64,000 bases of DNA from Streptomyces roseicoloratus (GTDB lineage: Bacteria > Actinomycetota > Actinomycetes > Streptomycetales > Streptomycetaceae). This document shows positions 1 to 64,000 of this stretch, piece by piece. Numbering within the stretch: the stretch's first letter is position 1; every line of letters starts with the position of its first letter. A program made the position numbers and the translations under genes. The notes below the pieces were generated by a model that saw nothing but the letters and a program-made list of their open reading frames with translations, made no database searches and was not told the DNA's origin. The DNA lies in contig NZ_SDOY01000086.1 of assembly GCF_004117935.1 (NCBI RefSeq), forward strand, positions 1 to 64,000, read 5' to 3'.

Positions 1-6788: not shown

Positions 6789-9362
6789 CTACTCGCTCGC
6801 GATCGCGTTCAGGACGTTCATCCGGCCCGCCCGGAAGGCCGGGACCAGGGCGGCGAAGAGGCCGACGAAGGCCGAGCCGACGAAGACCGCCGTGATCGTG
6901 GGCCAGGGGATCTCCAGGACGCCCAGGCCCTCCAGGGCGAGGAGCTTCTGGGCCGCCGTGCCCCAGCCCAGGCCCAGGCCGAGGCCGAGGAGGGCGCCGA
7001 AGAGGGCGATGACGACCGACTCCAGGCGGATCATGCGGCGCAGCTGGCGGCGCGAGAGGCCGATGGCACGCATCAGGCCGATCTCGCGGGTCCGCTCGAC
7101 GACCGACAGGGCGAGGGTGTTCACGACGCCCAGGACCGCCACGACGATCGCGAGGGCCAGCAGGCCGTAGACCATGTTGAGGAGCTGGCCGACCTGGTCC
7201 TGGAGGTCCTTCTTGTAGTCGGCCTGGTCGGCGACCTTGTACTGCGGGTACGGCTTCAGGGCGTCCTTGAGGGCCTGGTACGCGGCCGCCTCCTGCCCGT
7301 CCTTCGCCGTGGCGAAGACGATCATGCTCTTGGGCATCTTCTCCGCCGGCACGTACTTCTCCGCCGTCGCGAGGCTCGTGTACTTCACCGTCTTGTCGAT
7401 GTTGTTGGCGTCGGACGTGATCGCGGCGACCCGCAGCACCGCCCGCCCGCCGCCGGCGAAGGCCACGGTGAGCTTGTCGCCGACCTTCACGCCGTGCTCG
7501 GCCGCGTAGTCGCTGCCGACGGACATGGCGTCCGGCCCGTACGCCTCGGAGAGCGTGCCGCTCGTGGTGTCACGGCGGACGTCCTGCGCGTACGTCGGGT
7601 CGGCGGCGACCAGGCCGGTCTTCTCGGCCTTGCCGCGCGGGTCGGTGACGGTGACGTCGATCCACCGGTACTCGGTGACGTGGTCGAGCCCGGGCACCTT
7701 CTCGACCGCGGCCTGCGCCTGCGGCACGACCGGCTGGCCGTTGGCGGACTGCACGATGAAGTCGGCGCCGACGGACCGGTCGAGCTCCTCCGTCGCCGAG
7801 GCGACCATCGAGGAGCCCACCACCGACAGGGCGGCGACCAGCGCGAGCCCGATCATCAGCGCGGCGCCGGTGGCGCCCGTACGGCGCGGGTTGCGCAGCG
7901 CGTTGCGTTCGGCCATCCGGCCGACGGGACCGAAGACCCGCAGCACGAACAGGCCGAGGACGCGGACGACCCCACCGGACAGCAGCGGGCCGACGATGAC
8001 GAAGCCGAGCAGCGACAGGACCACGCCGAGGCCCAGCCACAGGGAGCCCGCGCCGGCCTCGTCGGCCCGGGTCGCCGCCCACAGCGCGGCGGCGCCCGCG
8101 CCGGTCAGGACGAGGCCGAGGACGCCGCGCACCACGCCGGCCTTGCCGTCGGCGGGCGTGCCCGCGTCGCGCAGCGCGGCCATCGGGGAGACCCTGGCGG
8201 CCCGGCGGGCCGGGACGAACGCGGCGAGGACGGTGACGACGACACCGAGGACGATGCCGACGACCGGGGTCGTCCAGCGGACGGTGAGGTCCTGCGTGGA
8301 CAGCTCCATGCCCATCGAGGACATCAGTTCCATCAGGCCGACGGCGAGGCCGATGCCGCTCGCGACACCGGCGGCCGAGCCGACGACGCCGAGCAGCAGC
8401 GCCTCGACGAGGACGGAGCGGTTGATCTGGCCGCGGCTCGACCCGATGGCCCGCATGAGGCCGATCTCGCGGGTGCGCTGGGCGACCAGCATGGAGAAGG
8501 TGTTGACGATGAGGAAGATGCCGACGAGGAAGGCGATCCCGGCGAAGCCGAGCATCGCGTACTTCATGACGTCGAGGAAGCCGGCGATGTCCTCACGGCC
8601 GGCGTCGGTGGCCTCGGCCGCGGTCTGCAGCTTGTAGCCGGCGCCGATCTCGGCGGCGACGGCCTCCTTCAGCTTCTCGTCGCTGACGCCGGGCGCGGCG
8701 TCGGCCGCGATCTGCGTGAACAGACCTTCCTTGCCGAGGAGTCCGCGCTGCGCGGTGGGGGTGTCGAACCAGACGACGGTGGCGCCGGGGTTGGTGATCC
8801 TGAACGAGGCGATGCCGGAGATCTTCGCGGTGAAGTCGCCGGTGACGGCGATGGTGCGCAGCTCGTCACCGATCTTCAGCCGGTGCTTCTCGGCGGTTCC
8901 GGCGTCGATCAGCACCTCGGTGGGACCGCGCGGCTCGTGACCGGAGGCGATCTCGACGGAACGCAGCTCGTTGGGCGTCCAGTTGACCGCGATGGTCGGG
9001 CCGCCGGAGGTGGGCCCGACGTTCTCGTCGCGGGAGTTCACGACGGTGACGGACATCGAGACGACGGCGCCCTGGACGTTGCGGGCGCCCTCGGCCTTCC
9101 GTACCCGCTCGACGAGGGCGGCGGGCAGGGTCGCGGGGCGGCCGGTCTGCGGGATCTCGTCGTCCGCGGCGGCGTCCTTCGGGCTCACCGTGACGTCGGA
9201 CGCGGTGGTGGCGAAGAGCTTGTCGAAGGTGGTGTTCATGGTGTCGCTGAACACCAGGGTGCCGGCGACGAAGGCGACCGACAGCAGCACCGCGACGGCG
9301 GAGAGCGCCATGCGGCCCTTGTGGGCGAGGAAGTTGCGCAGGGAGGTCTTGAGCACGGTCAC
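6789..9362 (-). CDS. ABC transporter permease with two FtsX domains
   Basis: The 857-residue membrane protein starts at a GTG (9362) overlapping the ATPase stop codon as GTGA, so translation is coupled. It has an N-terminal membrane anchor (near LSAVAVLLSVAFVAGTLVF), a MacB-type extracytoplasmic domain to about residue 230, an FtsX block (MLVAQRTREIGLMRAIGSSR, about 265-385), two central membrane spans, then a second extracytoplasmic domain and FtsX block (VVERTREIGLMRAIGLSRRQ). This duplicated architecture is usual for actinobacterial antimicrobial-peptide or lipid-stress transporters. The longer open frame upstream belongs to the ATPase reading, not to this gene. Confidence 0.93.
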   Translation of the reverse strand: MTVLKTSLRNFLAHKGRMALSAVAVLLSVAFVAGTLVFSDTMNTTFDKLFATTASDVTVSPKDAAADDEIPQTGRPATLPAALVERVRKAEGARNVQGAVVSMSVTVVNSRDENVGPTSGGPTIAVNWTPNELRSVEIASGHEPRGPTEVLIDAGTAEKHRLKIGDELRTIAVTGDFTAKISGIASFRITNPGATVVWFDTPTAQRGLLGKEGLFTQIAADAAPGVSDEKLKEAVAAEIGAGYKLQTAAEATDAGREDIAGFLDVMKYAMLGFAGIAFLVGIFLIVNTFSMLVAQRTREIGLMRAIGSSRGQINRSVLVEALLLGVVGSAAGVASGIGLAVGLMELMSSMGMELSTQDLTVRWTTPVVGIVLGVVVTVLAAFVPARRAARVSPMAALRDAGTPADGKAGVVRGVLGLVLTGAGAAALWAATRADEAGAGSLWLGLGVVLSLLGFVIVGPLLSGGVVRVLGLFVLRVFGPVGRMAERNALRNPRRTGATGAALMIGLALVAALSVVGSSMVASATEELDRSVGADFIVQSANGQPVVPQAQAAVEKVPGLDHVTEYRWIDVTVTDPRGKAEKTGLVAADPTYAQDVRRDTTSGTLSEAYGPDAMSVGSDYAAEHGVKVGDKLTVAFAGGGRAVLRVAAITSDANNIDKTVKYTSLATAEKYVPAEKMPKSMIVFATAKDGQEAAAYQALKDALKPYPQYKVADQADYKKDLQDQVGQLLNMVYGLLALAIVVAVLGVVNTLALSVVERTREIGLMRAIGLSRRQLRRMIRLESVVIALFGALLGLGLGLGWGTAAQKLLALEGLGVLEIPWPTITAVFVGSAFVGLFAALVPAFRAGRMNVLNAIASE

Positions 9363-10147
9363 GAGGTCCGCCCCCGGGCGTCGAAGTCCTTCATCCGGTC
9401 GAGGACGGCCTCGGCCGTCGGGCGGTGCATCTCGTCGACGATCCGGCCGTCGGCGAGGTAGAGCACGCGGTCCGCGTAGGAGGCGGCGACGGGGTCGTGG
9501 GTGACCATGACGATGGTCTGGCCGAGCTCGTCGACCGACTGCCGCAGGAAACCGAGGACTTCGGCACCGGCACGCGAGTCGAGGTTTCCGGTCGGCTCGT
9601 CGCCGAAGATGATCTCGGGCCGGGCGGCGAGCGCGCGTGCCACGGCGACGCGCTGCTGCTGTCCGCCGGAGAGCTGGTTGGGCCGGTGGCCGAGCCGCCC
9701 GGCGAGACCGACGGTGTCGACGACCCGCCGCAGCCACTCCTGGTCGGGCTTGCGGCCCGCGATGTCCATGGGCAGCGTGATGTTCTCGAGCGCGGTGAGC
9801 GTCGGCAGCAGGTTGAACGCCTGGAAGACGAAGCCGATCCGGTCGCGGCGGAGCCGGGTGAGCTTCTTGTCCTTGAGTCCGGTGATCTCGGTCTCGTCGA
9901 GGAAGATCTGCCCGGAGGTCACGGTGTCGAGCCCGGCGAGGCAGTGCATGAGCGTGGACTTGCCGGAGCCGGAGGGCCCCATGATGGCGGTGAACCGCCC
10001 GCGCGCGATGTCCACGTCGACGTGGTCGAGCGCGACCACCCGCGTCTCGCCGGACCCGTAGGCCTTGACGACCTGCCGTGCCCGCGCGGCGACGGCCGTT
10101 TGCTCTCCCGTGCCCCCGTGCGTGGGGATGGTCACAGCCGAAGTCAC
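9359..10147 (-). CDS. ABC transporter ATP-binding protein (MacB/LolD type)
   Basis: 262 residues from the GTG at 10147, which has AGGAGA upstream (the open frame extends further but lacks family sequence). Walker A is GPSGSGKST, the Q-loop is FVFQAFNLLPTLTALEN, the signature is LSGGQQQR, Walker B is IIFGDEPTGNLD and the H-loop is MVTHDP. It energises the FtsX permease encoded with a 4-nt overlap downstream. The operon probably starts in the 352-bp gap to the MFS gene, which holds the 24-bp palindrome at 10377-10400; otherwise that gap contains no gene. Confidence 0.95.
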   Translation of the reverse strand: MTSAVTIPTHGGTGEQTAVAARARQVVKAYGSGETRVVALDHVDVDIARGRFTAIMGPSGSGKSTLMHCLAGLDTVTSGQIFLDETEITGLKDKKLTRLRRDRIGFVFQAFNLLPTLTALENITLPMDIAGRKPDQEWLRRVVDTVGLAGRLGHRPNQLSGGQQQRVAVARALAARPEIIFGDEPTGNLDSRAGAEVLGFLRQSVDELGQTIVMVTHDPVAASYADRVLYLADGRIVDEMHRPTAEAVLDRMKDFDARGRTS

Positions 10148-10376
10148 CGTTCGTCTCCTATGTCGTCGTACGCGTCTGGTGGCGCGTTCGAGTCTGGTCG
10201 CCGGGCGGGGCCCTGGCACTGGGGCCAGGCGCACTCTTCGCCCGGGGGTTATCCGCAGGGCCCGGCCTCCGGGGCCGTGGCCCCGGACCCGCCCGGGCCG
10301 CCGTAAGAACAAGCTAAGGACGCGAGGGGCCCGGTCTCGTCCTCCGCCGGGACGAAGCATCCCTGGGCTGAATGAG

Positions 10377-10400
10377 GGAGGAACCCCTAGGGGTTCCTCC
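10377..10400. promoter_or_regulatory. 24-bp perfect palindrome between ABC and MFS transporters, candidate operator
   Basis: GGAGGAACCCCT is followed directly by AGGGGTTCCTCC. It lies about 230 bp upstream of the ATPase start and 100 bp upstream of the MFS start, in the only intergenic space of two divergent transport units. The factor is not identifiable; dyad symmetry centred on CCTAGG suits a dimeric regulator. No U-tract, and a position upstream of both genes, argue against a terminator. Confidence 0.65.
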
Positions 10401-10499
10401 GACCTGGGTACGGGTGAGAGGCTGAGCCGGGCGCACTTGGATGTACGAGGCATCCGTCACGGTGGAGAGAACCCACCAGGGCGGGAGAGGGGTTCCGGG

Positions 10500-12482
10500 G
10501 TGTCCGAGGCGACCACGAGAGCGACGGCACCGCCGAGGACGGACACCACACGACGCGGACCCGTCGTCGCCGCGCTGATGCTGGGCATGGCGCTCGCCGC
10601 ACTGGACGGCACGATCGTGTCCACCGCCGTCCCGCAGATCGTCGGCGACCTCGGCGGCCTGTCCGTCTTCTCCTGGCTGTTCTCCGGCTACCTCCTCGCC
10701 GTGACCGTGACCCTGCCCGTGTACGGCAAGCTCAGCGACACCTTCGGCCGCAAGCCCGTCCTCCTCGCGGGCATCGTGCTCTTCCTGGCCGGCTCGGTGC
10801 TGTGCGCCTGCGCGTGGGACATGGGCTCGCTCATCGCCTTCCGGGTCGTCCAGGGCCTCGGCGGCGGCGCGCTCCAAGGCACCGTCCAGACCCTCGCCGC
10901 CGACCTCTACCCACTGAAGGAACGCCCCCGCATCCAGGCCAGGCTCTCCTCGGTCTGGGCCACCGCGTCGGTGGCGGGCCCTGCGGCCGGCGGCCTGCTC
11001 GCCGGCTACGCCGACTGGCGCTGGATCTTCCTGGTCAACCTGCCGGTCGGAGCGGCGGCCCTGTGGCTGGTGGCACGCTACCTGGTGGAACCGGGCACGG
11101 CGACGGCGGTACGGGGCGGGGGCGGCGGCCTGGGGCGGGGCGGGCAGGGCGGGCGGGGCGGCCGCGTCTCCGGAGACGCGGCCGGGGCCGGGGTCAGGAC
11201 CAAGGCCGGGGTCAGGACCAAGGGCGGGGTCGGGACCAAGGGCGGGGTCGGGGGCGGGGGTGTGGCCGGGGGCGGGGGTGTGGCCGGGGGCGGGGGTGCG
11301 GCCGGGGCCGGGAAAGGGCCGCGGGTCACCGTCGACTGGGCCGGGGCCCTCGGCGTCTTCGCCTCCGGGACGCTCCTGCTCACCGCCCTGGTCCAGGGCG
11401 GCGTCGCCTGGCCCTGGCTCTCGGCACCGTCCCTCGGCCTGTTCGGCGGCGCCGCGGCGCTCGCCGCCGTCACGGTCGTCGTCGAACGGCGGGCCGCAGA
11501 ACCGATCATCCCCGGCTGGGTCTGGCGCCGCCGCACCATCGCCGCCGTCAACCTGGCGCTCGGCGCGCTCGGCCTCCTCATGGTCGCGCCGACCGTCTTC
11601 CTGCCCACGTACGCGCAGGCCGTCCTCGGCCTCGGCCCGATCGCGGCCGGGTTCGTGCTGTCGGCGATGACCCTGAGCTGGCCGGTGTCGGCCGCGTTCT
11701 CCAACCGGATCTACCGCCGCATCGGCTTCCGGCAGACCGCCCTGCTCGGCATGAGCCTGGCCCTGCTGGTCCTGCTGGCCTTCCCGCTGCTGCCGTTCCC
11801 GGGCGAGCCCTGGCAGCCGGCGCTCCTGATGCTGCTGCTGGGCGGCGCCCTCGGCCTCTTCCAGCTGCCGCTGGTCGTCGGCGTCCAGTCGACCGTCCCG
11901 TACGAGGAGCGGGGCACGACCACCGCCTCGGTGCTCTTCGTCCGCCAGGTCGGCCAGAGCGTCGGCGCCGCCCTGTTCGGCGCCGTCGCCAACGGCGTCC
12001 TCGCCGCCCGTCTCGGCGGCGGAAGCGGTGCGGATGCGAGCACGGGTACGGGCGCGAGTACGGGTACGGGCGCGAGTGCGGGTACGGATACGGGTGACGC
12101 CGCGGCCGACCTGGACGGGCTGCTCCGTGCCCTGGAGACGCCCGGCGCGCTGACCGGCCCGGCCGCCGACCATCTGCGCCGCGCCGTCGACACGGCCGTC
12201 GACTACGTCTACCTGGGCGCGGCCGGCGCCGCCGCCCTCGCCCTGCTGGCCCTGCTCACGCTCGCCCCGCGCCGCTTCCCGGTCCTGGGCCAGGAGCCGG
12301 AAGCGGAAACGACGGCGGAGCCGGAAGCGAAGGCGGAGCCAGGCACGGTGACGGGGACGGGAGCAGGAGCGGAGAGGGGGACGGGGCCGGGAGCGGAAAG
12401 GGGGACGGGGCCGGGAGCAGGAACGGGAGCGGCGGCGGGGACGGAGCAGCAGGCGGGAGCCCCCGCCTCGGAGCGGCCTTAG
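10500..12482 (+). CDS. DHA2-type MFS multidrug exporter with repeat insertions
   Basis: 660 residues from the GTG at 10500 (GGGAGAGG upstream). Motif A GKLSDTFGRKP, motif C near VAGPAAGGLLAGY and motif D1 LDGTIVSTAVPQIVGDL mark a 14-span DHA2 drug:H+ antiporter. The loop after span 6 carries about 75 Gly-rich residues from in-frame 18-bp repeats (11193-11303). A second repeat block lies at 12036-12089 and a third low-complexity Glu/Gly/Ala tail follows the last span. All three fall in predicted cytoplasmic or loop parts, so transport is probably retained. The stop overlaps the convergent coiled-coil gene by 4 nt. Confidence 0.93.
   Translation: MSEATTRATAPPRTDTTRRGPVVAALMLGMALAALDGTIVSTAVPQIVGDLGGLSVFSWLFSGYLLAVTVTLPVYGKLSDTFGRKPVLLAGIVLFLAGSVLCACAWDMGSLIAFRVVQGLGGGALQGTVQTLAADLYPLKERPRIQARLSSVWATASVAGPAAGGLLAGYADWRWIFLVNLPVGAAALWLVARYLVEPGTATAVRGGGGGLGRGGQGGRGGRVSGDAAGAGVRTKAGVRTKGGVGTKGGVGGGGVAGGGGVAGGGGAAGAGKGPRVTVDWAGALGVFASGTLLLTALVQGGVAWPWLSAPSLGLFGGAAALAAVTVVVERRAAEPIIPGWVWRRRTIAAVNLALGALGLLMVAPTVFLPTYAQAVLGLGPIAAGFVLSAMTLSWPVSAAFSNRIYRRIGFRQTALLGMSLALLVLLAFPLLPFPGEPWQPALLMLLLGGALGLFQLPLVVGVQSTVPYEERGTTTASVLFVRQVGQSVGAALFGAVANGVLAARLGGGSGADASTGTGASTGTGASAGTDTGDAAADLDGLLRALETPGALTGPAADHLRRAVDTAVDYVYLGAAGAAALALLALLTLAPRRFPVLGQEPEAETTAEPEAKAEPGTVTGTGAGAERGTGPGAERGTGPGAGTGAAAGTEQQAGAPASERP
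11193..11303 (+). repeat. Six in-frame 18-bp repeat units inside the MFS gene
   Basis: Units start at 11193, 11211, 11229 (GTCAGGACCAAGGCCGGG type), then 11250, 11268 and 11286 (GGGGGCGGGGGTGTGGCC type). They encode hexapeptides such as VRTKGG and AGGGGV. The 18-bp period preserves the reading frame. Confidence 0.85.
12036..12089 (+). repeat. Three in-frame 18-bp repeat units in the MFS gene
   Basis: GCGAGCACGGGTACGGGC and two near copies at 12054 and 12072 encode ASTGTG-type hexapeptides in the loop before the last membrane span. Confidence 0.85.
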
Positions 12483-13381
12483 ACGTCGTCGTCCTCCGTC
12501 GGCCCGGAGCCCGTGACGCGGCCCGTCAGGGCGGACAGCGACGAGCGGATGTGCTCCATGTGGGAGTGGATCTCGTCGCGCGCCTCGTCGTGCTCGCGCA
12601 GCACCCGCTCCGTCTCGCGCTCGATCCGCTCCTGCCGCAGCCGGGCCGCGGCGAAGAGTTCCGCCGCCTCCGCGTCGGCGTCCTCCCTGCGGTGCCGGGC
12701 GGCCTCCTCGGCCTCGGCGCGTGCCCGTTCGGCCTCGGCGAGCGCCGCCTCGGCCCGGGCGACGAGCCCGTCGTGCCGGGCCTGCTGCTCGGCGAGCAGC
12801 GCCGCCGCCGCGCGCTCGGCCTCGTCCCGCAGCGCCGCCTGCTCCTCCCGCTGCCGCGCGAGCTGCGCCGCGGCCTCGTGCTCGGCGGCCTCGAAGGCGG
12901 TGCGGGCGGCGGTGCGCTGCTCCTCGGCATCGCGGCGGGCGGCGGTGACGATCGCCTCGGCCCGCTCGGCGGCCTCCTTCAGGGTGGCCTTCGCCGCCGC
13001 CTCGGCGGCCGCGGTCACGCCCTGCGCGTACGCCTCCGCCGCCTCGGCCGCCTCCTTGCCGGCCGCGGCCGCCGCCTCCGCGAGGGCCTGCGCATCCGCC
13101 TCCGCGGCCCGTACCAGCGCCTCGTCCTCCGCCTCCGCGAGCTCCAGGATGCGGCGGGCCCGCTCGCTCAGGGACTCGTAGCGCTGCGGGGCGAGCGAGG
13201 CGACCACCTCGCGCAGCCGGATCGCCTCGGCCTCCATCTCCTCGGCGACGACGGCCAGTCGGGCCGCCCGCTCCCGTGCGCCGTCCCGCTCGGCGGACAG
13301 CGCGGACAGGTAGCGGTCGACCTGATCGGGCCGGTAGCCGCGCCCGCGTCCCCCGGAGAACAGTCCGACGGAGAAACTCAT
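12479..13381 (-). CDS. DivIVA-like coiled-coil protein
   Basis: 300 residues beginning MSFSVGLFSGGRGRGYRPDQVDRYLS, a DivIVA-type N-terminus (GY.P.QVD..L), followed by an almost uninterrupted Ala/Glu/Arg coiled coil to about residue 275 and an acidic tail. Streptomyces paralogues are often annotated as cellulose-binding protein; a cytoskeletal or polar scaffold role is more likely from the sequence. It stands alone. Its stop overlaps that of the convergent MFS gene (TAA/TAG within 12479-12482), leaving no room for a terminator. Confidence 0.8.
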   Translation of the reverse strand: MSFSVGLFSGGRGRGYRPDQVDRYLSALSAERDGARERAARLAVVAEEMEAEAIRLREVVASLAPQRYESLSERARRILELAEAEDEALVRAAEADAQALAEAAAAAGKEAAEAAEAYAQGVTAAAEAAAKATLKEAAERAEAIVTAARRDAEEQRTAARTAFEAAEHEAAAQLARQREEQAALRDEAERAAAALLAEQQARHDGLVARAEAALAEAERARAEAEEAARHRREDADAEAAELFAAARLRQERIERETERVLREHDEARDEIHSHMEHIRSSLSALTGRVTGSGPTEDDDV

Positions 13382-13443
13382 CCCTGACGCCCCTTCGACT
13401 CCTTATGTCCTCAAACATCAAGGATGCGCCATCAGAACGGACA

Positions 13444-13479
13444 AAAGACGCCCGACGTGAACACACGTCGAGCGCCTTT
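13444..13479 (-). terminator. Rho-independent terminator after the SUKH/deaminase gene
   Basis: A 16-bp stem with two mismatches (13444-13459 with 13464-13479, loop AACA); on the minus strand it is followed by TTTTG. It ends the two-gene minus-strand SUKH operon. Confidence 0.85.
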
Positions 13480-13505
13480 CGTCACATCCGGTCGGTTCGG
13501 CCGCC

Positions 13506-16500
13506 TTACAGCAGCCCGTCCCACATCTGCTCCAGGAGCACCGACCACCAGTTCTCCGGCGACGCCAGCGCCGCCGGGTCCAGCATGGCCAGCTGCGCCT
13601 GGAAATCGACCGTCCAGCGGCCCGCCTGCTCCGGGCTGAGACCGAACCGCAGCCGCCACATCCGCCCCAGCAGCGCCAGACAGCGCACGAACTCCGGCAG
13701 CCCGGTGTTCACGAACTGCGGCGGCACCGACTGCCCGCCGGGCCCCGCCTCCACCGGGACGGCCACGATGTTCGCCGTCCCGTACTGGACACAGATCGCC
13801 CGCCCGAAGTCCGAACCGAGCACCAGGTACGAGCCCGCGTCCGCCGCCGGCTGCACCTGCCGCTGCGCCGCCAGCTCCGCCAGCGTCGGCACCACCGGCA
13901 TCGCCGGCTGCGCCCAGAAGAACGGCCCGAAGTCCGCGGGCAGCCCCGACCACACCAGCGTCACCGCCACCAGCTCCGGCACGCCCTGCCGCGACACCGC
14001 ACGCTGGTCGAAGCGCAGGATGCCGGGACCGAACGCACCGGCCAGCTCCTGCGCCACCCCGTCCGGCGGCAGCGGCGGGGCCGGCTGCACCTGCGGCAGC
14101 GGCGCCCGCACCGGCGCGGGCCGCGCCGGACCGTCCGCGACCTGGTGCAACTCGCCCTGATGGGTCAGCAGTTGCCGCATGCCCTGCTGACGGCCCGCGT
14201 GATCACGGCCGTACGGCGCGATGTTGGTGATCCGCGCCTGCGGCCAGGTCTCCCGGATCATCCGCGCGCAGTAGCCGCCCGGCAGCTCGCACGACTCCAA
14301 CTCCGTGTGCAGCTCCAGCACTTGCTGCGGCGGCACGTTCATGGCGCGCAGCTCGTGCAGGATCTGCCACTCGGGGTGCGGGGTGCCCGGCGCGGAGCGG
14401 CGGATGATCTGCTGCTCCGAACCGTCGGGCGCGCGGTAGCGCAGCACGGCCTGGTAGCCGGGCCCCACCGTCGGCATCCCCGACGGCTGCGGCTGCGGGT
14501 AGCCGTACGCGGCGGGCTGCGGCGCGACCGGTGCCTGCATGGCCGCGGGCACACCCGGAGGCGGCGGCGGGGGCGGCCCGGCGGGACCGCCCATCTGGCT
14601 CGGCTGCGCCAGCATCGTCGCGGCGTGCTCGATGCCGCCCGCCGGCGTACCGCCACCGGGCACACCCGGCGGCGGAGGCGGAGGCGGCACACCGGGACCA
14701 CCGGCGGTACCACCCGGGGCACCCGGCGTGCCTGGCGCACCCGGCGCCCCCGGGCCCATCTGGTCCGGACGCGCCAGCATCGTCGCCGCGTGCGCGACAC
14801 CGCCCGCCGGCGTACCGCCACCGGGCACACCCGGCGGCGGAGGCGGAGGCGGCACGCCAGGGCCACCGGCGGTGCCACCCGGGGCACCCGGTCCGCCGGG
14901 ACCCATCTGGTCCGGACGGGCGAGCATCGTCGCCGCGTGGTGCACGGCCGGCGGAGGCGTCGACCCGGGCGGCGGCGGGGGCCCGGGCGGACCGGGAGGC
15001 GTCGGCGCACCGGGACCCGCCGGGGCCGGGGCGGGGTCCAGGCCGGGGAAGCTGCCGTCGGGCAGCTGCGACACCAGCTGGGTGCGCACGTAGCCGCCGG
15101 GCGGCGGCGTCGTGGCCTTGCTCGTCGCGGCGTCGGCGATGTCCGCCGCGCCGGGACCAGCGGCCGGCGCCGGCGGCGGGGTCCCCGGGGCGGGCGGCGC
15201 CGGAGGGGCGGCCGGGGTGTGCGGGGCGTTCGACGGCTGGGGCGGGAGCGCCGGGCCGCCGCCCTGACCGTGCGGGGCGTCCAGGTTCAGCCGCGGGGCG
15301 ATGGCGGTCGCCGGCAGCGCGCTGCCGCCCTTCATCAGCGCCGTGGGCGCGTCCGCACCCACCACCGGCGGCGGCGCGTCCTCGTCGTCCGCGCCCGAGA
15401 GCGGCGGCGCGAACACCGTCGCCGGCAGCGGTACGGCACCGTCGGCACCGCCCGAACTCGCGTTGGCATCCGCCCACGGGCTCGACGGAGCCGAGGGGGC
15501 GGGCGGAGCCTGGGGGCTCGGCGGGGTCTGGGCGGGCACGCCGTCGTTCGCGGTCGGCTCGTAGCCGACCGGCCCACCCGCCGCGGCGGCGGACGGAACC
15601 GACCACGGCGCGTCGGACGCCTCGGCCGACGGAGCACCGGCCGGAGCCGGCTCGGACACAGGCTCGGAAACAGGCTGGGAGACCGGCTCGGACACCGGCC
15701 CCGACGTCGAATCCGCAACCGGACCGGACGCCGGGACCGGTTCCGGTTCCGGTTCCGGAGCCGCGTCAGCGGCAGGGGCCGATGCGGCCCCGCCGTCGAC
15801 CGAGTCCGTCGCCGACGCGGAATCGCCCGCCGCCACCGCATCGATCGCCGCATCCGAAGCCGAAGCGGACGCCGAAGCCGGAGCCGGAGCGGAAGCCGAA
15901 GCCGGGGCGACGGCCTCGTCCGAGCCGTCCGAGCCGACCGTCGAAGCTTCCGCCTCCGCCTCCGCCCCCGACACACCCGGCACATCCGACACACCCGGCA
16001 CACCCGCACCAGCAGCAGCCGCAGCCGGCACCGAAGCCTCATCCGACCCCGACGCCACCGGAATCCCACCCACCGGCGTCGACGACGCGCTCTCCGGCGA
16101 CGCCTCCGCGCTCGCCTGCGACGCGTTCGACTCCACCGGCGGCAGACCGATCTTGTCCGCCGCCTCCTGCAGCCACTCCGGCGGAGTCAGCAGGAACGAC
16201 GTCTGGTTCAGGTCGATCCGCGCCGACTGCGCCGGAACCGGAGCCGCCTCGACGGCCGCCCCGTACTCCTCCTCGTAACGGCGGATCACCTCGCCCACGG
16301 GCAACCCCGGCCACAGCGTGGCCTCACCGCTGTCCCGCGCGATGACCAGGCGCTGCCGTCCCCCGTCCGAGGTCGGCGCCTCCTCACGGTCCTCCGCCCA
16401 CACCACGAAACCCCGTGCGAACTCCCGCACCCGCACCTCACGGTGCAGATACGCGGGCACGTCGCCGTTGATCCACTCCTCGGCGCGCTCCTGCGCCTGC

Positions 16501-16514
16501 GCGAACGTCACCAT
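13506..16514 (-). CDS. Multidomain protein: Imm35-like + Pro-rich repeats + XOO_2897-like deaminase + SUKH-4
   Basis: 1002 residues from the ATG at 16514, with GGGGGAG overlapping the upstream stop (7-nt gap to the WHH gene). Residues ~1-85 (FAQAQERAEEWINGDVPAYL ... LPVGEVIRRYEEEY) resemble immunity protein 35. Residues ~115-690 are Pro/Ala/Gly-rich with repeated ATMLARPDQM motifs between polyproline runs. Residues ~700-770 carry a deaminase-like set: HPEW (His713, Glu715) and ESCELPGGYC (Cys742, Cys749), as in XOO_2897-type nucleotide/nucleic-acid deaminases. Residues ~800-990 (LPADFGPFFWAQP, YLVLGSDFGRAICVQYG, FVNTGLPEFVRCL) fit SUKH-4. No signal peptide or secretion domain is seen. Domain names are from memory; the toxin-plus-immunity reading is inference. 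Confidence 0.75.
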   Translation of the reverse strand: MVTFAQAQERAEEWINGDVPAYLHREVRVREFARGFVVWAEDREEAPTSDGGRQRLVIARDSGEATLWPGLPVGEVIRRYEEEYGAAVEAAPVPAQSARIDLNQTSFLLTPPEWLQEAADKIGLPPVESNASQASAEASPESASSTPVGGIPVASGSDEASVPAAAAAGAGVPGVSDVPGVSGAEAEAEASTVGSDGSDEAVAPASASAPAPASASASASDAAIDAVAAGDSASATDSVDGGAASAPAADAAPEPEPEPVPASGPVADSTSGPVSEPVSQPVSEPVSEPAPAGAPSAEASDAPWSVPSAAAAGGPVGYEPTANDGVPAQTPPSPQAPPAPSAPSSPWADANASSGGADGAVPLPATVFAPPLSGADDEDAPPPVVGADAPTALMKGGSALPATAIAPRLNLDAPHGQGGGPALPPQPSNAPHTPAAPPAPPAPGTPPPAPAAGPGAADIADAATSKATTPPPGGYVRTQLVSQLPDGSFPGLDPAPAPAGPGAPTPPGPPGPPPPPGSTPPPAVHHAATMLARPDQMGPGGPGAPGGTAGGPGVPPPPPPPGVPGGGTPAGGVAHAATMLARPDQMGPGAPGAPGTPGAPGGTAGGPGVPPPPPPPGVPGGGTPAGGIEHAATMLAQPSQMGGPAGPPPPPPPGVPAAMQAPVAPQPAAYGYPQPQPSGMPTVGPGYQAVLRYRAPDGSEQQIIRRSAPGTPHPEWQILHELRAMNVPPQQVLELHTELESCELPGGYCARMIRETWPQARITNIAPYGRDHAGRQQGMRQLLTHQGELHQVADGPARPAPVRAPLPQVQPAPPLPPDGVAQELAGAFGPGILRFDQRAVSRQGVPELVAVTLVWSGLPADFGPFFWAQPAMPVVPTLAELAAQRQVQPAADAGSYLVLGSDFGRAICVQYGTANIVAVPVEAGPGGQSVPPQFVNTGLPEFVRCLALLGRMWRLRFGLSPEQAGRWTVDFQAQLAMLDPAALASPENWWSVLLEQMWDGLL
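14588..14946 (-). repeat. Coding repeats: ATMLARPDQM blocks separated by polyproline
   Basis: Three copies of HAATMLARPDQMG (the last as HAATMLAQPSQMG) lie about 150 bp apart, near 14905-14944, 14755-14795 and 14590-14630. They are separated by near-identical GVPPPPPPPGVPGGGTPAGG linkers. The second and third units are nearly identical in DNA, indicating recent duplication. Confidence 0.85.
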
Positions 16515-16521
16515 CGCCAGC

Positions 16522-17526
16522 TCACTCCCCCACCGGGACCACGGGCACGGCACGCGCGAAGCCGCCGTCCACCATCAGGTTCGCCACCGTCTCCAGCTCC
16601 GGCGGACTGCCCGCAAGACGCTGCAGGAACTCGTCGAAATCCGCGCCGCAGGGCAGCAGCAACCGCTCCACCCGCTCGTTCACCGTCCAGCCGGCCGCGA
16701 GCTCACCGGCGTCCCGCGCGTCGTCGTACGGGCAGAACCACACCGAGCCGACCGACTCCCCGCGCACCTTCAGCGCGAGCAGACCACCCTGCACGAACGC
16801 GACGCCCAGGTAGTCCTTCGTCAGGTGGTCACGCAGACACTTGTTGACGTAGACGAGGTCGTTGACCCCCGCCTCCTCGCGCAACGTGAAGAACGGCTGG
16901 TCCACCAGGAGCCCCAGCTCCGCGTCCAGCGCCGTACCCACCGGAGCGGCACCACCCGCCGCCTTCAGGAACGAGCGGTACGCCCCCGGCAGCCGGTAGC
17001 CCAGGTCCTCCTCCACGCCCTGCACCTGCTGCTCCGACACCGACACCACACGCTTCGGCAGCCCGAAGTGCACCGGCCGGGTCTCCTGCAGCGGCCGCGT
17101 GCCGCGCTTGTACTGGTCCACGCCCGACGCCGTCGCCACCCCGCCGTGGTGCCGCAGCAGCGCCTTCACCTCGACCGGGACCAACTCAAGACGGCGCGAG
17201 TGCGCCACGTGGTGCCACGTCCAGCCGTGCGGCGTCGCCACCGCCGGGATCGTGTCCCACAGCTCGTGCCCCGTCGCCGCGAGCGCCGCGTTCGCCGACA
17301 CGTAGTCCGTCAGACGCAGCTCGTCGACGCCGAAACCCTCCGGCGGATCGGCGATCTCCGCCGCCGCGCGCGCGTACGGAGAGAAATCCGGGTAGCCGCG
17401 CTCGTCCACCCGTACCCCTCGCGGGTGACGGGAGGCCCGGACCGGGTCCGGGAAGTGCACGACCTGCCCGGCGTACGCCGCGTTCGGCGGCGGCGCGGTG
17501 TCCTGGCCGAGCCGACCTGTCGTCAT
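16522..17526 (-). CDS. WHH-type HNH nuclease domain fused to a SUKH (SMI1/KNR4) domain
   Basis: 334 residues, ATG at 17526 with GGGGG upstream. Residues ~40-130 read GYPDFSPYA ... VSANAALAATG ... PHGWTWHHVAHSRRLELVP ... LRHHGG. This is the pattern of WHH-class HNH/endonuclease VII toxins (Trp104-His105-His106, His126/127). From ~170, VQGVEEDLGYRLPGAYRSFL ... FFTLREE ... LLALKVRGESVGSVWFCPYDD is a SUKH-1/SMI1-KNR4 immunity fold. A nuclease and its likely neutraliser in one chain suggest self-inhibition or a domesticated pair. It is the first gene of a minus-strand operon with the deaminase/SUKH-4 gene and has a structured leader at 17559-17623. Confidence 0.8.
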   Translation of the reverse strand: MTTGRLGQDTAPPPNAAYAGQVVHFPDPVRASRHPRGVRVDERGYPDFSPYARAAAEIADPPEGFGVDELRLTDYVSANAALAATGHELWDTIPAVATPHGWTWHHVAHSRRLELVPVEVKALLRHHGGVATASGVDQYKRGTRPLQETRPVHFGLPKRVVSVSEQQVQGVEEDLGYRLPGAYRSFLKAAGGAAPVGTALDAELGLLVDQPFFTLREEAGVNDLVYVNKCLRDHLTKDYLGVAFVQGGLLALKVRGESVGSVWFCPYDDARDAGELAAGWTVNERVERLLLPCGADFDEFLQRLAGSPPELETVANLMVDGGFARAVPVVPVGE

Positions 17527-17558
17527 GGCGGTTGCCCCCTGAGTGGCTGTGGCTGCCA

Positions 17559-17623
17559 GGCCGTTTCCTCTGGATCTCGCCCGGGTCCGCGGCCTATCCG
17601 ACCCGGATCCGAAAGAAACGGCC
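17559..17623 (-). promoter_or_regulatory. Extended hairpin in the leader of the WHH-SUKH operon
   Basis: Nested complementary arms: GGCCGTTTC/GAAACGGCC (17559-17567 with 17615-17623), then GGATC/GATCC, then CGGGTC/GACCCG, about 20 pairs around a loop rich in G and C. It lies 33 nt upstream of the ATG at 17526, inside any 5' leader. It could act as an attenuator, a protein-binding leader or an operator. The 351-bp gap to the divergent gene at 17878 also holds TGTCACGACGGCATGACAG, an inverted repeat near 17733-17752; no further gene is seen. Confidence 0.55.
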
Positions 17624-17877
17624 TAGGGCCTGACTGCTTCTGTTTCCCTGGCTGGTCCGCACAGCCTAAGCGCTGCCCGGAACTCCCGGCCCGGCCCGCC
17701 CCGAGCCCGCCACCTGCACCGCCTCCATCGTGACCAACTGTCACGACGGCATGACAGCACCGCCATGATTCCGACACACCGAAAGCATGTTTCCGCGCCC
17801 CAGCTTCCCCATCGGGCAGCGAGTTTGGCAGGCTGTTCACGCAACTCGGGGGATTGCAGGAGGGGAAGACCAGCACC

Positions 17878-18399
17878 ATGCACGCAAGCGCCACACCAGC
17901 ACCAACGCCCACGCAGGGTGACCCACGCCTCAGCTGGGGCCACGACGCCGACACCCACCGGGCCCCCTTACTGCGTCACCGCCGCGACGGAATCCTGCCC
18001 ACCGTCGGCGCGGCCCTCTCCGTCCGCGGCGAAACCCTCACCTGCACCGCCGCCCGCGGCGACCTCCCGCCCACCCTCCACCCGCTCGTCCAGGACTTCC
18101 TCGACACCCTCACCAGCGGACAGCGCGAACGGTTCACCGGCCGCTGCCCCGAGGCGATCCTGCTGTCCCGGCACCTCAGCGCCGCCGAGAACAACCGCTC
18201 CAAGCGCGCCCAGCGCAAGCCGCTCACCCACAGCGAGGCCCGCCGCTCCCTCAAGCACGCCAAGCTCACGGCACGCCGCATCCGCGAGGACGGCGACCCG
18301 CTGCACGGCAGCTACGCCGCACCCTGCCGCTCCTGTACGGCGATGCTGGCCCACTTCGGAGTCCGAACGGTCGACCCGACCACCACCCAGAACAGCTGA
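17878..18399 (+). CDS. YwqJ-like deaminase-family protein
   Basis: 173 residues from the ATG at 17878 (AGGAGGGG 12-19 nt upstream; an in-frame TTG at 17854 is an alternative). The fold signature is GRCPEAILLSRHL (Cys90-Pro-Glu92) followed by HGSYAAPCRSCTAML (Cys150, Cys153), the CxE/CxxC zinc and catalytic set of YwqJ-type toxin deaminases. No secretion signal. The SUKH-3 gene follows 9 nt later, matching the toxin-immunity pairing described for these families. Activity on RNA, DNA or free nucleotides cannot be told from sequence. Confidence 0.75.
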   Translation: MHASATPAPTPTQGDPRLSWGHDADTHRAPLLRHRRDGILPTVGAALSVRGETLTCTAARGDLPPTLHPLVQDFLDTLTSGQRERFTGRCPEAILLSRHLSAAENNRSKRAQRKPLTHSEARRSLKHAKLTARRIREDGDPLHGSYAAPCRSCTAMLAHFGVRTVDPTTTQNS

Positions 18400-18408
18400 C
18401 CGACACCC

Positions 18409-18909
18409 ATGCCCGATCTGAACAGCACCCGCTTCCCGGTCAACGTCGACGCCGCACTGCGCGACGCCGGCTGGCAGCCCGGCCGCTGGGACATCAAGCT
18501 CGCCGAGGAATGGGCCGACGCCCTGCGCGGCCACGTCTCCGCCGGCGGCCACCGGCACAGCGTCTTCCCCGCCGTCGTCGAGGCCTGGGCCGAATTCGGC
18601 GGGCTGCGCGTCACCGCACCCGGCCACGGCCGGCAGATAGCCCCCGCGACCGTCCGCTTCGACCCCCTCGCCGGCCTCCACCTGGCCCGCACCCTCGGCG
18701 ACCTCGGCCGCGCCCTCGACACCGAGCTGGCCCCCCTGGGCGAGGAGGGCGAGGACGACGGACAGCGGGCGGTCCTCGCGATGGACGCCGAGGGCAGGGT
18801 GTACAGCATCGACCACACCGGCGACTGGTACCTCGGCCGCGACATCGACACGGCCCTCGCCACCCTGATCACCGGCACCCAACCCACCCGCCTGGTGGCA
18901 GGCCCGTAA
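18409..18909 (+). CDS. SUKH-3 family immunity protein
   Basis: 166 residues; FPVNVDAALRDAGWQPGRWD, EEWADALRG, FPAVVEAWAEFGGLRV and VYSIDHTGDWYLGRDIDTAL match SUKH-3. It is probably the neutralising partner of the deaminase encoded 9 nt upstream. No ribosome-binding site is obvious before the ATG at 18409, so translational coupling is plausible. Confidence 0.85.
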   Translation: MPDLNSTRFPVNVDAALRDAGWQPGRWDIKLAEEWADALRGHVSAGGHRHSVFPAVVEAWAEFGGLRVTAPGHGRQIAPATVRFDPLAGLHLARTLGDLGRALDTELAPLGEEGEDDGQRAVLAMDAEGRVYSIDHTGDWYLGRDIDTALATLITGTQPTRLVAGP

Positions 18910-18996
18910 GACCGGAACACCCCGCCCACCCAGGAGACCCGGCGGCAGGCCCGTAGGACCGGGACCCCGCAGGACCGGAACCACCCGGCCGGACGC

Positions 18997-20397
18997 TCAG
19001 GAGGCCGCCGCCGCGGCCTCCCGCACCGGCAGGACCGCACTCACCCGGAAGCCACCCGCCTCCGTCGGACCCGACACGAAGACACCGCCCAGACGGGTCA
19101 CCCGCTCCCGCATCCCGACCAGGCCGTTGCCACCGCTCGGCAGATCCGCGTCGGCAACCGTCGCGTCCGACGGACCGTTCTCCACCTGCATCGCGACCTC
19201 CGCCTCCCGATGCGCGAGACGGACGACGACCCTGGCACCCGCCGCATGCTTGTGGACGTTCGTCAACGCCTCCTGCACCACCCGGTACGCCGTCTGCTCC
19301 ACCTCGGCCCCGTACGGCCGGGCCTCACCCGTCACCAGCAGCTCCACGACCGCACCCGCCTGACGCGACTGCTCGACCAACGCCTCCAGGGCATCCAGAC
19401 AAGGCCCGTCACCACCGGCCCCGCCCTGACGACCCCCGTCCCCGCCGTCCCCACCCTCCGCAGCCGCCTCCGCAGCCGCCGCGGCCGCCCGACCCACCGC
19501 CGCCAGCGGCACCACCGAGGCCGGCCCGGCCACCGGAACCACCGCGGGAACCTCCTCCCGGAGCACACCCAACATCTCCCGCAGCTCCGACAGGGCCTGC
19601 CGGCCCATGTCCCCCACCAGCGCCGCGTTCTTCACCGCCTTCTGCGGATCCTTCAACGCCACCGCCTGCAACGCCGCCGCATGCACCACCATCAACGACA
19701 CCCGGTGCGCCACCACGTCATGCATCTCCCGCGCGATCCGCCGGCGCTCCTCCTGCCGCGCCCACTGCGCCCGCTGCTCCGCCCGGTCCGCAAGAAGGGA
19801 GAGCTCCTGCTCCAGACTGTCGGCGCGCTCCCGCAACGACTCCATGAGCCGCCGCCGGGCCCCTATGTAAAGACCGAAAAGCACCGGCGGCGCGTTGAAC
19901 CCGAGCGTCATGAACAACGACACGACCGGCACGTACCAGCCACTCGGATCGAAGTCCTGCTGGTCCACGTCGGCCTGCGCGACATCCTGGCGCAGCCGCA
20001 CCATGGTCACGATGTACACGGCCACCGTCGACATACCGGCCAAACCGGCGGTGAAACGACGGGGCACCTCGGACGCGGCCAGCGAATAGAGACCGACGAT
20101 CCCCATAAGGAAGCCCATCTCGGCCGGCGTCACGGCGATCGAGACGAGCACCACGGTGATGGGCCACTTCCGCCGCACCAACAGCACGGACCCCACGACC
20201 AGCCCGAACAGCACGCCCACCGGCACAGGCAACGACGCCTCCTGCGCGAACCCGACCCCTTCGAGCCCGCACTCCAGCGCCGACACCACGGCCAGCGAGA
20301 CATCCAGCACGACACCGCGCCGTCTCCCCCACCACCACCAGCTCCGCCCGGCACTCCCCGCGCCCACTGCGCCCCGGTCCGCCCCCGTTGTGGTCAT
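18997..20397 (-). CDS. NarL-family sensor histidine kinase without adjacent response regulator
   Basis: 466 residues from the ATG at 20397 (GGGAGG just upstream). About five membrane spans in the first 200 residues, then the HisKA_3 dimerisation helix with H-box REMHDVVAHRVSLMVVHA (RRIAREMHD) and a HATPase_c domain (EQTAYRVVQEALTNVHKHA, GGNGLVGMRERV). A Gly/Ala-rich insert (AAAAAEAAAEGGDGG) lies between helix and ATPase. Phosphorylates a NarL-type regulator, but none lies beside it; regulators at 33911 and 38249 are candidates only by family. Confidence 0.92.
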   Translation of the reverse strand: MTTTGADRGAVGAGSAGRSWWWWGRRRGVVLDVSLAVVSALECGLEGVGFAQEASLPVPVGVLFGLVVGSVLLVRRKWPITVVLVSIAVTPAEMGFLMGIVGLYSLAASEVPRRFTAGLAGMSTVAVYIVTMVRLRQDVAQADVDQQDFDPSGWYVPVVSLFMTLGFNAPPVLFGLYIGARRRLMESLRERADSLEQELSLLADRAEQRAQWARQEERRRIAREMHDVVAHRVSLMVVHAAALQAVALKDPQKAVKNAALVGDMGRQALSELREMLGVLREEVPAVVPVAGPASVVPLAAVGRAAAAAAEAAAEGGDGGDGGRQGGAGGDGPCLDALEALVEQSRQAGAVVELLVTGEARPYGAEVEQTAYRVVQEALTNVHKHAAGARVVVRLAHREAEVAMQVENGPSDATVADADLPSGGNGLVGMRERVTRLGGVFVSGPTEAGGFRVSAVLPVREAAAAAS

Positions 20398-20550
20398 GCC
20401 TCCCACCCTACGATCGAGGGCCACCCATTTTCCCGCCTCCCACCGCCCCGGGAGCGCCGCCCGTCAACACGAGTGGACACCAGTCCCTCGAACAGTTGAA
20501 TCGGCATCATTTTCGACCCGGACGTCCGCATTCCGGACGACGCTCGTCCC

Positions 20551-21416
20551 ATGACATCCGAAACCAGTCGCTATGCCGACTTCGAGGGCCTCCGCCGCCA
20601 GGCCGTCGCTTTGCGGCGCGAAGGCCTCAGCCTCCGCCAGATCCGCAACCGCCTGCAGGTCTACAACAACGATCTCCTCCACCGCCTGGTCAAGGGCGAG
20701 CCCCCACCGGACTGGACCCGCCGGCCCCGCGCCAAGGACGAGCTCCGCGCCCGCGCCCGCGAGCTGCGCCTCCAAGGGATGACCTACGACCAGATCCAGG
20801 TCGAACTCGGCTGCTCGAAGAGCTCGATCTCACTGTGGGTACGGGACCTTCCGAAGCCGGAGCGCCGCGACCCGGCCGAGCAGGCGAGGATCTCGCCAAT
20901 CGACAGCGCTGGGAGCACGAGCTGGCGGTCCGCGACGCGAAGCGCCAGGAGACCAAGAGGACGGCCGCCCTGGAGATCGGCTCACTGAGCGAGCGCGAGC
21001 TCCTGCTGGTCGGCACCGCCCTCTACTGGGCGGAGGGAGCCAAGGACAAGCCGTACGCCCGCCGGGAGAACGTCCAGTTCGTGAACAGTGACCCGGGTGT
21101 CATCCGGCTGTACCTGGCCTGGCTGCGCCTGCTGAAGGTCGAACCCGGGCGATTGGCCTTCCGCGTCATGATCCACACGAGCGCCGACGCCGAGGGGGCG
21201 AAGCGGTACTGGGCCGACCTGATCGGCGTCGACCCGAGCTCCTTCCAGAAGACCACGATCAAGAAGCACAACCCGAAGACCGTGCGGAAGAACGTCGGCC
21301 CCGACTATCGGGGGTGTCTCGTCATCCGCGTCCTGCAAGGTGCGGAGTTGTACCGTCGCATTGAAGGCTGGTGGTGCGGCATAGTAGGTGCCGTCGACTC
21401 GATCAACAGGGCATGA
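20551..21416 (+). pseudogene. HTH/LAGLIDADG-like protein gene broken by a one-base frameshift
   Basis: The 5' part (ATG 20551) encodes two HTH segments: GLRRQAVALRREGLSLRQIR and LQGMTYDQIQVELGCSKSSI, then SLWVRDLPKPERRDPAEQAR. Homology continues one base out of frame as NRQRWEHELAVRDAKRQETK, then LVGTALYWAEGAKDKPYARR and NVGPDYRGCLVIRVLQGAEL, an endonuclease-like domain. Adding one base in TCTCGCC (about 20891-20897) joins both halves as ARISANRQRWEHEL with no other defect. It is a recent pseudogene, a sequencing error or a frameshift site. The stop at 21416 is 24 bp before tRNA-Gln. Confidence 0.85.
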
Positions 21417-21440
21417 TGTCCGATTTAGTCGACTTCGCTA

Positions 21441-21512
21441 TCCCCTGTGGTGTAATCGGCAGCACTGGGACCTTTGGAGTCCTATGTCCGGGTTCGAGTC
21501 CTGGCAGGGGAG
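21441..21512 (+). tRNA. tRNA-Gln (anticodon UUG)
   Basis: Acceptor arms TCCCCTG and CAGGGGA pair. Anticodon stem GGGAC/GTCCT holds loop CTTTGGA with anticodon TTG, and the T-arm is CCGGGTTCGAGTCCTGG. CCA is encoded at 21513-21515. 72 nt plus CCA. Confidence 0.97.
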
Positions 21513-21523
21513 CCAGTTGCCCG

Positions 21524-21552
21524 CGGGTCCCGACCTTCCAGGTCGGGACCCG
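21524..21552 (+). terminator. Terminator after tRNA-Gln
   Basis: A 13-bp perfect stem (CGGGTCCCGACCT with its complement) around loop TCC, 9 bp after the encoded CCA. Confidence 0.85.
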
Positions 21553-21623
21553 TGCTCGTTCCCCGCCCGTAACCCCCCGGTATCCTTCGGAAGTCCACCA
21601 CCCGAAAGCCGAAGGGCATTCCC

Positions 21624-23072
21624 GTGAGCGCCAACCGCCCGGCAGCCGTCGTCGTCCTCGCAGCGGGTGAGGGCACCCGCATGAAGTCGAAGACCCCCAA
21701 GGTCCTCCACGAGATCGCCGGGCGTTCGCTCGTCGGGCATGTCGTGTCCGCCGCCCGTGAGCTGGAGCCCGAGGACCTGGTCGTGGTCGTGGGGCATGCG
21801 CGGGAGCTGGTGAAGGGGCATCTGGACGAGCACTACGCGGGGACGCGGACGGCCGTGCAGGAGGAGCAGAACGGCACCGGGCACGCCGTGCGGACGGCGC
21901 TCGGTGAGCTCGGGCGGGCGCCGGAGGGGACCGTCGTCGTGGTGTGCGGCGACACGCCGCTGCTGTCCGGCGAGACGCTGAGGGCGCTGGCGGCGACGCA
22001 TGCGGCCGACGGGAACGCCGTGACCGTGCTGACCGCCGAGGTGCCGGACGCGACCGGCTACGGGCGGATCGTGCGCGACGAGGCCACCGGCGCGGTGACC
22101 GCGATCGTGGAGCACAAGGACGCCTCGGACGCCCAGCGGGCGATCCGGGAGATCAACTCCGGTGTGTTCGCGTTCGACGGCGCGCTGCTCGCGGACGCGC
22201 TGGGCAAGGTGCGGACGGACAACAGCCAGGGCGAGGAGTACCTCACCGACGTGTTGTCGATCCTGCGCGAGGCGGGGCACCGGGTGGGTGCGTCGGTGGC
22301 GGTGGACCACCGGGAGATCCTGGGGATCAACAACCGGGTGCAGCTCGCCGAGGCCCGTGTGCTGCTCAACCGGCGTCTGCTGGAGCGGGCGATGCTGGCC
22401 GGTGTGACAGTGGTGGATCCGGCGTCGACGTTCGTGGACGTGACGGTGACGTTCGAGGCGGACGCGACGGTGCTGCCGAACACGATGCTGCTGGGCGCGT
22501 CGCATGTGGCGGAGGATGCCGTGGTGGGGCCGAACACGCGGCTCAGGGACACCACGGTGGGCCGTGGCGCCCGGGTGGACAACACGGTGGCGGATTCGGC
22601 CGTGGTGGGCGAGGGCGCGTCGGTGGGCCCGTATGCGTATCTGCGTCCGAAGACGGTTCTGGGTGCGAAGGCCAAGGCGGGTACGTACGTCGAGATGAAG
22701 GCCGCCGTCATCGGTGAGGGGACGAAGGTCCCCCATTTGTCGTATGTCGGCGACGCGACGATCGGCGAGTACACCAACATCGGTGCGGCGAGCGTCTTCG
22801 TGAACTACGACGGCGAGGCGAAGCACCACACGACGATCGGTTCGCACTGCAAGACGGGCTCGGACAACATGTTTGTGGCTCCCGTCACGGTCGGGGACGG
22901 CGCGTACACCGCTGCCGGGTCCGTCATCACCAAGGATGTGCCGGCCGGCGCGCTGGCCGTCGCCCGTGGCCAGCAGCGGAATATCGAGGGCTGGGTGGCC
23001 CGTAAGCGTCCGGGGAGCGCGGCCGCGCAGGCCGCCTCCGCCGCTATGGAGAAGTCCGCAGGCGAAAGCTGA
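21624..23072 (+). CDS. glmU: Bifunctional GlmU: N-acetylglucosamine-1-P uridyltransferase / glucosamine-1-P acetyltransferase
   Basis: 482 residues, GTG start at 21624. The N-terminal nucleotidyltransferase carries VVVLAAGEGTRMKSKTPKVL and QEEQNGTGHAV. The C-terminal left-handed beta-helix of hexapeptide repeats starts near residue 270 and contains the acetyltransferase residues (AYLRPKTVLG, GEGTKVPHLSYVGDATIG, NYDG). It makes UDP-GlcNAc for peptidoglycan in the cytoplasm. prs follows 120 bp downstream on the same strand, the usual actinobacterial order. Confidence 0.98.
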   Translation: MSANRPAAVVVLAAGEGTRMKSKTPKVLHEIAGRSLVGHVVSAARELEPEDLVVVVGHARELVKGHLDEHYAGTRTAVQEEQNGTGHAVRTALGELGRAPEGTVVVVCGDTPLLSGETLRALAATHAADGNAVTVLTAEVPDATGYGRIVRDEATGAVTAIVEHKDASDAQRAIREINSGVFAFDGALLADALGKVRTDNSQGEEYLTDVLSILREAGHRVGASVAVDHREILGINNRVQLAEARVLLNRRLLERAMLAGVTVVDPASTFVDVTVTFEADATVLPNTMLLGASHVAEDAVVGPNTRLRDTTVGRGARVDNTVADSAVVGEGASVGPYAYLRPKTVLGAKAKAGTYVEMKAAVIGEGTKVPHLSYVGDATIGEYTNIGAASVFVNYDGEAKHHTTIGSHCKTGSDNMFVAPVTVGDGAYTAAGSVITKDVPAGALAVARGQQRNIEGWVARKRPGSAAAQAASAAMEKSAGES

Positions 23073-23192
23073 CCGGAAACAGGTACGTCGAACTCGGCGT
23101 ACCGTGATACGTGCACACAATTTCGGCTGGCTCGCACACGCGCACGGGAGCGCGGGGATTCGCGGCCAGAGACCCGTCGAGGAGACAGTGCT

Positions 23193-24167
23193 GTGACCGG
23201 GATCAAGACGACCGGCGAGAAGAAGCTGATGCTCTTCTCCGGCCGCGCCCACCCCGAGCTGGCCGAGGAGGTCGCACACCAGCTGGGTGTCGGCATCGTG
23301 CCGACCAAGGCGTTCGACTTCGCCAATGGCGAGATCTATGTCCGCTTCCAGGAGTCCGCGCGCGGCGCGGACTGCTTCCTGATCCAGAGCCACACGGCTC
23401 CGATCAACAAGTGGATCATGGAGCAGCTGATCATGATCGATGCGCTGAAGCGGGCCTCGGCCCGGAGCATCACCGTGATCATCCCGTCGTACGGCTATGC
23501 CCGTCAGGACAAGAAGCACCGTGGTCGTGAGCCGATCTCGGCCCGTCTGGTCGCCGATCTGCTGAAGACGGCGGGTGCGGACCGGATCCTGACCGTGGAC
23601 CTGCACACGGACCAGATCCAGGGCTTCTTCGACGGTCCGGTGGACCACCTGTCGGCGCTGCCGGTTCTGGCGGACTACGTGGGCGCGAAGGTCGACCGCA
23701 CGAAGCTGACGATCGTGTCGCCGGACGCGGGCCGCGTGCGGGTGGCGGACCGTTGGTGCGACCGTCTGGACGCGCCGCTGGCGATCGTGCACAAGCGCCG
23801 TGACAAGGACGTCGCCAACCAGGTGACGGTGCACGAGGTCGTCGGTGATGTGAAGGGCCGTGTGTGTGTCCTGGTGGACGACATGGTCGACACGGCGGGC
23901 ACGATCTGTGCGGCGGCGGACGCGCTGTTCGCGCACGGTGCGGAGGACGTCATCGTGACGGCGACGCACGGCATCCTGTCCGGTCCGGCCGCGGACCGGC
24001 TGAAGAACTCGAAGGTGAGCGAGTTCGTGTTCACGGACACGCTGCCGGACCCGAGCTCGCTGGAGCTCGACAAGATCACGGTGCTGTCGATCGCGCCGAC
24101 GATCGCGCGTGCGGTGCGTGAGGTGTTCGAGGACGGTTCGGTGACGAGCCTGTTCGAGGAGCACTGA
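23193..24167 (+). CDS. prs: Ribose-phosphate pyrophosphokinase
   Basis: 324 residues from the GTG at 23193 with GAGGAG upstream. Class I PRPP synthetase: NGEIYVRF, YGYARQDKKHRGREPISARL (catalytic flexible loop), TVDLHTDQIQGFF and the PRPP-binding VLVDDMVDTAGT. It supplies PRPP for nucleotides, His and Trp. The 3' end, including the stop, is duplicated three times downstream (24153-24216). Confidence 0.98.
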   Translation: MTGIKTTGEKKLMLFSGRAHPELAEEVAHQLGVGIVPTKAFDFANGEIYVRFQESARGADCFLIQSHTAPINKWIMEQLIMIDALKRASARSITVIIPSYGYARQDKKHRGREPISARLVADLLKTAGADRILTVDLHTDQIQGFFDGPVDHLSALPVLADYVGAKVDRTKLTIVSPDAGRVRVADRWCDRLDAPLAIVHKRRDKDVANQVTVHEVVGDVKGRVCVLVDDMVDTAGTICAAADALFAHGAEDVIVTATHGILSGPAADRLKNSKVSEFVFTDTLPDPSSLELDKITVLSIAPTIARAVREVFEDGSVTSLFEEH

Positions 24168-24216
24168 GCTCAAGGAGCACTGACTTCGAGGAGCACTGAC
24201 TTCGAGGAGCACTGAG
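24153..24216 (+). repeat. Four 16-bp tandem copies of the prs 3' end
   Basis: TTCGAGGAGCACTGAG, which encodes the last codons and stop of prs, is followed by three near-identical 16-bp units starting at 24169, 24185 and 24201. Each unit contains GGAGCACTGA. Confidence 0.9.
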
Positions 24217-24257
24217 CGTCCGCTGAGCCGTACGGCCCTGCTGTGCGCGAGGTGTGG

Positions 24258-24297
24258 TGAGTAAGGGCCGCTTCCCTGGGGAGGCGGCCCTTACTCA
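24258..24297 (+). terminator. Terminator after prs
   Basis: A 14-bp perfect stem (TGAGTAAGGGCCGC with its complement, right arm 24284-24297) around a 12-nt loop, about 90 bp after the prs stop. The rest of the 426-bp gap to rplY holds only GT-rich low-complexity DNA and the rplY promoter. Confidence 0.85.
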
Positions 24298-24415
24298 TGT
24301 GTCCGTGGGGTACGGGGCGGGGTGTGCCTGGGCGTGCGTCGGTGTGCCTGGGCGTGCGTGGGGATGGGGCATGCGTCGGGCGCGCAGGGGGCGTGCGCGG
24401 GTTCGGGTGATCCAT

Positions 24416-24445
24416 TTGGGCGGTCCGGTGGCCTGCGGCTAGACT
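24416..24445 (+). promoter_or_regulatory. Probable rplY promoter
   Basis: TTGGGC (24416-24421) and TAGACT (24440-24445) are 18 bp apart. They would give a leader of about 140 nt before the ATG at 24594. Moderate match to the vegetative consensus. Confidence 0.45.
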
Positions 24446-24593
24446 GTCGTGGTTGCTCGGCGAGGGAGGCCGTGCCCGTGCGTGTCGCACGTGGTGCCGG
24501 CGGTCCGTTATCGACGCGCTCTTCGTAGCAGGCCCACGCCAGTCGTGGCCGGGTGACAGTCACGTTCGTCACCGCAATCTACGAGGAGTGCAC

Positions 24594-25190
24594 ATGTCCG
24601 AGGTGAAGCTCGCCGCGTCCGTCCGTACCGAGTTCGGCAAGGGCGCCGCCCGCAAGATCCGCCGCAGCGCCCAGGTTCCCGCCGTGCTGTACGGCCACGG
24701 CTCGGACCCGATCCACCTGACCCTCCCGGGCCACGAGACCGTCATGGCGCTGCGTACGCCGAACGTCCTGCTGTCCCTGGACATCGAGGGCAAGGGCACC
24801 GAGCTCGCCATCCCGAAGGCGGCCCAGCGTGACCCGCTGAAGGGCTTCCTCGAGCACGTCGACCTGCTTCTCGTGAAGCGCGGCGAGAAGGTCACCGTCG
24901 AGGTTCCGGTCGTCGCCGAGGGCGAGCTGGCCGCCGGTGGCAACCTGCTCGAGCACGTTCTGAACACCCTCTCGGTCGAGGCCGAGGCCACCCACCTGCC
25001 CGAGTCCGTGACGGTCTCCGTCGAGGGTCTCGAGGCCGGTGCGTCCGTTCTGGCGCAGGACATCACCCTGCCGAAGGGCATCACCCTGGTGACCGAGGGC
25101 GACGCCGTCGTCCTGCAGGTCCTGGCCGCGCAGGCCGAGGAGCCGGCCGCGGAGGCCGCCGAGGGCGAGGCCGAGGGCGCCGAGGCCTGA
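24594..25190 (+). CDS. rplY: Ribosomal protein bL25, Ctc/TL5 type
   Basis: 198 residues from the ATG at 24594, with GAGGAG 6 nt upstream; the open frame extends upstream without homology. An N-terminal L25 5S rRNA-binding domain (EFGKGAARKIRRSAQVPAVL YGHG) is followed by the TL5 C-terminal beta domain (DLLLVKRGEKVTVEVPV, EVEATHLPESVTVSVEGLEA-like segment), then an acidic Ala/Glu tail. The two-domain form is the general-stress (Ctc) version. Monocistronic with its own terminator. Confidence 0.96.
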   Translation: MSEVKLAASVRTEFGKGAARKIRRSAQVPAVLYGHGSDPIHLTLPGHETVMALRTPNVLLSLDIEGKGTELAIPKAAQRDPLKGFLEHVDLLLVKRGEKVTVEVPVVAEGELAAGGNLLEHVLNTLSVEAEATHLPESVTVSVEGLEAGASVLAQDITLPKGITLVTEGDAVVLQVLAAQAEEPAAEAAEGEAEGAEA

Positions 25191-25212
25191 GCCGTAGGCT
25201 CTGCCTGACGTG

Positions 25213-25250
25213 ACGGGGTGACGGGCCCACGGGCCGGTCACCCCGTTTCT
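25213..25250 (+). terminator. Terminator after rplY
   Basis: ACGGGGTGAC pairs with GTCACCCCGT, extended by GGCCC/GGGCC across a 1-nt bulge. It is followed by TTTCTTTCTG. Confidence 0.9.
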
Positions 25251-25290
25251 TTCTGTCCATGCGCGTGGGGTACGAGGAGACGAGACGCAG

Positions 25291-25887
25291 ATGACGGACG
25301 ACGCGAACGCGCCCTGGCTGATCGTCGGCCTCGGCAATCCGGGACCCGAGTACGCGGGCAACCGGCACAACGTGGGCTTCATGGTGGTGGACCTGCTGGC
25401 GGAGCGGATCGGCGGCAGGTTCAAGCGTGCGCAGAAGGCGCAGGCGCAGGTGGTGGAGGGCCGGATGGGCCCGCCCGGTCCCGCGAACCGCCGGGTGGTG
25501 CTGGCGAAGCCGCTGTCGTACATGAACCTGTCGGGTGGTCCGGTGACGGCGCTGCGGGACTTCTACAAGGTGCCGACGGCGCATGTGGTGGCGATCCATG
25601 ACGAGCTGGACATCGACTACGGGGTGCTGCGGCTGAAGATCGGCGGTGGCGACAACGGTCACAACGGTCTGAAGTCGATGACGAAGTCGATGGGTGCGGA
25701 CTACCACCGGCTGCGGTTCGGCATCGGCCGGCCGCCGGGCCGGATGCAGGTGGCGGACTTCGTCCTGAGGGACTTCTCGTCGACCGAGCGCAAGGAGCTC
25801 GACTATTTCGTGGACCGGGCGGCGGATGCGGTGGAGTGCCTGGTGACGGAGGGTCTGGAGCGGGCGCAGTCGGCGTACAACGCGTAG
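25291..25887 (+). CDS. pth: Peptidyl-tRNA hydrolase
   Basis: 198 residues; [20 protein letters not shown] with catalytic His26 and the Asn16 loop, [22 protein letters not shown] (Asp) and [11 protein letters not shown] (Asn). It recycles peptidyl-tRNA released from stalled ribosomes. It lies next to rplY, a common arrangement, but has its own upstream space (100 bp). Confidence 0.98.
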
Positions 25888-25920
25888 ACACGCCGCGGTA
25901 CGACTGTACGATCGCGGGTC

Positions 25921-26364
25921 ATGACGCACGTCCGGAACGCGGCCATGGCCCTCGTCGTCCTGCTCCTGCTCGTGGCGGGTGCCTGGTCCTCCTGGGACAC
26001 GGCGCAGCACGTGCTGTTGTCGAAGGGGCGTGAGCACGGCACGTTGACGGTGACCGGCTGCAACGAGGAGACGTGCAGCGGGCGTTATGTGCCGGATGTT
26101 CCGGGTTCGGCACACCACACGTTGACGATCGCGCATTCGGTGGCGGCGCAGAAGGGCCAGACGCTGCCGGTGGTGGTGAAGCCGGGTACGGGCGAGGCGG
26201 TGCGTTCGGGCTGGGGCGGGGGTCTGCACGCGTGGCTTCCGCTGGGCGGTGCGCTGCTGTTGGCGGCGCCGCTGGTCGGTGGCGGTCTGCGGATGGCGCG
26301 TACGGGATGGTCGGTGGCGGGCGCGGGTGCGGCGCTGTTGCTGGGCGCGTTCTTCGCACTCTGA
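25921..26364 (+). CDS. Small two/three-span membrane protein of unknown function
   Basis: 147 residues, ATG at 25921, 33 bp after pth. Membrane span at residues ~8-24 (MALVVLLLLVAGAW), an extracytoplasmic loop with CNEETCSGRYVPD (Cys pair, possible disulfide), then hydrophobic segments at ~104-120 and ~128-146 separated by RMARTGWS. I do not recognise a named family. A cotranscript with pth is possible. Confidence 0.7.
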   Translation: MTHVRNAAMALVVLLLLVAGAWSSWDTAQHVLLSKGREHGTLTVTGCNEETCSGRYVPDVPGSAHHTLTIAHSVAAQKGQTLPVVVKPGTGEAVRSGWGGGLHAWLPLGGALLLAAPLVGGGLRMARTGWSVAGAGAALLLGAFFAL

Positions 26365-26416
26365 CGCTTTTCGGACAGTGTGGCTGGTTCCCGCCGAATC
26401 GTTATCGTCCCTTGGG

Positions 26417-26446
26417 TTAAGGGTGACTTAAGGCGACGGATAGGCT
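26417..26446 (+). promoter_or_regulatory. Probable promoter of the surface-protein gene
   Basis: TTAAGG (26417-26422) and TAGGCT (26441-26446) with an 18-bp spacer. TTAAGGGTGACTTAA forms an inverted repeat over the -35. Confidence 0.4.
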
Positions 26447-26494
26447 GCCCTCGCCGCCCCCCACGGCATCCCTCATCCGACAAGTTGGACGACA

Positions 26495-27247
26495 ATGCGA
26501 CGTTCTCTCATCTCCGCCGGCGCGCTCGTCGCTGCCGTGGCGGGCTCTCTCGTTCTGGCGCCGGCCGCCTCGGCCACCGACGACCCGATCACGCTCCCCC
26601 TTCACCAGGTGGAGGACCTTCCGGTGACCGCCGACGGCTGGACCGGCGGCAAGAAGAAGGTCTGCGGTGACATCCCGACCGGCCAGGACGGCTGGCACTT
26701 CGTCCTCCCGGGGAGCGGCAAGGGCGACAGCGCGGTGTTCACCAAGCTGACCGTGACCTTCGAGCCGGGCGGCACGCAGGTCATCACGGACTTCGGTCCG
26801 CCGTCGGACAAGCACGCCTACGTGGGTTCCGCGCCCGGCGCGAAGCTGGTCTCCGCCGAGGCCGAGGTGTCCGCGAAGGTGAAGCAGGGCTGGTTCAACC
26901 TGTCCCACACCTGCCCCGCGTCCACCACCCCCACCCCCACGGGCACGCCGAGCACCTCGACCTCGCCGTCGACCTCGACGTCCCCGAGCACGTCGACCTC
27001 CCCGTCGACGTCCACGTCGCCGTCGGCCTCGGAGTCCCCGAGCTCGTCGGTGTCCCCGACCCCGTCCTCCACGGAGAGCGCCTCGGGTCAGCCCACGCCG
27101 GGGGCCTCCACCTCCGCGGGCTCCGAGGGTGACCTCGCCGAGACCGGCTCCAGCGCCCCGGTCGGCATCATCGCGGCCGTCGCCGTCGCCCTCGCGGGTG
27201 CCGGTGCCTTCCTGGTGACCCGCCGCAAGAAGGCGCAGCAGCACTGA
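26495..27247 (+). CDS. Secreted cell-wall protein with C-terminal LAETG sorting signal
   Basis: 250 residues: signal peptide (MRRSLISAGALVAAVAGSLV ... ASA), a ~110-residue globular part with two Cys (KKVCGD, SHTCPAS), a Ser/Thr/Pro stalk of SPSTSTSPST repeats (residues ~145-200), then LAETG, hydrophobic span VGIIAAVAVALAGAGAFLV and TRRKK tail. LAxTG is the class E sortase motif of Streptomyces, so covalent attachment to peptidoglycan is expected. No sortase gene is in the window. Function of the globular domain unknown. Confidence 0.85.
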   Translation: MRRSLISAGALVAAVAGSLVLAPAASATDDPITLPLHQVEDLPVTADGWTGGKKKVCGDIPTGQDGWHFVLPGSGKGDSAVFTKLTVTFEPGGTQVITDFGPPSDKHAYVGSAPGAKLVSAEAEVSAKVKQGWFNLSHTCPASTTPTPTGTPSTSTSPSTSTSPSTSTSPSTSTSPSASESPSSSVSPTPSSTESASGQPTPGASTSAGSEGDLAETGSSAPVGIIAAVAVALAGAGAFLVTRRKKAQQH

Positions 27248-27281
27248 GCTGACGCCGAGGCGCCGTGACGGCGCCCGCACG

Positions 27282-27326
27282 CGACGGTGCCCCCGTCGGA
27301 GCCTGGCTCCGGCGGGGGCACCGTCG
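27282..27326. terminator. Strong bidirectional terminator between surface protein and ppc
   Basis: A 21-bp stem with one G-T pair (27282-27302 with 27306-27326) around loop CTG, between two convergent genes. Confidence 0.9.
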
Positions 27327-27344
27327 TGCGTACGCGTCGGGCGG

Positions 27345-30074
<2,730 letters not shown>

Positions 30075-30202
30075 AGGTGCGGCTCCTTGCAGTGTTTGAG
30101 CACGTCTGGAGGGGTACTGGAGGCTTGCGGACCGCGCTGTCCGACGCACCCAGGATAGGTGTCCGTGCTCGCGGCACGGAGCATGCCCCGGCTTTGGCTC
30201 TC

Positions 30203-30254
30203 TTGCCGCGCGCCGCGGCGCTGCCATACTTACGTCGCCGTAGGTTACGGAACC
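30203..30254 (+). promoter_or_regulatory. Desaturase promoter with downstream inverted repeat
   Basis: TTGCCG (30203-30208), 16-bp spacer and CATACT (30225-30230). The palindrome GGTTACGGAACC (30243-30254, two mismatched central bases) overlaps the expected start region, flanked by CGTAGG and CCGTAG. It is a plausible operator for the TetR protein encoded at 31291. Confidence 0.5.
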
Positions 30255-30301
30255 GTAGCCAAGGGCGTCCTTTCCCTACCCTCACCCCCCGGGGGACCCC
30301 C

Positions 30302-31294
30302 ATGACCACAAGCCCCGAGCTGACCTCGGAGTCCTCGACGCCCGAGGCGGCCGACACCGTTCAGGCCCTGCCCTCCGCCACGCTCGGCGGGGACAACAAG
30401 CGTTCGATCGAGCAGATCACCCTGCTGCTGTTCATCACGGTGCCCTTCCTGGCCCTGGTCGCGGCGGTGCCGCTGGCGTGGGGGTGGGGGGTGAGCTGGC
30501 TGGATCTCGGTCTGCTGACGGCGATGTACTTCATCGGCTGCCACGGCATCACGATCGGTTTCCACCGCTACTTCACGCACGGTTCGTTCAAGGCGAAGCG
30601 TCCGCTGCGCATCGGGCTCGCGATCATGGGTTCGCTGGCGGTGGAGGGGCCGCTGGTGCGGTGGGTGGCGGACCACCGCAAGCACCACAAGTTCTCGGAC
30701 GCCGACGGCGACCCGCACTCGCCGTGGCGGTTCGGCGAGACGGTCCCGGCGCTGATGAAGGGGCTGTGGTGGGCGCACATCGGATGGATGTTCGACGAGG
30801 AGCAGACGCCGCAGCACAAGTACGCGCCCGATCTGATCAAGGACCCGGCGATCCGCGCGATCTCCCGCCAGTTCGTCCTGTGGACGGTCATGTCGCTGGC
30901 GATCCCGCCGCTGGTGGGCGGCCTGGTGACGATGTCGTGGTGGGGCGCGTTCACGGCGTTCTTCTGGGGCTCCCTGGTGCGGGTGGCGCTGCTGCACCAC
31001 GTGACGTGGTCGATCAACTCGATCTGTCACGCGGTCGGCAAGCGCCCGTTCAAGTCGCGTGACCGCTCGGGCAACGTGTGGTGGCTGGCGGTGCTGTCCT
31101 GCGGCGAGTCCTGGCACAACCTGCACCACGCGGACCCGACCTCGGCCCGGCACGGTGTGCTGCGCGGCCAGGTGGACTCCAGCGCGCGGCTGATCCGCTG
31201 GTTCGAGCAGCTGGGCTGGGCGTACGACGTGCGCTGGCCGGCCAGGTCGCGGATCGACGCCCGGCGCCGGGACGCGGGCGCCGACGCGGCATGA
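30302..31294 (+). CDS. Membrane fatty-acid (acyl-CoA/lipid delta-9 type) desaturase
   Basis: 330 residues, ATG at 30302. Three histidine boxes of integral-membrane di-iron desaturases: HRYFTH, HRKHH and HNLHH, with four hydrophobic spans between. It introduces a double bond into saturated acyl chains. It is translationally coupled (ATGA) to the TetR gene, which probably senses acyl-CoA or membrane state and controls the operon. Confidence 0.93.
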   Translation: MTTSPELTSESSTPEAADTVQALPSATLGGDNKRSIEQITLLLFITVPFLALVAAVPLAWGWGVSWLDLGLLTAMYFIGCHGITIGFHRYFTHGSFKAKRPLRIGLAIMGSLAVEGPLVRWVADHRKHHKFSDADGDPHSPWRFGETVPALMKGLWWAHIGWMFDEEQTPQHKYAPDLIKDPAIRAISRQFVLWTVMSLAIPPLVGGLVTMSWWGAFTAFFWGSLVRVALLHHVTWSINSICHAVGKRPFKSRDRSGNVWWLAVLSCGESWHNLHHADPTSARHGVLRGQVDSSARLIRWFEQLGWAYDVRWPARSRIDARRRDAGADAA

Positions 31295-31971
31295 TGGAAG
31301 ACGTGGCGATCGACGGCAGTACCAGCAGCACGAGCGAGCAGAAGCCCCGGCGTGGACGCCGGGTGAGGATGACGGGTGCGGAGCGCCGTGAGCAGCTCCT
31401 CGACATCGGTCGCACGCTGTTCGCGGAGAAGGGCTTCGAGGGCACGTCCGTGGAGGAGATCGCGGCGAAGGCCGGGGTGTCCAAGCCGGTGGTGTACGAG
31501 CACTTCGGCGGCAAGGAGGGGCTGTACGCGGTCGTGGTGGACCGGGAGATGCGTCAGCTCCTGGACATGGTGACGGGCGCGCTGACCGCGGGCCATCCGC
31601 GGGAGCTCCTGGAGCAGGCGGCGTTCGCGCTGCTCGACTACATCGAGCGGTACACGGACGGCTTCCGGATCCTGGTCCGCGACTCGCCGGTGGCCCAGTC
31701 GACCGGCACGTTCGCCTCCCTGATCAGCGACATCGCCACGCAGGTGGAGGACATCCTGGGCCTGGAGTTCAAGGCCCGGGGCTTCGACCCGAAGCTGGCC
31801 CCCCTGTACGCCCAGGCCCTGGTGGGCAGTGTCGCCCTGACGGGCCAGTGGTGGCTGGACGTCCGCAAGCCGAAGAAGGCGGAGGTGGCCGCCCACCTGG
31901 TCAACCTGGCCTGGCACGGCCTGGACGGCCTGGAGCAGAAGCCCCGCCTGATAGGCCACCGCAAGAACTGA
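31291..31971 (+). CDS. TetR family regulator, coupled to the desaturase
   Basis: 226 residues; the ATG at 31291 overlaps the desaturase TGA, and an ATG directly after (31294) is possible. HTH: RREQLLDIGRTLFAEKGFEG, SVEEIAAKAGVSKPVVYEHF. Long ligand-binding half with FRILVRDSP and GQWWLDVRKP. By position it is an autoregulator of the lipid desaturation operon. Followed by a strong terminator. Confidence 0.93.
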   Translation: MMEDVAIDGSTSSTSEQKPRRGRRVRMTGAERREQLLDIGRTLFAEKGFEGTSVEEIAAKAGVSKPVVYEHFGGKEGLYAVVVDREMRQLLDMVTGALTAGHPRELLEQAAFALLDYIERYTDGFRILVRDSPVAQSTGTFASLISDIATQVEDILGLEFKARGFDPKLAPLYAQALVGSVALTGQWWLDVRKPKKAEVAAHLVNLAWHGLDGLEQKPRLIGHRKN

Positions 31972-31996
31972 CCCGCCCGCCCCCGACACGGCCCAC

Positions 31997-32028
31997 CCGG
32001 GGCCCGGCCGCCGCCGGCCGGGCCCCGG
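31997..32028. terminator. Terminator after the desaturase operon
   Basis: CCGGGGCCCGGCCG (31997-32010) pairs exactly with 32015-32028 around a 4-nt loop. The VOC gene converges from the other side. Confidence 0.85.
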
Positions 32029-32105
32029 CCCGTTCACGGGGGTCGCCGGGTCGCCGGTGGCGTGCGGCCGGGTTCGGGTGGCCGCACGCCGACGGGGCCG
32101 GCGCT

Positions 32106-32459
32106 CTACTCCAGGGGTTCCGGGAATTCCAGGCGGTTGCCCACCGGGTCCTGGGTGGAGAAGCGGCGGTGGCCCGGGAGGTTGTCGTCCCGGACGACCG
32201 GGGCTCCACGTTTCTCCAGGCGGGCCGCGTAGTCGTGGATTCCGCTCACTCTGAGGCCCGGATGCGCCTTCCGGGCGGGGCGGAAGCCGGCTTCCACGCC
32301 CAGGTGCAGCCGCACCCGACCGGCCGCGAACCGGCAGCCGCCGCGTGCGGCGAGCACCGGGGGCTTCGGGATCTCGGTCATCCCGGGCACGCCCTCGTGG
32401 AACGCCCGCAGCCTCGGTTCGCTCCCGGCCGGCCGGACATGATCGACGGCGACTAACAT
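32106..32459 (-). CDS. VOC (glyoxalase-fold) family protein
   Basis: 117 residues. The ATG at 32459 overlaps the tam stop by 1 nt (TGATG). LVAVDHVRPAGSE at the start, LHLGVEAGFRPARKAHPGL, YAARLEKRGAPVV and RRFSTQDPVGNRLEFPEP are the paired beta-alpha-beta units of the vicinal oxygen chelate fold. Function unknown; coupling with tam suggests a role in the aconitate response. Confidence 0.85.
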   Translation of the reverse strand: MLVAVDHVRPAGSEPRLRAFHEGVPGMTEIPKPPVLAARGGCRFAAGRVRLHLGVEAGFRPARKAHPGLRVSGIHDYAARLEKRGAPVVRDDNLPGHRRFSTQDPVGNRLEFPEPLE

Positions 32460-33292
32460 CAGGCTCCCTTCCTCGCGACGGCGAAGATCCGGCGGAACGG
32501 GAACGCGGTCCCGTGCGGGCCCGGTGGATAGGCGGCGCGCAGCAGGTCGCGGTACTGGGCGAGGAAGGCCTCGGTGGCCTCGGCGTCGTCGCGGAGCGCG
32601 GTCAGCACGGGCCGCAGCGCGGTGCCCTTCACCCAGTCGAGGACGGGGTCCTCGCCCTGGAGCAGCTGGATGTACGTGGTCTCCCAGACGTCCGTCTCGC
32701 AGCCGAGGTCGGTCAGCCGCTGCAGGTAGTCGGCCGGCTCCAGGATGTGCACGTAGCGCCGCCCCTGGTCCCCCACGCGGTCGCGCCACTCCGGCGTCTC
32801 GCAGAGCTCGCCGAGCAGGGCGTGGCTCGGCGACGTGAAGTTGCCGGGGACCTGGAAGGCGAGCGTGCCGCCGGGTCGCAGCCCGTCGATCCAGACGGCG
32901 AAGGACTCCGGGTGGTTCGGCACCCACTGCAGCGCCGCGTTGGAGACGATCACGTCGTACGGCTCGTCCGGCGTCCAGTGCGCCGCGTCGGCCGGCCGGA
33001 AGTCGAGCCAGCCGCCGCCCGCCGTGGTGCCCGCCCAGTCCTTGTCGGCCCGCTCCAGCATCTCCGGGGAGAGGTCGAAGCCGGTGATGTGGGCGTCGGG
33101 CCAGCGGTCGGCGATCAGGGCGGTGACGTTGCCCGGGCCGCAGCCGATGTCGGCGATGCGGGCGGGACGGCGCCGGTCGGGCAGGTGCGGTATTCGGGCG
33201 AGCAGGTCGAGAAACGGCCGGGTCCGGTGACCCGAGTGGCGCAGGTACTGCTGTGGGTCCCACGTCGGTGCGGCGGAGTCCACGGAATGCAT
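32459..33292 (-). CDS. tam: Trans-aconitate 2-methyltransferase
   Basis: 277 residues, ATG at 33292 with AAGGGGG upstream. Class I SAM methyltransferase: WDPQQYLRH, ARIADIGCGPGNVT, ITGFDLSPEMLERA, YDVIVSNAALQWVPNH. It methylates trans-aconitate, a spontaneous isomer that inhibits aconitase. Head-to-head with a MarR gene across a perfect 14-bp inverted repeat, the arrangement known for tam/tamR in S. coelicolor. Confidence 0.93.
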   Translation of the reverse strand: MHSVDSAAPTWDPQQYLRHSGHRTRPFLDLLARIPHLPDRRRPARIADIGCGPGNVTALIADRWPDAHITGFDLSPEMLERADKDWAGTTAGGGWLDFRPADAAHWTPDEPYDVIVSNAALQWVPNHPESFAVWIDGLRPGGTLAFQVPGNFTSPSHALLGELCETPEWRDRVGDQGRRYVHILEPADYLQRLTDLGCETDVWETTYIQLLQGEDPVLDWVKGTALRPVLTALRDDAEATEAFLAQYRDLLRAAYPPGPHGTAFPFRRIFAVARKGA

Positions 33293-33374
33293 GTTCGAAG
33301 CCCCCTTGCTGGCATGAGGTGCCGAAACGGAACGGAGTTCCGGCCGGTCCCTTCCCCATAGTCCAGAAGAGTAT

Positions 33375-33405
33375 ATCTCGATATCAAGAAACTTGATATC
33401 GAGAT
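33375..33405. promoter_or_regulatory. MarR (TamR) operator: perfect 14-bp inverted repeat
   Basis: ATCTCGATATCAAG (33375-33388), spacer AAA, then the exact complement to 33405. It overlaps a minus-strand promoter candidate for tam, TTGATA then GACTAT 18 bp later. It is markedly AT-rich against its surroundings and lies between tam and the MarR gene. Confidence 0.9.
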
Positions 33406-33454
33406 TGACGAACTCAAGAGACTTTATGTCAACAGACCCTCTACACTGATCGCC

Positions 33455-33952
33455 ATGGAGGACGAGGTCGACCGACTGGTCGCTGCATGGCGCCGCGAGC
33501 GCCCGGACCTCGACGTGGAACCGCTCGAGGTGCTCAGCCGCGTCTCACGCCTGGCCCGCCACCTCGACCGCGCCCGTCGACTCGCCTTCGCCGAGCACCA
33601 GCTCGAGCCCTGGGAGTTCGACGTCCTGACCTCCCTGCGCCGCGCCGGCGCGCCCTACCAGCTCTCTCCCGGCCAGCTCCTCACCCAGACCCTGGTCACC
33701 TCGGGCACCATGACCAACCGCATCGACCGGCTCGCCAAGAAGGGCCTCGTCGAGCGCCTCCCCGACCCCAGCGACCGGCGCGGCGTCCTCGTCCGGCTCA
33801 GCCCCGAGGGCCGCGACCGCGCCGACCAGGCACTGGCCGGACTGCTCGCCCAGGAGCGCGCCATCCTGGGCCGCCTCTCCCGCACCGAGCGCGGCGAACT
33901 GGCCGATCTGCTACGCCAGCTGACCGCCCCGTTCGACAACATCCCCGGCTGA
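33455..33952 (+). CDS. tamR: MarR family regulator TamR
   Basis: 165 residues; winged helix EPWEFDVLTSLRRAGAPYQL, SGTMTNRIDRLAKKGLVERL and wing DPSDRRGVLVRLS. By gene neighbourhood it is TamR, reported in S. coelicolor to release tam, aconitase and related promoters on binding aconitate or citrate; assignment here is by synteny and the operator. Its last 42 nt overlap the convergent response-regulator gene. Confidence 0.88.
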   Translation: MEDEVDRLVAAWRRERPDLDVEPLEVLSRVSRLARHLDRARRLAFAEHQLEPWEFDVLTSLRRAGAPYQLSPGQLLTQTLVTSGTMTNRIDRLAKKGLVERLPDPSDRRGVLVRLSPEGRDRADQALAGLLAQERAILGRLSRTERGELADLLRQLTAPFDNIPG

Positions 33953-34642
33953 CTCCCGCACCGGCACCAGGTCCTCCGCCGGCGCGACACCCGCCCGCCG
34001 GGCCAGCGCCACCGCCGCGAGCGTCGAGTGCACGCCCAGCTTCCCCAGCACGTTCTGCATGTGCGTCCGCACGGTGTGCGGCGACAGGAACAGCCGCTCC
34101 GCGACCGCCTTCCGCCCGAGCCCCGCCACCATGCAGCGCAGCACCTCGCGCTCCCGTGGCGTCAGCGACTCCACCAGCCGCTCGCTCTCCGTACGGTGCC
34201 GCCGCACCTCCGTCAGCTCCCGCAGCACCCCGGTCAGCAACGCCGGAGGCAGATGCGTCTCGTCGCGCAGCACACCCCGCACCACCGCGAGCAGCCGCTG
34301 CAGCGAACAGTCCTTGGCCACCCAGCCCCACGCGCCCGCCTGCAGCGCGAGCGCCGCCCGGTGGGCGTCGTCCCGCTCCGCCAGCACGACGCTGCGCAGC
34401 CCCGGCCGCCCCTCCCGCACCTGCCCCACCAGCTCCACCCCGTCGGCACCCGCCAGATCGGCGTCGACGAGCATGACGTCGAACCGCCGCCCGTCCGCCG
34501 CGGCGCGGTCCAGACAGCGCAGAGCGGCGGGCCCGCTGCCCGCCGCGGCGACGTCGACGTCGGGCTCGGCCGCGAGAGCGGCAGCGAGCGACTCGGCGAA
34601 GACACGGTGGTCGTCCACCACAAGAACCCGGATACGCGCCAC
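33911..34642 (-). CDS. NarL/FixJ-family response regulator
   Basis: 243 residues from the GTG at 34642 (GGGGG 5 nt upstream; GTG at 34648 is the alternative). Receiver IRVLVVDDHRVFAESL with Asp10/Asp11, phospho-acceptor Asp60 in VMLVDADL and Lys in GWVAKD. C-terminal LuxR HTH (LTPREREVLRCMVAGLGRKA, RLFLSPHTVRTHMQNVLGKL). No kinase adjacent. It overlaps the tamR 3' end by 42 nt on the opposite strand. The 234 bp upstream, to galK, contains GATACCCC-type repeats but no gene. Confidence 0.92.
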   Translation of the reverse strand: MARIRVLVVDDHRVFAESLAAALAAEPDVDVAAAGSGPAALRCLDRAAADGRRFDVMLVDADLAGADGVELVGQVREGRPGLRSVVLAERDDAHRAALALQAGAWGWVAKDCSLQRLLAVVRGVLRDETHLPPALLTGVLRELTEVRRHRTESERLVESLTPREREVLRCMVAGLGRKAVAERLFLSPHTVRTHMQNVLGKLGVHSTLAAVALARRAGVAPAEDLVPVRESAGDVVERGGQLA

Positions 34643-34876
34643 GGACACCCCCAGTCGGTCGAGGAACGTCCCGGCACGGATACGGCGCCGGGGGCGGGTC
34701 CCGTCGACACACGGCCGCCGCCGTGCCCGGACAGATACCCCCGCCCCGGACGCCGTACCCGGCGGGTCTCGATACCCCTGATCAGCACCGGCCCCCACCG
34801 GCGCTGCGCACAAGAGTAGGGGCGCGCCCGGGGTCAGGCGGCAAAATCACGGAAGTCCCCCGGAACGGCTCCCGCG

Positions 34877-36034
34877 TCACCCCACGCGCCGCGCACCGGC
34901 GGACGGCACTGCGCCGAAGACCCCGGGCGCCCCGAACCCCGCGTCCCGGAAGGCCTTTCCGAGGGCATCGGCCACGTCCTCGGCGAGCCCGTCCTCCACC
35001 AGCACCACGGCGGAACCCCCGAACCCGCCCCCTGTCATCCGCGCCCCCAGCGCGCCCGCCGCCACGGCCGTCTCGACCGCGAGGTCCAACTCGGGGCAGG
35101 ACACCCGCAGGTCGTCCCGCAGCGAGGCGTGCCCCTCGACGAGGAGCGGTCCCACCGCGCGCGGGTCGCCGGCGTCCAGGAGGGCGATCGTCCGCGCCAC
35201 GCGGTCGTTGTCGGAGACGACGTGCCGGACGTAGCGACGAACCGTTTCGTCGGTCAAACGCGCGAGCGCGGCGGGCAGATGCTCGACGTCCACGTCACGC
35301 AGCGCGCGCACGCCGAGCGCCCGCGCACCCGCTTCGCACCCGGCGCGCCGCTCCGCGTACGCGCCGTCCCCGAGGGCGTGCTTGACCCGGGTGTCGACGA
35401 CGAGCAGCCGCAGCCCCACGGCCGCGAGGTCGAACGGCACCTGCCGGTACGACAGGTCGCGCGTGTCCAGGAACAGCGCGTGTCCCTCGGCGGCGCACGC
35501 CGAGGCCATCTGGTCCATGATTCCGCACGGCACGCCGACGAACGCGTTCTCGGCGCGCTGCGCGGTCCGGGCGAGCTCGGGCCCGGAGAGCCCGAGCCCG
35601 TACAACTCGCTCAGCGCGAGCGCGGTGACGACCTCGAGGGCGGCCGACGAGGAGAGCCCGGCGCCCGTGGGCACGGTCGAGGCCAGGTGCACGTCGGCGC
35701 CGCCGACCTCGTGCCCGGCCTCCCGCAGCGCCCACACGACACCCGCCGGGTACGCCGCCCAGCCACCCGCCGCGGTGTCCGGCCGCCCCGGTGCGAGCCC
35801 CGCGACGTCGAGCCGGACGACCCCGCCGGGGACGTCCGCGGAGTGCAGCCGCAGCACGCCGTCGTCCCGGCGGGACACCGCGGCCACGGCCGTGTGCGGC
35901 AGAGCCGACGGCAGGACGAAGCCCTCGTTGAAGTCGGTGTACTCACCGATCAGGTTGACCCGTCCGGGCGCCGCCCAGACCCCGTCGGGGGCGGTCCCGT
36001 ACAGCTCGCCGAACTCCGCCGCGACACCGCTCAT
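34877..36034 (-). CDS. galK: Galactokinase
   Basis: 385 residues. GHMP kinase: galactose-binding GRVNLIGEYTDFNEGFVLP, ATP loop PTGAGLSSSAALEV and motif III GARMTGGGFGGSAV. It phosphorylates galactose at C1 in the Leloir pathway. Last gene of galT-galE-galK; the ATG is 3 nt after the galE stop. Confidence 0.97.
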   Translation of the reverse strand: MSGVAAEFGELYGTAPDGVWAAPGRVNLIGEYTDFNEGFVLPSALPHTAVAAVSRRDDGVLRLHSADVPGGVVRLDVAGLAPGRPDTAAGGWAAYPAGVVWALREAGHEVGGADVHLASTVPTGAGLSSSAALEVVTALALSELYGLGLSGPELARTAQRAENAFVGVPCGIMDQMASACAAEGHALFLDTRDLSYRQVPFDLAAVGLRLLVVDTRVKHALGDGAYAERRAGCEAGARALGVRALRDVDVEHLPAALARLTDETVRRYVRHVVSDNDRVARTIALLDAGDPRAVGPLLVEGHASLRDDLRVSCPELDLAVETAVAAGALGARMTGGGFGGSAVVLVEDGLAEDVADALGKAFRDAGFGAPGVFGAVPSAGARRVG

Positions 36035-36037
36035 CCG

Positions 36038-37000
36038 TTACGCCTGCTCCTTCTTCCGCGCGAACGCCCACGCGTCCTCGACGATGGCCGCCAGATCCGG
36101 GCGGGACGGGGTCCAGCCGAGCCGCTCGCGCGCGGCCTCGGCGGAGGCGACGAGCACGGCCGGGTCACCGGCGCGGCGCTCCGCCATGACCTCGGGCACC
36201 GGGTGGCCGGTGACCTTGCGGACGGTCTCGACGACCTCGCGCACGGAGAAGCCGTTGCCGTTGCCGAGGTTGCAGATCAGGTGCTCGCCGGGCGTCATCG
36301 CGTCGAGGGCCAGCAGATGGGCCTCGGCGAGGTCGGCGACGTGGATGTAGTCGCGGACGCAGGTGCCGTCGGGCGTCGGGTAGTCGTCGCCGTAGACGTT
36401 GATGGCCTCGCGCCTGCCGAGCGCCACCTGGAGGACCAGCGGGATGAGGTGCGACTCGGGGTCGTGCCGCTCGCCGCACTCCTTGTAGGCGCCGGCGACG
36501 TTGAAGTAGCGCAGCGAGACGGCGGCGAGACCGTGCGCGGCGCACTCGCCGGTGATCATGTGGTCGACGGCGAGCTTGGTCGCGCCGTACGGGTTGGTCG
36601 GCGCGGTCGGCGCGGACTCGGTGATCGGCACGGTCTCCGGCTCGCCGTACGTGGCGGCCGTGGACGAGAAGACGAGCTTGCGCACGCCGGCCTCGCGCAT
36701 GGCGGCGATCAGCGCCATGGTGCCGCGCACGTTGTTGTCCCAGTACTTCTCGGGCCTGGCGACGGACTCGCCGACCTGCGAGAAGGCGGCGAAGTGCAGC
36801 ACGCCGTCGTACGAGGCGTCGAGCCAGCGCGCGGCGTCCTGGATGCGGCCCTCGACGAACGCTGCGCCGGCGGGCACGCCCTCGCGGAATCCGGTGGAGA
36901 GGTCGTCGAGGACGGTGACCTCGTGCCCCGCCTCCAGCAGGTGGGCGGCGACCGTGCTGCCCACATAGCCGGCTCCGCCCGTCACCAGGTACTTACTCAA
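36038..37000 (-). CDS. galE: UDP-glucose 4-epimerase
   Basis: 320 residues from a TTG start at 37000 that overlaps the galT stop as TTGA; no other start fits, since [20 protein letters not shown] is already the beta-1/NAD loop. Catalytic [16 protein letters not shown] and the RYFNVAGA segment are present. Interconverts UDP-Gal and UDP-Glc. The rare start plus overlap implies strict coupling to galT. Confidence 0.96.
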
Positions 37001-38037
37001 CTGCTTGCCACCTCTCGGAGTCTGTCGGCCGCGGACTCCGGCGACACGTCGTTCATGAACGCGCCCATGCCGGATTCGGTGCCCGCGAGGTACTTCAGCT
37101 TGCCAGAGGCGCGGCGGACGGTGAAAAGCTCCAGGTGCAGCGCGAACTCGTCGCGGCCGGGGCCGGTGACCGGCGCCTGGTGCCAGGCGGCGATGTACGG
37201 CGTCGGCGGCCGGCCGGGGCCGAAGATCCGGTCGAAGCGCCGCAGGAGTTCCAGGTAGATCCGGGGGAACTCGGCGCGGGCCGCCGCGTCGAGGCCGGTG
37301 AGGTCGGCGACCCGCCGGTGCGGGTAGAGGTGCACCTCGTACGGCCAGCGGGCGGCGTACGGCACGAAGGCGGTCCAGTGCTCGCCGGCCAGGACCACCC
37401 GCTCCGCGGCCCGCTCGCGCGCCAGCACGTCGTCGAAGAGGTTGCGGCCGGTGCGGGCGCGGTGGACGAGGGCGTTGCGCAGCATGGCCGCGGTGCGCGG
37501 GGTGACGGTGGGGAAGGCGTAGATCTGGCCGTGCGGGTGGGCGAGTGTGACGCCGATCTCGGTGCCGCGGTTCTCGAAGCAGTAGACCTGCTCGACGCCG
37601 CCGCGGGCGGAGAGTTCGGCGGTGCGGTCGGTCCAGGCGGCGAGGACGAGGGCGGCCCGCTCCTCGGTCAGGTCGGCGAAGGACGCCTCGTGGTCGGAGG
37701 TGAAGCAGACGACCTCGCAGCGCCCGTTGTCGCCGGAGAGCGACGGGAAGCGGTTCTCGAAGACGGCGACCTCGTAGTCCGGGGCCGGGATCTCGCTCTG
37801 CCAGGCCTCCGTGGAGGGGCACAGCGGACAGCTGTCGGCCGGCGGGTGGTGGATGCGGCCCTGCCGGTGCGAGGCGATGGCGACGCTCTCGTCGAGCAGC
37901 GGGTCGTGCCGGATCTCGGAGGCGGACGCCACGGGGTCGAGCGTCCGCCGGTCGACGGCGTCGCGGACGGTGCCGTCGTGCGCGTCGAAGTAGAGGAGCT
38001 CACGCCCGTCGGCGAGGCGGGTGACGGTCTTCTTCAC
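36997..38037 (-). CDS. galT: Galactose-1-phosphate uridylyltransferase
   Basis: 346 residues from the GTG at 38037. Zn motif CPLCPS, nucleotide-binding ENRFPSLSG, and catalytic [12 protein letters not shown] (HPH). First gene of the galactose operon, whose promoter lies in the repeat-bearing leader just upstream. Confidence 0.96.
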
Positions 38038-38067
38038 GAGGGGCCTTCTCGGGGAACGGGGGCTTCC

Positions 38068-38116
38068 ATCGAACAGAACCACCCACAACAAACCACAATC
38101 GAACATCGAAGGTCAA
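38068..38116 (-). promoter_or_regulatory. gal operon promoter region with ATCGAACA repeats
   Basis: ATCGAACA occurs at 38068-38075 and 38098-38105 (30 bp apart), with a third partial copy ATCGAAGG at 38105-38112. On the minus strand TTGACC (38116-38111) is a -35 candidate, but no good -10 is visible at 17-18 bp. The AT-rich direct repeats suit operator-controlled galactose induction. Confidence 0.5.
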
Positions 38117-38160
38117 CACCCCTCGCCACGCGCCCCCGCGTGGTGTCATCCGTGGGAGTC

Positions 38161-38206
38161 GGCCGGAAGCCGGCCGGAATCACCATCGGGCCGGAAGCCG
38201 GCCGGA
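38161..38206. repeat. Two 28-bp tandem hairpin-forming units
   Basis: GGCCGGAAGCCGGCCGGA starts at 38161 and again at 38189. Each copy contains GGCCGG-AAG-CCGGCC, a 6-bp stem with a 3-nt loop. It lies between galT and the downstream regulator gene and may serve as terminator for the latter (minus strand). Confidence 0.7.
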
Positions 38207-38248
38207 GTCATCAGGGATCGGCCGGCCCGGTGCCGGGACGCTCCGCCG

Positions 38249-38923
38249 TTACGCCCGCTGCACCGGCACCCGGTCGAGCAGCCCCGTCCGCGCCGCCAGC
38301 GCCGCCGCCTCCAGGCGGGAACCGACGCCCAGCTTCATCAGCACCCGCTGCACATGGGTGCGCGCGGTGCTCGGCGCGATCGCCATGCCCGCCGCGATCA
38401 GCCGGGTGTCCTCGCCCTCCGCCACCCGGACCAGGACCTCCGCCTCGCGCGGCGTGAGCAGCCGCAGCAGCCGCTGGCCCTCGTCGTCGGGCTGCGCCGC
38501 CGGGTTCAGGAGCTCCGCGAAGGCGCCCTGGATCAGCTGCGGCGCCACCGCCGCCTCACCCGCCCGCGCCTTCACCAGGGCCCGCTCGACGCCCTCGATC
38601 CGCTCGTCGTGCCGCACGTATCCCGAGGCGCCGGCCGCGAAGGCCGCCGCGATCCCGCGCGGCGAGGGCACCGGGCCGAGCACGACCACCGCCACCTGCG
38701 GCCGCTCGCGCTTGATCCGGACGACCGGGTCGAAGGTGCCCGGCTCCGCGGGCGCCGCCGTGCCGAGCAGACAGACCTCCGGCGCGCGGCTCACCACCAG
38801 CTCCGCGGCCCCCGCCACCGGCGCCGCCGCGGCGAGCACCCGGTGCCCCCGCAGCTTCAGCGCCGAGGCGAGCGCCTCCGCGTGCAGTCGGTGGTCGTCG
38901 ACCACCATGAGCCGTACGCCCAT
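38249..38923 (-). CDS. NarL-type regulator with degenerate receiver domain
   Basis: 224 residues from the ATG at 38923 (GGGGGAGGA upstream). The receiver start VRLMVVDDHRLHAEAL keeps Asp9/Asp10. The phospho-acceptor position reads CLLGTAAPAEPG with Gly54 in place of Asp, and the conserved Lys is replaced (GYVRHDE). A complete LuxR HTH follows (LTPREAEVLVRVAEGEDTRL, APSTARTHVQRVLMKLGVGS). It is probably phosphorylation-independent, an atypical regulator. Monocistronic. Confidence 0.92.
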   Translation of the reverse strand: MGVRLMVVDDHRLHAEALASALKLRGHRVLAAAAPVAGAAELVVSRAPEVCLLGTAAPAEPGTFDPVVRIKRERPQVAVVVLGPVPSPRGIAAAFAAGASGYVRHDERIEGVERALVKARAGEAAVAPQLIQGAFAELLNPAAQPDDEGQRLLRLLTPREAEVLVRVAEGEDTRLIAAGMAIAPSTARTHVQRVLMKLGVGSRLEAAALAARTGLLDRVPVQRA

Positions 38924-39096
38924 CGTTCCTCCCCCATCCCCGGGCCGGCCTTCCCCCGGCCACCCTCCCGGCAAGCTACACACTCCCCGCACACTCCCCC
39001 GCCCCGCTTTGCCCCAATCGCCGGGACACCCACGGGAAACGTCACCCGTCCGTGAACTCCCCGGGGAAGGCCCGGAAACGACCCGGAGACGACTGC

Positions 39097-39123
39097 GGGG
39101 CCCCTCCGGAAGAGAGGGACCCC
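39097..39123 (-). terminator. Terminator after the first PQQ-propeller gene
   Basis: GGGGCCCCTC (39097-39106) pairs with GAGGGACCCC (39114-39123), one mismatch, about 25 bp beyond the stop at 39149. The neighbouring CACGGTCACCGTG (39123-39135) is a second small palindrome. Confidence 0.65.
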
Positions 39124-39148
39124 ACGGTCACCGTGACGCGGCCGGCGG

Positions 39149-41017
39149 TCAGCCGGTCGTCCTGAAGCTCATCGCCAGGTACGACTTCAGGTAGGAGGAG
39201 GTCTCCTTCCTCGTCTTGCTGACGAGGCGCTGCGAGACGAAGAACCGTCCGTTCTCGTAGCGGTACTCGGCGCCGACCGAGCTGAAGCTCGTCTCGGCGG
39301 ACCGGGTGTCCTTGTCCGACGGGTTCTCCATGAGCAGCGTGGGCTCCATGGTGCCGCCGTCAATCGAGACGATCTGCCCGCCCTTGGCGTAGGGGGGCCA
39401 CTTGTACGCGATGATGTTGCCGCCGTCCATGCGCAGCGGGATGAGGGTGTAGCCGTCACCCGCGTCGGACTTGCTCGGCGCCAGCTGGCCGGTGTTCAGG
39501 TCGAAGGCGACGATCTCGTTGGTCTCGTCGCTGTACTCGCCCGTGCTGCCCTCGTGCTCCTCGGTCGGGACGTAGAGCCGGTTGTTGCCGACGACGACCC
39601 CCGAGCAGGACTCGACCGTCGAGCGGCAGCGGGCCGCGTAGCGGTCGGCGTCCGCCGTGATCTTCGCCTTCAGCTTGCCGGTCTTCTCGTCGATGGAGAA
39701 GAAGTCCGAGATGTTGCTGCCGTCGCCGGCGGTCTCGCCGACGTCGGCCGCGACCACCAGCGGCTTGGCGGAGACGACGGCCGCCCCGTCGACGCCCGGC
39801 GGCATCTTGAACTGCGAGATCGGCGCGCCGGTCGTCGGGTTGAGGTTCTGGATGGTCACGGTCTCGTTGTCGGTCGGCCCGCACCTGCGCACGGCGACCA
39901 GGCCGCCCTCGCCACCGCCGTAACCGAGGTCCTTGCACTGCCCGGCGTTGGGCTGCGGCTTCCAGCGCACGTTGCCGTTGGCCAGGTCGAAGGCGGCGCC
40001 ACCGTCCCAGCCGCCGGCCGCCACGGTCTGGCCGTGCACCGTGACCTCGTCGAACGTCAGCTTCTTGTCACCGGCGTTGGCCCCGCCGATCGACGCTGAC
40101 CACACCAGCTTGCCGGTGGACAGGTCGAGCAGACCCACCTCGGTGCACGGCTGGATGTAGCGCGGCGGGGTCCGCTTGGCGGCCTCGAAGAGCACCGGCA
40201 CCTTGTGGTCGGCCGTCATGTGGCGCGAGGCACCACAGACCTGGCCGGTCAGCGGGATGGTCCACAGGACCGTTCCCTTGTCCAGGTCGTAGCCGACGAC
40301 CGAGTCGACGCCCGGCTTCACGTACGCCTTGTCGGTGATCCAGGAGCCCGTGACGTCGGTGATGTCCGGGACGGTCGGCAGGTCGAGCTTGAACGACACG
40401 GCGGACTTCGGGTTCGCCGGGGCCTTCTCCTTGCCGCCCCCGCCGACGCCGTCGCCCTTGCCGCCGTCCTGGCCGGCGCTCGCGGCGCCGGAACTTCCGC
40501 CGGCCTTGTCGGTCTTGTCGTCACCGCCGGAGTTCGCGTACCAGATGCCGCCGCCGACGATCAGCGCGACGGCCACGACCGCCGCGATGACGATCTGCAT
40601 CTGCGCGGACAGCTTCCCGCCGCCCGGGGCCGCCGGAGGCGTCTGCTGGACCTGCGGGTACTGCGGCTGCGTCGGGTAGCCGTACGGCGGCTGCTGCGGC
40701 TGCTGGTACTGCGGCTGGCCGTACTGCTGCTGCGGCTGGCCGTAGTCCTGCGCCTGCGTGGGCGGCTGCTGCGGGTAGCCGTAGTCCTGCGCCTGAGCCG
40801 GCTGCTGCTGCTGCGGATACCCGTACGGCTGCTGCGCGGGCGGCTGGACCGACGGCTGCTGCGGCTGCGTGGGCGGCTGCTGCGGGTAGCCGTACGGCGG
40901 CTGGGCCGGCGGTGGCGTCGGCGCGCCGAAGCCCCCGGGCGGAGGGTCCTGCGGCGCGCCGAACCCGCCCGGAGGAGGCCCTGGGGGCTGGTTCGGCGGG
41001 GGCGGCGGCTGCGTCAT
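39149..41017 (-). CDS. Membrane-anchored PQQ-like beta-propeller protein, Pro/Gln-rich N-terminus
   Basis: 622 residues. The cytoplasmic N-terminal ~135 residues are PPYGYPQQ-type repeats. One membrane span (MQIVIAAVVAVALIVGGGIW) follows, then a Ser/Gly linker and a ~430-residue extracytoplasmic propeller with repeats such as LDLSTGKLVWSASI and YDLDKGTVLWTIPL (PQQ/quinoprotein-type blades). No enzyme motif seen; likely sensing or scaffold. It is tandem with a paralogue at 41127. Transcribed away from the regulator at 38249. Confidence 0.85.
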   Translation of the reverse strand: MTQPPPPPNQPPGPPPGGFGAPQDPPPGGFGAPTPPPAQPPYGYPQQPPTQPQQPSVQPPAQQPYGYPQQQQPAQAQDYGYPQQPPTQAQDYGQPQQQYGQPQYQQPQQPPYGYPTQPQYPQVQQTPPAAPGGGKLSAQMQIVIAAVVAVALIVGGGIWYANSGGDDKTDKAGGSSGAASAGQDGGKGDGVGGGGKEKAPANPKSAVSFKLDLPTVPDITDVTGSWITDKAYVKPGVDSVVGYDLDKGTVLWTIPLTGQVCGASRHMTADHKVPVLFEAAKRTPPRYIQPCTEVGLLDLSTGKLVWSASIGGANAGDKKLTFDEVTVHGQTVAAGGWDGGAAFDLANGNVRWKPQPNAGQCKDLGYGGGEGGLVAVRRCGPTDNETVTIQNLNPTTGAPISQFKMPPGVDGAAVVSAKPLVVAADVGETAGDGSNISDFFSIDEKTGKLKAKITADADRYAARCRSTVESCSGVVVGNNRLYVPTEEHEGSTGEYSDETNEIVAFDLNTGQLAPSKSDAGDGYTLIPLRMDGGNIIAYKWPPYAKGGQIVSIDGGTMEPTLLMENPSDKDTRSAETSFSSVGAEYRYENGRFFVSQRLVSKTRKETSSYLKSYLAMSFRTTG

Positions 41018-41081
41018 GACGTGGATACCTCGGTCGGATCGGGAAGGGGGCGGGGCGTACGGGACGGGCGGGGCGTACGGG

Positions 41082-41120
41082 CCGTGACGGCCCGCGCGCT
41101 CGCGGCGCGGGCCGTCACGG
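41082..41120 (-). terminator. Terminator between the two propeller genes
   Basis: A 16-bp perfect stem (CCGTGACGGCCCGCGC with its complement at 41105-41120), 7-nt loop, 6 bp after the upstream paralogue stop. The two paralogues are therefore likely separate transcripts. Confidence 0.85.
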
Positions 41121-41126
41121 GGTGGG

Positions 41127-42929
41127 TCACTTGCCGTACGCCATCATCGTCTTGGTCTCCTTCTCCGCCTTGTCGTTGCTGGCGGAGACCCGGCCGGCCG
41201 CGATCACGAACGAGCCGTTCGCGTACGCGTACCTGGCAGAGAAGAAGGAGCTCTCCAGCGACGAGACGGCGGCCTGGTGCTGGAGCAGCGTCTTCGGGGC
41301 GCCGCCCGTCGGAGCGATGGTCGCGACCGCGCCGCCGGTGTCGTAGCGCGGCTCGACGTAGACCAGGACGTCGGAGCCCTCCATGCGCAGCGGGGTCATC
41401 TGCTGCTCACCGGGCGCCTTGGAACGCCACTTCTCCTTGCCGTTGCCGAGGTCGAAGGCGACGACCTCGTTGGGCGTGCCGTAGGAGGTGTCGGTCGCCA
41501 TGTAGAAGGTGTTCTGGTCGGCGGCGACGCCGGTGCAGCCCGAGAGGTTCTTGCCGAAGATGACGAAGGTGCCGCCGCAGCGCGGGGCGAACTTGTCCTT
41601 GCCGCCCTGGATCTGCGAGCGCATCCTGCCGTCGGCGGTGAGGGAGAAGATCGCCCACTTCTTCTGCTCGCGCTGGGTGGCGGAGACCACCAGCGGGTCG
41701 ACGGAGTAGACCTTGTCGACCTCCCACGTGGCCTGGAGCTTGAAGGTCCACTTGGCCTTGCCCGTGTTCGGGTCGACCTCGCTGACCTCGTGCTGCTCCT
41801 TGTTCACGTCGCCCGTGCGGCACTGGGAGGCGGCGATCAGCTTGGTGCTGCCGCCGGCGTACGCGTAGGGCTTGCAGCCGCTGGTGGGGCCGGTGAAGAG
41901 CTGACGGCCGTTGGTGAGCGAGAAGCCGTAGGCGGAGCTGGAGCCGGCCGCGGTGACCGTGTTGCCGCCGATGGCGAGGGTGTTGTCGGAGAAGGCGAAG
42001 AGGCCGGTCGGCTTGGGGATGGACTTCTTCCAGCCCGCCTTGCCGGTGTTGAGGTCGACCTGCTGCATCTCCAGGCACTTCCCCTTGTCGCCCGCGCTGT
42101 CCTTGTAGCCGAAGACCATGAGGCCGTTCGCGGACGGCTGCGGCGGGGCGGCGCACAGCTGGTTGGGCACGTCGATGTGCCACTTGCGGGAGCCGTCGGC
42201 GAGGCTGTAGCCGTCGATGCCCTTGTACATGGCCTTGACGACGGTGTCGCCGACGATCCAGGGGCCGTAGGCGTCGGCGCCGTTGCGCGGCAGGTCGACG
42301 TCGTTCTTGAGCAGCCAGGCGACCTTCGCCTCGCCGTCCTTGCGGCCGGAGTTGAGGTCCTCGGGGCCGCCGTCCTCGCCGTCGCCCTTGCCGTCGCCCT
42401 TGTCGACGGACGCGGTGGGCTTCGGCCCGGTGGAGGCGGAGTTGGTCGGCTGGGCGACCGGCTCCTTCTCCTCGTCGCCGCCGACCACGAACCAGGTGCC
42501 GAGGCCGATGACGAGCGCCGCGGCGACGGCCGCGCCGACGACGAGGCCGGGCTTGCCCTTGAACGGGTTCTTGCCGCCGCCTCCGGGGGCCGGCGGCATC
42601 GGGGCCGCCGGGTAGGAGCCGTACTGCCCCGGCTGCTGCCCGTACGGGCCGGGCTGCTGGCCGTAGGGGCCGGGCTGCTGCGGATAGCCGTACGGGCCCG
42701 GCTGCTGCGGGGCCTGCTGCGGATAGCCGTAGGGGCCGGGCTGCTGGGGCGCCTGCTGCGGGTATCCGTAGGGGCCGGGCTGCGCGGGCGGGGCCTGCGG
42801 CGGACCGGCCGGCGGAGCCTGCGGCGGTACGGGCGGAGCCTGCGGAGGCATCGGCGGGACGTTGGCCCCCGGGTTCGGGTCCGGCGCGCCGAAGCCTCCC
42901 GGCGGCTGGTTGCTGGGCGGCTGGGTCAT
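41127..42929 (-). CDS. Paralogous membrane-anchored PQQ-like beta-propeller protein
   Basis: 600 residues from the ATG at 42929 (AAGGGGGAAG upstream), choosing MTQPPSNQPPGG over the in-frame extension because the paralogue also begins MTQPP. Same layout: PGPYGYPQQAPQQ repeats, one span (GLVVGAAVAAALVIGLGTWF), a Thr/Asp-rich linker, propeller with VAFDLGNGKEKW and VDPNTGKAKWTF blades. The N-terminal repeats are DNA-level duplications of about 45 bp. Confidence 0.85.
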   Translation of the reverse strand: MTQPPSNQPPGGFGAPDPNPGANVPPMPPQAPPVPPQAPPAGPPQAPPAQPGPYGYPQQAPQQPGPYGYPQQAPQQPGPYGYPQQPGPYGQQPGPYGQQPGQYGSYPAAPMPPAPGGGGKNPFKGKPGLVVGAAVAAALVIGLGTWFVVGGDEEKEPVAQPTNSASTGPKPTASVDKGDGKGDGEDGGPEDLNSGRKDGEAKVAWLLKNDVDLPRNGADAYGPWIVGDTVVKAMYKGIDGYSLADGSRKWHIDVPNQLCAAPPQPSANGLMVFGYKDSAGDKGKCLEMQQVDLNTGKAGWKKSIPKPTGLFAFSDNTLAIGGNTVTAAGSSSAYGFSLTNGRQLFTGPTSGCKPYAYAGGSTKLIAASQCRTGDVNKEQHEVSEVDPNTGKAKWTFKLQATWEVDKVYSVDPLVVSATQREQKKWAIFSLTADGRMRSQIQGGKDKFAPRCGGTFVIFGKNLSGCTGVAADQNTFYMATDTSYGTPNEVVAFDLGNGKEKWRSKAPGEQQMTPLRMEGSDVLVYVEPRYDTGGAVATIAPTGGAPKTLLQHQAAVSSLESSFFSARYAYANGSFVIAAGRVSASNDKAEKETKTMMAYGK

Positions 42930-42993
42930 CAGCGCTTCCCCCTTGATGTGAGCGGGTTTTCTTTCTACCACTCACCCGCTGGCGCAAAAGTGA

Positions 42994-43026
42994 CCGGTCC
43001 GTCCCTTGTTCCCAAGGGAGGACCGG
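42994..43026 (-). terminator. Terminator after the ABC-F gene
   Basis: Stem CCGGTCC + TCCCTTG against CAAGGGA + GGACCGG with a 1-nt bulge and 4-nt loop. On the minus strand it is followed by TCACTTTTG. Confidence 0.9.
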
Positions 43027-43063
43027 CCCGTGATGCCACCGTTACGCGTCCTCTACGACATCT

Positions 43064-44869
<1,806 letters not shown>

Positions 44870-44952
44870 TTCACTCCTGTACCGGGGGATCGGACGAGGT
44901 CCAGGGTAGACGGCGGAACCGACGGAGCGACGCGGTCACTCTTGGTGAGGAC

Positions 44953-45372
44953 ATGATCGGGAACCGGCGGCCACCGTGGACGGCAGGCCACAGGATCCCG
45001 CCCCTGGGAGGAACCACGACCGCCGAGCCGGCGACCGGGCCGACCAGCGGGCCGGCTCCCGAAGGGCCGGTGCCTCCTCCCGAGGGCTGGACGGTGGACG
45101 ACCCGGACACCCTGCCCACCCGACTCCGCGTCACGGGACCGCGACACCAAAAGCCCCACAAGTACGCGGCGGCCGGCATCCGGCACTTCTGGCTCGTGGA
45201 GACGGAGGGCGACGACCACCACCCGGTCGTCCGGGTCTACGAGCTCGACCCGGTCGACAAGGCCTACACCTGCAGCGGCACCCACCGCGACCGGCTGAAG
45301 CCGGGAGTCCCCTTCGACATCGCCATCGACATCGACATCGCCATCGACCTCACCGAGTTCGACGAGAGGTGA
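44953..45372 (+). pseudogene. Uma2-family endonuclease remnant with internal deletion
   Basis: The open frame of 139 residues contains PPEGWTVDDPDTLP, the N-terminal Uma2 (PD-(D/E)xK-like restriction endonuclease fold) signature. It then jumps within about 15 residues to KYAAAGIRHFWLVETEG ... VVRVYELD ... GTHRDRLKPGVPFDI, the family C-terminus. The ~90-residue middle with the catalytic core is missing. The end carries GACATCGCCATC micro-repeats, and the last 23 bp overlap the convergent acyltransferase gene. Confidence 0.75.
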
Positions 45373-46675
45373 CGTCGCCGGCCCCCCGGCCGCCCCAGCG
45401 TCCCGCGTGCTCCACCAGGAACCAGCCCGCCAGGGCCATGGCCACGGCGGCCGGGGCGGTCACCCGTACGGCTATCAGGGCGGCCGTGTGACCCTCCAGG
45501 AGGCCGCCGAGGCCGGTCATCGACAGGCCGAGGACCCCGAGGAGCGCCAGCGTGATGCCGAGCGCGGCGAGCGGGCCGCCCGCGGCGGTCGCCGGGCCCG
45601 GCGGAACCGGGTGCTCGAAGCGCCGGAACACGGCGACCAGCAGAGCGGTCACCAGCGCCGCCGCCGCGAGGCGCGGCGGGACCTGCGCCCACCACGCCGC
45701 CGTCGCCGGCTCCGGCAGCCGGACGCCGAGGGCGAGCAGCGCCCCGTACACGCCGAGCATCGCCGTCAGGTGCCACAGGAACGCCGTCATCGCGAGCCCG
45801 TTCGCGGCGACGACCCCGCGCCACACCCGCGCCCGGGCCGTGAGGCGGGCGCCCGGCCCCTTCAGGAGCTCGACCGCGCCCACCAGCCACAGGCCGTGGC
45901 AGAGCAGGGCCAGGGTCGGCGGGGCCATGTTGGAGACCTCCTCGCCGGGCATGCCGACCATGGACAGCGGGTACGGCCCGAACGCGACGAGCGCGGCGGC
46001 GCCGAGCAGACCGGCGCCCGCGAGCAGCGCCGGGCGGCGGATCATGCCGTCCGCGCGCAGGAAGCCGAGCTGGTGGACCGCCAGCCAGACGAGCGCGAAG
46101 TTCAGGAACTCCACGTACGGCACGCCCGCCGCGAAGCGCAGCACGTCCACCGCCACCGCGCCGGCCGCGAGGGCGGCGAAGGCGCCCCAGCCGTACCGCC
46201 CGTGGAGCCTCAGGAGCGGCGGCGTGAAGGCGACCATCGCGAGGTAGACGCCGATGAACCACAGCGGCTGGGTGACGAGCCGCAGCGCGACGCCGGTCAG
46301 TCCGCCGTCCGCGCCCAGCAGTTGCAGGACCAGCGCCAGCGCGCCCCACACGCCGATGAAGACCATCGTCGGCCGCAGCAGCCGCTGCAGCCGGGCGCGC
46401 AGGAACTCCGCGTACCGCGGCCGCGAGCGGTGGGCGAGGGCGTGCGAGAAGCCGCCGACGAAGAAGAAGACGGGCATCACCTGGAGCGCCCAGGTGAGGA
46501 CCTGCAGCCCGGGCACGACCGCGAGCAGGTTGCCCACCTGCCCGCCGGGCGTCACGGCGGCCATCAGCCAGTGGCCGAGGACGACGACGGCGAGGGAGGC
46601 GACGCGGAGCAGGTCGACGTACCGGTCGCGGGTCACCGGGGTCGCGGCGGCGAGGTCACGCGCACTCATTCCCAT
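45350..46675 (-). CDS. Acyltransferase-3 family integral membrane protein
   Basis: 441 residues, ATG at 46675 (46669 possible). VDLLRVASLAVVVLGHWLMA with catalytic-type His, MPVFFFVGGFSHALA, RLLRPTMVFI and about ten membrane spans match Acyl_transf_3 (OafB/NolX-like). Transfers acyl groups to surface carbohydrate or other acceptors at the membrane; acceptor unknown. Monocistronic. Confidence 0.88.
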   Translation of the reverse strand: MGMSARDLAAATPVTRDRYVDLLRVASLAVVVLGHWLMAAVTPGGQVGNLLAVVPGLQVLTWALQVMPVFFFVGGFSHALAHRSRPRYAEFLRARLQRLLRPTMVFIGVWGALALVLQLLGADGGLTGVALRLVTQPLWFIGVYLAMVAFTPPLLRLHGRYGWGAFAALAAGAVAVDVLRFAAGVPYVEFLNFALVWLAVHQLGFLRADGMIRRPALLAGAGLLGAAALVAFGPYPLSMVGMPGEEVSNMAPPTLALLCHGLWLVGAVELLKGPGARLTARARVWRGVVAANGLAMTAFLWHLTAMLGVYGALLALGVRLPEPATAAWWAQVPPRLAAAALVTALLVAVFRRFEHPVPPGPATAAGGPLAALGITLALLGVLGLSMTGLGGLLEGHTAALIAVRVTAPAAVAMALAGWFLVEHAGRWGGRGAGDVTSRRTR

Positions 46676-46739
46676 GCGGCCACGGTCCCGTCCCGGCCCG
46701 ACGCCCCGTCAGCGCTCGGATACTCAACTCGCGCGTGAG

Positions 46740-46915
46740 TACGAGCGACGCGAGCCCGACCCGCGCACCGGCCGCGCGGACCGCCCGTGCGGACCGCCCG
46801 TGCGAACCCAGCCGTACGCACCGGGCCCCGCGCACCGGCCCCGCGCGCGAACCGGCCGAGCGCAAACCCCCGCACGCGAACCCCCGCACGCGAACCGGCG
46901 GGCCCGGCGGCCCGT
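46740..46915. other. Gene-free low-complexity DNA
   Basis: The 416-bp gap 46676-47091 holds overlapping short repeats of CGCGAACC, CGCACCGG and GTGCGGACCGCCC type and no gene I can support on either strand. Confidence 0.6.
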
Positions 46916-47091
46916 GTGAGGCCGCCGTGCGGGTCCGTCACGCGAACGGGCCTCGTGGGTGGGCGGATGGCGGGCCGGGGTGCGCCGCGTGGGCGACCTC
47001 GCGGCGCGGGCTGCCGGACGGGCGGGCCGGCGGTCCGTCATGTTCGTCTGCAGTCGCACCCCACGGGGTGACCCCCCACAAGGAGAGACCC

Positions 47092-48066
47092 ATGCGCCGC
47101 ACCACCCGCCTCGCCGCCGTCACCGCGGCAGGCGCCGCGCTCAGCGTGCTCGCCGCCGGACCCGCGTCCGCCGGCGACCCGACCGTCACCGATCCGCACG
47201 TCGTCGCCCACTTCGACTTCGCCGCCGGCCAGAACGCGGAGAACATCGCGCTCGAGCCCGACGGCTCCGCCGACATCACCTGGTCCTTCGCCCACCAGGT
47301 CGCCCGTGTCGCCAAGGACGGCACGACCACGGTCATCGCCGCCCTCCCGGACGTGCCGGGCGGGTCGACGCCCGTCGGCGGACCCGCCGCCACCGGCATC
47401 GCCCGCGCCAAGGACGGCACGCTGTACGTCAACTACATCACCGGCACCGACGAGACGGGCGTCTGGCGCATCGCGCCCGGTGGCGGCGAGCCGGAGCAGA
47501 TCGGGTTCTTCCCCGCCGACGCCTTCCCCAACGGGCTCGCCCTCGACGAGGAGTGCGGCACCCTCTACGCCGCCGACTCCGGCAGCGGCGTGGTGTGGAG
47601 CCTGCCGGTGACCGGCGGAACGCCGACCGCCTGGGCGAGCGGCACCGCGCTCGAACCCACCCCGGAGACACCGTTCGGGGCCAACGGCATCAAGGTCCAC
47701 GACGGTGCCGTCTGGGTGTCCAACACCGCCAGGGGCACGCTGCTGCGCATCCCGGTCGGCCCCGAGCCGGAGAAGGCGGCGGGCCCGATCGAGACCCGGG
47801 CGACCGGGCTCCCGTTCATCGACGACTTCACGTTCACCGGACACGGCGACACGGTCCTCGCCGCGCTCATCATGGACGACAAGGTGGAGCTCGTCCGCCC
47901 CGACGGCACCCACAAGACCGTGCTCACCAAGGCGGACGGCCTCGACGGCCCGACCTCCCTCGCGGTGCACGCCAAGAAGGTCTACGTGAACAGCGCCGCC
48001 CTCTTCACCGCGGTGAACCCGGACCCGAACCTGCTCCTGGCCAGGATCTCCAAGAACAAGCTGTAG
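47092..48066 (+). CDS. Secreted SMP-30/NHL-type beta-propeller protein
   Basis: 324 residues from the ATG at 47092 with AAGGAG upstream. Signal peptide RRTTRLAAVTAAGAALSVLA ... ASAG. The blades carry ENIALEPDGSADITW, GIARAKDGTLYVNY, FPNGLALDEECGTLYAADSG, ANGIKVHDGAVWVSNTARGT. This resembles six-bladed lactonase or SMP-30 folds, with the DSG.G and N.I metal-site style residues. Extracellular; substrate unknown. Confidence 0.85.
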   Translation: MRRTTRLAAVTAAGAALSVLAAGPASAGDPTVTDPHVVAHFDFAAGQNAENIALEPDGSADITWSFAHQVARVAKDGTTTVIAALPDVPGGSTPVGGPAATGIARAKDGTLYVNYITGTDETGVWRIAPGGGEPEQIGFFPADAFPNGLALDEECGTLYAADSGSGVVWSLPVTGGTPTAWASGTALEPTPETPFGANGIKVHDGAVWVSNTARGTLLRIPVGPEPEKAAGPIETRATGLPFIDDFTFTGHGDTVLAALIMDDKVELVRPDGTHKTVLTKADGLDGPTSLAVHAKKVYVNSAALFTAVNPDPNLLLARISKNKL

Positions 48067-48100
48067 ACCGCGTCGGCAGGCGGGACTTTCGGCACACGCC

Positions 48101-49063
48101 CTAACCGAGCAGCGTCGCCCCGGCCGCCGGGGAGGTCGCCACGCGGGCCGTCCGGCAGGTGCCGGAGGCGACGAGCGCGGCGGCGACCGACTCGGCGGAC
48201 TCGGCGTCCTTCACCAGGAACGCCGTGGTCGGGCCCGAGCCGGAGACCAGCGCGGCCAGCGCGCCCGCGTCCGTGCCGGCCGCCAGCGTCGCGGCCAGTG
48301 AGGGCCGCAGCGAGAGCGCGGCCGGCTGGAGGTCGTTGGCGAGGGCGCCCGCGAGCGCCGTGGCGTCGCCCGTGCGCAGGGCGTCGAGGAGCACCGGCGA
48401 GGCGACCGGCCCGGGCACGGTCATGCCCTCGTTGAGGCGGTCGAACTCGCCGTACACGGCCGGCGTCGACAGTCCGCCGTCGGCGACCGCGAACACCCAG
48501 TGGAAGGCACCGCCGACCGGCAGCTCCGTGAGTCGCTCGCCGCGGCCGACGCCGAGGGCGGCGCCGCCGACCAGGCTGAACGGCACGTCGCTGCCCAGCT
48601 CGGCGCAGATCTCCAGGAGTTCCTCGCGCGAGGAGTCCAGGCCCCACAGCGCGTCGCAGGCGAGCAGCGCGCCCGCGCCGTCGGCGCTGCCGCCGGCCAT
48701 GCCGCCCGCGACGGGGATGTCCTTGGCGATGTGCAGGTGCACGTCGGGGGCGATGCCGTGCCGGGCGGCGAGCAGTTCGGCGGCCCGCGCGGCCAGGTTG
48801 GTGCGGTCGAGCGGCACCTTGTCGGCGTCGGGGCCCTCACAGGTGACCGTCAGCGCCGCGGCGGGCGTGGCGGTGACCTCGTCGTACAGGGAGACGGCGA
48901 GGAAGACGTTGGCCAGGTCGTGGAAGCCGTCGGGCCGGGCGCCGCCGACCGCGAGCTGGACGTTGACCTTGGCGGGGACCCGTACGGTCACGCCCGCGGC
49001 GGCACCGGCGGCGGCCTCCGTACCCGTACCCGTGCCCGTCCGCGGGTTCACGGCCTCGCTCAC
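48101..49063 (-). CDS. ispE: 4-diphosphocytidyl-2-C-methyl-D-erythritol kinase
   Basis: 320 residues; the GTG at 49063 overlaps the rsmA stop (GTGA). GHMP kinase with [37 protein letters not shown] (ATP loop) and [12 protein letters not shown]. Fourth step of the MEP isoprenoid pathway. The N-terminal ~22 residues ([17 protein letters not shown]) are low complexity. The ispE-rsmA linkage is standard in actinobacteria. Confidence 0.96.
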
Positions 49064-49944
49064 TGCCGGGCCTCCGGCTTGTTCTCGGCGATGCGGGCGA
49101 ACTCCTCGACCGTCAGGGCCTCGCCGCGTGCCTGCGGCGAGATCCCGGCCGCGACCAGGGCCGCCTCGGCCGCGGCGGGCGAGCCCGCCCAGCCGGCGAG
49201 GGCCGCGCGCAGGGTCTTGCGGCGCTGGGCGAAGGCCGCGTCGACGACCGCGAAGACCTCGGCCTTCGTCGCCGTGGTCTTCGGCGGCTCGGCGCGCCGC
49301 ACCAGGGACACCAGGCCGGAGTCGACGTTGGGCGCGGGCCAGAAGACGTTGCGGCCGATGGCGCCGGCCCGCTTGACCTCCGCGTACCAGTTGGCCTTCA
49401 CGGAGGGGACTCCGTACACCTTGTTGCCCGGCTTCGCGGCGAGCCGGTCGGCGACCTCGGCCTGCACCATGACGAGGGTCCGCTCGATGGTCGGGAAGCG
49501 GTCGAGCATGTGCAGCAGCACCGGCACGGCGACGTTGTACGGCAGGTTGGCGACGAGCGCGGTCGGCGCCGGGCCCGGCAGCTCCTGGACGAGCATGGCG
49601 TCGGAGTGGACCAGCGCGAAGCGGTCCTTCCGCTCCGGCATGCGCGCGGCGATCGTCGACGGCAGGGCGGCGGCGAGGATGTCGTCGATCTCGACGGCCG
49701 TCACCCGGTCCGCGGCCTCCAGGAGCGCGAGGGTGAGGGAGCCGAGGCCGGGACCGACCTCCACGACCACGTCGTCGGGGCGCACGCCGGCCGTACGGAC
49801 GATCCGCCGGACCGTGTTCGCGTCGATGACGAAGTTCTGGCCCTTCTGCTTGGTCGGGCGCACGCCGAGGGCGGCGGCCAGCTCGCGGATGTCGGCGGGG
49901 CCGAGGAGGGCGTCGGGACTGTCGGGTCCGGTGGTGGTGCTCAC
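49060..49944 (-). CDS. rsmA: 16S rRNA (adenine1518-N6/adenine1519-N6)-dimethyltransferase
   Basis: 294 residues, GTG start at 49944. [35 protein letters not shown], catalytic [14 protein letters not shown] and [14 protein letters not shown] identify KsgA/RsmA. It dimethylates the 3' helix of 16S rRNA. Coupled to ispE by a 4-nt overlap. Confidence 0.97.
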
Positions 49945-49993
49945 CGGTACAGCCTACGGGGCGCCCACGGGCCCGGCGGACGGCTCACCCGTG

Positions 49994-51151
49994 TCATCCG
50001 TACAGCCGCCGGCCGCAGTGCGGCCACGGGCTCGCGCCGCGCTGGACGTACAGCTTCTTCGCGCGGAAGGTCTGCTCGGCCGCGGGCGCGTTCTGGGCGA
50101 CGCCGCTGCCGCCGAGGGAGCGCCAGGTGCCGGGGTCGAACTGGTAGAGCCCGCCGTAGGTGCCGGACGGGTCGACGGCGTTCGGCCGGCCGCCGGACTC
50201 GCAGGCGGCGAGCGCGCCCCAGTTCAGGCCGTCGGCGCCGGCGACGGAGGCGGGCAGCGGGCGGGTGCCGATCCGGACGCGCTGGGCGACGGGCTCCCGG
50301 ACGGTCTCCTCGCGGACCCGGCGCGGCCGCTGCCGGACGCCGTTGACCGTCCGCAGCGTGTACGTGACCCGGCGCACGCCCGGCACGCCCTGCCGCTCGA
50401 CGAGCTCGGTGCCCGCGAAGAGCCGCGCGTCGGTGGTCCGCTCGACGGCGAACGGCACGGGTTCCTCGCGGATCTCCTGGGTGCCGGTGATCCGCAGCAC
50501 GGAGATCGTCTGGCCGTCGCGCGGGAAGGAGCCGAGCGGCACGGAGGTGGTGTCCTGGCCGGTGAGGGTGATCCCGGCCGCCTCGACGGCCTCGCGGACG
50601 GTGGCCGCGTTGGTGCGCACGGTCCGCTCGCGGCCGTCGGCGAGCAGGGTGACGGTCCGCTCGGTGCGGACGTCGAGGGCGAGGCCCTGCCGGGAGATGG
50701 GCGCCGAGCGGGAGACCGAGAGGTAGGCGCCCTCGGCGCGCACGCCGAGCTGGCGCAGGGCGCCGTCGACGGTGCGGGCGGTGGTCCACACCTGGCGGCG
50801 CCGGCCGTCGAGGGTGAGGGCGACGGGGCGTCCGTAGCGGACGACGACCTCCTCGCCGTCGGCCAGGGCGGCTCCGGGGGCGGGTGCGACGATGTCGCGC
50901 GGGCCGACCGCCAGGCCCTCGTCGGCGAGCAGCTCCTCGACGTCGTCGGCGAAGGTGTGCAGGGTGCGCGGCACGCCGTCGACCGATAGCCGGACGGCCT
51001 TGTCGTCGGCGACGAAGGCGGTGGTGCCGCCCGCGAGGAACGCCACGACCAGGGCCTGCGGAACGATCCGGCGCAGGCCCTCGGCGACGGGCGGGTTCGC
51101 CTTGCGGCGCCGGGCGGCCCGGCGGGCTCCGGATCGATGCGAAGTGCTCAC
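49994..51151 (-). CDS. Resuscitation-promoting factor (DUF348 x3, G5, Rpf domain)
   Basis: 385 residues, GTG start at 51151. Basic N-terminus then a membrane/signal segment (IVPQALVVAFLAGGTTAFVA), three DUF348 repeats (KAVRLSVDGVPRTLHTFADD, VALTLDGRRRQVWTTARTVD, RTVTLLADGRERTVRTNAAT), a G5 domain (IREEPVPFAVERTTD) and the lysozyme-like Rpf domain (LNWGALAACESGGRPNAVDP) with catalytic Glu and a Cys pair ending HCGRRLYG. Cleaves peptidoglycan in spore germination. Probably the orthologue of S. coelicolor RpfE (recall). Confidence 0.93.
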   Translation of the reverse strand: MSTSHRSGARRAARRRKANPPVAEGLRRIVPQALVVAFLAGGTTAFVADDKAVRLSVDGVPRTLHTFADDVEELLADEGLAVGPRDIVAPAPGAALADGEEVVVRYGRPVALTLDGRRRQVWTTARTVDGALRQLGVRAEGAYLSVSRSAPISRQGLALDVRTERTVTLLADGRERTVRTNAATVREAVEAAGITLTGQDTTSVPLGSFPRDGQTISVLRITGTQEIREEPVPFAVERTTDARLFAGTELVERQGVPGVRRVTYTLRTVNGVRQRPRRVREETVREPVAQRVRIGTRPLPASVAGADGLNWGALAACESGGRPNAVDPSGTYGGLYQFDPGTWRSLGGSGVAQNAPAAEQTFRAKKLYVQRGASPWPHCGRRLYG

Positions 51152-51160
51152 GAGGCCGGG

Positions 51161-51190
51161 ACCCTAGCCCCGCGCCCGGTCACTCTCCAA
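51161..51190 (-). promoter_or_regulatory. Rpf promoter giving a near-leaderless mRNA
   Basis: On the minus strand TTGGAG (51190-51185), 18-bp spacer, TAGGGT (51166-51161), with only 9 nt to the GTG at 51151. No Shine-Dalgarno. Further upstream CGTAACCGTTATGG (51209-51222) is a TAAC-C-GTTA dyad resembling GTNAC-type sites. Confidence 0.55.
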
Positions 51191-51286
51191 AACGACGCGA
51201 CTACCTTGCGTAACCGTTATGGATCGGTGACCAGCGCGGCTCGGGCGGCGGCCGGTCCGGCGTTCGGAGCGCGGCGGCTCCGTGGC

Positions 51287-52156
51287 TCAGTAGTCGAAGG
51301 CGCGGGCGGTGTTGGTCGCGAGGGCCTCCGCCAGCTTCTCCTCCGTGATCCCGCGCACCGCGGCCATCGCCCGGACGGTCACCGGGATGAGGTACGGGGC
51401 GTTGGGGCGGCCGCGGAAGGGCGCGGGCGTGAGGAACGGGGCGTCGGTCTCGACGAGGACGAGCTCCAGCGGGGCGACGGCGAGGGCGTCGCGCAGCGGC
51501 TGGGCGTTCTTGAAGGTGACGTTGCCGGCGAAGGACATGTAGTAGCCCTTGGCCGCGCAGGTCCGGGCCATGTCGGCGTCGCCGGAGTAGCAGTGGAAGA
51601 CGGTCCGCTCGGGCGCGCCCTCCTCGTCGAGGATCCGCAGCACGTCGGCGTGGGCCTCGCGGTCGTGGATGACCAGGGCCTTGCCGTGCCGCTTGGCGAT
51701 CTCGATGTGGGCGCGGAAGGAACGCTCCTGCGCGGCCATGCCCTCGGGGCCGGTGCGGAAGTGGTCGAGGCCGGTCTCGCCGACGCCGAGGACGTGGGGC
51801 AGGGCGGCCAGCCGGTCGATCTCGGCGAGCGCGTCGTCGAGGGCGGCGTCGCCGCCCGCCTCGCGGGCGCCCTGGCGGGACCAGCCGTCGGGGTCGCCCA
51901 GGACGATCCTGGGGGCCTCGTTGGGGTGCAGGGCGACGGCCGCGTGCACGTTCTCGTGGGCGGCGGCGGTCTCGGCGGCCCACTGGGAGCCCTTGATGTC
52001 GCAGCCGACCTGGACGACCGTGGTGACGCCGACGGCGGCGGCCTTGACGAGGGCCTCCTCGACGGTGCCGGACTGCATGTCGAGGTGGGTGTGCGAGTCC
52101 GCGACCGGGACCGGCAGGGGCTCGGGCAGCGGCGGCGGGGCGTCCTTGGAACTCAT
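51287..52156 (-). CDS. tatD: TatD family metal-dependent DNase
   Basis: 289 residues, ATG at 52156. Amidohydrolase TIM barrel with DSHTHLD, GVGETGLDHF, QERSFRAHIEIAKRHGKALV (HDREAH), FHCYSGD and ETDAPFLTP. 3'-5' exonuclease and D-aminoacyl-tRNA deacylase activities are known for relatives. In the minus-strand run with the zinc-ribbon and rsmI genes. Confidence 0.95.
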   Translation of the reverse strand: MSSKDAPPPLPEPLPVPVADSHTHLDMQSGTVEEALVKAAAVGVTTVVQVGCDIKGSQWAAETAAAHENVHAAVALHPNEAPRIVLGDPDGWSRQGAREAGGDAALDDALAEIDRLAALPHVLGVGETGLDHFRTGPEGMAAQERSFRAHIEIAKRHGKALVIHDREAHADVLRILDEEGAPERTVFHCYSGDADMARTCAAKGYYMSFAGNVTFKNAQPLRDALAVAPLELVLVETDAPFLTPAPFRGRPNAPYLIPVTVRAMAAVRGITEEKLAEALATNTARAFDY

Positions 52157-52207
52157 GGCCCGATCGTACGAGGGCCATGAGTTCCGCCGCGAAGCGATAC
52201 CGCGGTC

Positions 52208-52645
52208 CTACTTCCTGGAGCGGAAGGGGTGCAGCAGGTCGGAGAGGTGCCAGTGGTGCGGGACGGGCGGGGGCTCCTCGCCCGCGACGGGGATGTCCTC
52301 GGTCAGTTCCTGTCCGATGGGTCCGGCGATCGACACGGGCTTCGCCGACCGGGCCGCGTGGCTGTGGTGCTCGGTCGCCGCGATCGTGTCGAGCACCGAG
52401 GCGACCTGGCCCGCCCGCATGATCCGTACGACGTGACTGCCGCAGTTCATGCAGGTCGGCCGGGACAGCGGCGACGGGACGCGGACCCCGTCCGCCTTGT
52501 ACACGACATAGGCGTGCCCACGCGCGTCCACGTGGTGCTCGATCTCGTAGGCCTGCTCCCAGCCGTAGCCGCATCTCATGCAGGCGAAGGCGTACGCCTC
52601 ATGGGCGACGGGCGTTCCGGTGCCGGTGCCGGTGATCTCGCTCAT
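52208..52645 (-). CDS. Zinc-ribbon protein of unknown function
   Basis: 145 residues, ATG at 52645 with GAGGAG upstream. Two CxxC knuckles (CMRCGYGW and CMNCGSHVVRI) about 45 residues apart form a probable zinc ribbon in the N-terminal half. The C-terminus ends HHWHLSDLLHPFRSRK. No named family recognised; conserved next to rsmI/tatD in streptomycetes as far as I recall. TCCACTG-AGAC-CAGTGGA (52657-52674) forms a hairpin in its leader. Confidence 0.75.
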   Translation of the reverse strand: MSEITGTGTGTPVAHEAYAFACMRCGYGWEQAYEIEHHVDARGHAYVVYKADGVRVPSPLSRPTCMNCGSHVVRIMRAGQVASVLDTIAATEHHSHAARSAKPVSIAGPIGQELTEDIPVAGEEPPPVPHHWHLSDLLHPFRSRK

Positions 52646-52826
52646 TCCAGCTCCTCTCCACTGAGACCAGTGGACGCCTTTTCGGGCCGGAACGCATCAG
52701 CGCCGGAGAAACCATGGACGCCATTTGGCGTTTCCTTGCCCCGAAGGCCTTCGAGCGGGCCCGCCGCCGGGTTTCCGCTTTGCCTTCAAGATTAGTCCTT
52801 TACCGTACGTGGGGCCTACACGGAAA

Positions 52827-53696
52827 CTACCGGTCCTTTCCCATGCCAGGACCCTCCGCGTTCTTTGCCGCCACGACGGCATCGAACACCTCGCGCTTGG
52901 GAACACCGGCCTCCGCGGCGACCGCCGCGATGGCTTCCTTCCGCCGCTCCCCCGCCTCCTCGCGCACCCGCACCCTGCGCACCAGCTCCGTCGCGTCGAG
53001 CTCGGCGGGTCCGGGCTCCGGGGCGCCCTCGACGACGACGGTGATCTCGCCGCGCACGCCCTCCTTCGCCCAGGCGGCGAGCTCGTCGAGCGCGCCGCGC
53101 CGGACCTCCTCGTACGTCTTGGTCAGCTCCCGGCACACGGCGGCCCGGCGGTCGGCGCCGAAGACCTCGGCCATCGCGGCGAGGGTGTCGTCGAGCCGGT
53201 GCGGGGCCTCGAAGTAGACGAGGGTGCGGCGCTCCTCGGCGACCTCGCGGAGCCGGGAGAGCCGCTCGCCGGCCTTCCGCGGCAGGAAGCCCTCGAAGCA
53301 GAAGCGGTCGACGGGCAGTCCGGACAGGGCGAGCGCGGTGAGCACCGCGGACGGGCCGGGCACGGCGGTGACCTTGATGTCGCGCTCGACGGCGGCGGCG
53401 ACCAGGCGGTAGCCGGGGTCGGAGACGGACGGCATGCCCGCGTCGGTCACCAGCAGCACCCGCGCGCCGCCGGCCAGCGCCTCGACCAGCTCGGGCGTGC
53501 GGGCCGACTCGTTGCCCTCGAAGTAGGAGACCACCCGCCCCCGGGTGTGCACGCCGAGCGCGCGGGTGAGCCCGCGCAGCCTGCGGGTGTCCTCCGCGGC
53601 CACGACGTCCGCGTTCTCCAGTTCGGTGGCGAGCCTCGGCGGAGCGTCCGCGATGTCGCCGATGGGGGTGCCTGCGAGTACCAGCGTTCCTGTCAC
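52827..53696 (-). CDS. rsmI: 16S rRNA (cytidine1402-2'-O)-methyltransferase
   Basis: 289 residues. The GTG at 53696 (VTGTLVLAGTPIGD) is preferred over the ATG at 53705 because GGGAGG lies 9 nt upstream of the GTG but abuts the ATG. TP-methylase fold: GTPIGD, AAEDTRRLRGL, VVSYFEGNE, LLVTDAGMPSVSDPG, FCFEGFLPRK. Divergent from pmt. Confidence 0.96.
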   Translation of the reverse strand: MTGTLVLAGTPIGDIADAPPRLATELENADVVAAEDTRRLRGLTRALGVHTRGRVVSYFEGNESARTPELVEALAGGARVLLVTDAGMPSVSDPGYRLVAAAVERDIKVTAVPGPSAVLTALALSGLPVDRFCFEGFLPRKAGERLSRLREVAEERRTLVYFEAPHRLDDTLAAMAEVFGADRRAAVCRELTKTYEEVRRGALDELAAWAKEGVRGEITVVVEGAPEPGPAELDATELVRRVRVREEAGERRKEAIAAVAAEAGVPKREVFDAVVAAKNAEGPGMGKDR

Positions 53697-53765
53697 AAGG
53701 GTCATCCTCCCAGCCCGCCGGCGGTCCACCCAGCCCGGACAGGCGACGCGCACAGACGCGTTCCC

Positions 53766-53771
53766 TACGAT
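53766..53771 (+). promoter_or_regulatory. -10 element of a leaderless pmt transcript
   Basis: TACGAT lies 6 nt before the GTG at 53778, placing transcription start at or next to the start codon. No Shine-Dalgarno precedes it. Confidence 0.5.
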
Positions 53772-53777
53772 GGCGCG

Positions 53778-55613
53778 GTGACCAGAACCGCACCCGAGGC
53801 CCTGGAGGGTCAGCACCCCATGGACCCCAGGGACGCCGAAGACCTCACGGCCGTCAAGGACGCGCGGGACGACCGGGACGACTGGGACCGCGCGGACCTC
53901 GCGGGACCGGCCGGGCCCGGGCGCACCGCGTGGCTGCGCAGGCTGCGGCGCTTCGGTTACCGCCCCGCCACCACGGGCTCCCTGGCCGTCGGGCTGCGCG
54001 AGCGGCTCGTGCCGCCGTACACCCGGCCCTCGCCGCGGCTGTGGTCGCTGCTCGGGATGTCCCCGAAGGCCGCCCACCGGGTGTGGCGGCTCGCCGCCTG
54101 GGGCGGGCCGCTGCTCGTCGCGCTGGTCGCGGGCCTGCTGCGGTTCTGGAAGCTGGACAAGCCGCACGCGGTGATATTCGACGAGACGTACTACGCCAAG
54201 GACTCCTGGGCGCTGATCAACCAGGGCTACGAGGGCGCCTGGCCGAAGGACATCGACAAGACGATCCTGTCCGACCCGGGCTCGGTCCTGGTGCCCACGG
54301 ACCCGGGCTACGTGGTCCATCCGCCGGTCGGCAAGTGGATCATCGGTCTGGGCGAGAAGCTGATCGGCTTCGAGCCGCTGGGCTGGCGGTTCATGGTGGC
54401 GCTGCTGGGCACCCTGTCGGTGCTGATGCTGTGCCGGATCGGCCGGCGGCTGTTCCGCTCGACGTTCCTGGGCTGCCTGGCGGGCCTGCTGCTGGCGGTC
54501 GACGGCCTGCACTTCGTGATGAGCCGCACGGCGCTGCTCGACCAGGTCCTGATGTTCTTCGTGCTGGCCGCCTTCGGCTGTCTGGTCGTGGACCGGGACC
54601 GGGCACGGGCCCGGCTCGCCGGGGCGCTGCCCGTCGACGAGGAGGGCGTGCTGCGGCCGGACGCGGACGTCGCGGAGCGGTTCGGGCTCGGCTGGCGGCC
54701 GTGGCGGCTCGCGGCCGGCGTGATGCTGGGCCTGGCCGCCGGCACCAAGTGGAACGGCCTCTACATCATGGCCGCGTTCGGCCTGATGACGGTGCTGTGG
54801 GACGTCGCCGCCCGGCGTACGGCCGGTGCGATCCGCCCGTACGCGGCGGTGGCCCGCCGTGACCTGGTCCCGGCGTTCGTGTCGACGGTCCCGGTCGCCA
54901 TCGCCACGTACCTCGCCTCCTGGTCGGGCTGGATCTTCACGGACAGGGGCTACTTCCGGAACTGGGCCGCCGAGCAGGACAAGCTGAACGGCGGCGGGGC
55001 CTGGAGCTGGCTGCCGGACTGGCTGCGCAGCCTGTGGCACTACGAGACCGAGGTCTACAAGTTCCACGTGGGCCTGAGCTCGCCGCACACCTACGAGTCC
55101 AACCCGTGGAGCTGGCTCGTCCTGGGCCGCCCGGTCTCCTACTTCTACGAGTCCCCCGCCCCCGGCACCGCGGGCTGCCCCGCCGACGCCAAGGAGAAGT
55201 GCGCCCAGGAGGTCCTGGCCATCGGCACCCCGCTGCTGTGGTGGGCGGCCTGCTTCGCGCTCCTCTACGTCCTGTGGCGCTGGGCCTTCCGCCGCGACTG
55301 GCGCGCGGGCGCCATCGCCTGCGCCTTCCTGGCCGGCTGGGCACCGTGGCTGCTCTACCAGGAACGCACCATTTTCCTTTTCTACGCGGTGGTGTTCGTC
55401 CCGTTCCTGTGCCTCGCGGTGGCGATGATGCTGGGGGCGATCGTGGGCCCGGCGGGTTCCTCGGAAAGGCGGCGCACCTTCGGGGCGGTGGCCGCGGGTG
55501 TGCTCGTTCTCCTCATCGTCTGGAATTTCATCTACTTCTGGCCGATCTACACGGGGCAGGCGATTCCGATGGACCAATGGCGCAACAGGATGTGGCTCGA
55601 CACGTGGGTGTGA
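53778..55613 (+). CDS. pmt: Protein O-mannosyltransferase (Pmt)
   Basis: 611 residues (GTG 53778; ATG 53821 possible). Cytoplasmic acidic N-terminus, then about 11 membrane spans. GT39 hallmark VIFDETYYAKD in the first extracytoplasmic loop (Asp-Glu catalytic), PPVGKWIIGLGE, SRTALLDQVLMFF, AAGTKWNGLY and the C-terminal WAPWLLYQERTIFLFY with VWNFIYFWPIYTG. Transfers mannose from polyprenyl phosphate to secreted proteins. The PBP gene downstream may be a substrate, since that neighbour is reported glycosylated in S. coelicolor (recall). Confidence 0.95.
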   Translation: MTRTAPEALEGQHPMDPRDAEDLTAVKDARDDRDDWDRADLAGPAGPGRTAWLRRLRRFGYRPATTGSLAVGLRERLVPPYTRPSPRLWSLLGMSPKAAHRVWRLAAWGGPLLVALVAGLLRFWKLDKPHAVIFDETYYAKDSWALINQGYEGAWPKDIDKTILSDPGSVLVPTDPGYVVHPPVGKWIIGLGEKLIGFEPLGWRFMVALLGTLSVLMLCRIGRRLFRSTFLGCLAGLLLAVDGLHFVMSRTALLDQVLMFFVLAAFGCLVVDRDRARARLAGALPVDEEGVLRPDADVAERFGLGWRPWRLAAGVMLGLAAGTKWNGLYIMAAFGLMTVLWDVAARRTAGAIRPYAAVARRDLVPAFVSTVPVAIATYLASWSGWIFTDRGYFRNWAAEQDKLNGGGAWSWLPDWLRSLWHYETEVYKFHVGLSSPHTYESNPWSWLVLGRPVSYFYESPAPGTAGCPADAKEKCAQEVLAIGTPLLWWAACFALLYVLWRWAFRRDWRAGAIACAFLAGWAPWLLYQERTIFLFYAVVFVPFLCLAVAMMLGAIVGPAGSSERRRTFGAVAAGVLVLLIVWNFIYFWPIYTGQAIPMDQWRNRMWLDTWV

Positions 55614-55741
55614 CGGAAGGCGACACCGGGGCGCGGCGGGAAACAGACGCTCTGGTCGCTTTCCTGTAACGATCGCCGTCGGCTGTCACTCCTGTCGCTT
55701 AGGCTGCCTCGAGGCCACACCTGGGGGAGGGAGGCGCAGCC

Positions 55742-57397
55742 ATGCGCAGTGGTGCGAAGGTCGCGATCGTGGGCGGGGCGTTCGTCGTCGTCGCGAGCGG
55801 GGTCGGTTACGGGGGATACAACCTCTGGAGCGGGATCACCGGCGGTTCCGGCGGCGCGGTGGGCACGTCGGGCAGCGAGAGCAGGAAGACCGGCCCGGTC
55901 ACCTCGGAGGAGGTGACGTCGACCGCGAAGGACTTCCTGGCGGCCTGGGCCACGGGCGAGTCGGACCGGGCGGCGCAACTGACCAACAACCCGGTCGAGG
56001 CCGGTCCCGCGCTGCTCGGCTTCCGCGAGGAGGCCAAGGTCTCCGCCGTGACCATCACCCCGGGCGCGCCGACCGGGTCGGGCTCGGTGCCGTTCACGGT
56101 GAAGGCGACCGTCACCCACGACGGCGTCTCCAAGCCGTGGACGTACGCCTCCGAGCTGACCGTGGTACGCGGCCTCACCACCGGCCGACCACTGGTCGAC
56201 TGGGAGCCGGCCGTGCTGCACCCGAAGCTGACGACGAAGACGGCGACGCTCCGCACGGGCGGCGCGAAGACCGGCGAGATCCAGGCCGTGGACCGCAAGG
56301 GCCGGGTCCTGACCGCCGAGAAGTACCCGTCGCTCGGCCCGGTCCTGGCCCAGCTGCGCGACCGGTACGGCTCGACGACGGGCGGCAAGCCGGGCGTCGA
56401 GGTCTACGTCGACTCGGGCGAACAGGGCGTCCCCGACACCACCCTGCTGACCCTCGCCAAGGGCGAGCCCGGCAGGCTGCAGACGACGATCGACGCGGAC
56501 GTGCAGGCGGCGGCCGAGAAGGCGGTGGCCCGCTACGGGACGGCGTCGGTGGTGGCGATCCAGCCGTCGACGGGCGCGGTGCGGGCGGTGGCGAACAGCC
56601 CGGCGAACGGGTTCAACACGGCCTTCCAGGGCAAGAAGATGCCCGGCTCGACGATGAAGATCGTCACGGCGGCGCTGCTCCTCGAGAAGGGCCTGGTGAA
56701 GGCGGACGCCGTCACGGACTGCCCGTCCGAGGCGATGTACAACGGGCGGACGATCCGCAACCTCGACGACTTCTCCCTGCAGGGCAAGACCTTCGGATAC
56801 GCCTTCGCCATGTCCTGCAACACGGCCTTCATCAAGAAGATCGACGACGTGGAGGACATCGAGGGCGACGACTTCGGACTCGCGCGGGAGGCGCGGGAGG
56901 TCTTCGGTATCGGCCTGGACTGGAAGACCGGCATCGTGTCGGAGGACGGCAGCGTCCCGGAGGCTTCGGGAGCCGCGGCGGCCGAGCAGTACATAGGCCA
57001 GGGCACCGTCACGATGAACCCGCTGAACGTCGCGTCGATCACGGCGACCGCGAAGGCGGGCGAGTTCAAGCAGCCGTATCTGGTGGCGGCGGACGTCGAC
57101 AACCGCGCGTTCGCGGAGGCCGAGCGGAAACTGCCGGCGCAGGTGGCGAAGCAGCTGCGCGAGATGATGCGGACGACGGCGACGGCGCGCTACGGCACGG
57201 CCACGGACGCCATGGCGTCCGTGGGCGGGGACAAGGGCGCGAAGACCGGCTCGGCGGAGGTCGACGGCCAGGGCGTGTCGGACTCCTGGTTCACGGGCTT
57301 CTCCGACGACCTCGCGGCAGCGGCCTTCGTCCAGGGCGCGGGCCACGGGGCGACGGCGGCGGGCCCGGTGGTGGCGCAGGTCCTGAGGGCGGGCTGA
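55742..57397 (+). CDS. Class B-like penicillin-binding protein with NTF2-like domain
   Basis: 551 residues, ATG at 55742 with GGGAGG upstream. An N-terminal membrane anchor (VAIVGGAFVVVASGVGYGGY), a MecA-N/NTF2-like domain (~55-150), dimerisation linker, then transpeptidase: PGSTMK (Ser303, Lys306), SCN (358-360) and KTGS (from Lys501). Crosslinks peptidoglycan outside the membrane. A TAGGCT -10-like box lies about 40 bp upstream. Confidence 0.94.
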   Translation: MRSGAKVAIVGGAFVVVASGVGYGGYNLWSGITGGSGGAVGTSGSESRKTGPVTSEEVTSTAKDFLAAWATGESDRAAQLTNNPVEAGPALLGFREEAKVSAVTITPGAPTGSGSVPFTVKATVTHDGVSKPWTYASELTVVRGLTTGRPLVDWEPAVLHPKLTTKTATLRTGGAKTGEIQAVDRKGRVLTAEKYPSLGPVLAQLRDRYGSTTGGKPGVEVYVDSGEQGVPDTTLLTLAKGEPGRLQTTIDADVQAAAEKAVARYGTASVVAIQPSTGAVRAVANSPANGFNTAFQGKKMPGSTMKIVTAALLLEKGLVKADAVTDCPSEAMYNGRTIRNLDDFSLQGKTFGYAFAMSCNTAFIKKIDDVEDIEGDDFGLAREAREVFGIGLDWKTGIVSEDGSVPEASGAAAAEQYIGQGTVTMNPLNVASITATAKAGEFKQPYLVAADVDNRAFAEAERKLPAQVAKQLREMMRTTATARYGTATDAMASVGGDKGAKTGSAEVDGQGVSDSWFTGFSDDLAAAAFVQGAGHGATAAGPVVAQVLRAG

Positions 57398-57469
57398 CGG
57401 CTCGACGTGCGGCGGTGTGCGGCGACGTAGTCGCGGGAGTAGTCGCGGGAGCGACGCCGGTAACTGTTC

Positions 57470-57748
57470 GGAAGCGGCGCCGTAGGCCGCGGAAGCCGAC
57501 ACCGTCAGCTCCTCGGGACGCGGCGCGGTAGGCCCGGGAGGTGACGTCGAGCCCCCGGCCGCGGCACGGTAGGCCCGGGAGGTGACGTCGAGCCGTCCCC
57601 GGGCCGCGGCGCGGTAGGCCTGGGACGTGACGTCGAGCCGGCCCCCGGCCGCGGCGCGGTAGGCCTGGGACGTGACGCCAAGCCGGCCCCCGGCCGCGGC
57701 GCCGTCAGCACGCTTGAACGCGGCGCCGTAGGTCCCGGGAGGTGACAC
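57470..57748. repeat. Degenerate minisatellite, about six units of 41-45 bp
   Basis: GCGGCGCGGTAGGCC + (C/T)GGGA(G/C)GTGACGTCGAGCC recurs with GCGGTAGG-type cores near 57525, 57566, 57611 and 57655 and decayed copies at both ends. It fills much of the 558-bp space between the PBP and transporter genes. Minus-strand translation gives VTSQAYRAAAGGRLD-type peptide repeats, but no start or regulation supports a gene. Confidence 0.85.
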
Positions 57749-57818
57749 CCGGGGTTCCCCGGGCCCCCGCCCGCGCTCCCTCGCGTGCCCTGTACACGTA
57801 CCGCTAGCGTGCGGGGTC

Positions 57819-57959
57819 ATGACCACGTCACCCGCTGATGCCGCTTCCCGTTCCGCCACGACAGCCGGGGCCCCGCGCGGCCCCCTCGCGCCGGGCCCGG
57901 AGCCGCGTGCCGCCCGCGCGGGCGGCACGCCGGCGGGCCCCGACGGACGTGCGGCGTGA
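57819..57959 (+). CDS. 46-codon leader ORF upstream of the EamA transporter
   Basis: ATG at 57819, MTTSPADAASRSATTAGAPR then Pro/Gly/Ala-rich sequence, ending in a TGA that overlaps the transporter GTG (GTGA). A TAGCGT box ends 8 nt before the ATG, so the mRNA may be leaderless. No homology recognised. It may be a true leader peptide or the transporter's real N-terminus displaced by a frameshift. Confidence 0.45.
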   Translation: MTTSPADAASRSATTAGAPRGPLAPGPEPRAARAGGTPAGPDGRAA

Positions 57960-58807
57960 CGCCGCTGGTCGCGGCGGCGGTGCTGCTCGCCGCGGTGACG
58001 CACGCGAGCTGGAACGCGATCGCGGCGGGCATCCTCGACCAGCTGCTGTCCTTCACCCTGATAGCCGGCGGCGGCGCCCTCATCGGCGCCGTCGGCGCGT
58101 GCCTCACCCCGCTGCCGGAGGCCGGGGCGTGGCCGTACCTGATCGCCTCGGCCGTCCTCCATGTCGCCTACTACGCGCTCCTGATGAAGTCCTTCGAGCT
58201 CGGCGACTTCGGGCAGATGTACCCGATCGCGCGCGGCACGGCGCCGCTGGTCGTGACGCTGCTCGCCGCGGTGTTCGTCGGCGAGGTCCCCGGCGGCGGG
58301 CAGCTCGCGGGCGTCGCGGTCGCCAGCGCGGGCCTCACCGGCCTGGCCCTGTGGGGCATTCGCGGCAAGGGCGCGCGCCCGCACTGGCCGGCGCTGCTGG
58401 CCGCCGGGGCGACCGGGCTGTCGATCGCCGCGTACACGGTGGTCGACGGTGTCGGCGTCCGCGCCTCCGGCACGCCGCTGGGCTACATCGCCTGGCTGAT
58501 GCTGCTGGAAGGGCTGGTCATCCCGGCGTACGCGCTCCACCGCCGCCGCGGCCGGCTGGCCGCCGAACTCCGCCCGTACGCCGTCCGCGGCCTGCTCGGC
58601 GCGGCCCTGTCCGTCGCCGCCTACGCCCTGGTCCTGTGGGCCCAGACCCAGGCGCCGCTGGCGCCGATCGCGGCGCTGCGCGAGTCCTCGATCATCGTGG
58701 GCGCCGCGATCGGCGCCCTCCTCTTCAAGGAACGCTTCGGCGGGCCCCGGGTCGCGGCGGCGGGCCTGATGGTGGTGGGCATCGGGCTGATGCTGTACGC
58801 GAGCTGA
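57956..58807 (+). CDS. EamA/DMT family transporter
   Basis: 283 residues from a GTG at 57956. Ten membrane spans in two EamA halves (THASWNAIAAGILDQLLSFT; MYPIARGTAPLVVTLLAAVF; LAPIAALRESSIIVGAAIGA; LFKERFGGPRVAAAGLMVVG). Predicted metabolite exporter; substrate unknown. Ends in a GGGGGC/GCCCCC hairpin. Confidence 0.9.
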   Translation: MTPLVAAAVLLAAVTHASWNAIAAGILDQLLSFTLIAGGGALIGAVGACLTPLPEAGAWPYLIASAVLHVAYYALLMKSFELGDFGQMYPIARGTAPLVVTLLAAVFVGEVPGGGQLAGVAVASAGLTGLALWGIRGKGARPHWPALLAAGATGLSIAAYTVVDGVGVRASGTPLGYIAWLMLLEGLVIPAYALHRRRGRLAAELRPYAVRGLLGAALSVAAYALVLWAQTQAPLAPIAALRESSIIVGAAIGALLFKERFGGPRVAAAGLMVVGIGLMLYAS

Positions 58808-58808
58808 C

Positions 58809-58825
58809 GGGGGCCGGAAGCCCCC
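58809..58825 (+). terminator. Hairpin after the EamA gene
   Basis: GGGGGC-CGGAA-GCCCCC directly after the stop; short but perfect. Confidence 0.6.
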
Positions 58826-58850
58826 TGCCCGTACCTCCCCCTTCCCTTGC

Positions 58851-58877
58851 CTATCGTTTTTCGATAGATTCCTATCG
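58851..58877 (+). promoter_or_regulatory. CTATCG/CGATAG operator-like cluster before the DUF2975-HTH operon
   Basis: CTATCG (58851-58856), TTTTT, CGATAG (58862-58867), and another CTATCG at 58872-58877. An AT-rich dyad in a GC-rich context, 26-52 bp before the ATG. It is probably bound by the HTH protein encoded second in the operon. Confidence 0.65.
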
Positions 58878-58902
58878 TGAATCGAGTGGAGGAGTGGTGT
58901 CG

Positions 58903-59400
58903 ATGGGCAACATGACGGTGCTGGCCCTGCGGGGCGTGCTCGTGGCCCTGCTGGGAGGTTCGGTGTTCGTGCAGGCGGTGATGGTGCCGCTGCTGGCCGC
59001 CGACCTCGACGGCCTCGAAGGCGATCTCGCCCACCTCAGGACGCCGCTCCTGGCGGTCGTCCTGCTGGGAGTCGTGAGCGCCCAGGTCGTCCTGGTGTGC
59101 GTGTGGCGGCTCGTGACGATGGTGCGGCGCGGGACGGTCTTCTCGACCAGGGCCTTCCGGTACGTGCACATCGTGATCGGCGCGCTCGTGGCCGCGGCCC
59201 TGCTGGTGTTCGCGCTCGGAGTGATCCTGGCACCGGGCGAGGCCGTCGCGCCGGGCGTGGTCCTGCTGATCGGCGGCGTGGGCGTGGCGGTCCTGGGGGT
59301 CGCGCTCATCGTGCTGGTGCTGCGGATGCTGCTGGCGCAGGCGGTCGACCGCGACGTCGAGGCGACGCGGATGCGGGCCGAGCTCGACGAGGTGATCTGA
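58903..59400 (+). CDS. DUF2975 family membrane protein
   Basis: 165 residues, ATG at 58903 with GGAGGAG 8 nt upstream. Four spans with RTPLLAVVLLGVVSAQVVLV, VWRLVTMVRRGTVFSTRAFR and a C-terminal Arg/Glu-rich helix. DUF2975 proteins are typically encoded with a small Xre/YozG-like HTH, as here. Function unknown. Confidence 0.88.
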   Translation: MGNMTVLALRGVLVALLGGSVFVQAVMVPLLAADLDGLEGDLAHLRTPLLAVVLLGVVSAQVVLVCVWRLVTMVRRGTVFSTRAFRYVHIVIGALVAAALLVFALGVILAPGEAVAPGVVLLIGGVGVAVLGVALIVLVLRMLLAQAVDRDVEATRMRAELDEVI

Positions 59401-59612
59401 TGCCGATCGTCGTCGACATCGACGTGATGCTCGCCCGGCGCAAGATGTCCGTGGGCGAGCTCGCGGAACGCGTCGGCATCACCCCGGCGAACCTGGCGGT
59501 CCTCAAGAACGGCCGCGCGAAGGCGGTGCGCTTCACCACCCTCGAAGCCCTCTGCGAGGCCCTGGCGTGCCAGCCGGGCGACCTGCTCCGCTGGCAGGCG
59601 GAGGAGGTCTGA
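59400..59612 (+). CDS. Small HTH regulator (YozG/Xre type)
   Basis: 70 residues; the ATG at 59400 overlaps the DUF2975 stop by 1 nt. IVVDIDVMLARRKMSVGELA, RVGITPANLAVLKNGRAKAV and LCEALACQPGDLLRW form a complete Cro/C1-type HTH. Likely autorepressor acting at 58851-58877. Confidence 0.93.
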   Translation: MPIVVDIDVMLARRKMSVGELAERVGITPANLAVLKNGRAKAVRFTTLEALCEALACQPGDLLRWQAEEV

Positions 59613-59694
59613 CCCGCCGTGCGGTGGGTGCCCCGACGGCGCCTGGCCAGGCGTGGCCGTGCGGTCTCGGTCAGGGGTGCATACGGTGGGGCAC

Positions 59695-59754
59695 GAGGGC
59701 CTTTCTGGTCGCCGGTGCAGATGTCGCCATCCACACCGAACCCGGAAGGCCCTC
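59695..59754. other. Inverted repeat in a gene-free gap
   Basis: GAGGGCCTTTC (59695-59705) and GGAAGGCCCTC (59744-59754) are complementary with one mismatch and 38 bp apart. The 59613-59829 gap contains no gene I can support; the repeat may be a relic of a small mobile element or a weak terminator. Confidence 0.4.
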
Positions 59755-59829
59755 ACCCGTTCAAGGTCCCTCAGCCGAGACCTGCATCACCCGTCCGCAA
59801 CCTCCCGGGACAGAACACCTGGGCGACAC

Positions 59830-60999
59830 CTAGGCGGCCAGCGACGCCCGCACCGCGCGTATCAGGGCCTGGGCGCGCGGGTCCGCCGTGACCGTCTTGC
59901 GCATGCCGTTCGTGACGTAGCCGAAGGAGACGCCCGAGTCCGGATCGGCGAAGCCGAGGGAGCCGCCGCGGCCCGGGTGGCCGAAGGACGTGGGGCCGAG
60001 CAGCGGGGACGCCGGGCCGTGCAGCATGTGGCCGAGGCCGAAGCGGGTGCCGACCACGAGGACCCGGTCGGGACCCGCGGACTCCTCGGTGCGCGCCAGG
60101 GCGAGGGTCGCGGGGGCGAAGAGGCGGGGGCCGCCGTCGACGGGGCCCAGGGTCGAGGCGTAGAAGCGGGCGAGGGCGCGCGCGGTGGCGACACCGGCGG
60201 AGCCGGGGAGCTCGGCGGCGCGGTACACCGGGTCGTTCTCGTCCGGCTTGGGCTCGATCACGCCGAACGCCCGGCGGGTCAGCGACTCCGGGTCCTGGTA
60301 GGCGGCGACGACCGCCGGCTTGGGGCGGAGCCGGAGCGCCGGGCTGTCCGGCGGTTCGATCTCCTCGACCGGGCCGAGCCTCCCCACCCGGTGCGCCTCG
60401 TCCTCCGGCAGGCCTATCCACAGGTCCAGGCCCAGCGGGCGGGCGACCTCCTCGGCGACCCAGCGGCCGATGGTGCGGCCGGTGACCCGGTGGACCAGGC
60501 CGGACAGCAGCCAGCTGAAGGTGTGGGCGTGGTAACCGTGGGCGGTGCCCGGCTCCCAGGCGGGGGCCTGGGCGGCGATCGCCTGCGTGGCGGTGTCCAG
60601 GTCGACCGCCTCGGCGAGGCTCAGCGGACGGTCGAGGACCGGCACGCCCGCCCGGTGCGCGAGCAGCTGCCGTACGGTCACGCGTTCCTTGCCCGCCGCC
60701 TTGAACTCCGGCCAGTACGTGGCGACCGGCGCGTCCAGGTCGAGCCGGCCGCGCTGGTGCAGGAGCAGGGGGACGGCCGCGGCGACGCCCTTCGTGGCCG
60801 AGCGGACGACCTGCGCGGTGTCCACCGCCCACGGGGCGTCCCCGTCCACGTCGCGCGTGCCCGCCCACAGGTCCACGACCTTGGTGCCGTCCCGGTAGAC
60901 GGCGACCGCAGCGCCGCGCTCCCCGCGCTGCTCGAAGTTGCGCAGGAACGCGTCCCTGACCGGCTCGAATCCCGCCGCCACCGTGCCCCGGACGTCCAC
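59830..60999 (-). CDS. Serine hydrolase, class C beta-lactamase/esterase fold
   Basis: 389 residues from a GTG at 60999 (VDVRGTVAAGFEPVRDAF; the open frame continues upstream from a TTG without homology). Catalytic SxxK in VVRSATKGVAAAVP, Tyr motif HGYHAHTFSWLL, and HPGRGGSLGFADPDSGVSFG near the C-terminus. No signal peptide. EstB-type esterase or peptidase; substrate unknown. Confidence 0.9.
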   Translation of the reverse strand: MDVRGTVAAGFEPVRDAFLRNFEQRGERGAAVAVYRDGTKVVDLWAGTRDVDGDAPWAVDTAQVVRSATKGVAAAVPLLLHQRGRLDLDAPVATYWPEFKAAGKERVTVRQLLAHRAGVPVLDRPLSLAEAVDLDTATQAIAAQAPAWEPGTAHGYHAHTFSWLLSGLVHRVTGRTIGRWVAEEVARPLGLDLWIGLPEDEAHRVGRLGPVEEIEPPDSPALRLRPKPAVVAAYQDPESLTRRAFGVIEPKPDENDPVYRAAELPGSAGVATARALARFYASTLGPVDGGPRLFAPATLALARTEESAGPDRVLVVGTRFGLGHMLHGPASPLLGPTSFGHPGRGGSLGFADPDSGVSFGYVTNGMRKTVTADPRAQALIRAVRASLAA

Positions 61000-61136
61000 C
61001 TGAACCCACGCTTCCTCTCGTACGACCGAACTGCTCCCATGGTGCAACGTGGGACCGACATCCCCGATTCCGGGGGCCGCGGTCAGGGGCCCGGGGACCG
61101 TGGGGGTCGGGTCGGGACCCTCAGGGTCTCCCGTCG

Positions 61137-61901
61137 TCAGGCGACCGAGCTCGGCACGAAGCCGTACGGCAGTTCCAGGCGGTGCCGGGCCATGAGCTCC
61201 TCGTCGGCCAGGATGTCGGCGGTCCGCCCGTCGGCGGCGATCACGCCCTCGCTGAGGATGACCGAGCGCGGGCAGAGCTCCAGGGCGTACGGCAGGTCGT
61301 GGGTGACCATGAGGACGGTGACGTCCAGGGAGCGCAGGATGTCGGCGAGCTCGCGCCGGGAGGCCGGGTCGAGGTTGGAGGACGGCTCGTCGAGGACGAG
61401 GATCTCCGGTTCCATGGCGAGCACGGTCGCCACGGCCACCCGCCGCCGCTGCCCGAAGGACAGGTGGTGCGGCGGCCGGTCGGCGAACTCCTCCATGCCG
61501 ACCCGGGCGAGCGCCTTGCGGACCACGGTCTCCAGCTCGGCGCCCCGGACACCGGCCGCCGCCGGGCCGAAGGCCACGTCCTCGCGGACGGTCGGCATGA
61601 ACAGCTGGTCGTCCGGGTCCTGGAAGACGATGCCGACCCGGCGCCTGATCTCGGCGAGGTGCTTCCTGCCGACCGGCAGGCCGGCGACGGTGACGCCGCC
61701 CGCACCGCCGGTCAGGATGCCGTTGAGGTGGAGCACCAGGGTGGTCTTGCCGGCGCCGTTGGGACCGAGCAGCGCGACGCGCTCGCCGCGCCCGACGGCC
61801 AGGTTCACGCCGAAGAGTGCCTGGTGGCCGTCGGGGTACGCGTACGCGAGGCCGCGTACGTCCAGCGAGGGGGGCTCGGCGGAAGGCTGGTGCTCGGTCA
61901 C
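61137..61901 (-). CDS. cbiO: ECF transporter ATPase (CbiO/NikO)
   Basis: 254 residues from a GTG at 61901 overlapping the cbiQ stop (GTGA); ATG 61910 is possible. Walker A LLGPNGAGKTT, Q-loop FQDPDDQLFMPTVREDVAFG, signature LSFGQRRR (the CbiO-type variant), Walker B ILVLDEPSSNLD. Drives cobalt or nickel import with CbiQ and CbiM. Confidence 0.95.
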   Translation of the reverse strand: MTEHQPSAEPPSLDVRGLAYAYPDGHQALFGVNLAVGRGERVALLGPNGAGKTTLVLHLNGILTGGAGGVTVAGLPVGRKHLAEIRRRVGIVFQDPDDQLFMPTVREDVAFGPAAAGVRGAELETVVRKALARVGMEEFADRPPHHLSFGQRRRVAVATVLAMEPEILVLDEPSSNLDPASRRELADILRSLDVTVLMVTHDLPYALELCPRSVILSEGVIAADGRTADILADEELMARHRLELPYGFVPSSVA

Positions 61902-62659
61902 AGGGTCCATCCCAGGAGGCAGATGAGGAGGGCGGCCGCGGGCAGGGCGGCGGCCCTGCGCCATTGGGCCGCGGTCGCGGTCACCTCGTCGATGACCGGC
62001 ATCGAGCCGGTGTAGCCGCGGCTGACCATGGCCAGGTGCACCCGCTCGCCGCGCTCGTACGAGCGGATGAAGAGGGCTCCGGCGGTCTTCGCGAGGACGC
62101 CCCAGTGCCGTACGCCCCTCGCCTCGAAGCCGCGCGAGCGGCGGGCGATCGACATGCGCCGCATCTCGTCCGTGATCACGTCGCCGTAGCGGATCATGAA
62201 GGAGGCGATCTGGACGAGCAGCGGCGGCAGCTTGAGCCGCTGGAGGCCGAGGAGCAGTTCGCGCAGTTCGGTGGTGGCGGCGAGCAGCACGGACGCGGCG
62301 ACGCCGAGAGTGCCCTTGGCGAGGACGTTCCACGCGCCCCACAGGCCCGGGACGGAGAGCGACACGCCGAGGACGGTCGTCTGCTCGCCGGGCACCACGA
62401 AGGGCATGAGCAGCGCGAAGGCGACGAACGGGATCTCGATGAGCAGCCGCTTCAGCAGGAAGCCGGCCGGGACGCGGGCCCGCACGGCGACGGCGCCGAG
62501 CAGGACCGCGTAGAGGGCGAAGGCCCACATCGCCTCGCGGGGCGTGGCGGCGACCACGACGACGAAGGCGAGGACGGCGGCGAGTTTGGTGTGCGGGGGC
62601 AGGGCGTGGACCGGCGAGTGCCCCTGCCGGTAGAGCTTGTGCGCGTGCCCCGCTCCCAT
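61898..62659 (-). CDS. cbiQ: ECF transporter transmembrane component (CbiQ/NikQ)
   Basis: 253 residues, ATG at 62659, 1 nt after the cbiM stop. About five spans and the two coupling-helix motifs (ARRSRGFEARGVRHW, MVSRGYTGSMPVIDE: A-R-[SG] class). Links the ATPase to the metal-binding subunit. Confidence 0.94.
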   Translation of the reverse strand: MGAGHAHKLYRQGHSPVHALPPHTKLAAVLAFVVVVAATPREAMWAFALYAVLLGAVAVRARVPAGFLLKRLLIEIPFVAFALLMPFVVPGEQTTVLGVSLSVPGLWGAWNVLAKGTLGVAASVLLAATTELRELLLGLQRLKLPPLLVQIASFMIRYGDVITDEMRRMSIARRSRGFEARGVRHWGVLAKTAGALFIRSYERGERVHLAMVSRGYTGSMPVIDEVTATAAQWRRAAALPAAALLICLLGWTL

Positions 62660-62660
62660 G

Positions 62661-63698
62661 TCAGACCTGCGCGCCGGTCGCGTGGCGCCGCCGCACGGCC
62701 CAGAAGGCGCCGGTGCCGACGGCGAGGGTCGCGCCCACGCCGATCACGCCGGCCAGGCCGCCGGAGAGGCGGGCGTCGTCGACGTCCTTGACGCCGTAGT
62801 CGGCGAGCGGGGAGTCGGCGGCGGCGTGCGGGCGGACCTTCGCGTCGATGCCCTTGTCGGCGGCGACCTTCTCCAGGCCGTCGGGGCTGGCCGAGGCGTA
62901 GAAGGAGACGAAGCCGGCCAGGACCAGCGCGGTGACGACACCGCCGGTCCACAGCTTCTTCGGGGAGCGGGCGGGGGCGTCGCCGGCGCCGGGCCCGGCG
63001 GCGGGCGCCGCGTCGACGAGCTCGCCGTCCACGCGCAGCTTGAGCGGCGCGGTCAGGCCGCGGGCGCCGTACACCAGGTCGGACCGGACGGCGACGACCG
63101 CGCCGACGGTGAGCATGGTGATGGCGGCCTCGCCGATGCCGATGAGTGTGTGGACGCCGGCCATGGCGGCGAGGACCTTGCCGATCGGCACGTCGGTGGT
63201 GCCGCCGATCGCGTAGACCGCGGTGAAGGCGACGGCGGCGGCCGGTACGGAGACCAGCGCGGCGGCGAAGGAGGCCACGGTCACCGAGCGGCGCGTGCGC
63301 GGCAGCACGAGGACGAGGCCGCGGAAGAGCGCGTAGGCGACGAGGACGGTCACCACGCCCATGACGGTGATGTTCACGCCGAGCGCGGTCAGACCGCCGT
63401 CGGCGAAGAGGATGCCCTGCATGAGCAGGACGACGGCTATGCAGAGCACGCCGGTGTACGGCCCGACGAGGATCGCCGCGAGCGCGCCGCCCAGGAGGTG
63501 TCCGCTGGTGCCGGCCGCGACGGGGAAGTTGAGCATCTGCACGGCGAAGATGAAAGCGGCGACGAGACCGGCCAGCGGCGCGGTCCGCTCGTCGAGCTCC
63601 TTGCGGGCTCCGCGCAGGCTGACGGCGACGGCGCCGGCGGCGACGACACCGGCGGCGGCCGATACGGGAGCGTTGATGAATCCGTCAGGTACATGCAC
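62661..63698 (-). CDS. cbiM: Metal-binding ECF component: CbiM fused to a PDGLE (CbiN-like) domain
   Basis: 345 residues, GTG at 63698. Residue 2 His and the following HVPDGFINAPVSAAAG form the conserved N-terminal metal loop of CbiM/NikM. FPVAAGTSGHLLGGALAAIL and GVHTLIGIGEAAIT (His) are characteristic. After residue ~220, a linker and one span lead to YASASPDGLEKVAADKGID, the PDGLE domain that replaces CbiN. A Nur-like box suggests nickel, so NikMN is an equally fair name. Confidence 0.93.
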   Translation of the reverse strand: MHVPDGFINAPVSAAAGVVAAGAVAVSLRGARKELDERTAPLAGLVAAFIFAVQMLNFPVAAGTSGHLLGGALAAILVGPYTGVLCIAVVLLMQGILFADGGLTALGVNITVMGVVTVLVAYALFRGLVLVLPRTRRSVTVASFAAALVSVPAAAVAFTAVYAIGGTTDVPIGKVLAAMAGVHTLIGIGEAAITMLTVGAVVAVRSDLVYGARGLTAPLKLRVDGELVDAAPAAGPGAGDAPARSPKKLWTGGVVTALVLAGFVSFYASASPDGLEKVAADKGIDAKVRPHAAADSPLADYGVKDVDDARLSGGLAGVIGVGATLAVGTGAFWAVRRRHATGAQV

Positions 63699-63704
63699 GC
63701 CCGC

Positions 63705-63735
63705 ATGATACGGCGCTCCTGCGAACCGTTTGCAA
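63705..63735 (-). promoter_or_regulatory. Nur-like nickel box overlapping a leaderless cbiM promoter
   Basis: Minus strand: TTGCAA-ACGGT-TCGCAG (63735-63719) fits the Nur consensus TTGCAA-N5-TTGCAA with two mismatches. TATCAT (63710-63705) lies 6 nt before the GTG at 63698, and TTGCAA is 19 bp upstream of it as a poor -35. No B12-box or other riboswitch signature is seen. Confidence 0.55.
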
Positions 63736-63862
63736 GAGCGCTCAGGGGTCAGGAGGGGGACGAGAAGCCCTCGTCCGCCCGGGCGCACGCCTGGAAATAG
63801 TGGGACATTAGGGACTAACAGCGCGAATGAGTGTGACGCGTCCGAGTGTGAGGAGCCGTCCG

Positions 63863-64000
63863 ATGCCCCACGCCGCCGGTGACCATGACGTACGCGCGGT
63901 CCGCGCGGACCGTACGGACCGTGCGGACCGTGCGGTCGAGGACCACGCCAGAGGCCGGATCATCAGCGATGCCCCGCTCTCGCGCCCGGTACCGGTGGCC
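63863..64000 (+). CDS. 5' end of an unidentified protein gene, truncated by the window
   Basis: ATG at 63863 with GAGGAG 8 nt upstream (in-frame ATG at 63827 possible). MPHAAGDHDVRAVRADRTDR, with three GCGGACCGT DNA repeats giving DRADRA, then GRIISDAPLSRPVPV. Too short to assign. Confidence 0.5.
   Translation, partial: MPHAAGDHDVRAVRADRTDRADRAVEDHARGRIISDAPLSRPVPVA

What the first reader, a model, noticed from the sequence alone, without database searches (positions are those of the whole stretch)
13506..18909. Four-gene nuclease/deaminase and SUKH immunity cluster without a delivery module
Seen: three predicted nucleic-acid-attacking domains (XOO_2897-like deaminase, WHH nuclease, YwqJ-like deaminase) and three SUKH-type domains plus an Imm35-like domain lie in 5.4 kb of otherwise core genes, arranged divergently around one promoter region. 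Known: SUKH proteins neutralise such toxins in polymorphic toxin systems. Unusual: no signal peptide, no RHS/WXG/secretion domain, and toxin and immunity domains are fused in the same chain in two genes. Inference: an intracellular, self-inhibited defence or stress system rather than a contact toxin, triggered when the SUKH domain releases the enzyme.
Basis: partly seen in the sequence, partly recalled or inferred. Interest (0 to 1): 0.8.

Follow-up and report, generated by a model that had tools for sequence, protein, structure and literature searches.

The report
Domesticated toxin enzymes in Streptomyces core
Streptomyces bacteria carry, at one fixed place in nearly every species sampled, four genes built from parts of bacterial weapons (one predicted DNA-cutting and two predicted nucleic-acid-editing enzymes with their blockers) that show no delivery part yet are conserved about as strictly as an essential gene, so they probably do an unknown job inside the cell.

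Summary
In detail: four genes at 13506-18909 carry an XOO_2897 deaminase fused to SUKH-4, a WHH nuclease fused to SUKH-1, a YwqJ deaminase, and SUKH-3, with no signal peptide or WXG part found. The 'Imm35' domain is not confirmed. The new fact is distribution: 121 of 121 genus genomes have gene A or B, with the start of A next to B in 91 of 91 fetched core loci from 15 genera. In a class-wide draw of 345 genomes only 4-5 genomes outside the genus match. Catalytic residues are invariant in the core copies aligned: 85 of 85, 92 of 92, 84 of 84. B is at least as conserved as GlmU. Relatives elsewhere lie in WXG toxin loci; fused ones often lost catalytic residues. Best reading: T7SS toxin-immunity cassettes domesticated early in Streptomycetaceae into intracellular, SUKH-restrained, active enzymes. 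Activity, self-inhibition, trigger and purpose are inferred. Universality and slow change argue against an arms-race defence; a developmental or stress role is my guess.

The parts
13506..16514 (-). Gene A, 1002 aa: N-terminal small domain, long Pro/Ala/Gly-rich linker, XOO_2897-type deaminase, SUKH-4
   Evidence: syntenic orthologues
16260..16514 (-). Gene A N-terminal domain (residues 1-85), similar to parts of proteins in T7SS-type loci; Imm35-like layout, not matched by the Imm35 model
14469..16172 (-). Gene A low-complexity linker with recurring Thr motifs; linker 226-830 aa in the 70 orthologues read; T-x-[LIVFM]-[AVSMG] 384 observed against 72.8 (sd 7.6) in shuffled linkers (related sequences, so counts are not independent)
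14163..14465 (-). Gene A deaminase domain (residues 684-784); HPE and C-x6-C invariant in 85 of 85 sequences
13527..14054 (-). Gene A SUKH-4 domain (residues 821-996)
16522..17526 (-). Gene B, 334 aa: WHH (HNH/ColE-type) nuclease fused to SUKH-1; A starts after a 7-base gap
17128..17238 (-). Gene B WHH motif region (residues 97-133); WHH and the downstream HH invariant in 92 of 92
16621..17040 (-). Gene B SUKH-1 domain (residues 163-302)
17854..18399 (+). Gene C: YwqJ-type deaminase (TTG at 17854, or ATG at 17878); C-x-E and CxxC invariant in 84 of 84 (two short rows dropped)
18409..18909 (+). Gene D: SUKH-3 protein, directly downstream of C
17660..17668 (-). TAGGCTGTG, -10-like element upstream of B (reading as -10 is by eye); GCATAGGCTGT with <=1 mismatch in 77 of 77 intergenic regions (window plus 76 named Streptomyces loci)
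17824..17836 (-). Conserved block ACAGCCTGCCAAA upstream of C (75 of 77 with <=2 mismatches; 0 in shuffles)
17527..17540 (-). Conserved B leader with probable ribosome-binding site, AGGGGGCAACCG (73 of 77)

Best explanation
The locus is a set of polymorphic-toxin cassettes that came from type VII secretion (WXG) toxin loci and was fixed and domesticated early in the family Streptomycetaceae. Genes B and A make cytosolic enzymes, a nuclease and a nucleic-acid deaminase, each carrying its own inhibitor (SUKH) in the same chain; C and D are a deaminase and its SUKH-3 partner in a neighbouring two-gene unit. I think the enzymes are made as latent proteins from a conserved promoter, are held off by the SUKH domains, and act on the cell's own or incoming nucleic acid when a signal relieves the restraint, possibly through the Thr-centred motifs in A's linker. 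The most likely use is a developmental or stress programme of the mycelium, such as regulated cell death, rather than attack on rivals. SHOWN: domain identity by HMM, catalytic-residue conservation, synteny, mostly vertical descent, purifying selection, relatives in WXG toxin loci. INFERRED: enzyme activity, restraint in cis, trigger, purpose, direction and date of the domestication.
For: Universality: B in 114 of 121 genus genomes, C in 114, D in 117; the 7 without B all have A (G008 only part of it). In G014, G081, G120 and G008 the locus is cut by contig ends. Family draw: 77 of 81 match B, core-type B in 15 of 17 genera. Synteny: B and the start of A adjacent on one strand in 91 of 91 core loci; C divergent within 900 bp of B in 78. 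Catalytic residues invariant. Conservation: identity to the window's protein in the same genus draw, medians counted by hand from the listings, is 85% for B (111 complete matches) and 82% for GlmU (118). dN/dS in the even draw: A deaminase 0.157, B nuclease part 0.170, B SUKH-1 0.184, A SUKH-4 0.234, neighbouring kinase 0.354, coiled-coil neighbour 0.636; distances in named loci correlate with GlmU (r 0.59-0.87). Core A and core B each form one side of a fully supported branch against the relatives included. Origin: L127 has a WXG100_2-Gln_amidase-WHH toxin and SUKH-1, then B-, C- and D-like genes; L145 has a WXG100_2-YwqJ toxin, SUKH-3 and a lone YwqJ. Contrast: 7 of 7 A paralogues read outside the core locus lost both Cys, 6 of 7 also the His; fused B relatives in L130-L132 lost WHH residues.
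Against: No activity, inhibition, expression or mutant phenotype is known to me. Models are poor, so docking of SUKH on the enzyme is untested. Genus g2 lacks A and B (3 of 3 genomes) and g5 has only distant relatives, so the locus is not indispensable for the whole family. C and D evolve about as fast as the neighbouring kinase (dN/dS 0.38 and 0.37), and no C was found in six of the 91 core loci, so they may have a different role. B's upstream GH motif is not fully invariant (H in 90 of 92). L127-L129 and L146 keep WHH outside the core locus, so loss of catalysis is not the rule for every relative. The window's genome also holds an ordinary-looking long protein with the same deaminase family.
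Confidence: 0.55

Rival explanations
1. The proteins are still delivered weapons: A, B or C are exported by T7SS, a contractile injection system or lysis, and the SUKH domains protect the producer.
For: Nearest relatives sit in WXG toxin loci, and A paralogues lie near FtsK/SpoIIIE- or WXG-type genes; Streptomyces contractile injection systems are tied to regulated cell death (stated in PMC11297309, passages seen).
Against: No WXG domain or signal peptide in the four proteins; a toxin fused to its immunity domain would be delivered blocked (reasoning); weapons used against kin should vary between strains, these do not.
Confidence: 0.17
2. Anti-phage or anti-plasmid defence by abortive infection, with SUKH as sensor.
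For: Nucleases and deaminases are common defence effectors (general knowledge); auto-inhibited effectors fit.
Against: Universal in the genus sample, single locus, slowly evolving; no PADLOC hit at E 0.1; no phage record in the collection carries a B relative at E 1e-3.
Confidence: 0.13
3. Polyimmunity or decoy proteins: the toxin-like domain is a mimic that holds or presents the SUKH domain against incoming toxins.
For: Polyimmunity proteins with SUKH are described (PMC3482391, passages seen); paralogues with dead catalytic sites exist.
Against: In the core genes the catalytic residues never vary, and A's deaminase is more constrained than its SUKH-4 (0.157 against 0.234; for B the gap is small, 0.170 against 0.184); orphan SUKH immunity genes are reported to evolve fast (PMC12247911, abstract).
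Confidence: 0.08
4. Unused relics of toxin cassettes, kept by chance beside essential genes.
For: Standalone toxin cassettes are a known feature of polymorphic toxin loci (PMC3482391, passages seen).
Against: Invariant catalytic residues and strong purifying selection.
Confidence: 0.03

Closest known systems
Polymorphic toxin systems, T7SS (WXG) branch, with standalone toxin-immunity cassettes
   Same: Same toxin families (WHH, YwqJ, XOO_2897) and same immunity superfamily (SUKH); B-, C- and D-like genes occur in a row downstream of a WXG100_2-WHH toxin and SUKH-1 in L127.
   Different: No delivery module, two enzymes fused to their SUKH domain, no strain-to-strain change of toxin type in the loci examined; fixed core locus.
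Type II toxin-antitoxin modules
   Same: Intracellular toxin-like enzyme next to a protein inhibitor (C-D).
   Different: Inhibitor is a SUKH protein; A and B carry enzyme and inhibitor in one chain; neither mobile nor patchy in the samples searched. Toxicity and neutralisation are untested.
Proteins with A's domain order and a degenerate deaminase (P0005-P0008 and others)
   Same: Small N-terminal domain, XOO_2897-type domain, SUKH-4.
   Different: Both Cys lost in 7 of 7 read, His lost in 6 of 7; short linker; some near FtsK/SpoIIIE- or WXG100_2-type genes (L253, L256).
rAID orphan SUKH immunity genes
   Same: SUKH proteins without an attached secretion system.
   Different: Those are immunity genes alone and evolve fast (PMC12247911, abstract); these keep their enzymes and evolve slowly.

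Membership tests
Polymorphic toxin system | C-terminal toxin domain of a known toxin family | tested here: inconclusive
   Toxin domains present, but in A and B they are followed by SUKH instead of ending the chain
Polymorphic toxin system | N-terminal trafficking or secretion module | tested here: not met
   No Pfam WXG/RHS hit and no hydrophobic N-terminus
Polymorphic toxin system | Linked immunity protein | tested here: met
   SUKH-1, -3, -4
Polymorphic toxin system | Toxin polymorphism between close strains or species | tested here: not met
   Same B-A arrangement in 91 of 91 core loci; complete core B matches in the genus are 77-92% identical to the window's B
XOO_2897-type deaminase | HMM match, H-x-E and Cys pair | tested here: met
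   E 4.6e-38; 85 of 85
XOO_2897-type deaminase | Deaminase fold | tested here: inconclusive
   Order b-b-a-b-a-b-a in a model with pLDDT block means 55-87 over the first 80 residues; 14 best Foldseek matches are deaminases, best E 0.14, none <= 0.001
WHH nuclease (HNH/EndoVII) | WHH, L, H, HxG motif | tested here: met
   E 9.6e-14; WHH and downstream HH in 92 of 92
WHH nuclease (HNH/EndoVII) | HNH fold | tested here: inconclusive
   AlphaFold model of B unusable, pLDDT 40
YwqJ-type deaminase | HMM match and C-x-E / CxxC | tested here: met
   E 9.1e-27; 84 of 84, two short rows dropped
SUKH superfamily | HMM match | tested here: met
Imm35 | HMM match of the A N-terminal domain | tested here: not met
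   No hit; weak profile match
Known anti-phage defence system | PADLOC model match | tested here: not met
   No hit at E 0.1
Type II toxin-antitoxin | Toxin arrests growth and antitoxin reverses it | not testable with these tools
   Needs expression assays

The most novel reading that the evidence does not exclude
Streptomycetaceae have turned weapon enzymes into a core cellular system: latent SUKH-locked nuclease and deaminases that cut and edit the cell's own nucleic acids as part of mycelial development or stress, with the Thr-motif linker of A as the input that unlocks it. This would be a bacterial counterpart of domesticated deaminases and apoptotic nucleases in eukaryotes, with the inhibitor built into the enzyme.
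Probability: 0.25. Interest if true: 0.85.

Novelty: new variant of a known kind. Interest (0 to 1): 0.62.

Why it matters
Polymorphic toxin enzymes are known as variable weapons. Here three of them sit at one conserved locus through the main antibiotic-producing genus and most sampled genera of its family; the two that are fused to SUKH are conserved about as strictly as the essential cell-wall enzyme GlmU, and my searches of the held library found no paper on their function. If active, they are a concrete, deletable candidate set for unidentified nucleases of Streptomyces regulated cell death, and a natural model of self-inhibited nucleic-acid deaminases. Paralogues with a degenerate active site provide a built-in comparison.

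Tried and rejected
Rejected: patchy polymorphic toxin, relic, phage- or plasmid-borne unit (no phage hit; six plasmid records, only one covering 80% or more of B, 36.6% identical). Apparent losses checked: contig ends inside the locus in G014, G081, G120, G008 and G061, a run of N in L233 (same place as L101), and an adapter-like misjoin, judged by eye, in L185; none is counted as a real loss. G033, G099 and G114 have A but no B, C or D match; their assemblies are fragmented, and I did not inspect the contigs. Led nowhere: NCBIfam and PADLOC; PDB sequence search with A and B profiles (best E 0.19 and 0.032, short stretches); AlphaFold of B; promoter consensus scan (none); Imm35 assignment. Literature: ten searches, judged from listings except for the papers named with passages, showed no paper on A-D. 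By synteny A-D should be about SCO3115-SCO3118 of S. coelicolor (SCO3114 rod-domain neighbour, PMC2680258 passages; SCO3119 orphan kinase, PMC9739842 passage); this mapping is inferred, and mostly open-licence papers are held.

Caveats and dropped rows: dN/dS is a simple Nei-Gojobori estimate on GC-rich genes, pairs with 0.1<dS<1.2 only. The 80 named loci were the best B matches among at least 498 and were found by two B peptides, one being the WHH stretch, so values for B are biased upward in conservation (A deaminase 0.125, B nuclease part 0.122, GlmU 0.176); on checking I repeated the estimate on the evenly drawn genus loci, where both are higher and GlmU was not in the fetched stretch; the GlmU comparison there is by identity only. 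In the class draw non-matching genomes are mostly not listed; 14 further handles were looked at and none is of the genus. Conservation counts leave out outgroup loci L127-L133, L145, L146 and, for C, L142 and L143. L193 has a stop in A's C-terminal frame and was left out of alignment A3. A linkers could be read in 70 of 85 loci. Three genus genomes have one TGA inside the matched B stretch; all fetched core B rows kept over 85% of the length before the stop. Trees used 22 core A rows and 20 core B rows with 4 and 7 relatives; the B tree was flagged for long branches. L252 was not readable.
Full report
WHAT IS THERE. Pfam-A places the main domains above gathering cut-offs: gene A (13506-16514, minus, 1002 aa) has an XOO_2897-type deaminase at residues 684-784 and SUKH-4 at 821-996; gene B (16522-17526, minus, 334 aa) has a WHH nuclease at 97-133 (the Colicin-DNase model also matches, 40-128) and SUKH-1 at 163-302; gene C (17854-18399, plus) is a YwqJ-type deaminase; gene D (18409-18909, plus) is SUKH-3. 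Seven bases separate B and A, so B-A is probably one unit; C-D is the other, divergent from it. None of the four has a hydrophobic N-terminus, and no secretion domain was matched. NCBIfam and PADLOC give nothing at E 0.1. The N-terminal domain of A that was called Imm35-like is not matched by Pfam even at E 10; the Imm35 model does not ring there in a six-frame search, and a profile comparison with six Imm35-type proteins is only suggestive. A similar small domain is seen, by eye and in a forced alignment, in proteins outside the locus (P0005-P0009, P0012).

DISTRIBUTION. This is a core locus. In 121 genomes of the genus, B is found in 114, C in 114 and D in 117. The seven without B all have A (in G008 only part), so 121 of 121 carry A or B. 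In G014, G081, G120 and G008 the locus is cut by contig ends; G033, G099 and G114 were not inspected further. That the genus is Streptomyces is inferred from the named relatives. In 81 genomes drawn from the family, 77 match B. The three matching g5 genomes have only a distant relative (42-43%), so core-type B occurs in 15 of 17 genera; genus g2 has neither A nor B (3 of 3 genomes). In a class-wide draw of 345 genomes, 37 match B, 33 of them of the genus, and 38 match A's deaminase-SUKH-4 part, the same 33 plus 5 others. Non-matching genomes are mostly not listed there, so I cannot state the exact number of genus members drawn; 14 further handles looked at were all of other genera and without a match.

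SYNTENY. In 91 fetched core loci (60 of the genus, 31 of 14 other genera), B and the start of A are adjacent on one strand in 91, C and D lie on one strand in 82, C is divergent within 900 bp of B in 78, and no C was found in six. Deaminase plus SUKH-4 of A are seen in 84 of the 91; the other seven are cut by contig ends (six) or masked (L101). In G012 the C-D pair lies elsewhere in the genome. Of 80 named Streptomyces loci, A's start and B are present in 80, D in 78, C in 77, the kinase gene in 77, A's deaminase and SUKH-4 in 69; several of the rest end before that point, and L185 is a misjoin. No phage record and few plasmid records carry a B relative.

SELECTION. Catalytic residues do not vary in the core copies aligned: A has HPE and C-x6-C in 85 of 85, B has WHH and the downstream HH in 92 of 92, C has C-x-E and CxxC in 84 of 84; an upstream His of B varies in 2 of 92. 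On the evenly drawn genus loci plus the window (48-61 sequences per gene), median pairwise identity and dN/dS are: A deaminase 0.873 and 0.157, B nuclease part 0.837 and 0.170, B SUKH-1 0.839 and 0.184, A SUKH-4 0.821 and 0.234, A N-terminal domain 0.786 and 0.252, C 0.722 and 0.383, D 0.731 and 0.368, kinase 0.709 and 0.354, coiled-coil neighbour 0.495 and 0.636. In the named loci, which were picked by B itself and so are biased, the values are lower (A deaminase 0.125, B nuclease part 0.122, GlmU 0.176). An unpicked comparison with GlmU is the identity to the window's protein in the same genus draw: median 85% for B (111 complete matches) and 82% for GlmU (118), both medians counted by hand from the listings. 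So B is at least as conserved as an essential enzyme. Distances correlate with GlmU distances (r 0.59 for B's nuclease part, 0.75-0.87 for the other parts of A-D), as expected for mainly vertical descent. Core A and core B are each separated from the relatives included by a fully supported branch.

ORIGIN. Relatives outside the core locus point to WXG (type VII) toxin loci. In L127 (genus g5) a gene weakly matching WXG100 and a toxin with WXG100_2, two glutamine-deamidase domains and a C-terminal WHH are followed by SUKH-1, then by B-, C- and D-like genes at 41, 36 and 40% identity (D-like SUKH-3 confirmed). In L145 a WXG100_2-YwqJ toxin is followed by SUKH-3 and a lone YwqJ, then a D-like gene. 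In L132 a WXG100_2 protein precedes a WHH-SUKH-1 gene. A paralogues of 431-443 aa have A's domain order without the long linker; L253 lies near an FtsK/SpoIIIE-family gene and L256 near a WXG100_2 gene, whereas L249 and L250 show no such neighbour by eye. All seven such paralogues that could be read have lost both deaminase Cys, six of them also the His. The fused B relatives in L130, L131 and L132 have lost WHH residues, whereas L127-L129, L133 and L146 keep WHH. So the fused fold can live on without catalysis, and its strict retention in the core genes suggests that catalysis is used.

OTHER FEATURES. The linker of A is 226-830 residues long in the 70 orthologues that could be read, rich in Pro, Ala and Gly, yet holds a recurring Thr motif: T-x-[LIVFM]-[AVSMG] occurs 384 times against 72.8 (sd 7.6, 300 shuffles), and a copy of [APE]T[MV][LFM]A is present in 67 of 70. 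Its partner is unknown; a phospho-threonine site is only a guess. In 77 intergenic regions (window and 76 named loci), GCATAGGCTGT before B is present in 77 with at most one mismatch, ACAGCCTGCCAAA before C in 75, a B leader in 73, while other blocks seen in close relatives are found in only 18 to 58. AlphaFold was of limited use because the permitted alignments are shallow: B failed; A's C-terminal part has mean pLDDT 50, with block means of 55-87 over the first 80 residues of the deaminase and the deaminase order of elements. The 14 best Foldseek matches are deaminases (APOBEC3H, blasticidin S deaminase and others; DddA at rank 50), but none reaches E 0.001, and unrelated folds begin at rank 15.

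MECHANISM. I read the locus as domesticated T7SS toxin cassettes: enzymes that stay in the cytosol, held by SUKH domains in the same chain (A, B) or by a neighbour (D for C), and used for an internal purpose. Universality and slow evolution argue against arms-race roles (contact weapon, phage defence) and for physiology. Streptomyces regulated cell death involves an intracellular nuclease activity of about 25 kDa and DNA breakdown (S. natalensis; PMC4530454, passages seen) and contractile injection systems (PMC11297309, passages seen); a link to this locus is my guess and untested. Activity, self-inhibition, trigger and purpose are all inferred.

LITERATURE. PMC3482391 (passages seen) lists SUKH as immunity for WHH, YwqJ and XOO_2897 toxins, notes occasional SUKH fusions to toxin and immunity domains, and describes standalone cassettes, so fusion and lack of delivery are not new by themselves. 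PMC12247911 (abstract) reports fast evolution of orphan SUKH immunity genes, the opposite of what is seen here. Ten searches of the held library showed no paper on these genes; most subscription papers are not held, and two papers that I recall as relevant were not available.

Noticed in passing
L249:5834-7129, L250:5763-7064, L251, L253:6516-7847, L254, L255, L256:5820-7139: Proteins with A's domain order but a degenerate deaminase (both Cys lost in 7 of 7, His in 6 of 7); L253 is near an FtsK/SpoIIIE-family gene and L256 near a WXG100_2 gene.
   Followed up: partly
window 14469-16172 and orthologous linkers: Ordered, recurring Thr-centred short motifs in an otherwise poorly conserved Pro/Ala-rich linker; binding partner unknown.
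   Followed up: partly
L127:1973-11809: WXG toxin locus with WHH toxin, SUKH-1, WHH-SUKH fusion, YwqJ and SUKH-3 in a row: a possible picture of the ancestral cassette set.
   Followed up: yes
L002 (G000:C174:37054-37296): A second XOO_2897-type deaminase in the window's own genome, near the C-terminus of a long protein (open frame 1555 aa), with a small downstream gene.
   Followed up: no
L234 (G012:C1:8912000-8926000): The C-D pair lies near the chromosome end, away from B-A at 4.2 Mb; GlmU of this genome is elsewhere too (7.39 Mb): probably large rearrangements.
   Followed up: no
L193:10936-11895: In-frame stop in the A C-terminal region of S. alfalfae; sequencing error or true defect not resolved.
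   Followed up: no
window 12479-13381 and 18997-20424: Neighbours: a fast-evolving coiled-coil gene, probably SCO3114 (rod-domain protein, PMC2680258), and an orphan histidine kinase, probably SCO3119, named as a possible direct target of negative regulation by AtrA (PMC13170358, passage); both by synteny.
   Followed up: partly
L185:9390 onward: Adapter-like sequence followed by an mfd-like frame inside gene A, judged by eye: apparent assembly misjoin in a public genome (S. mexicanus).
   Followed up: partly
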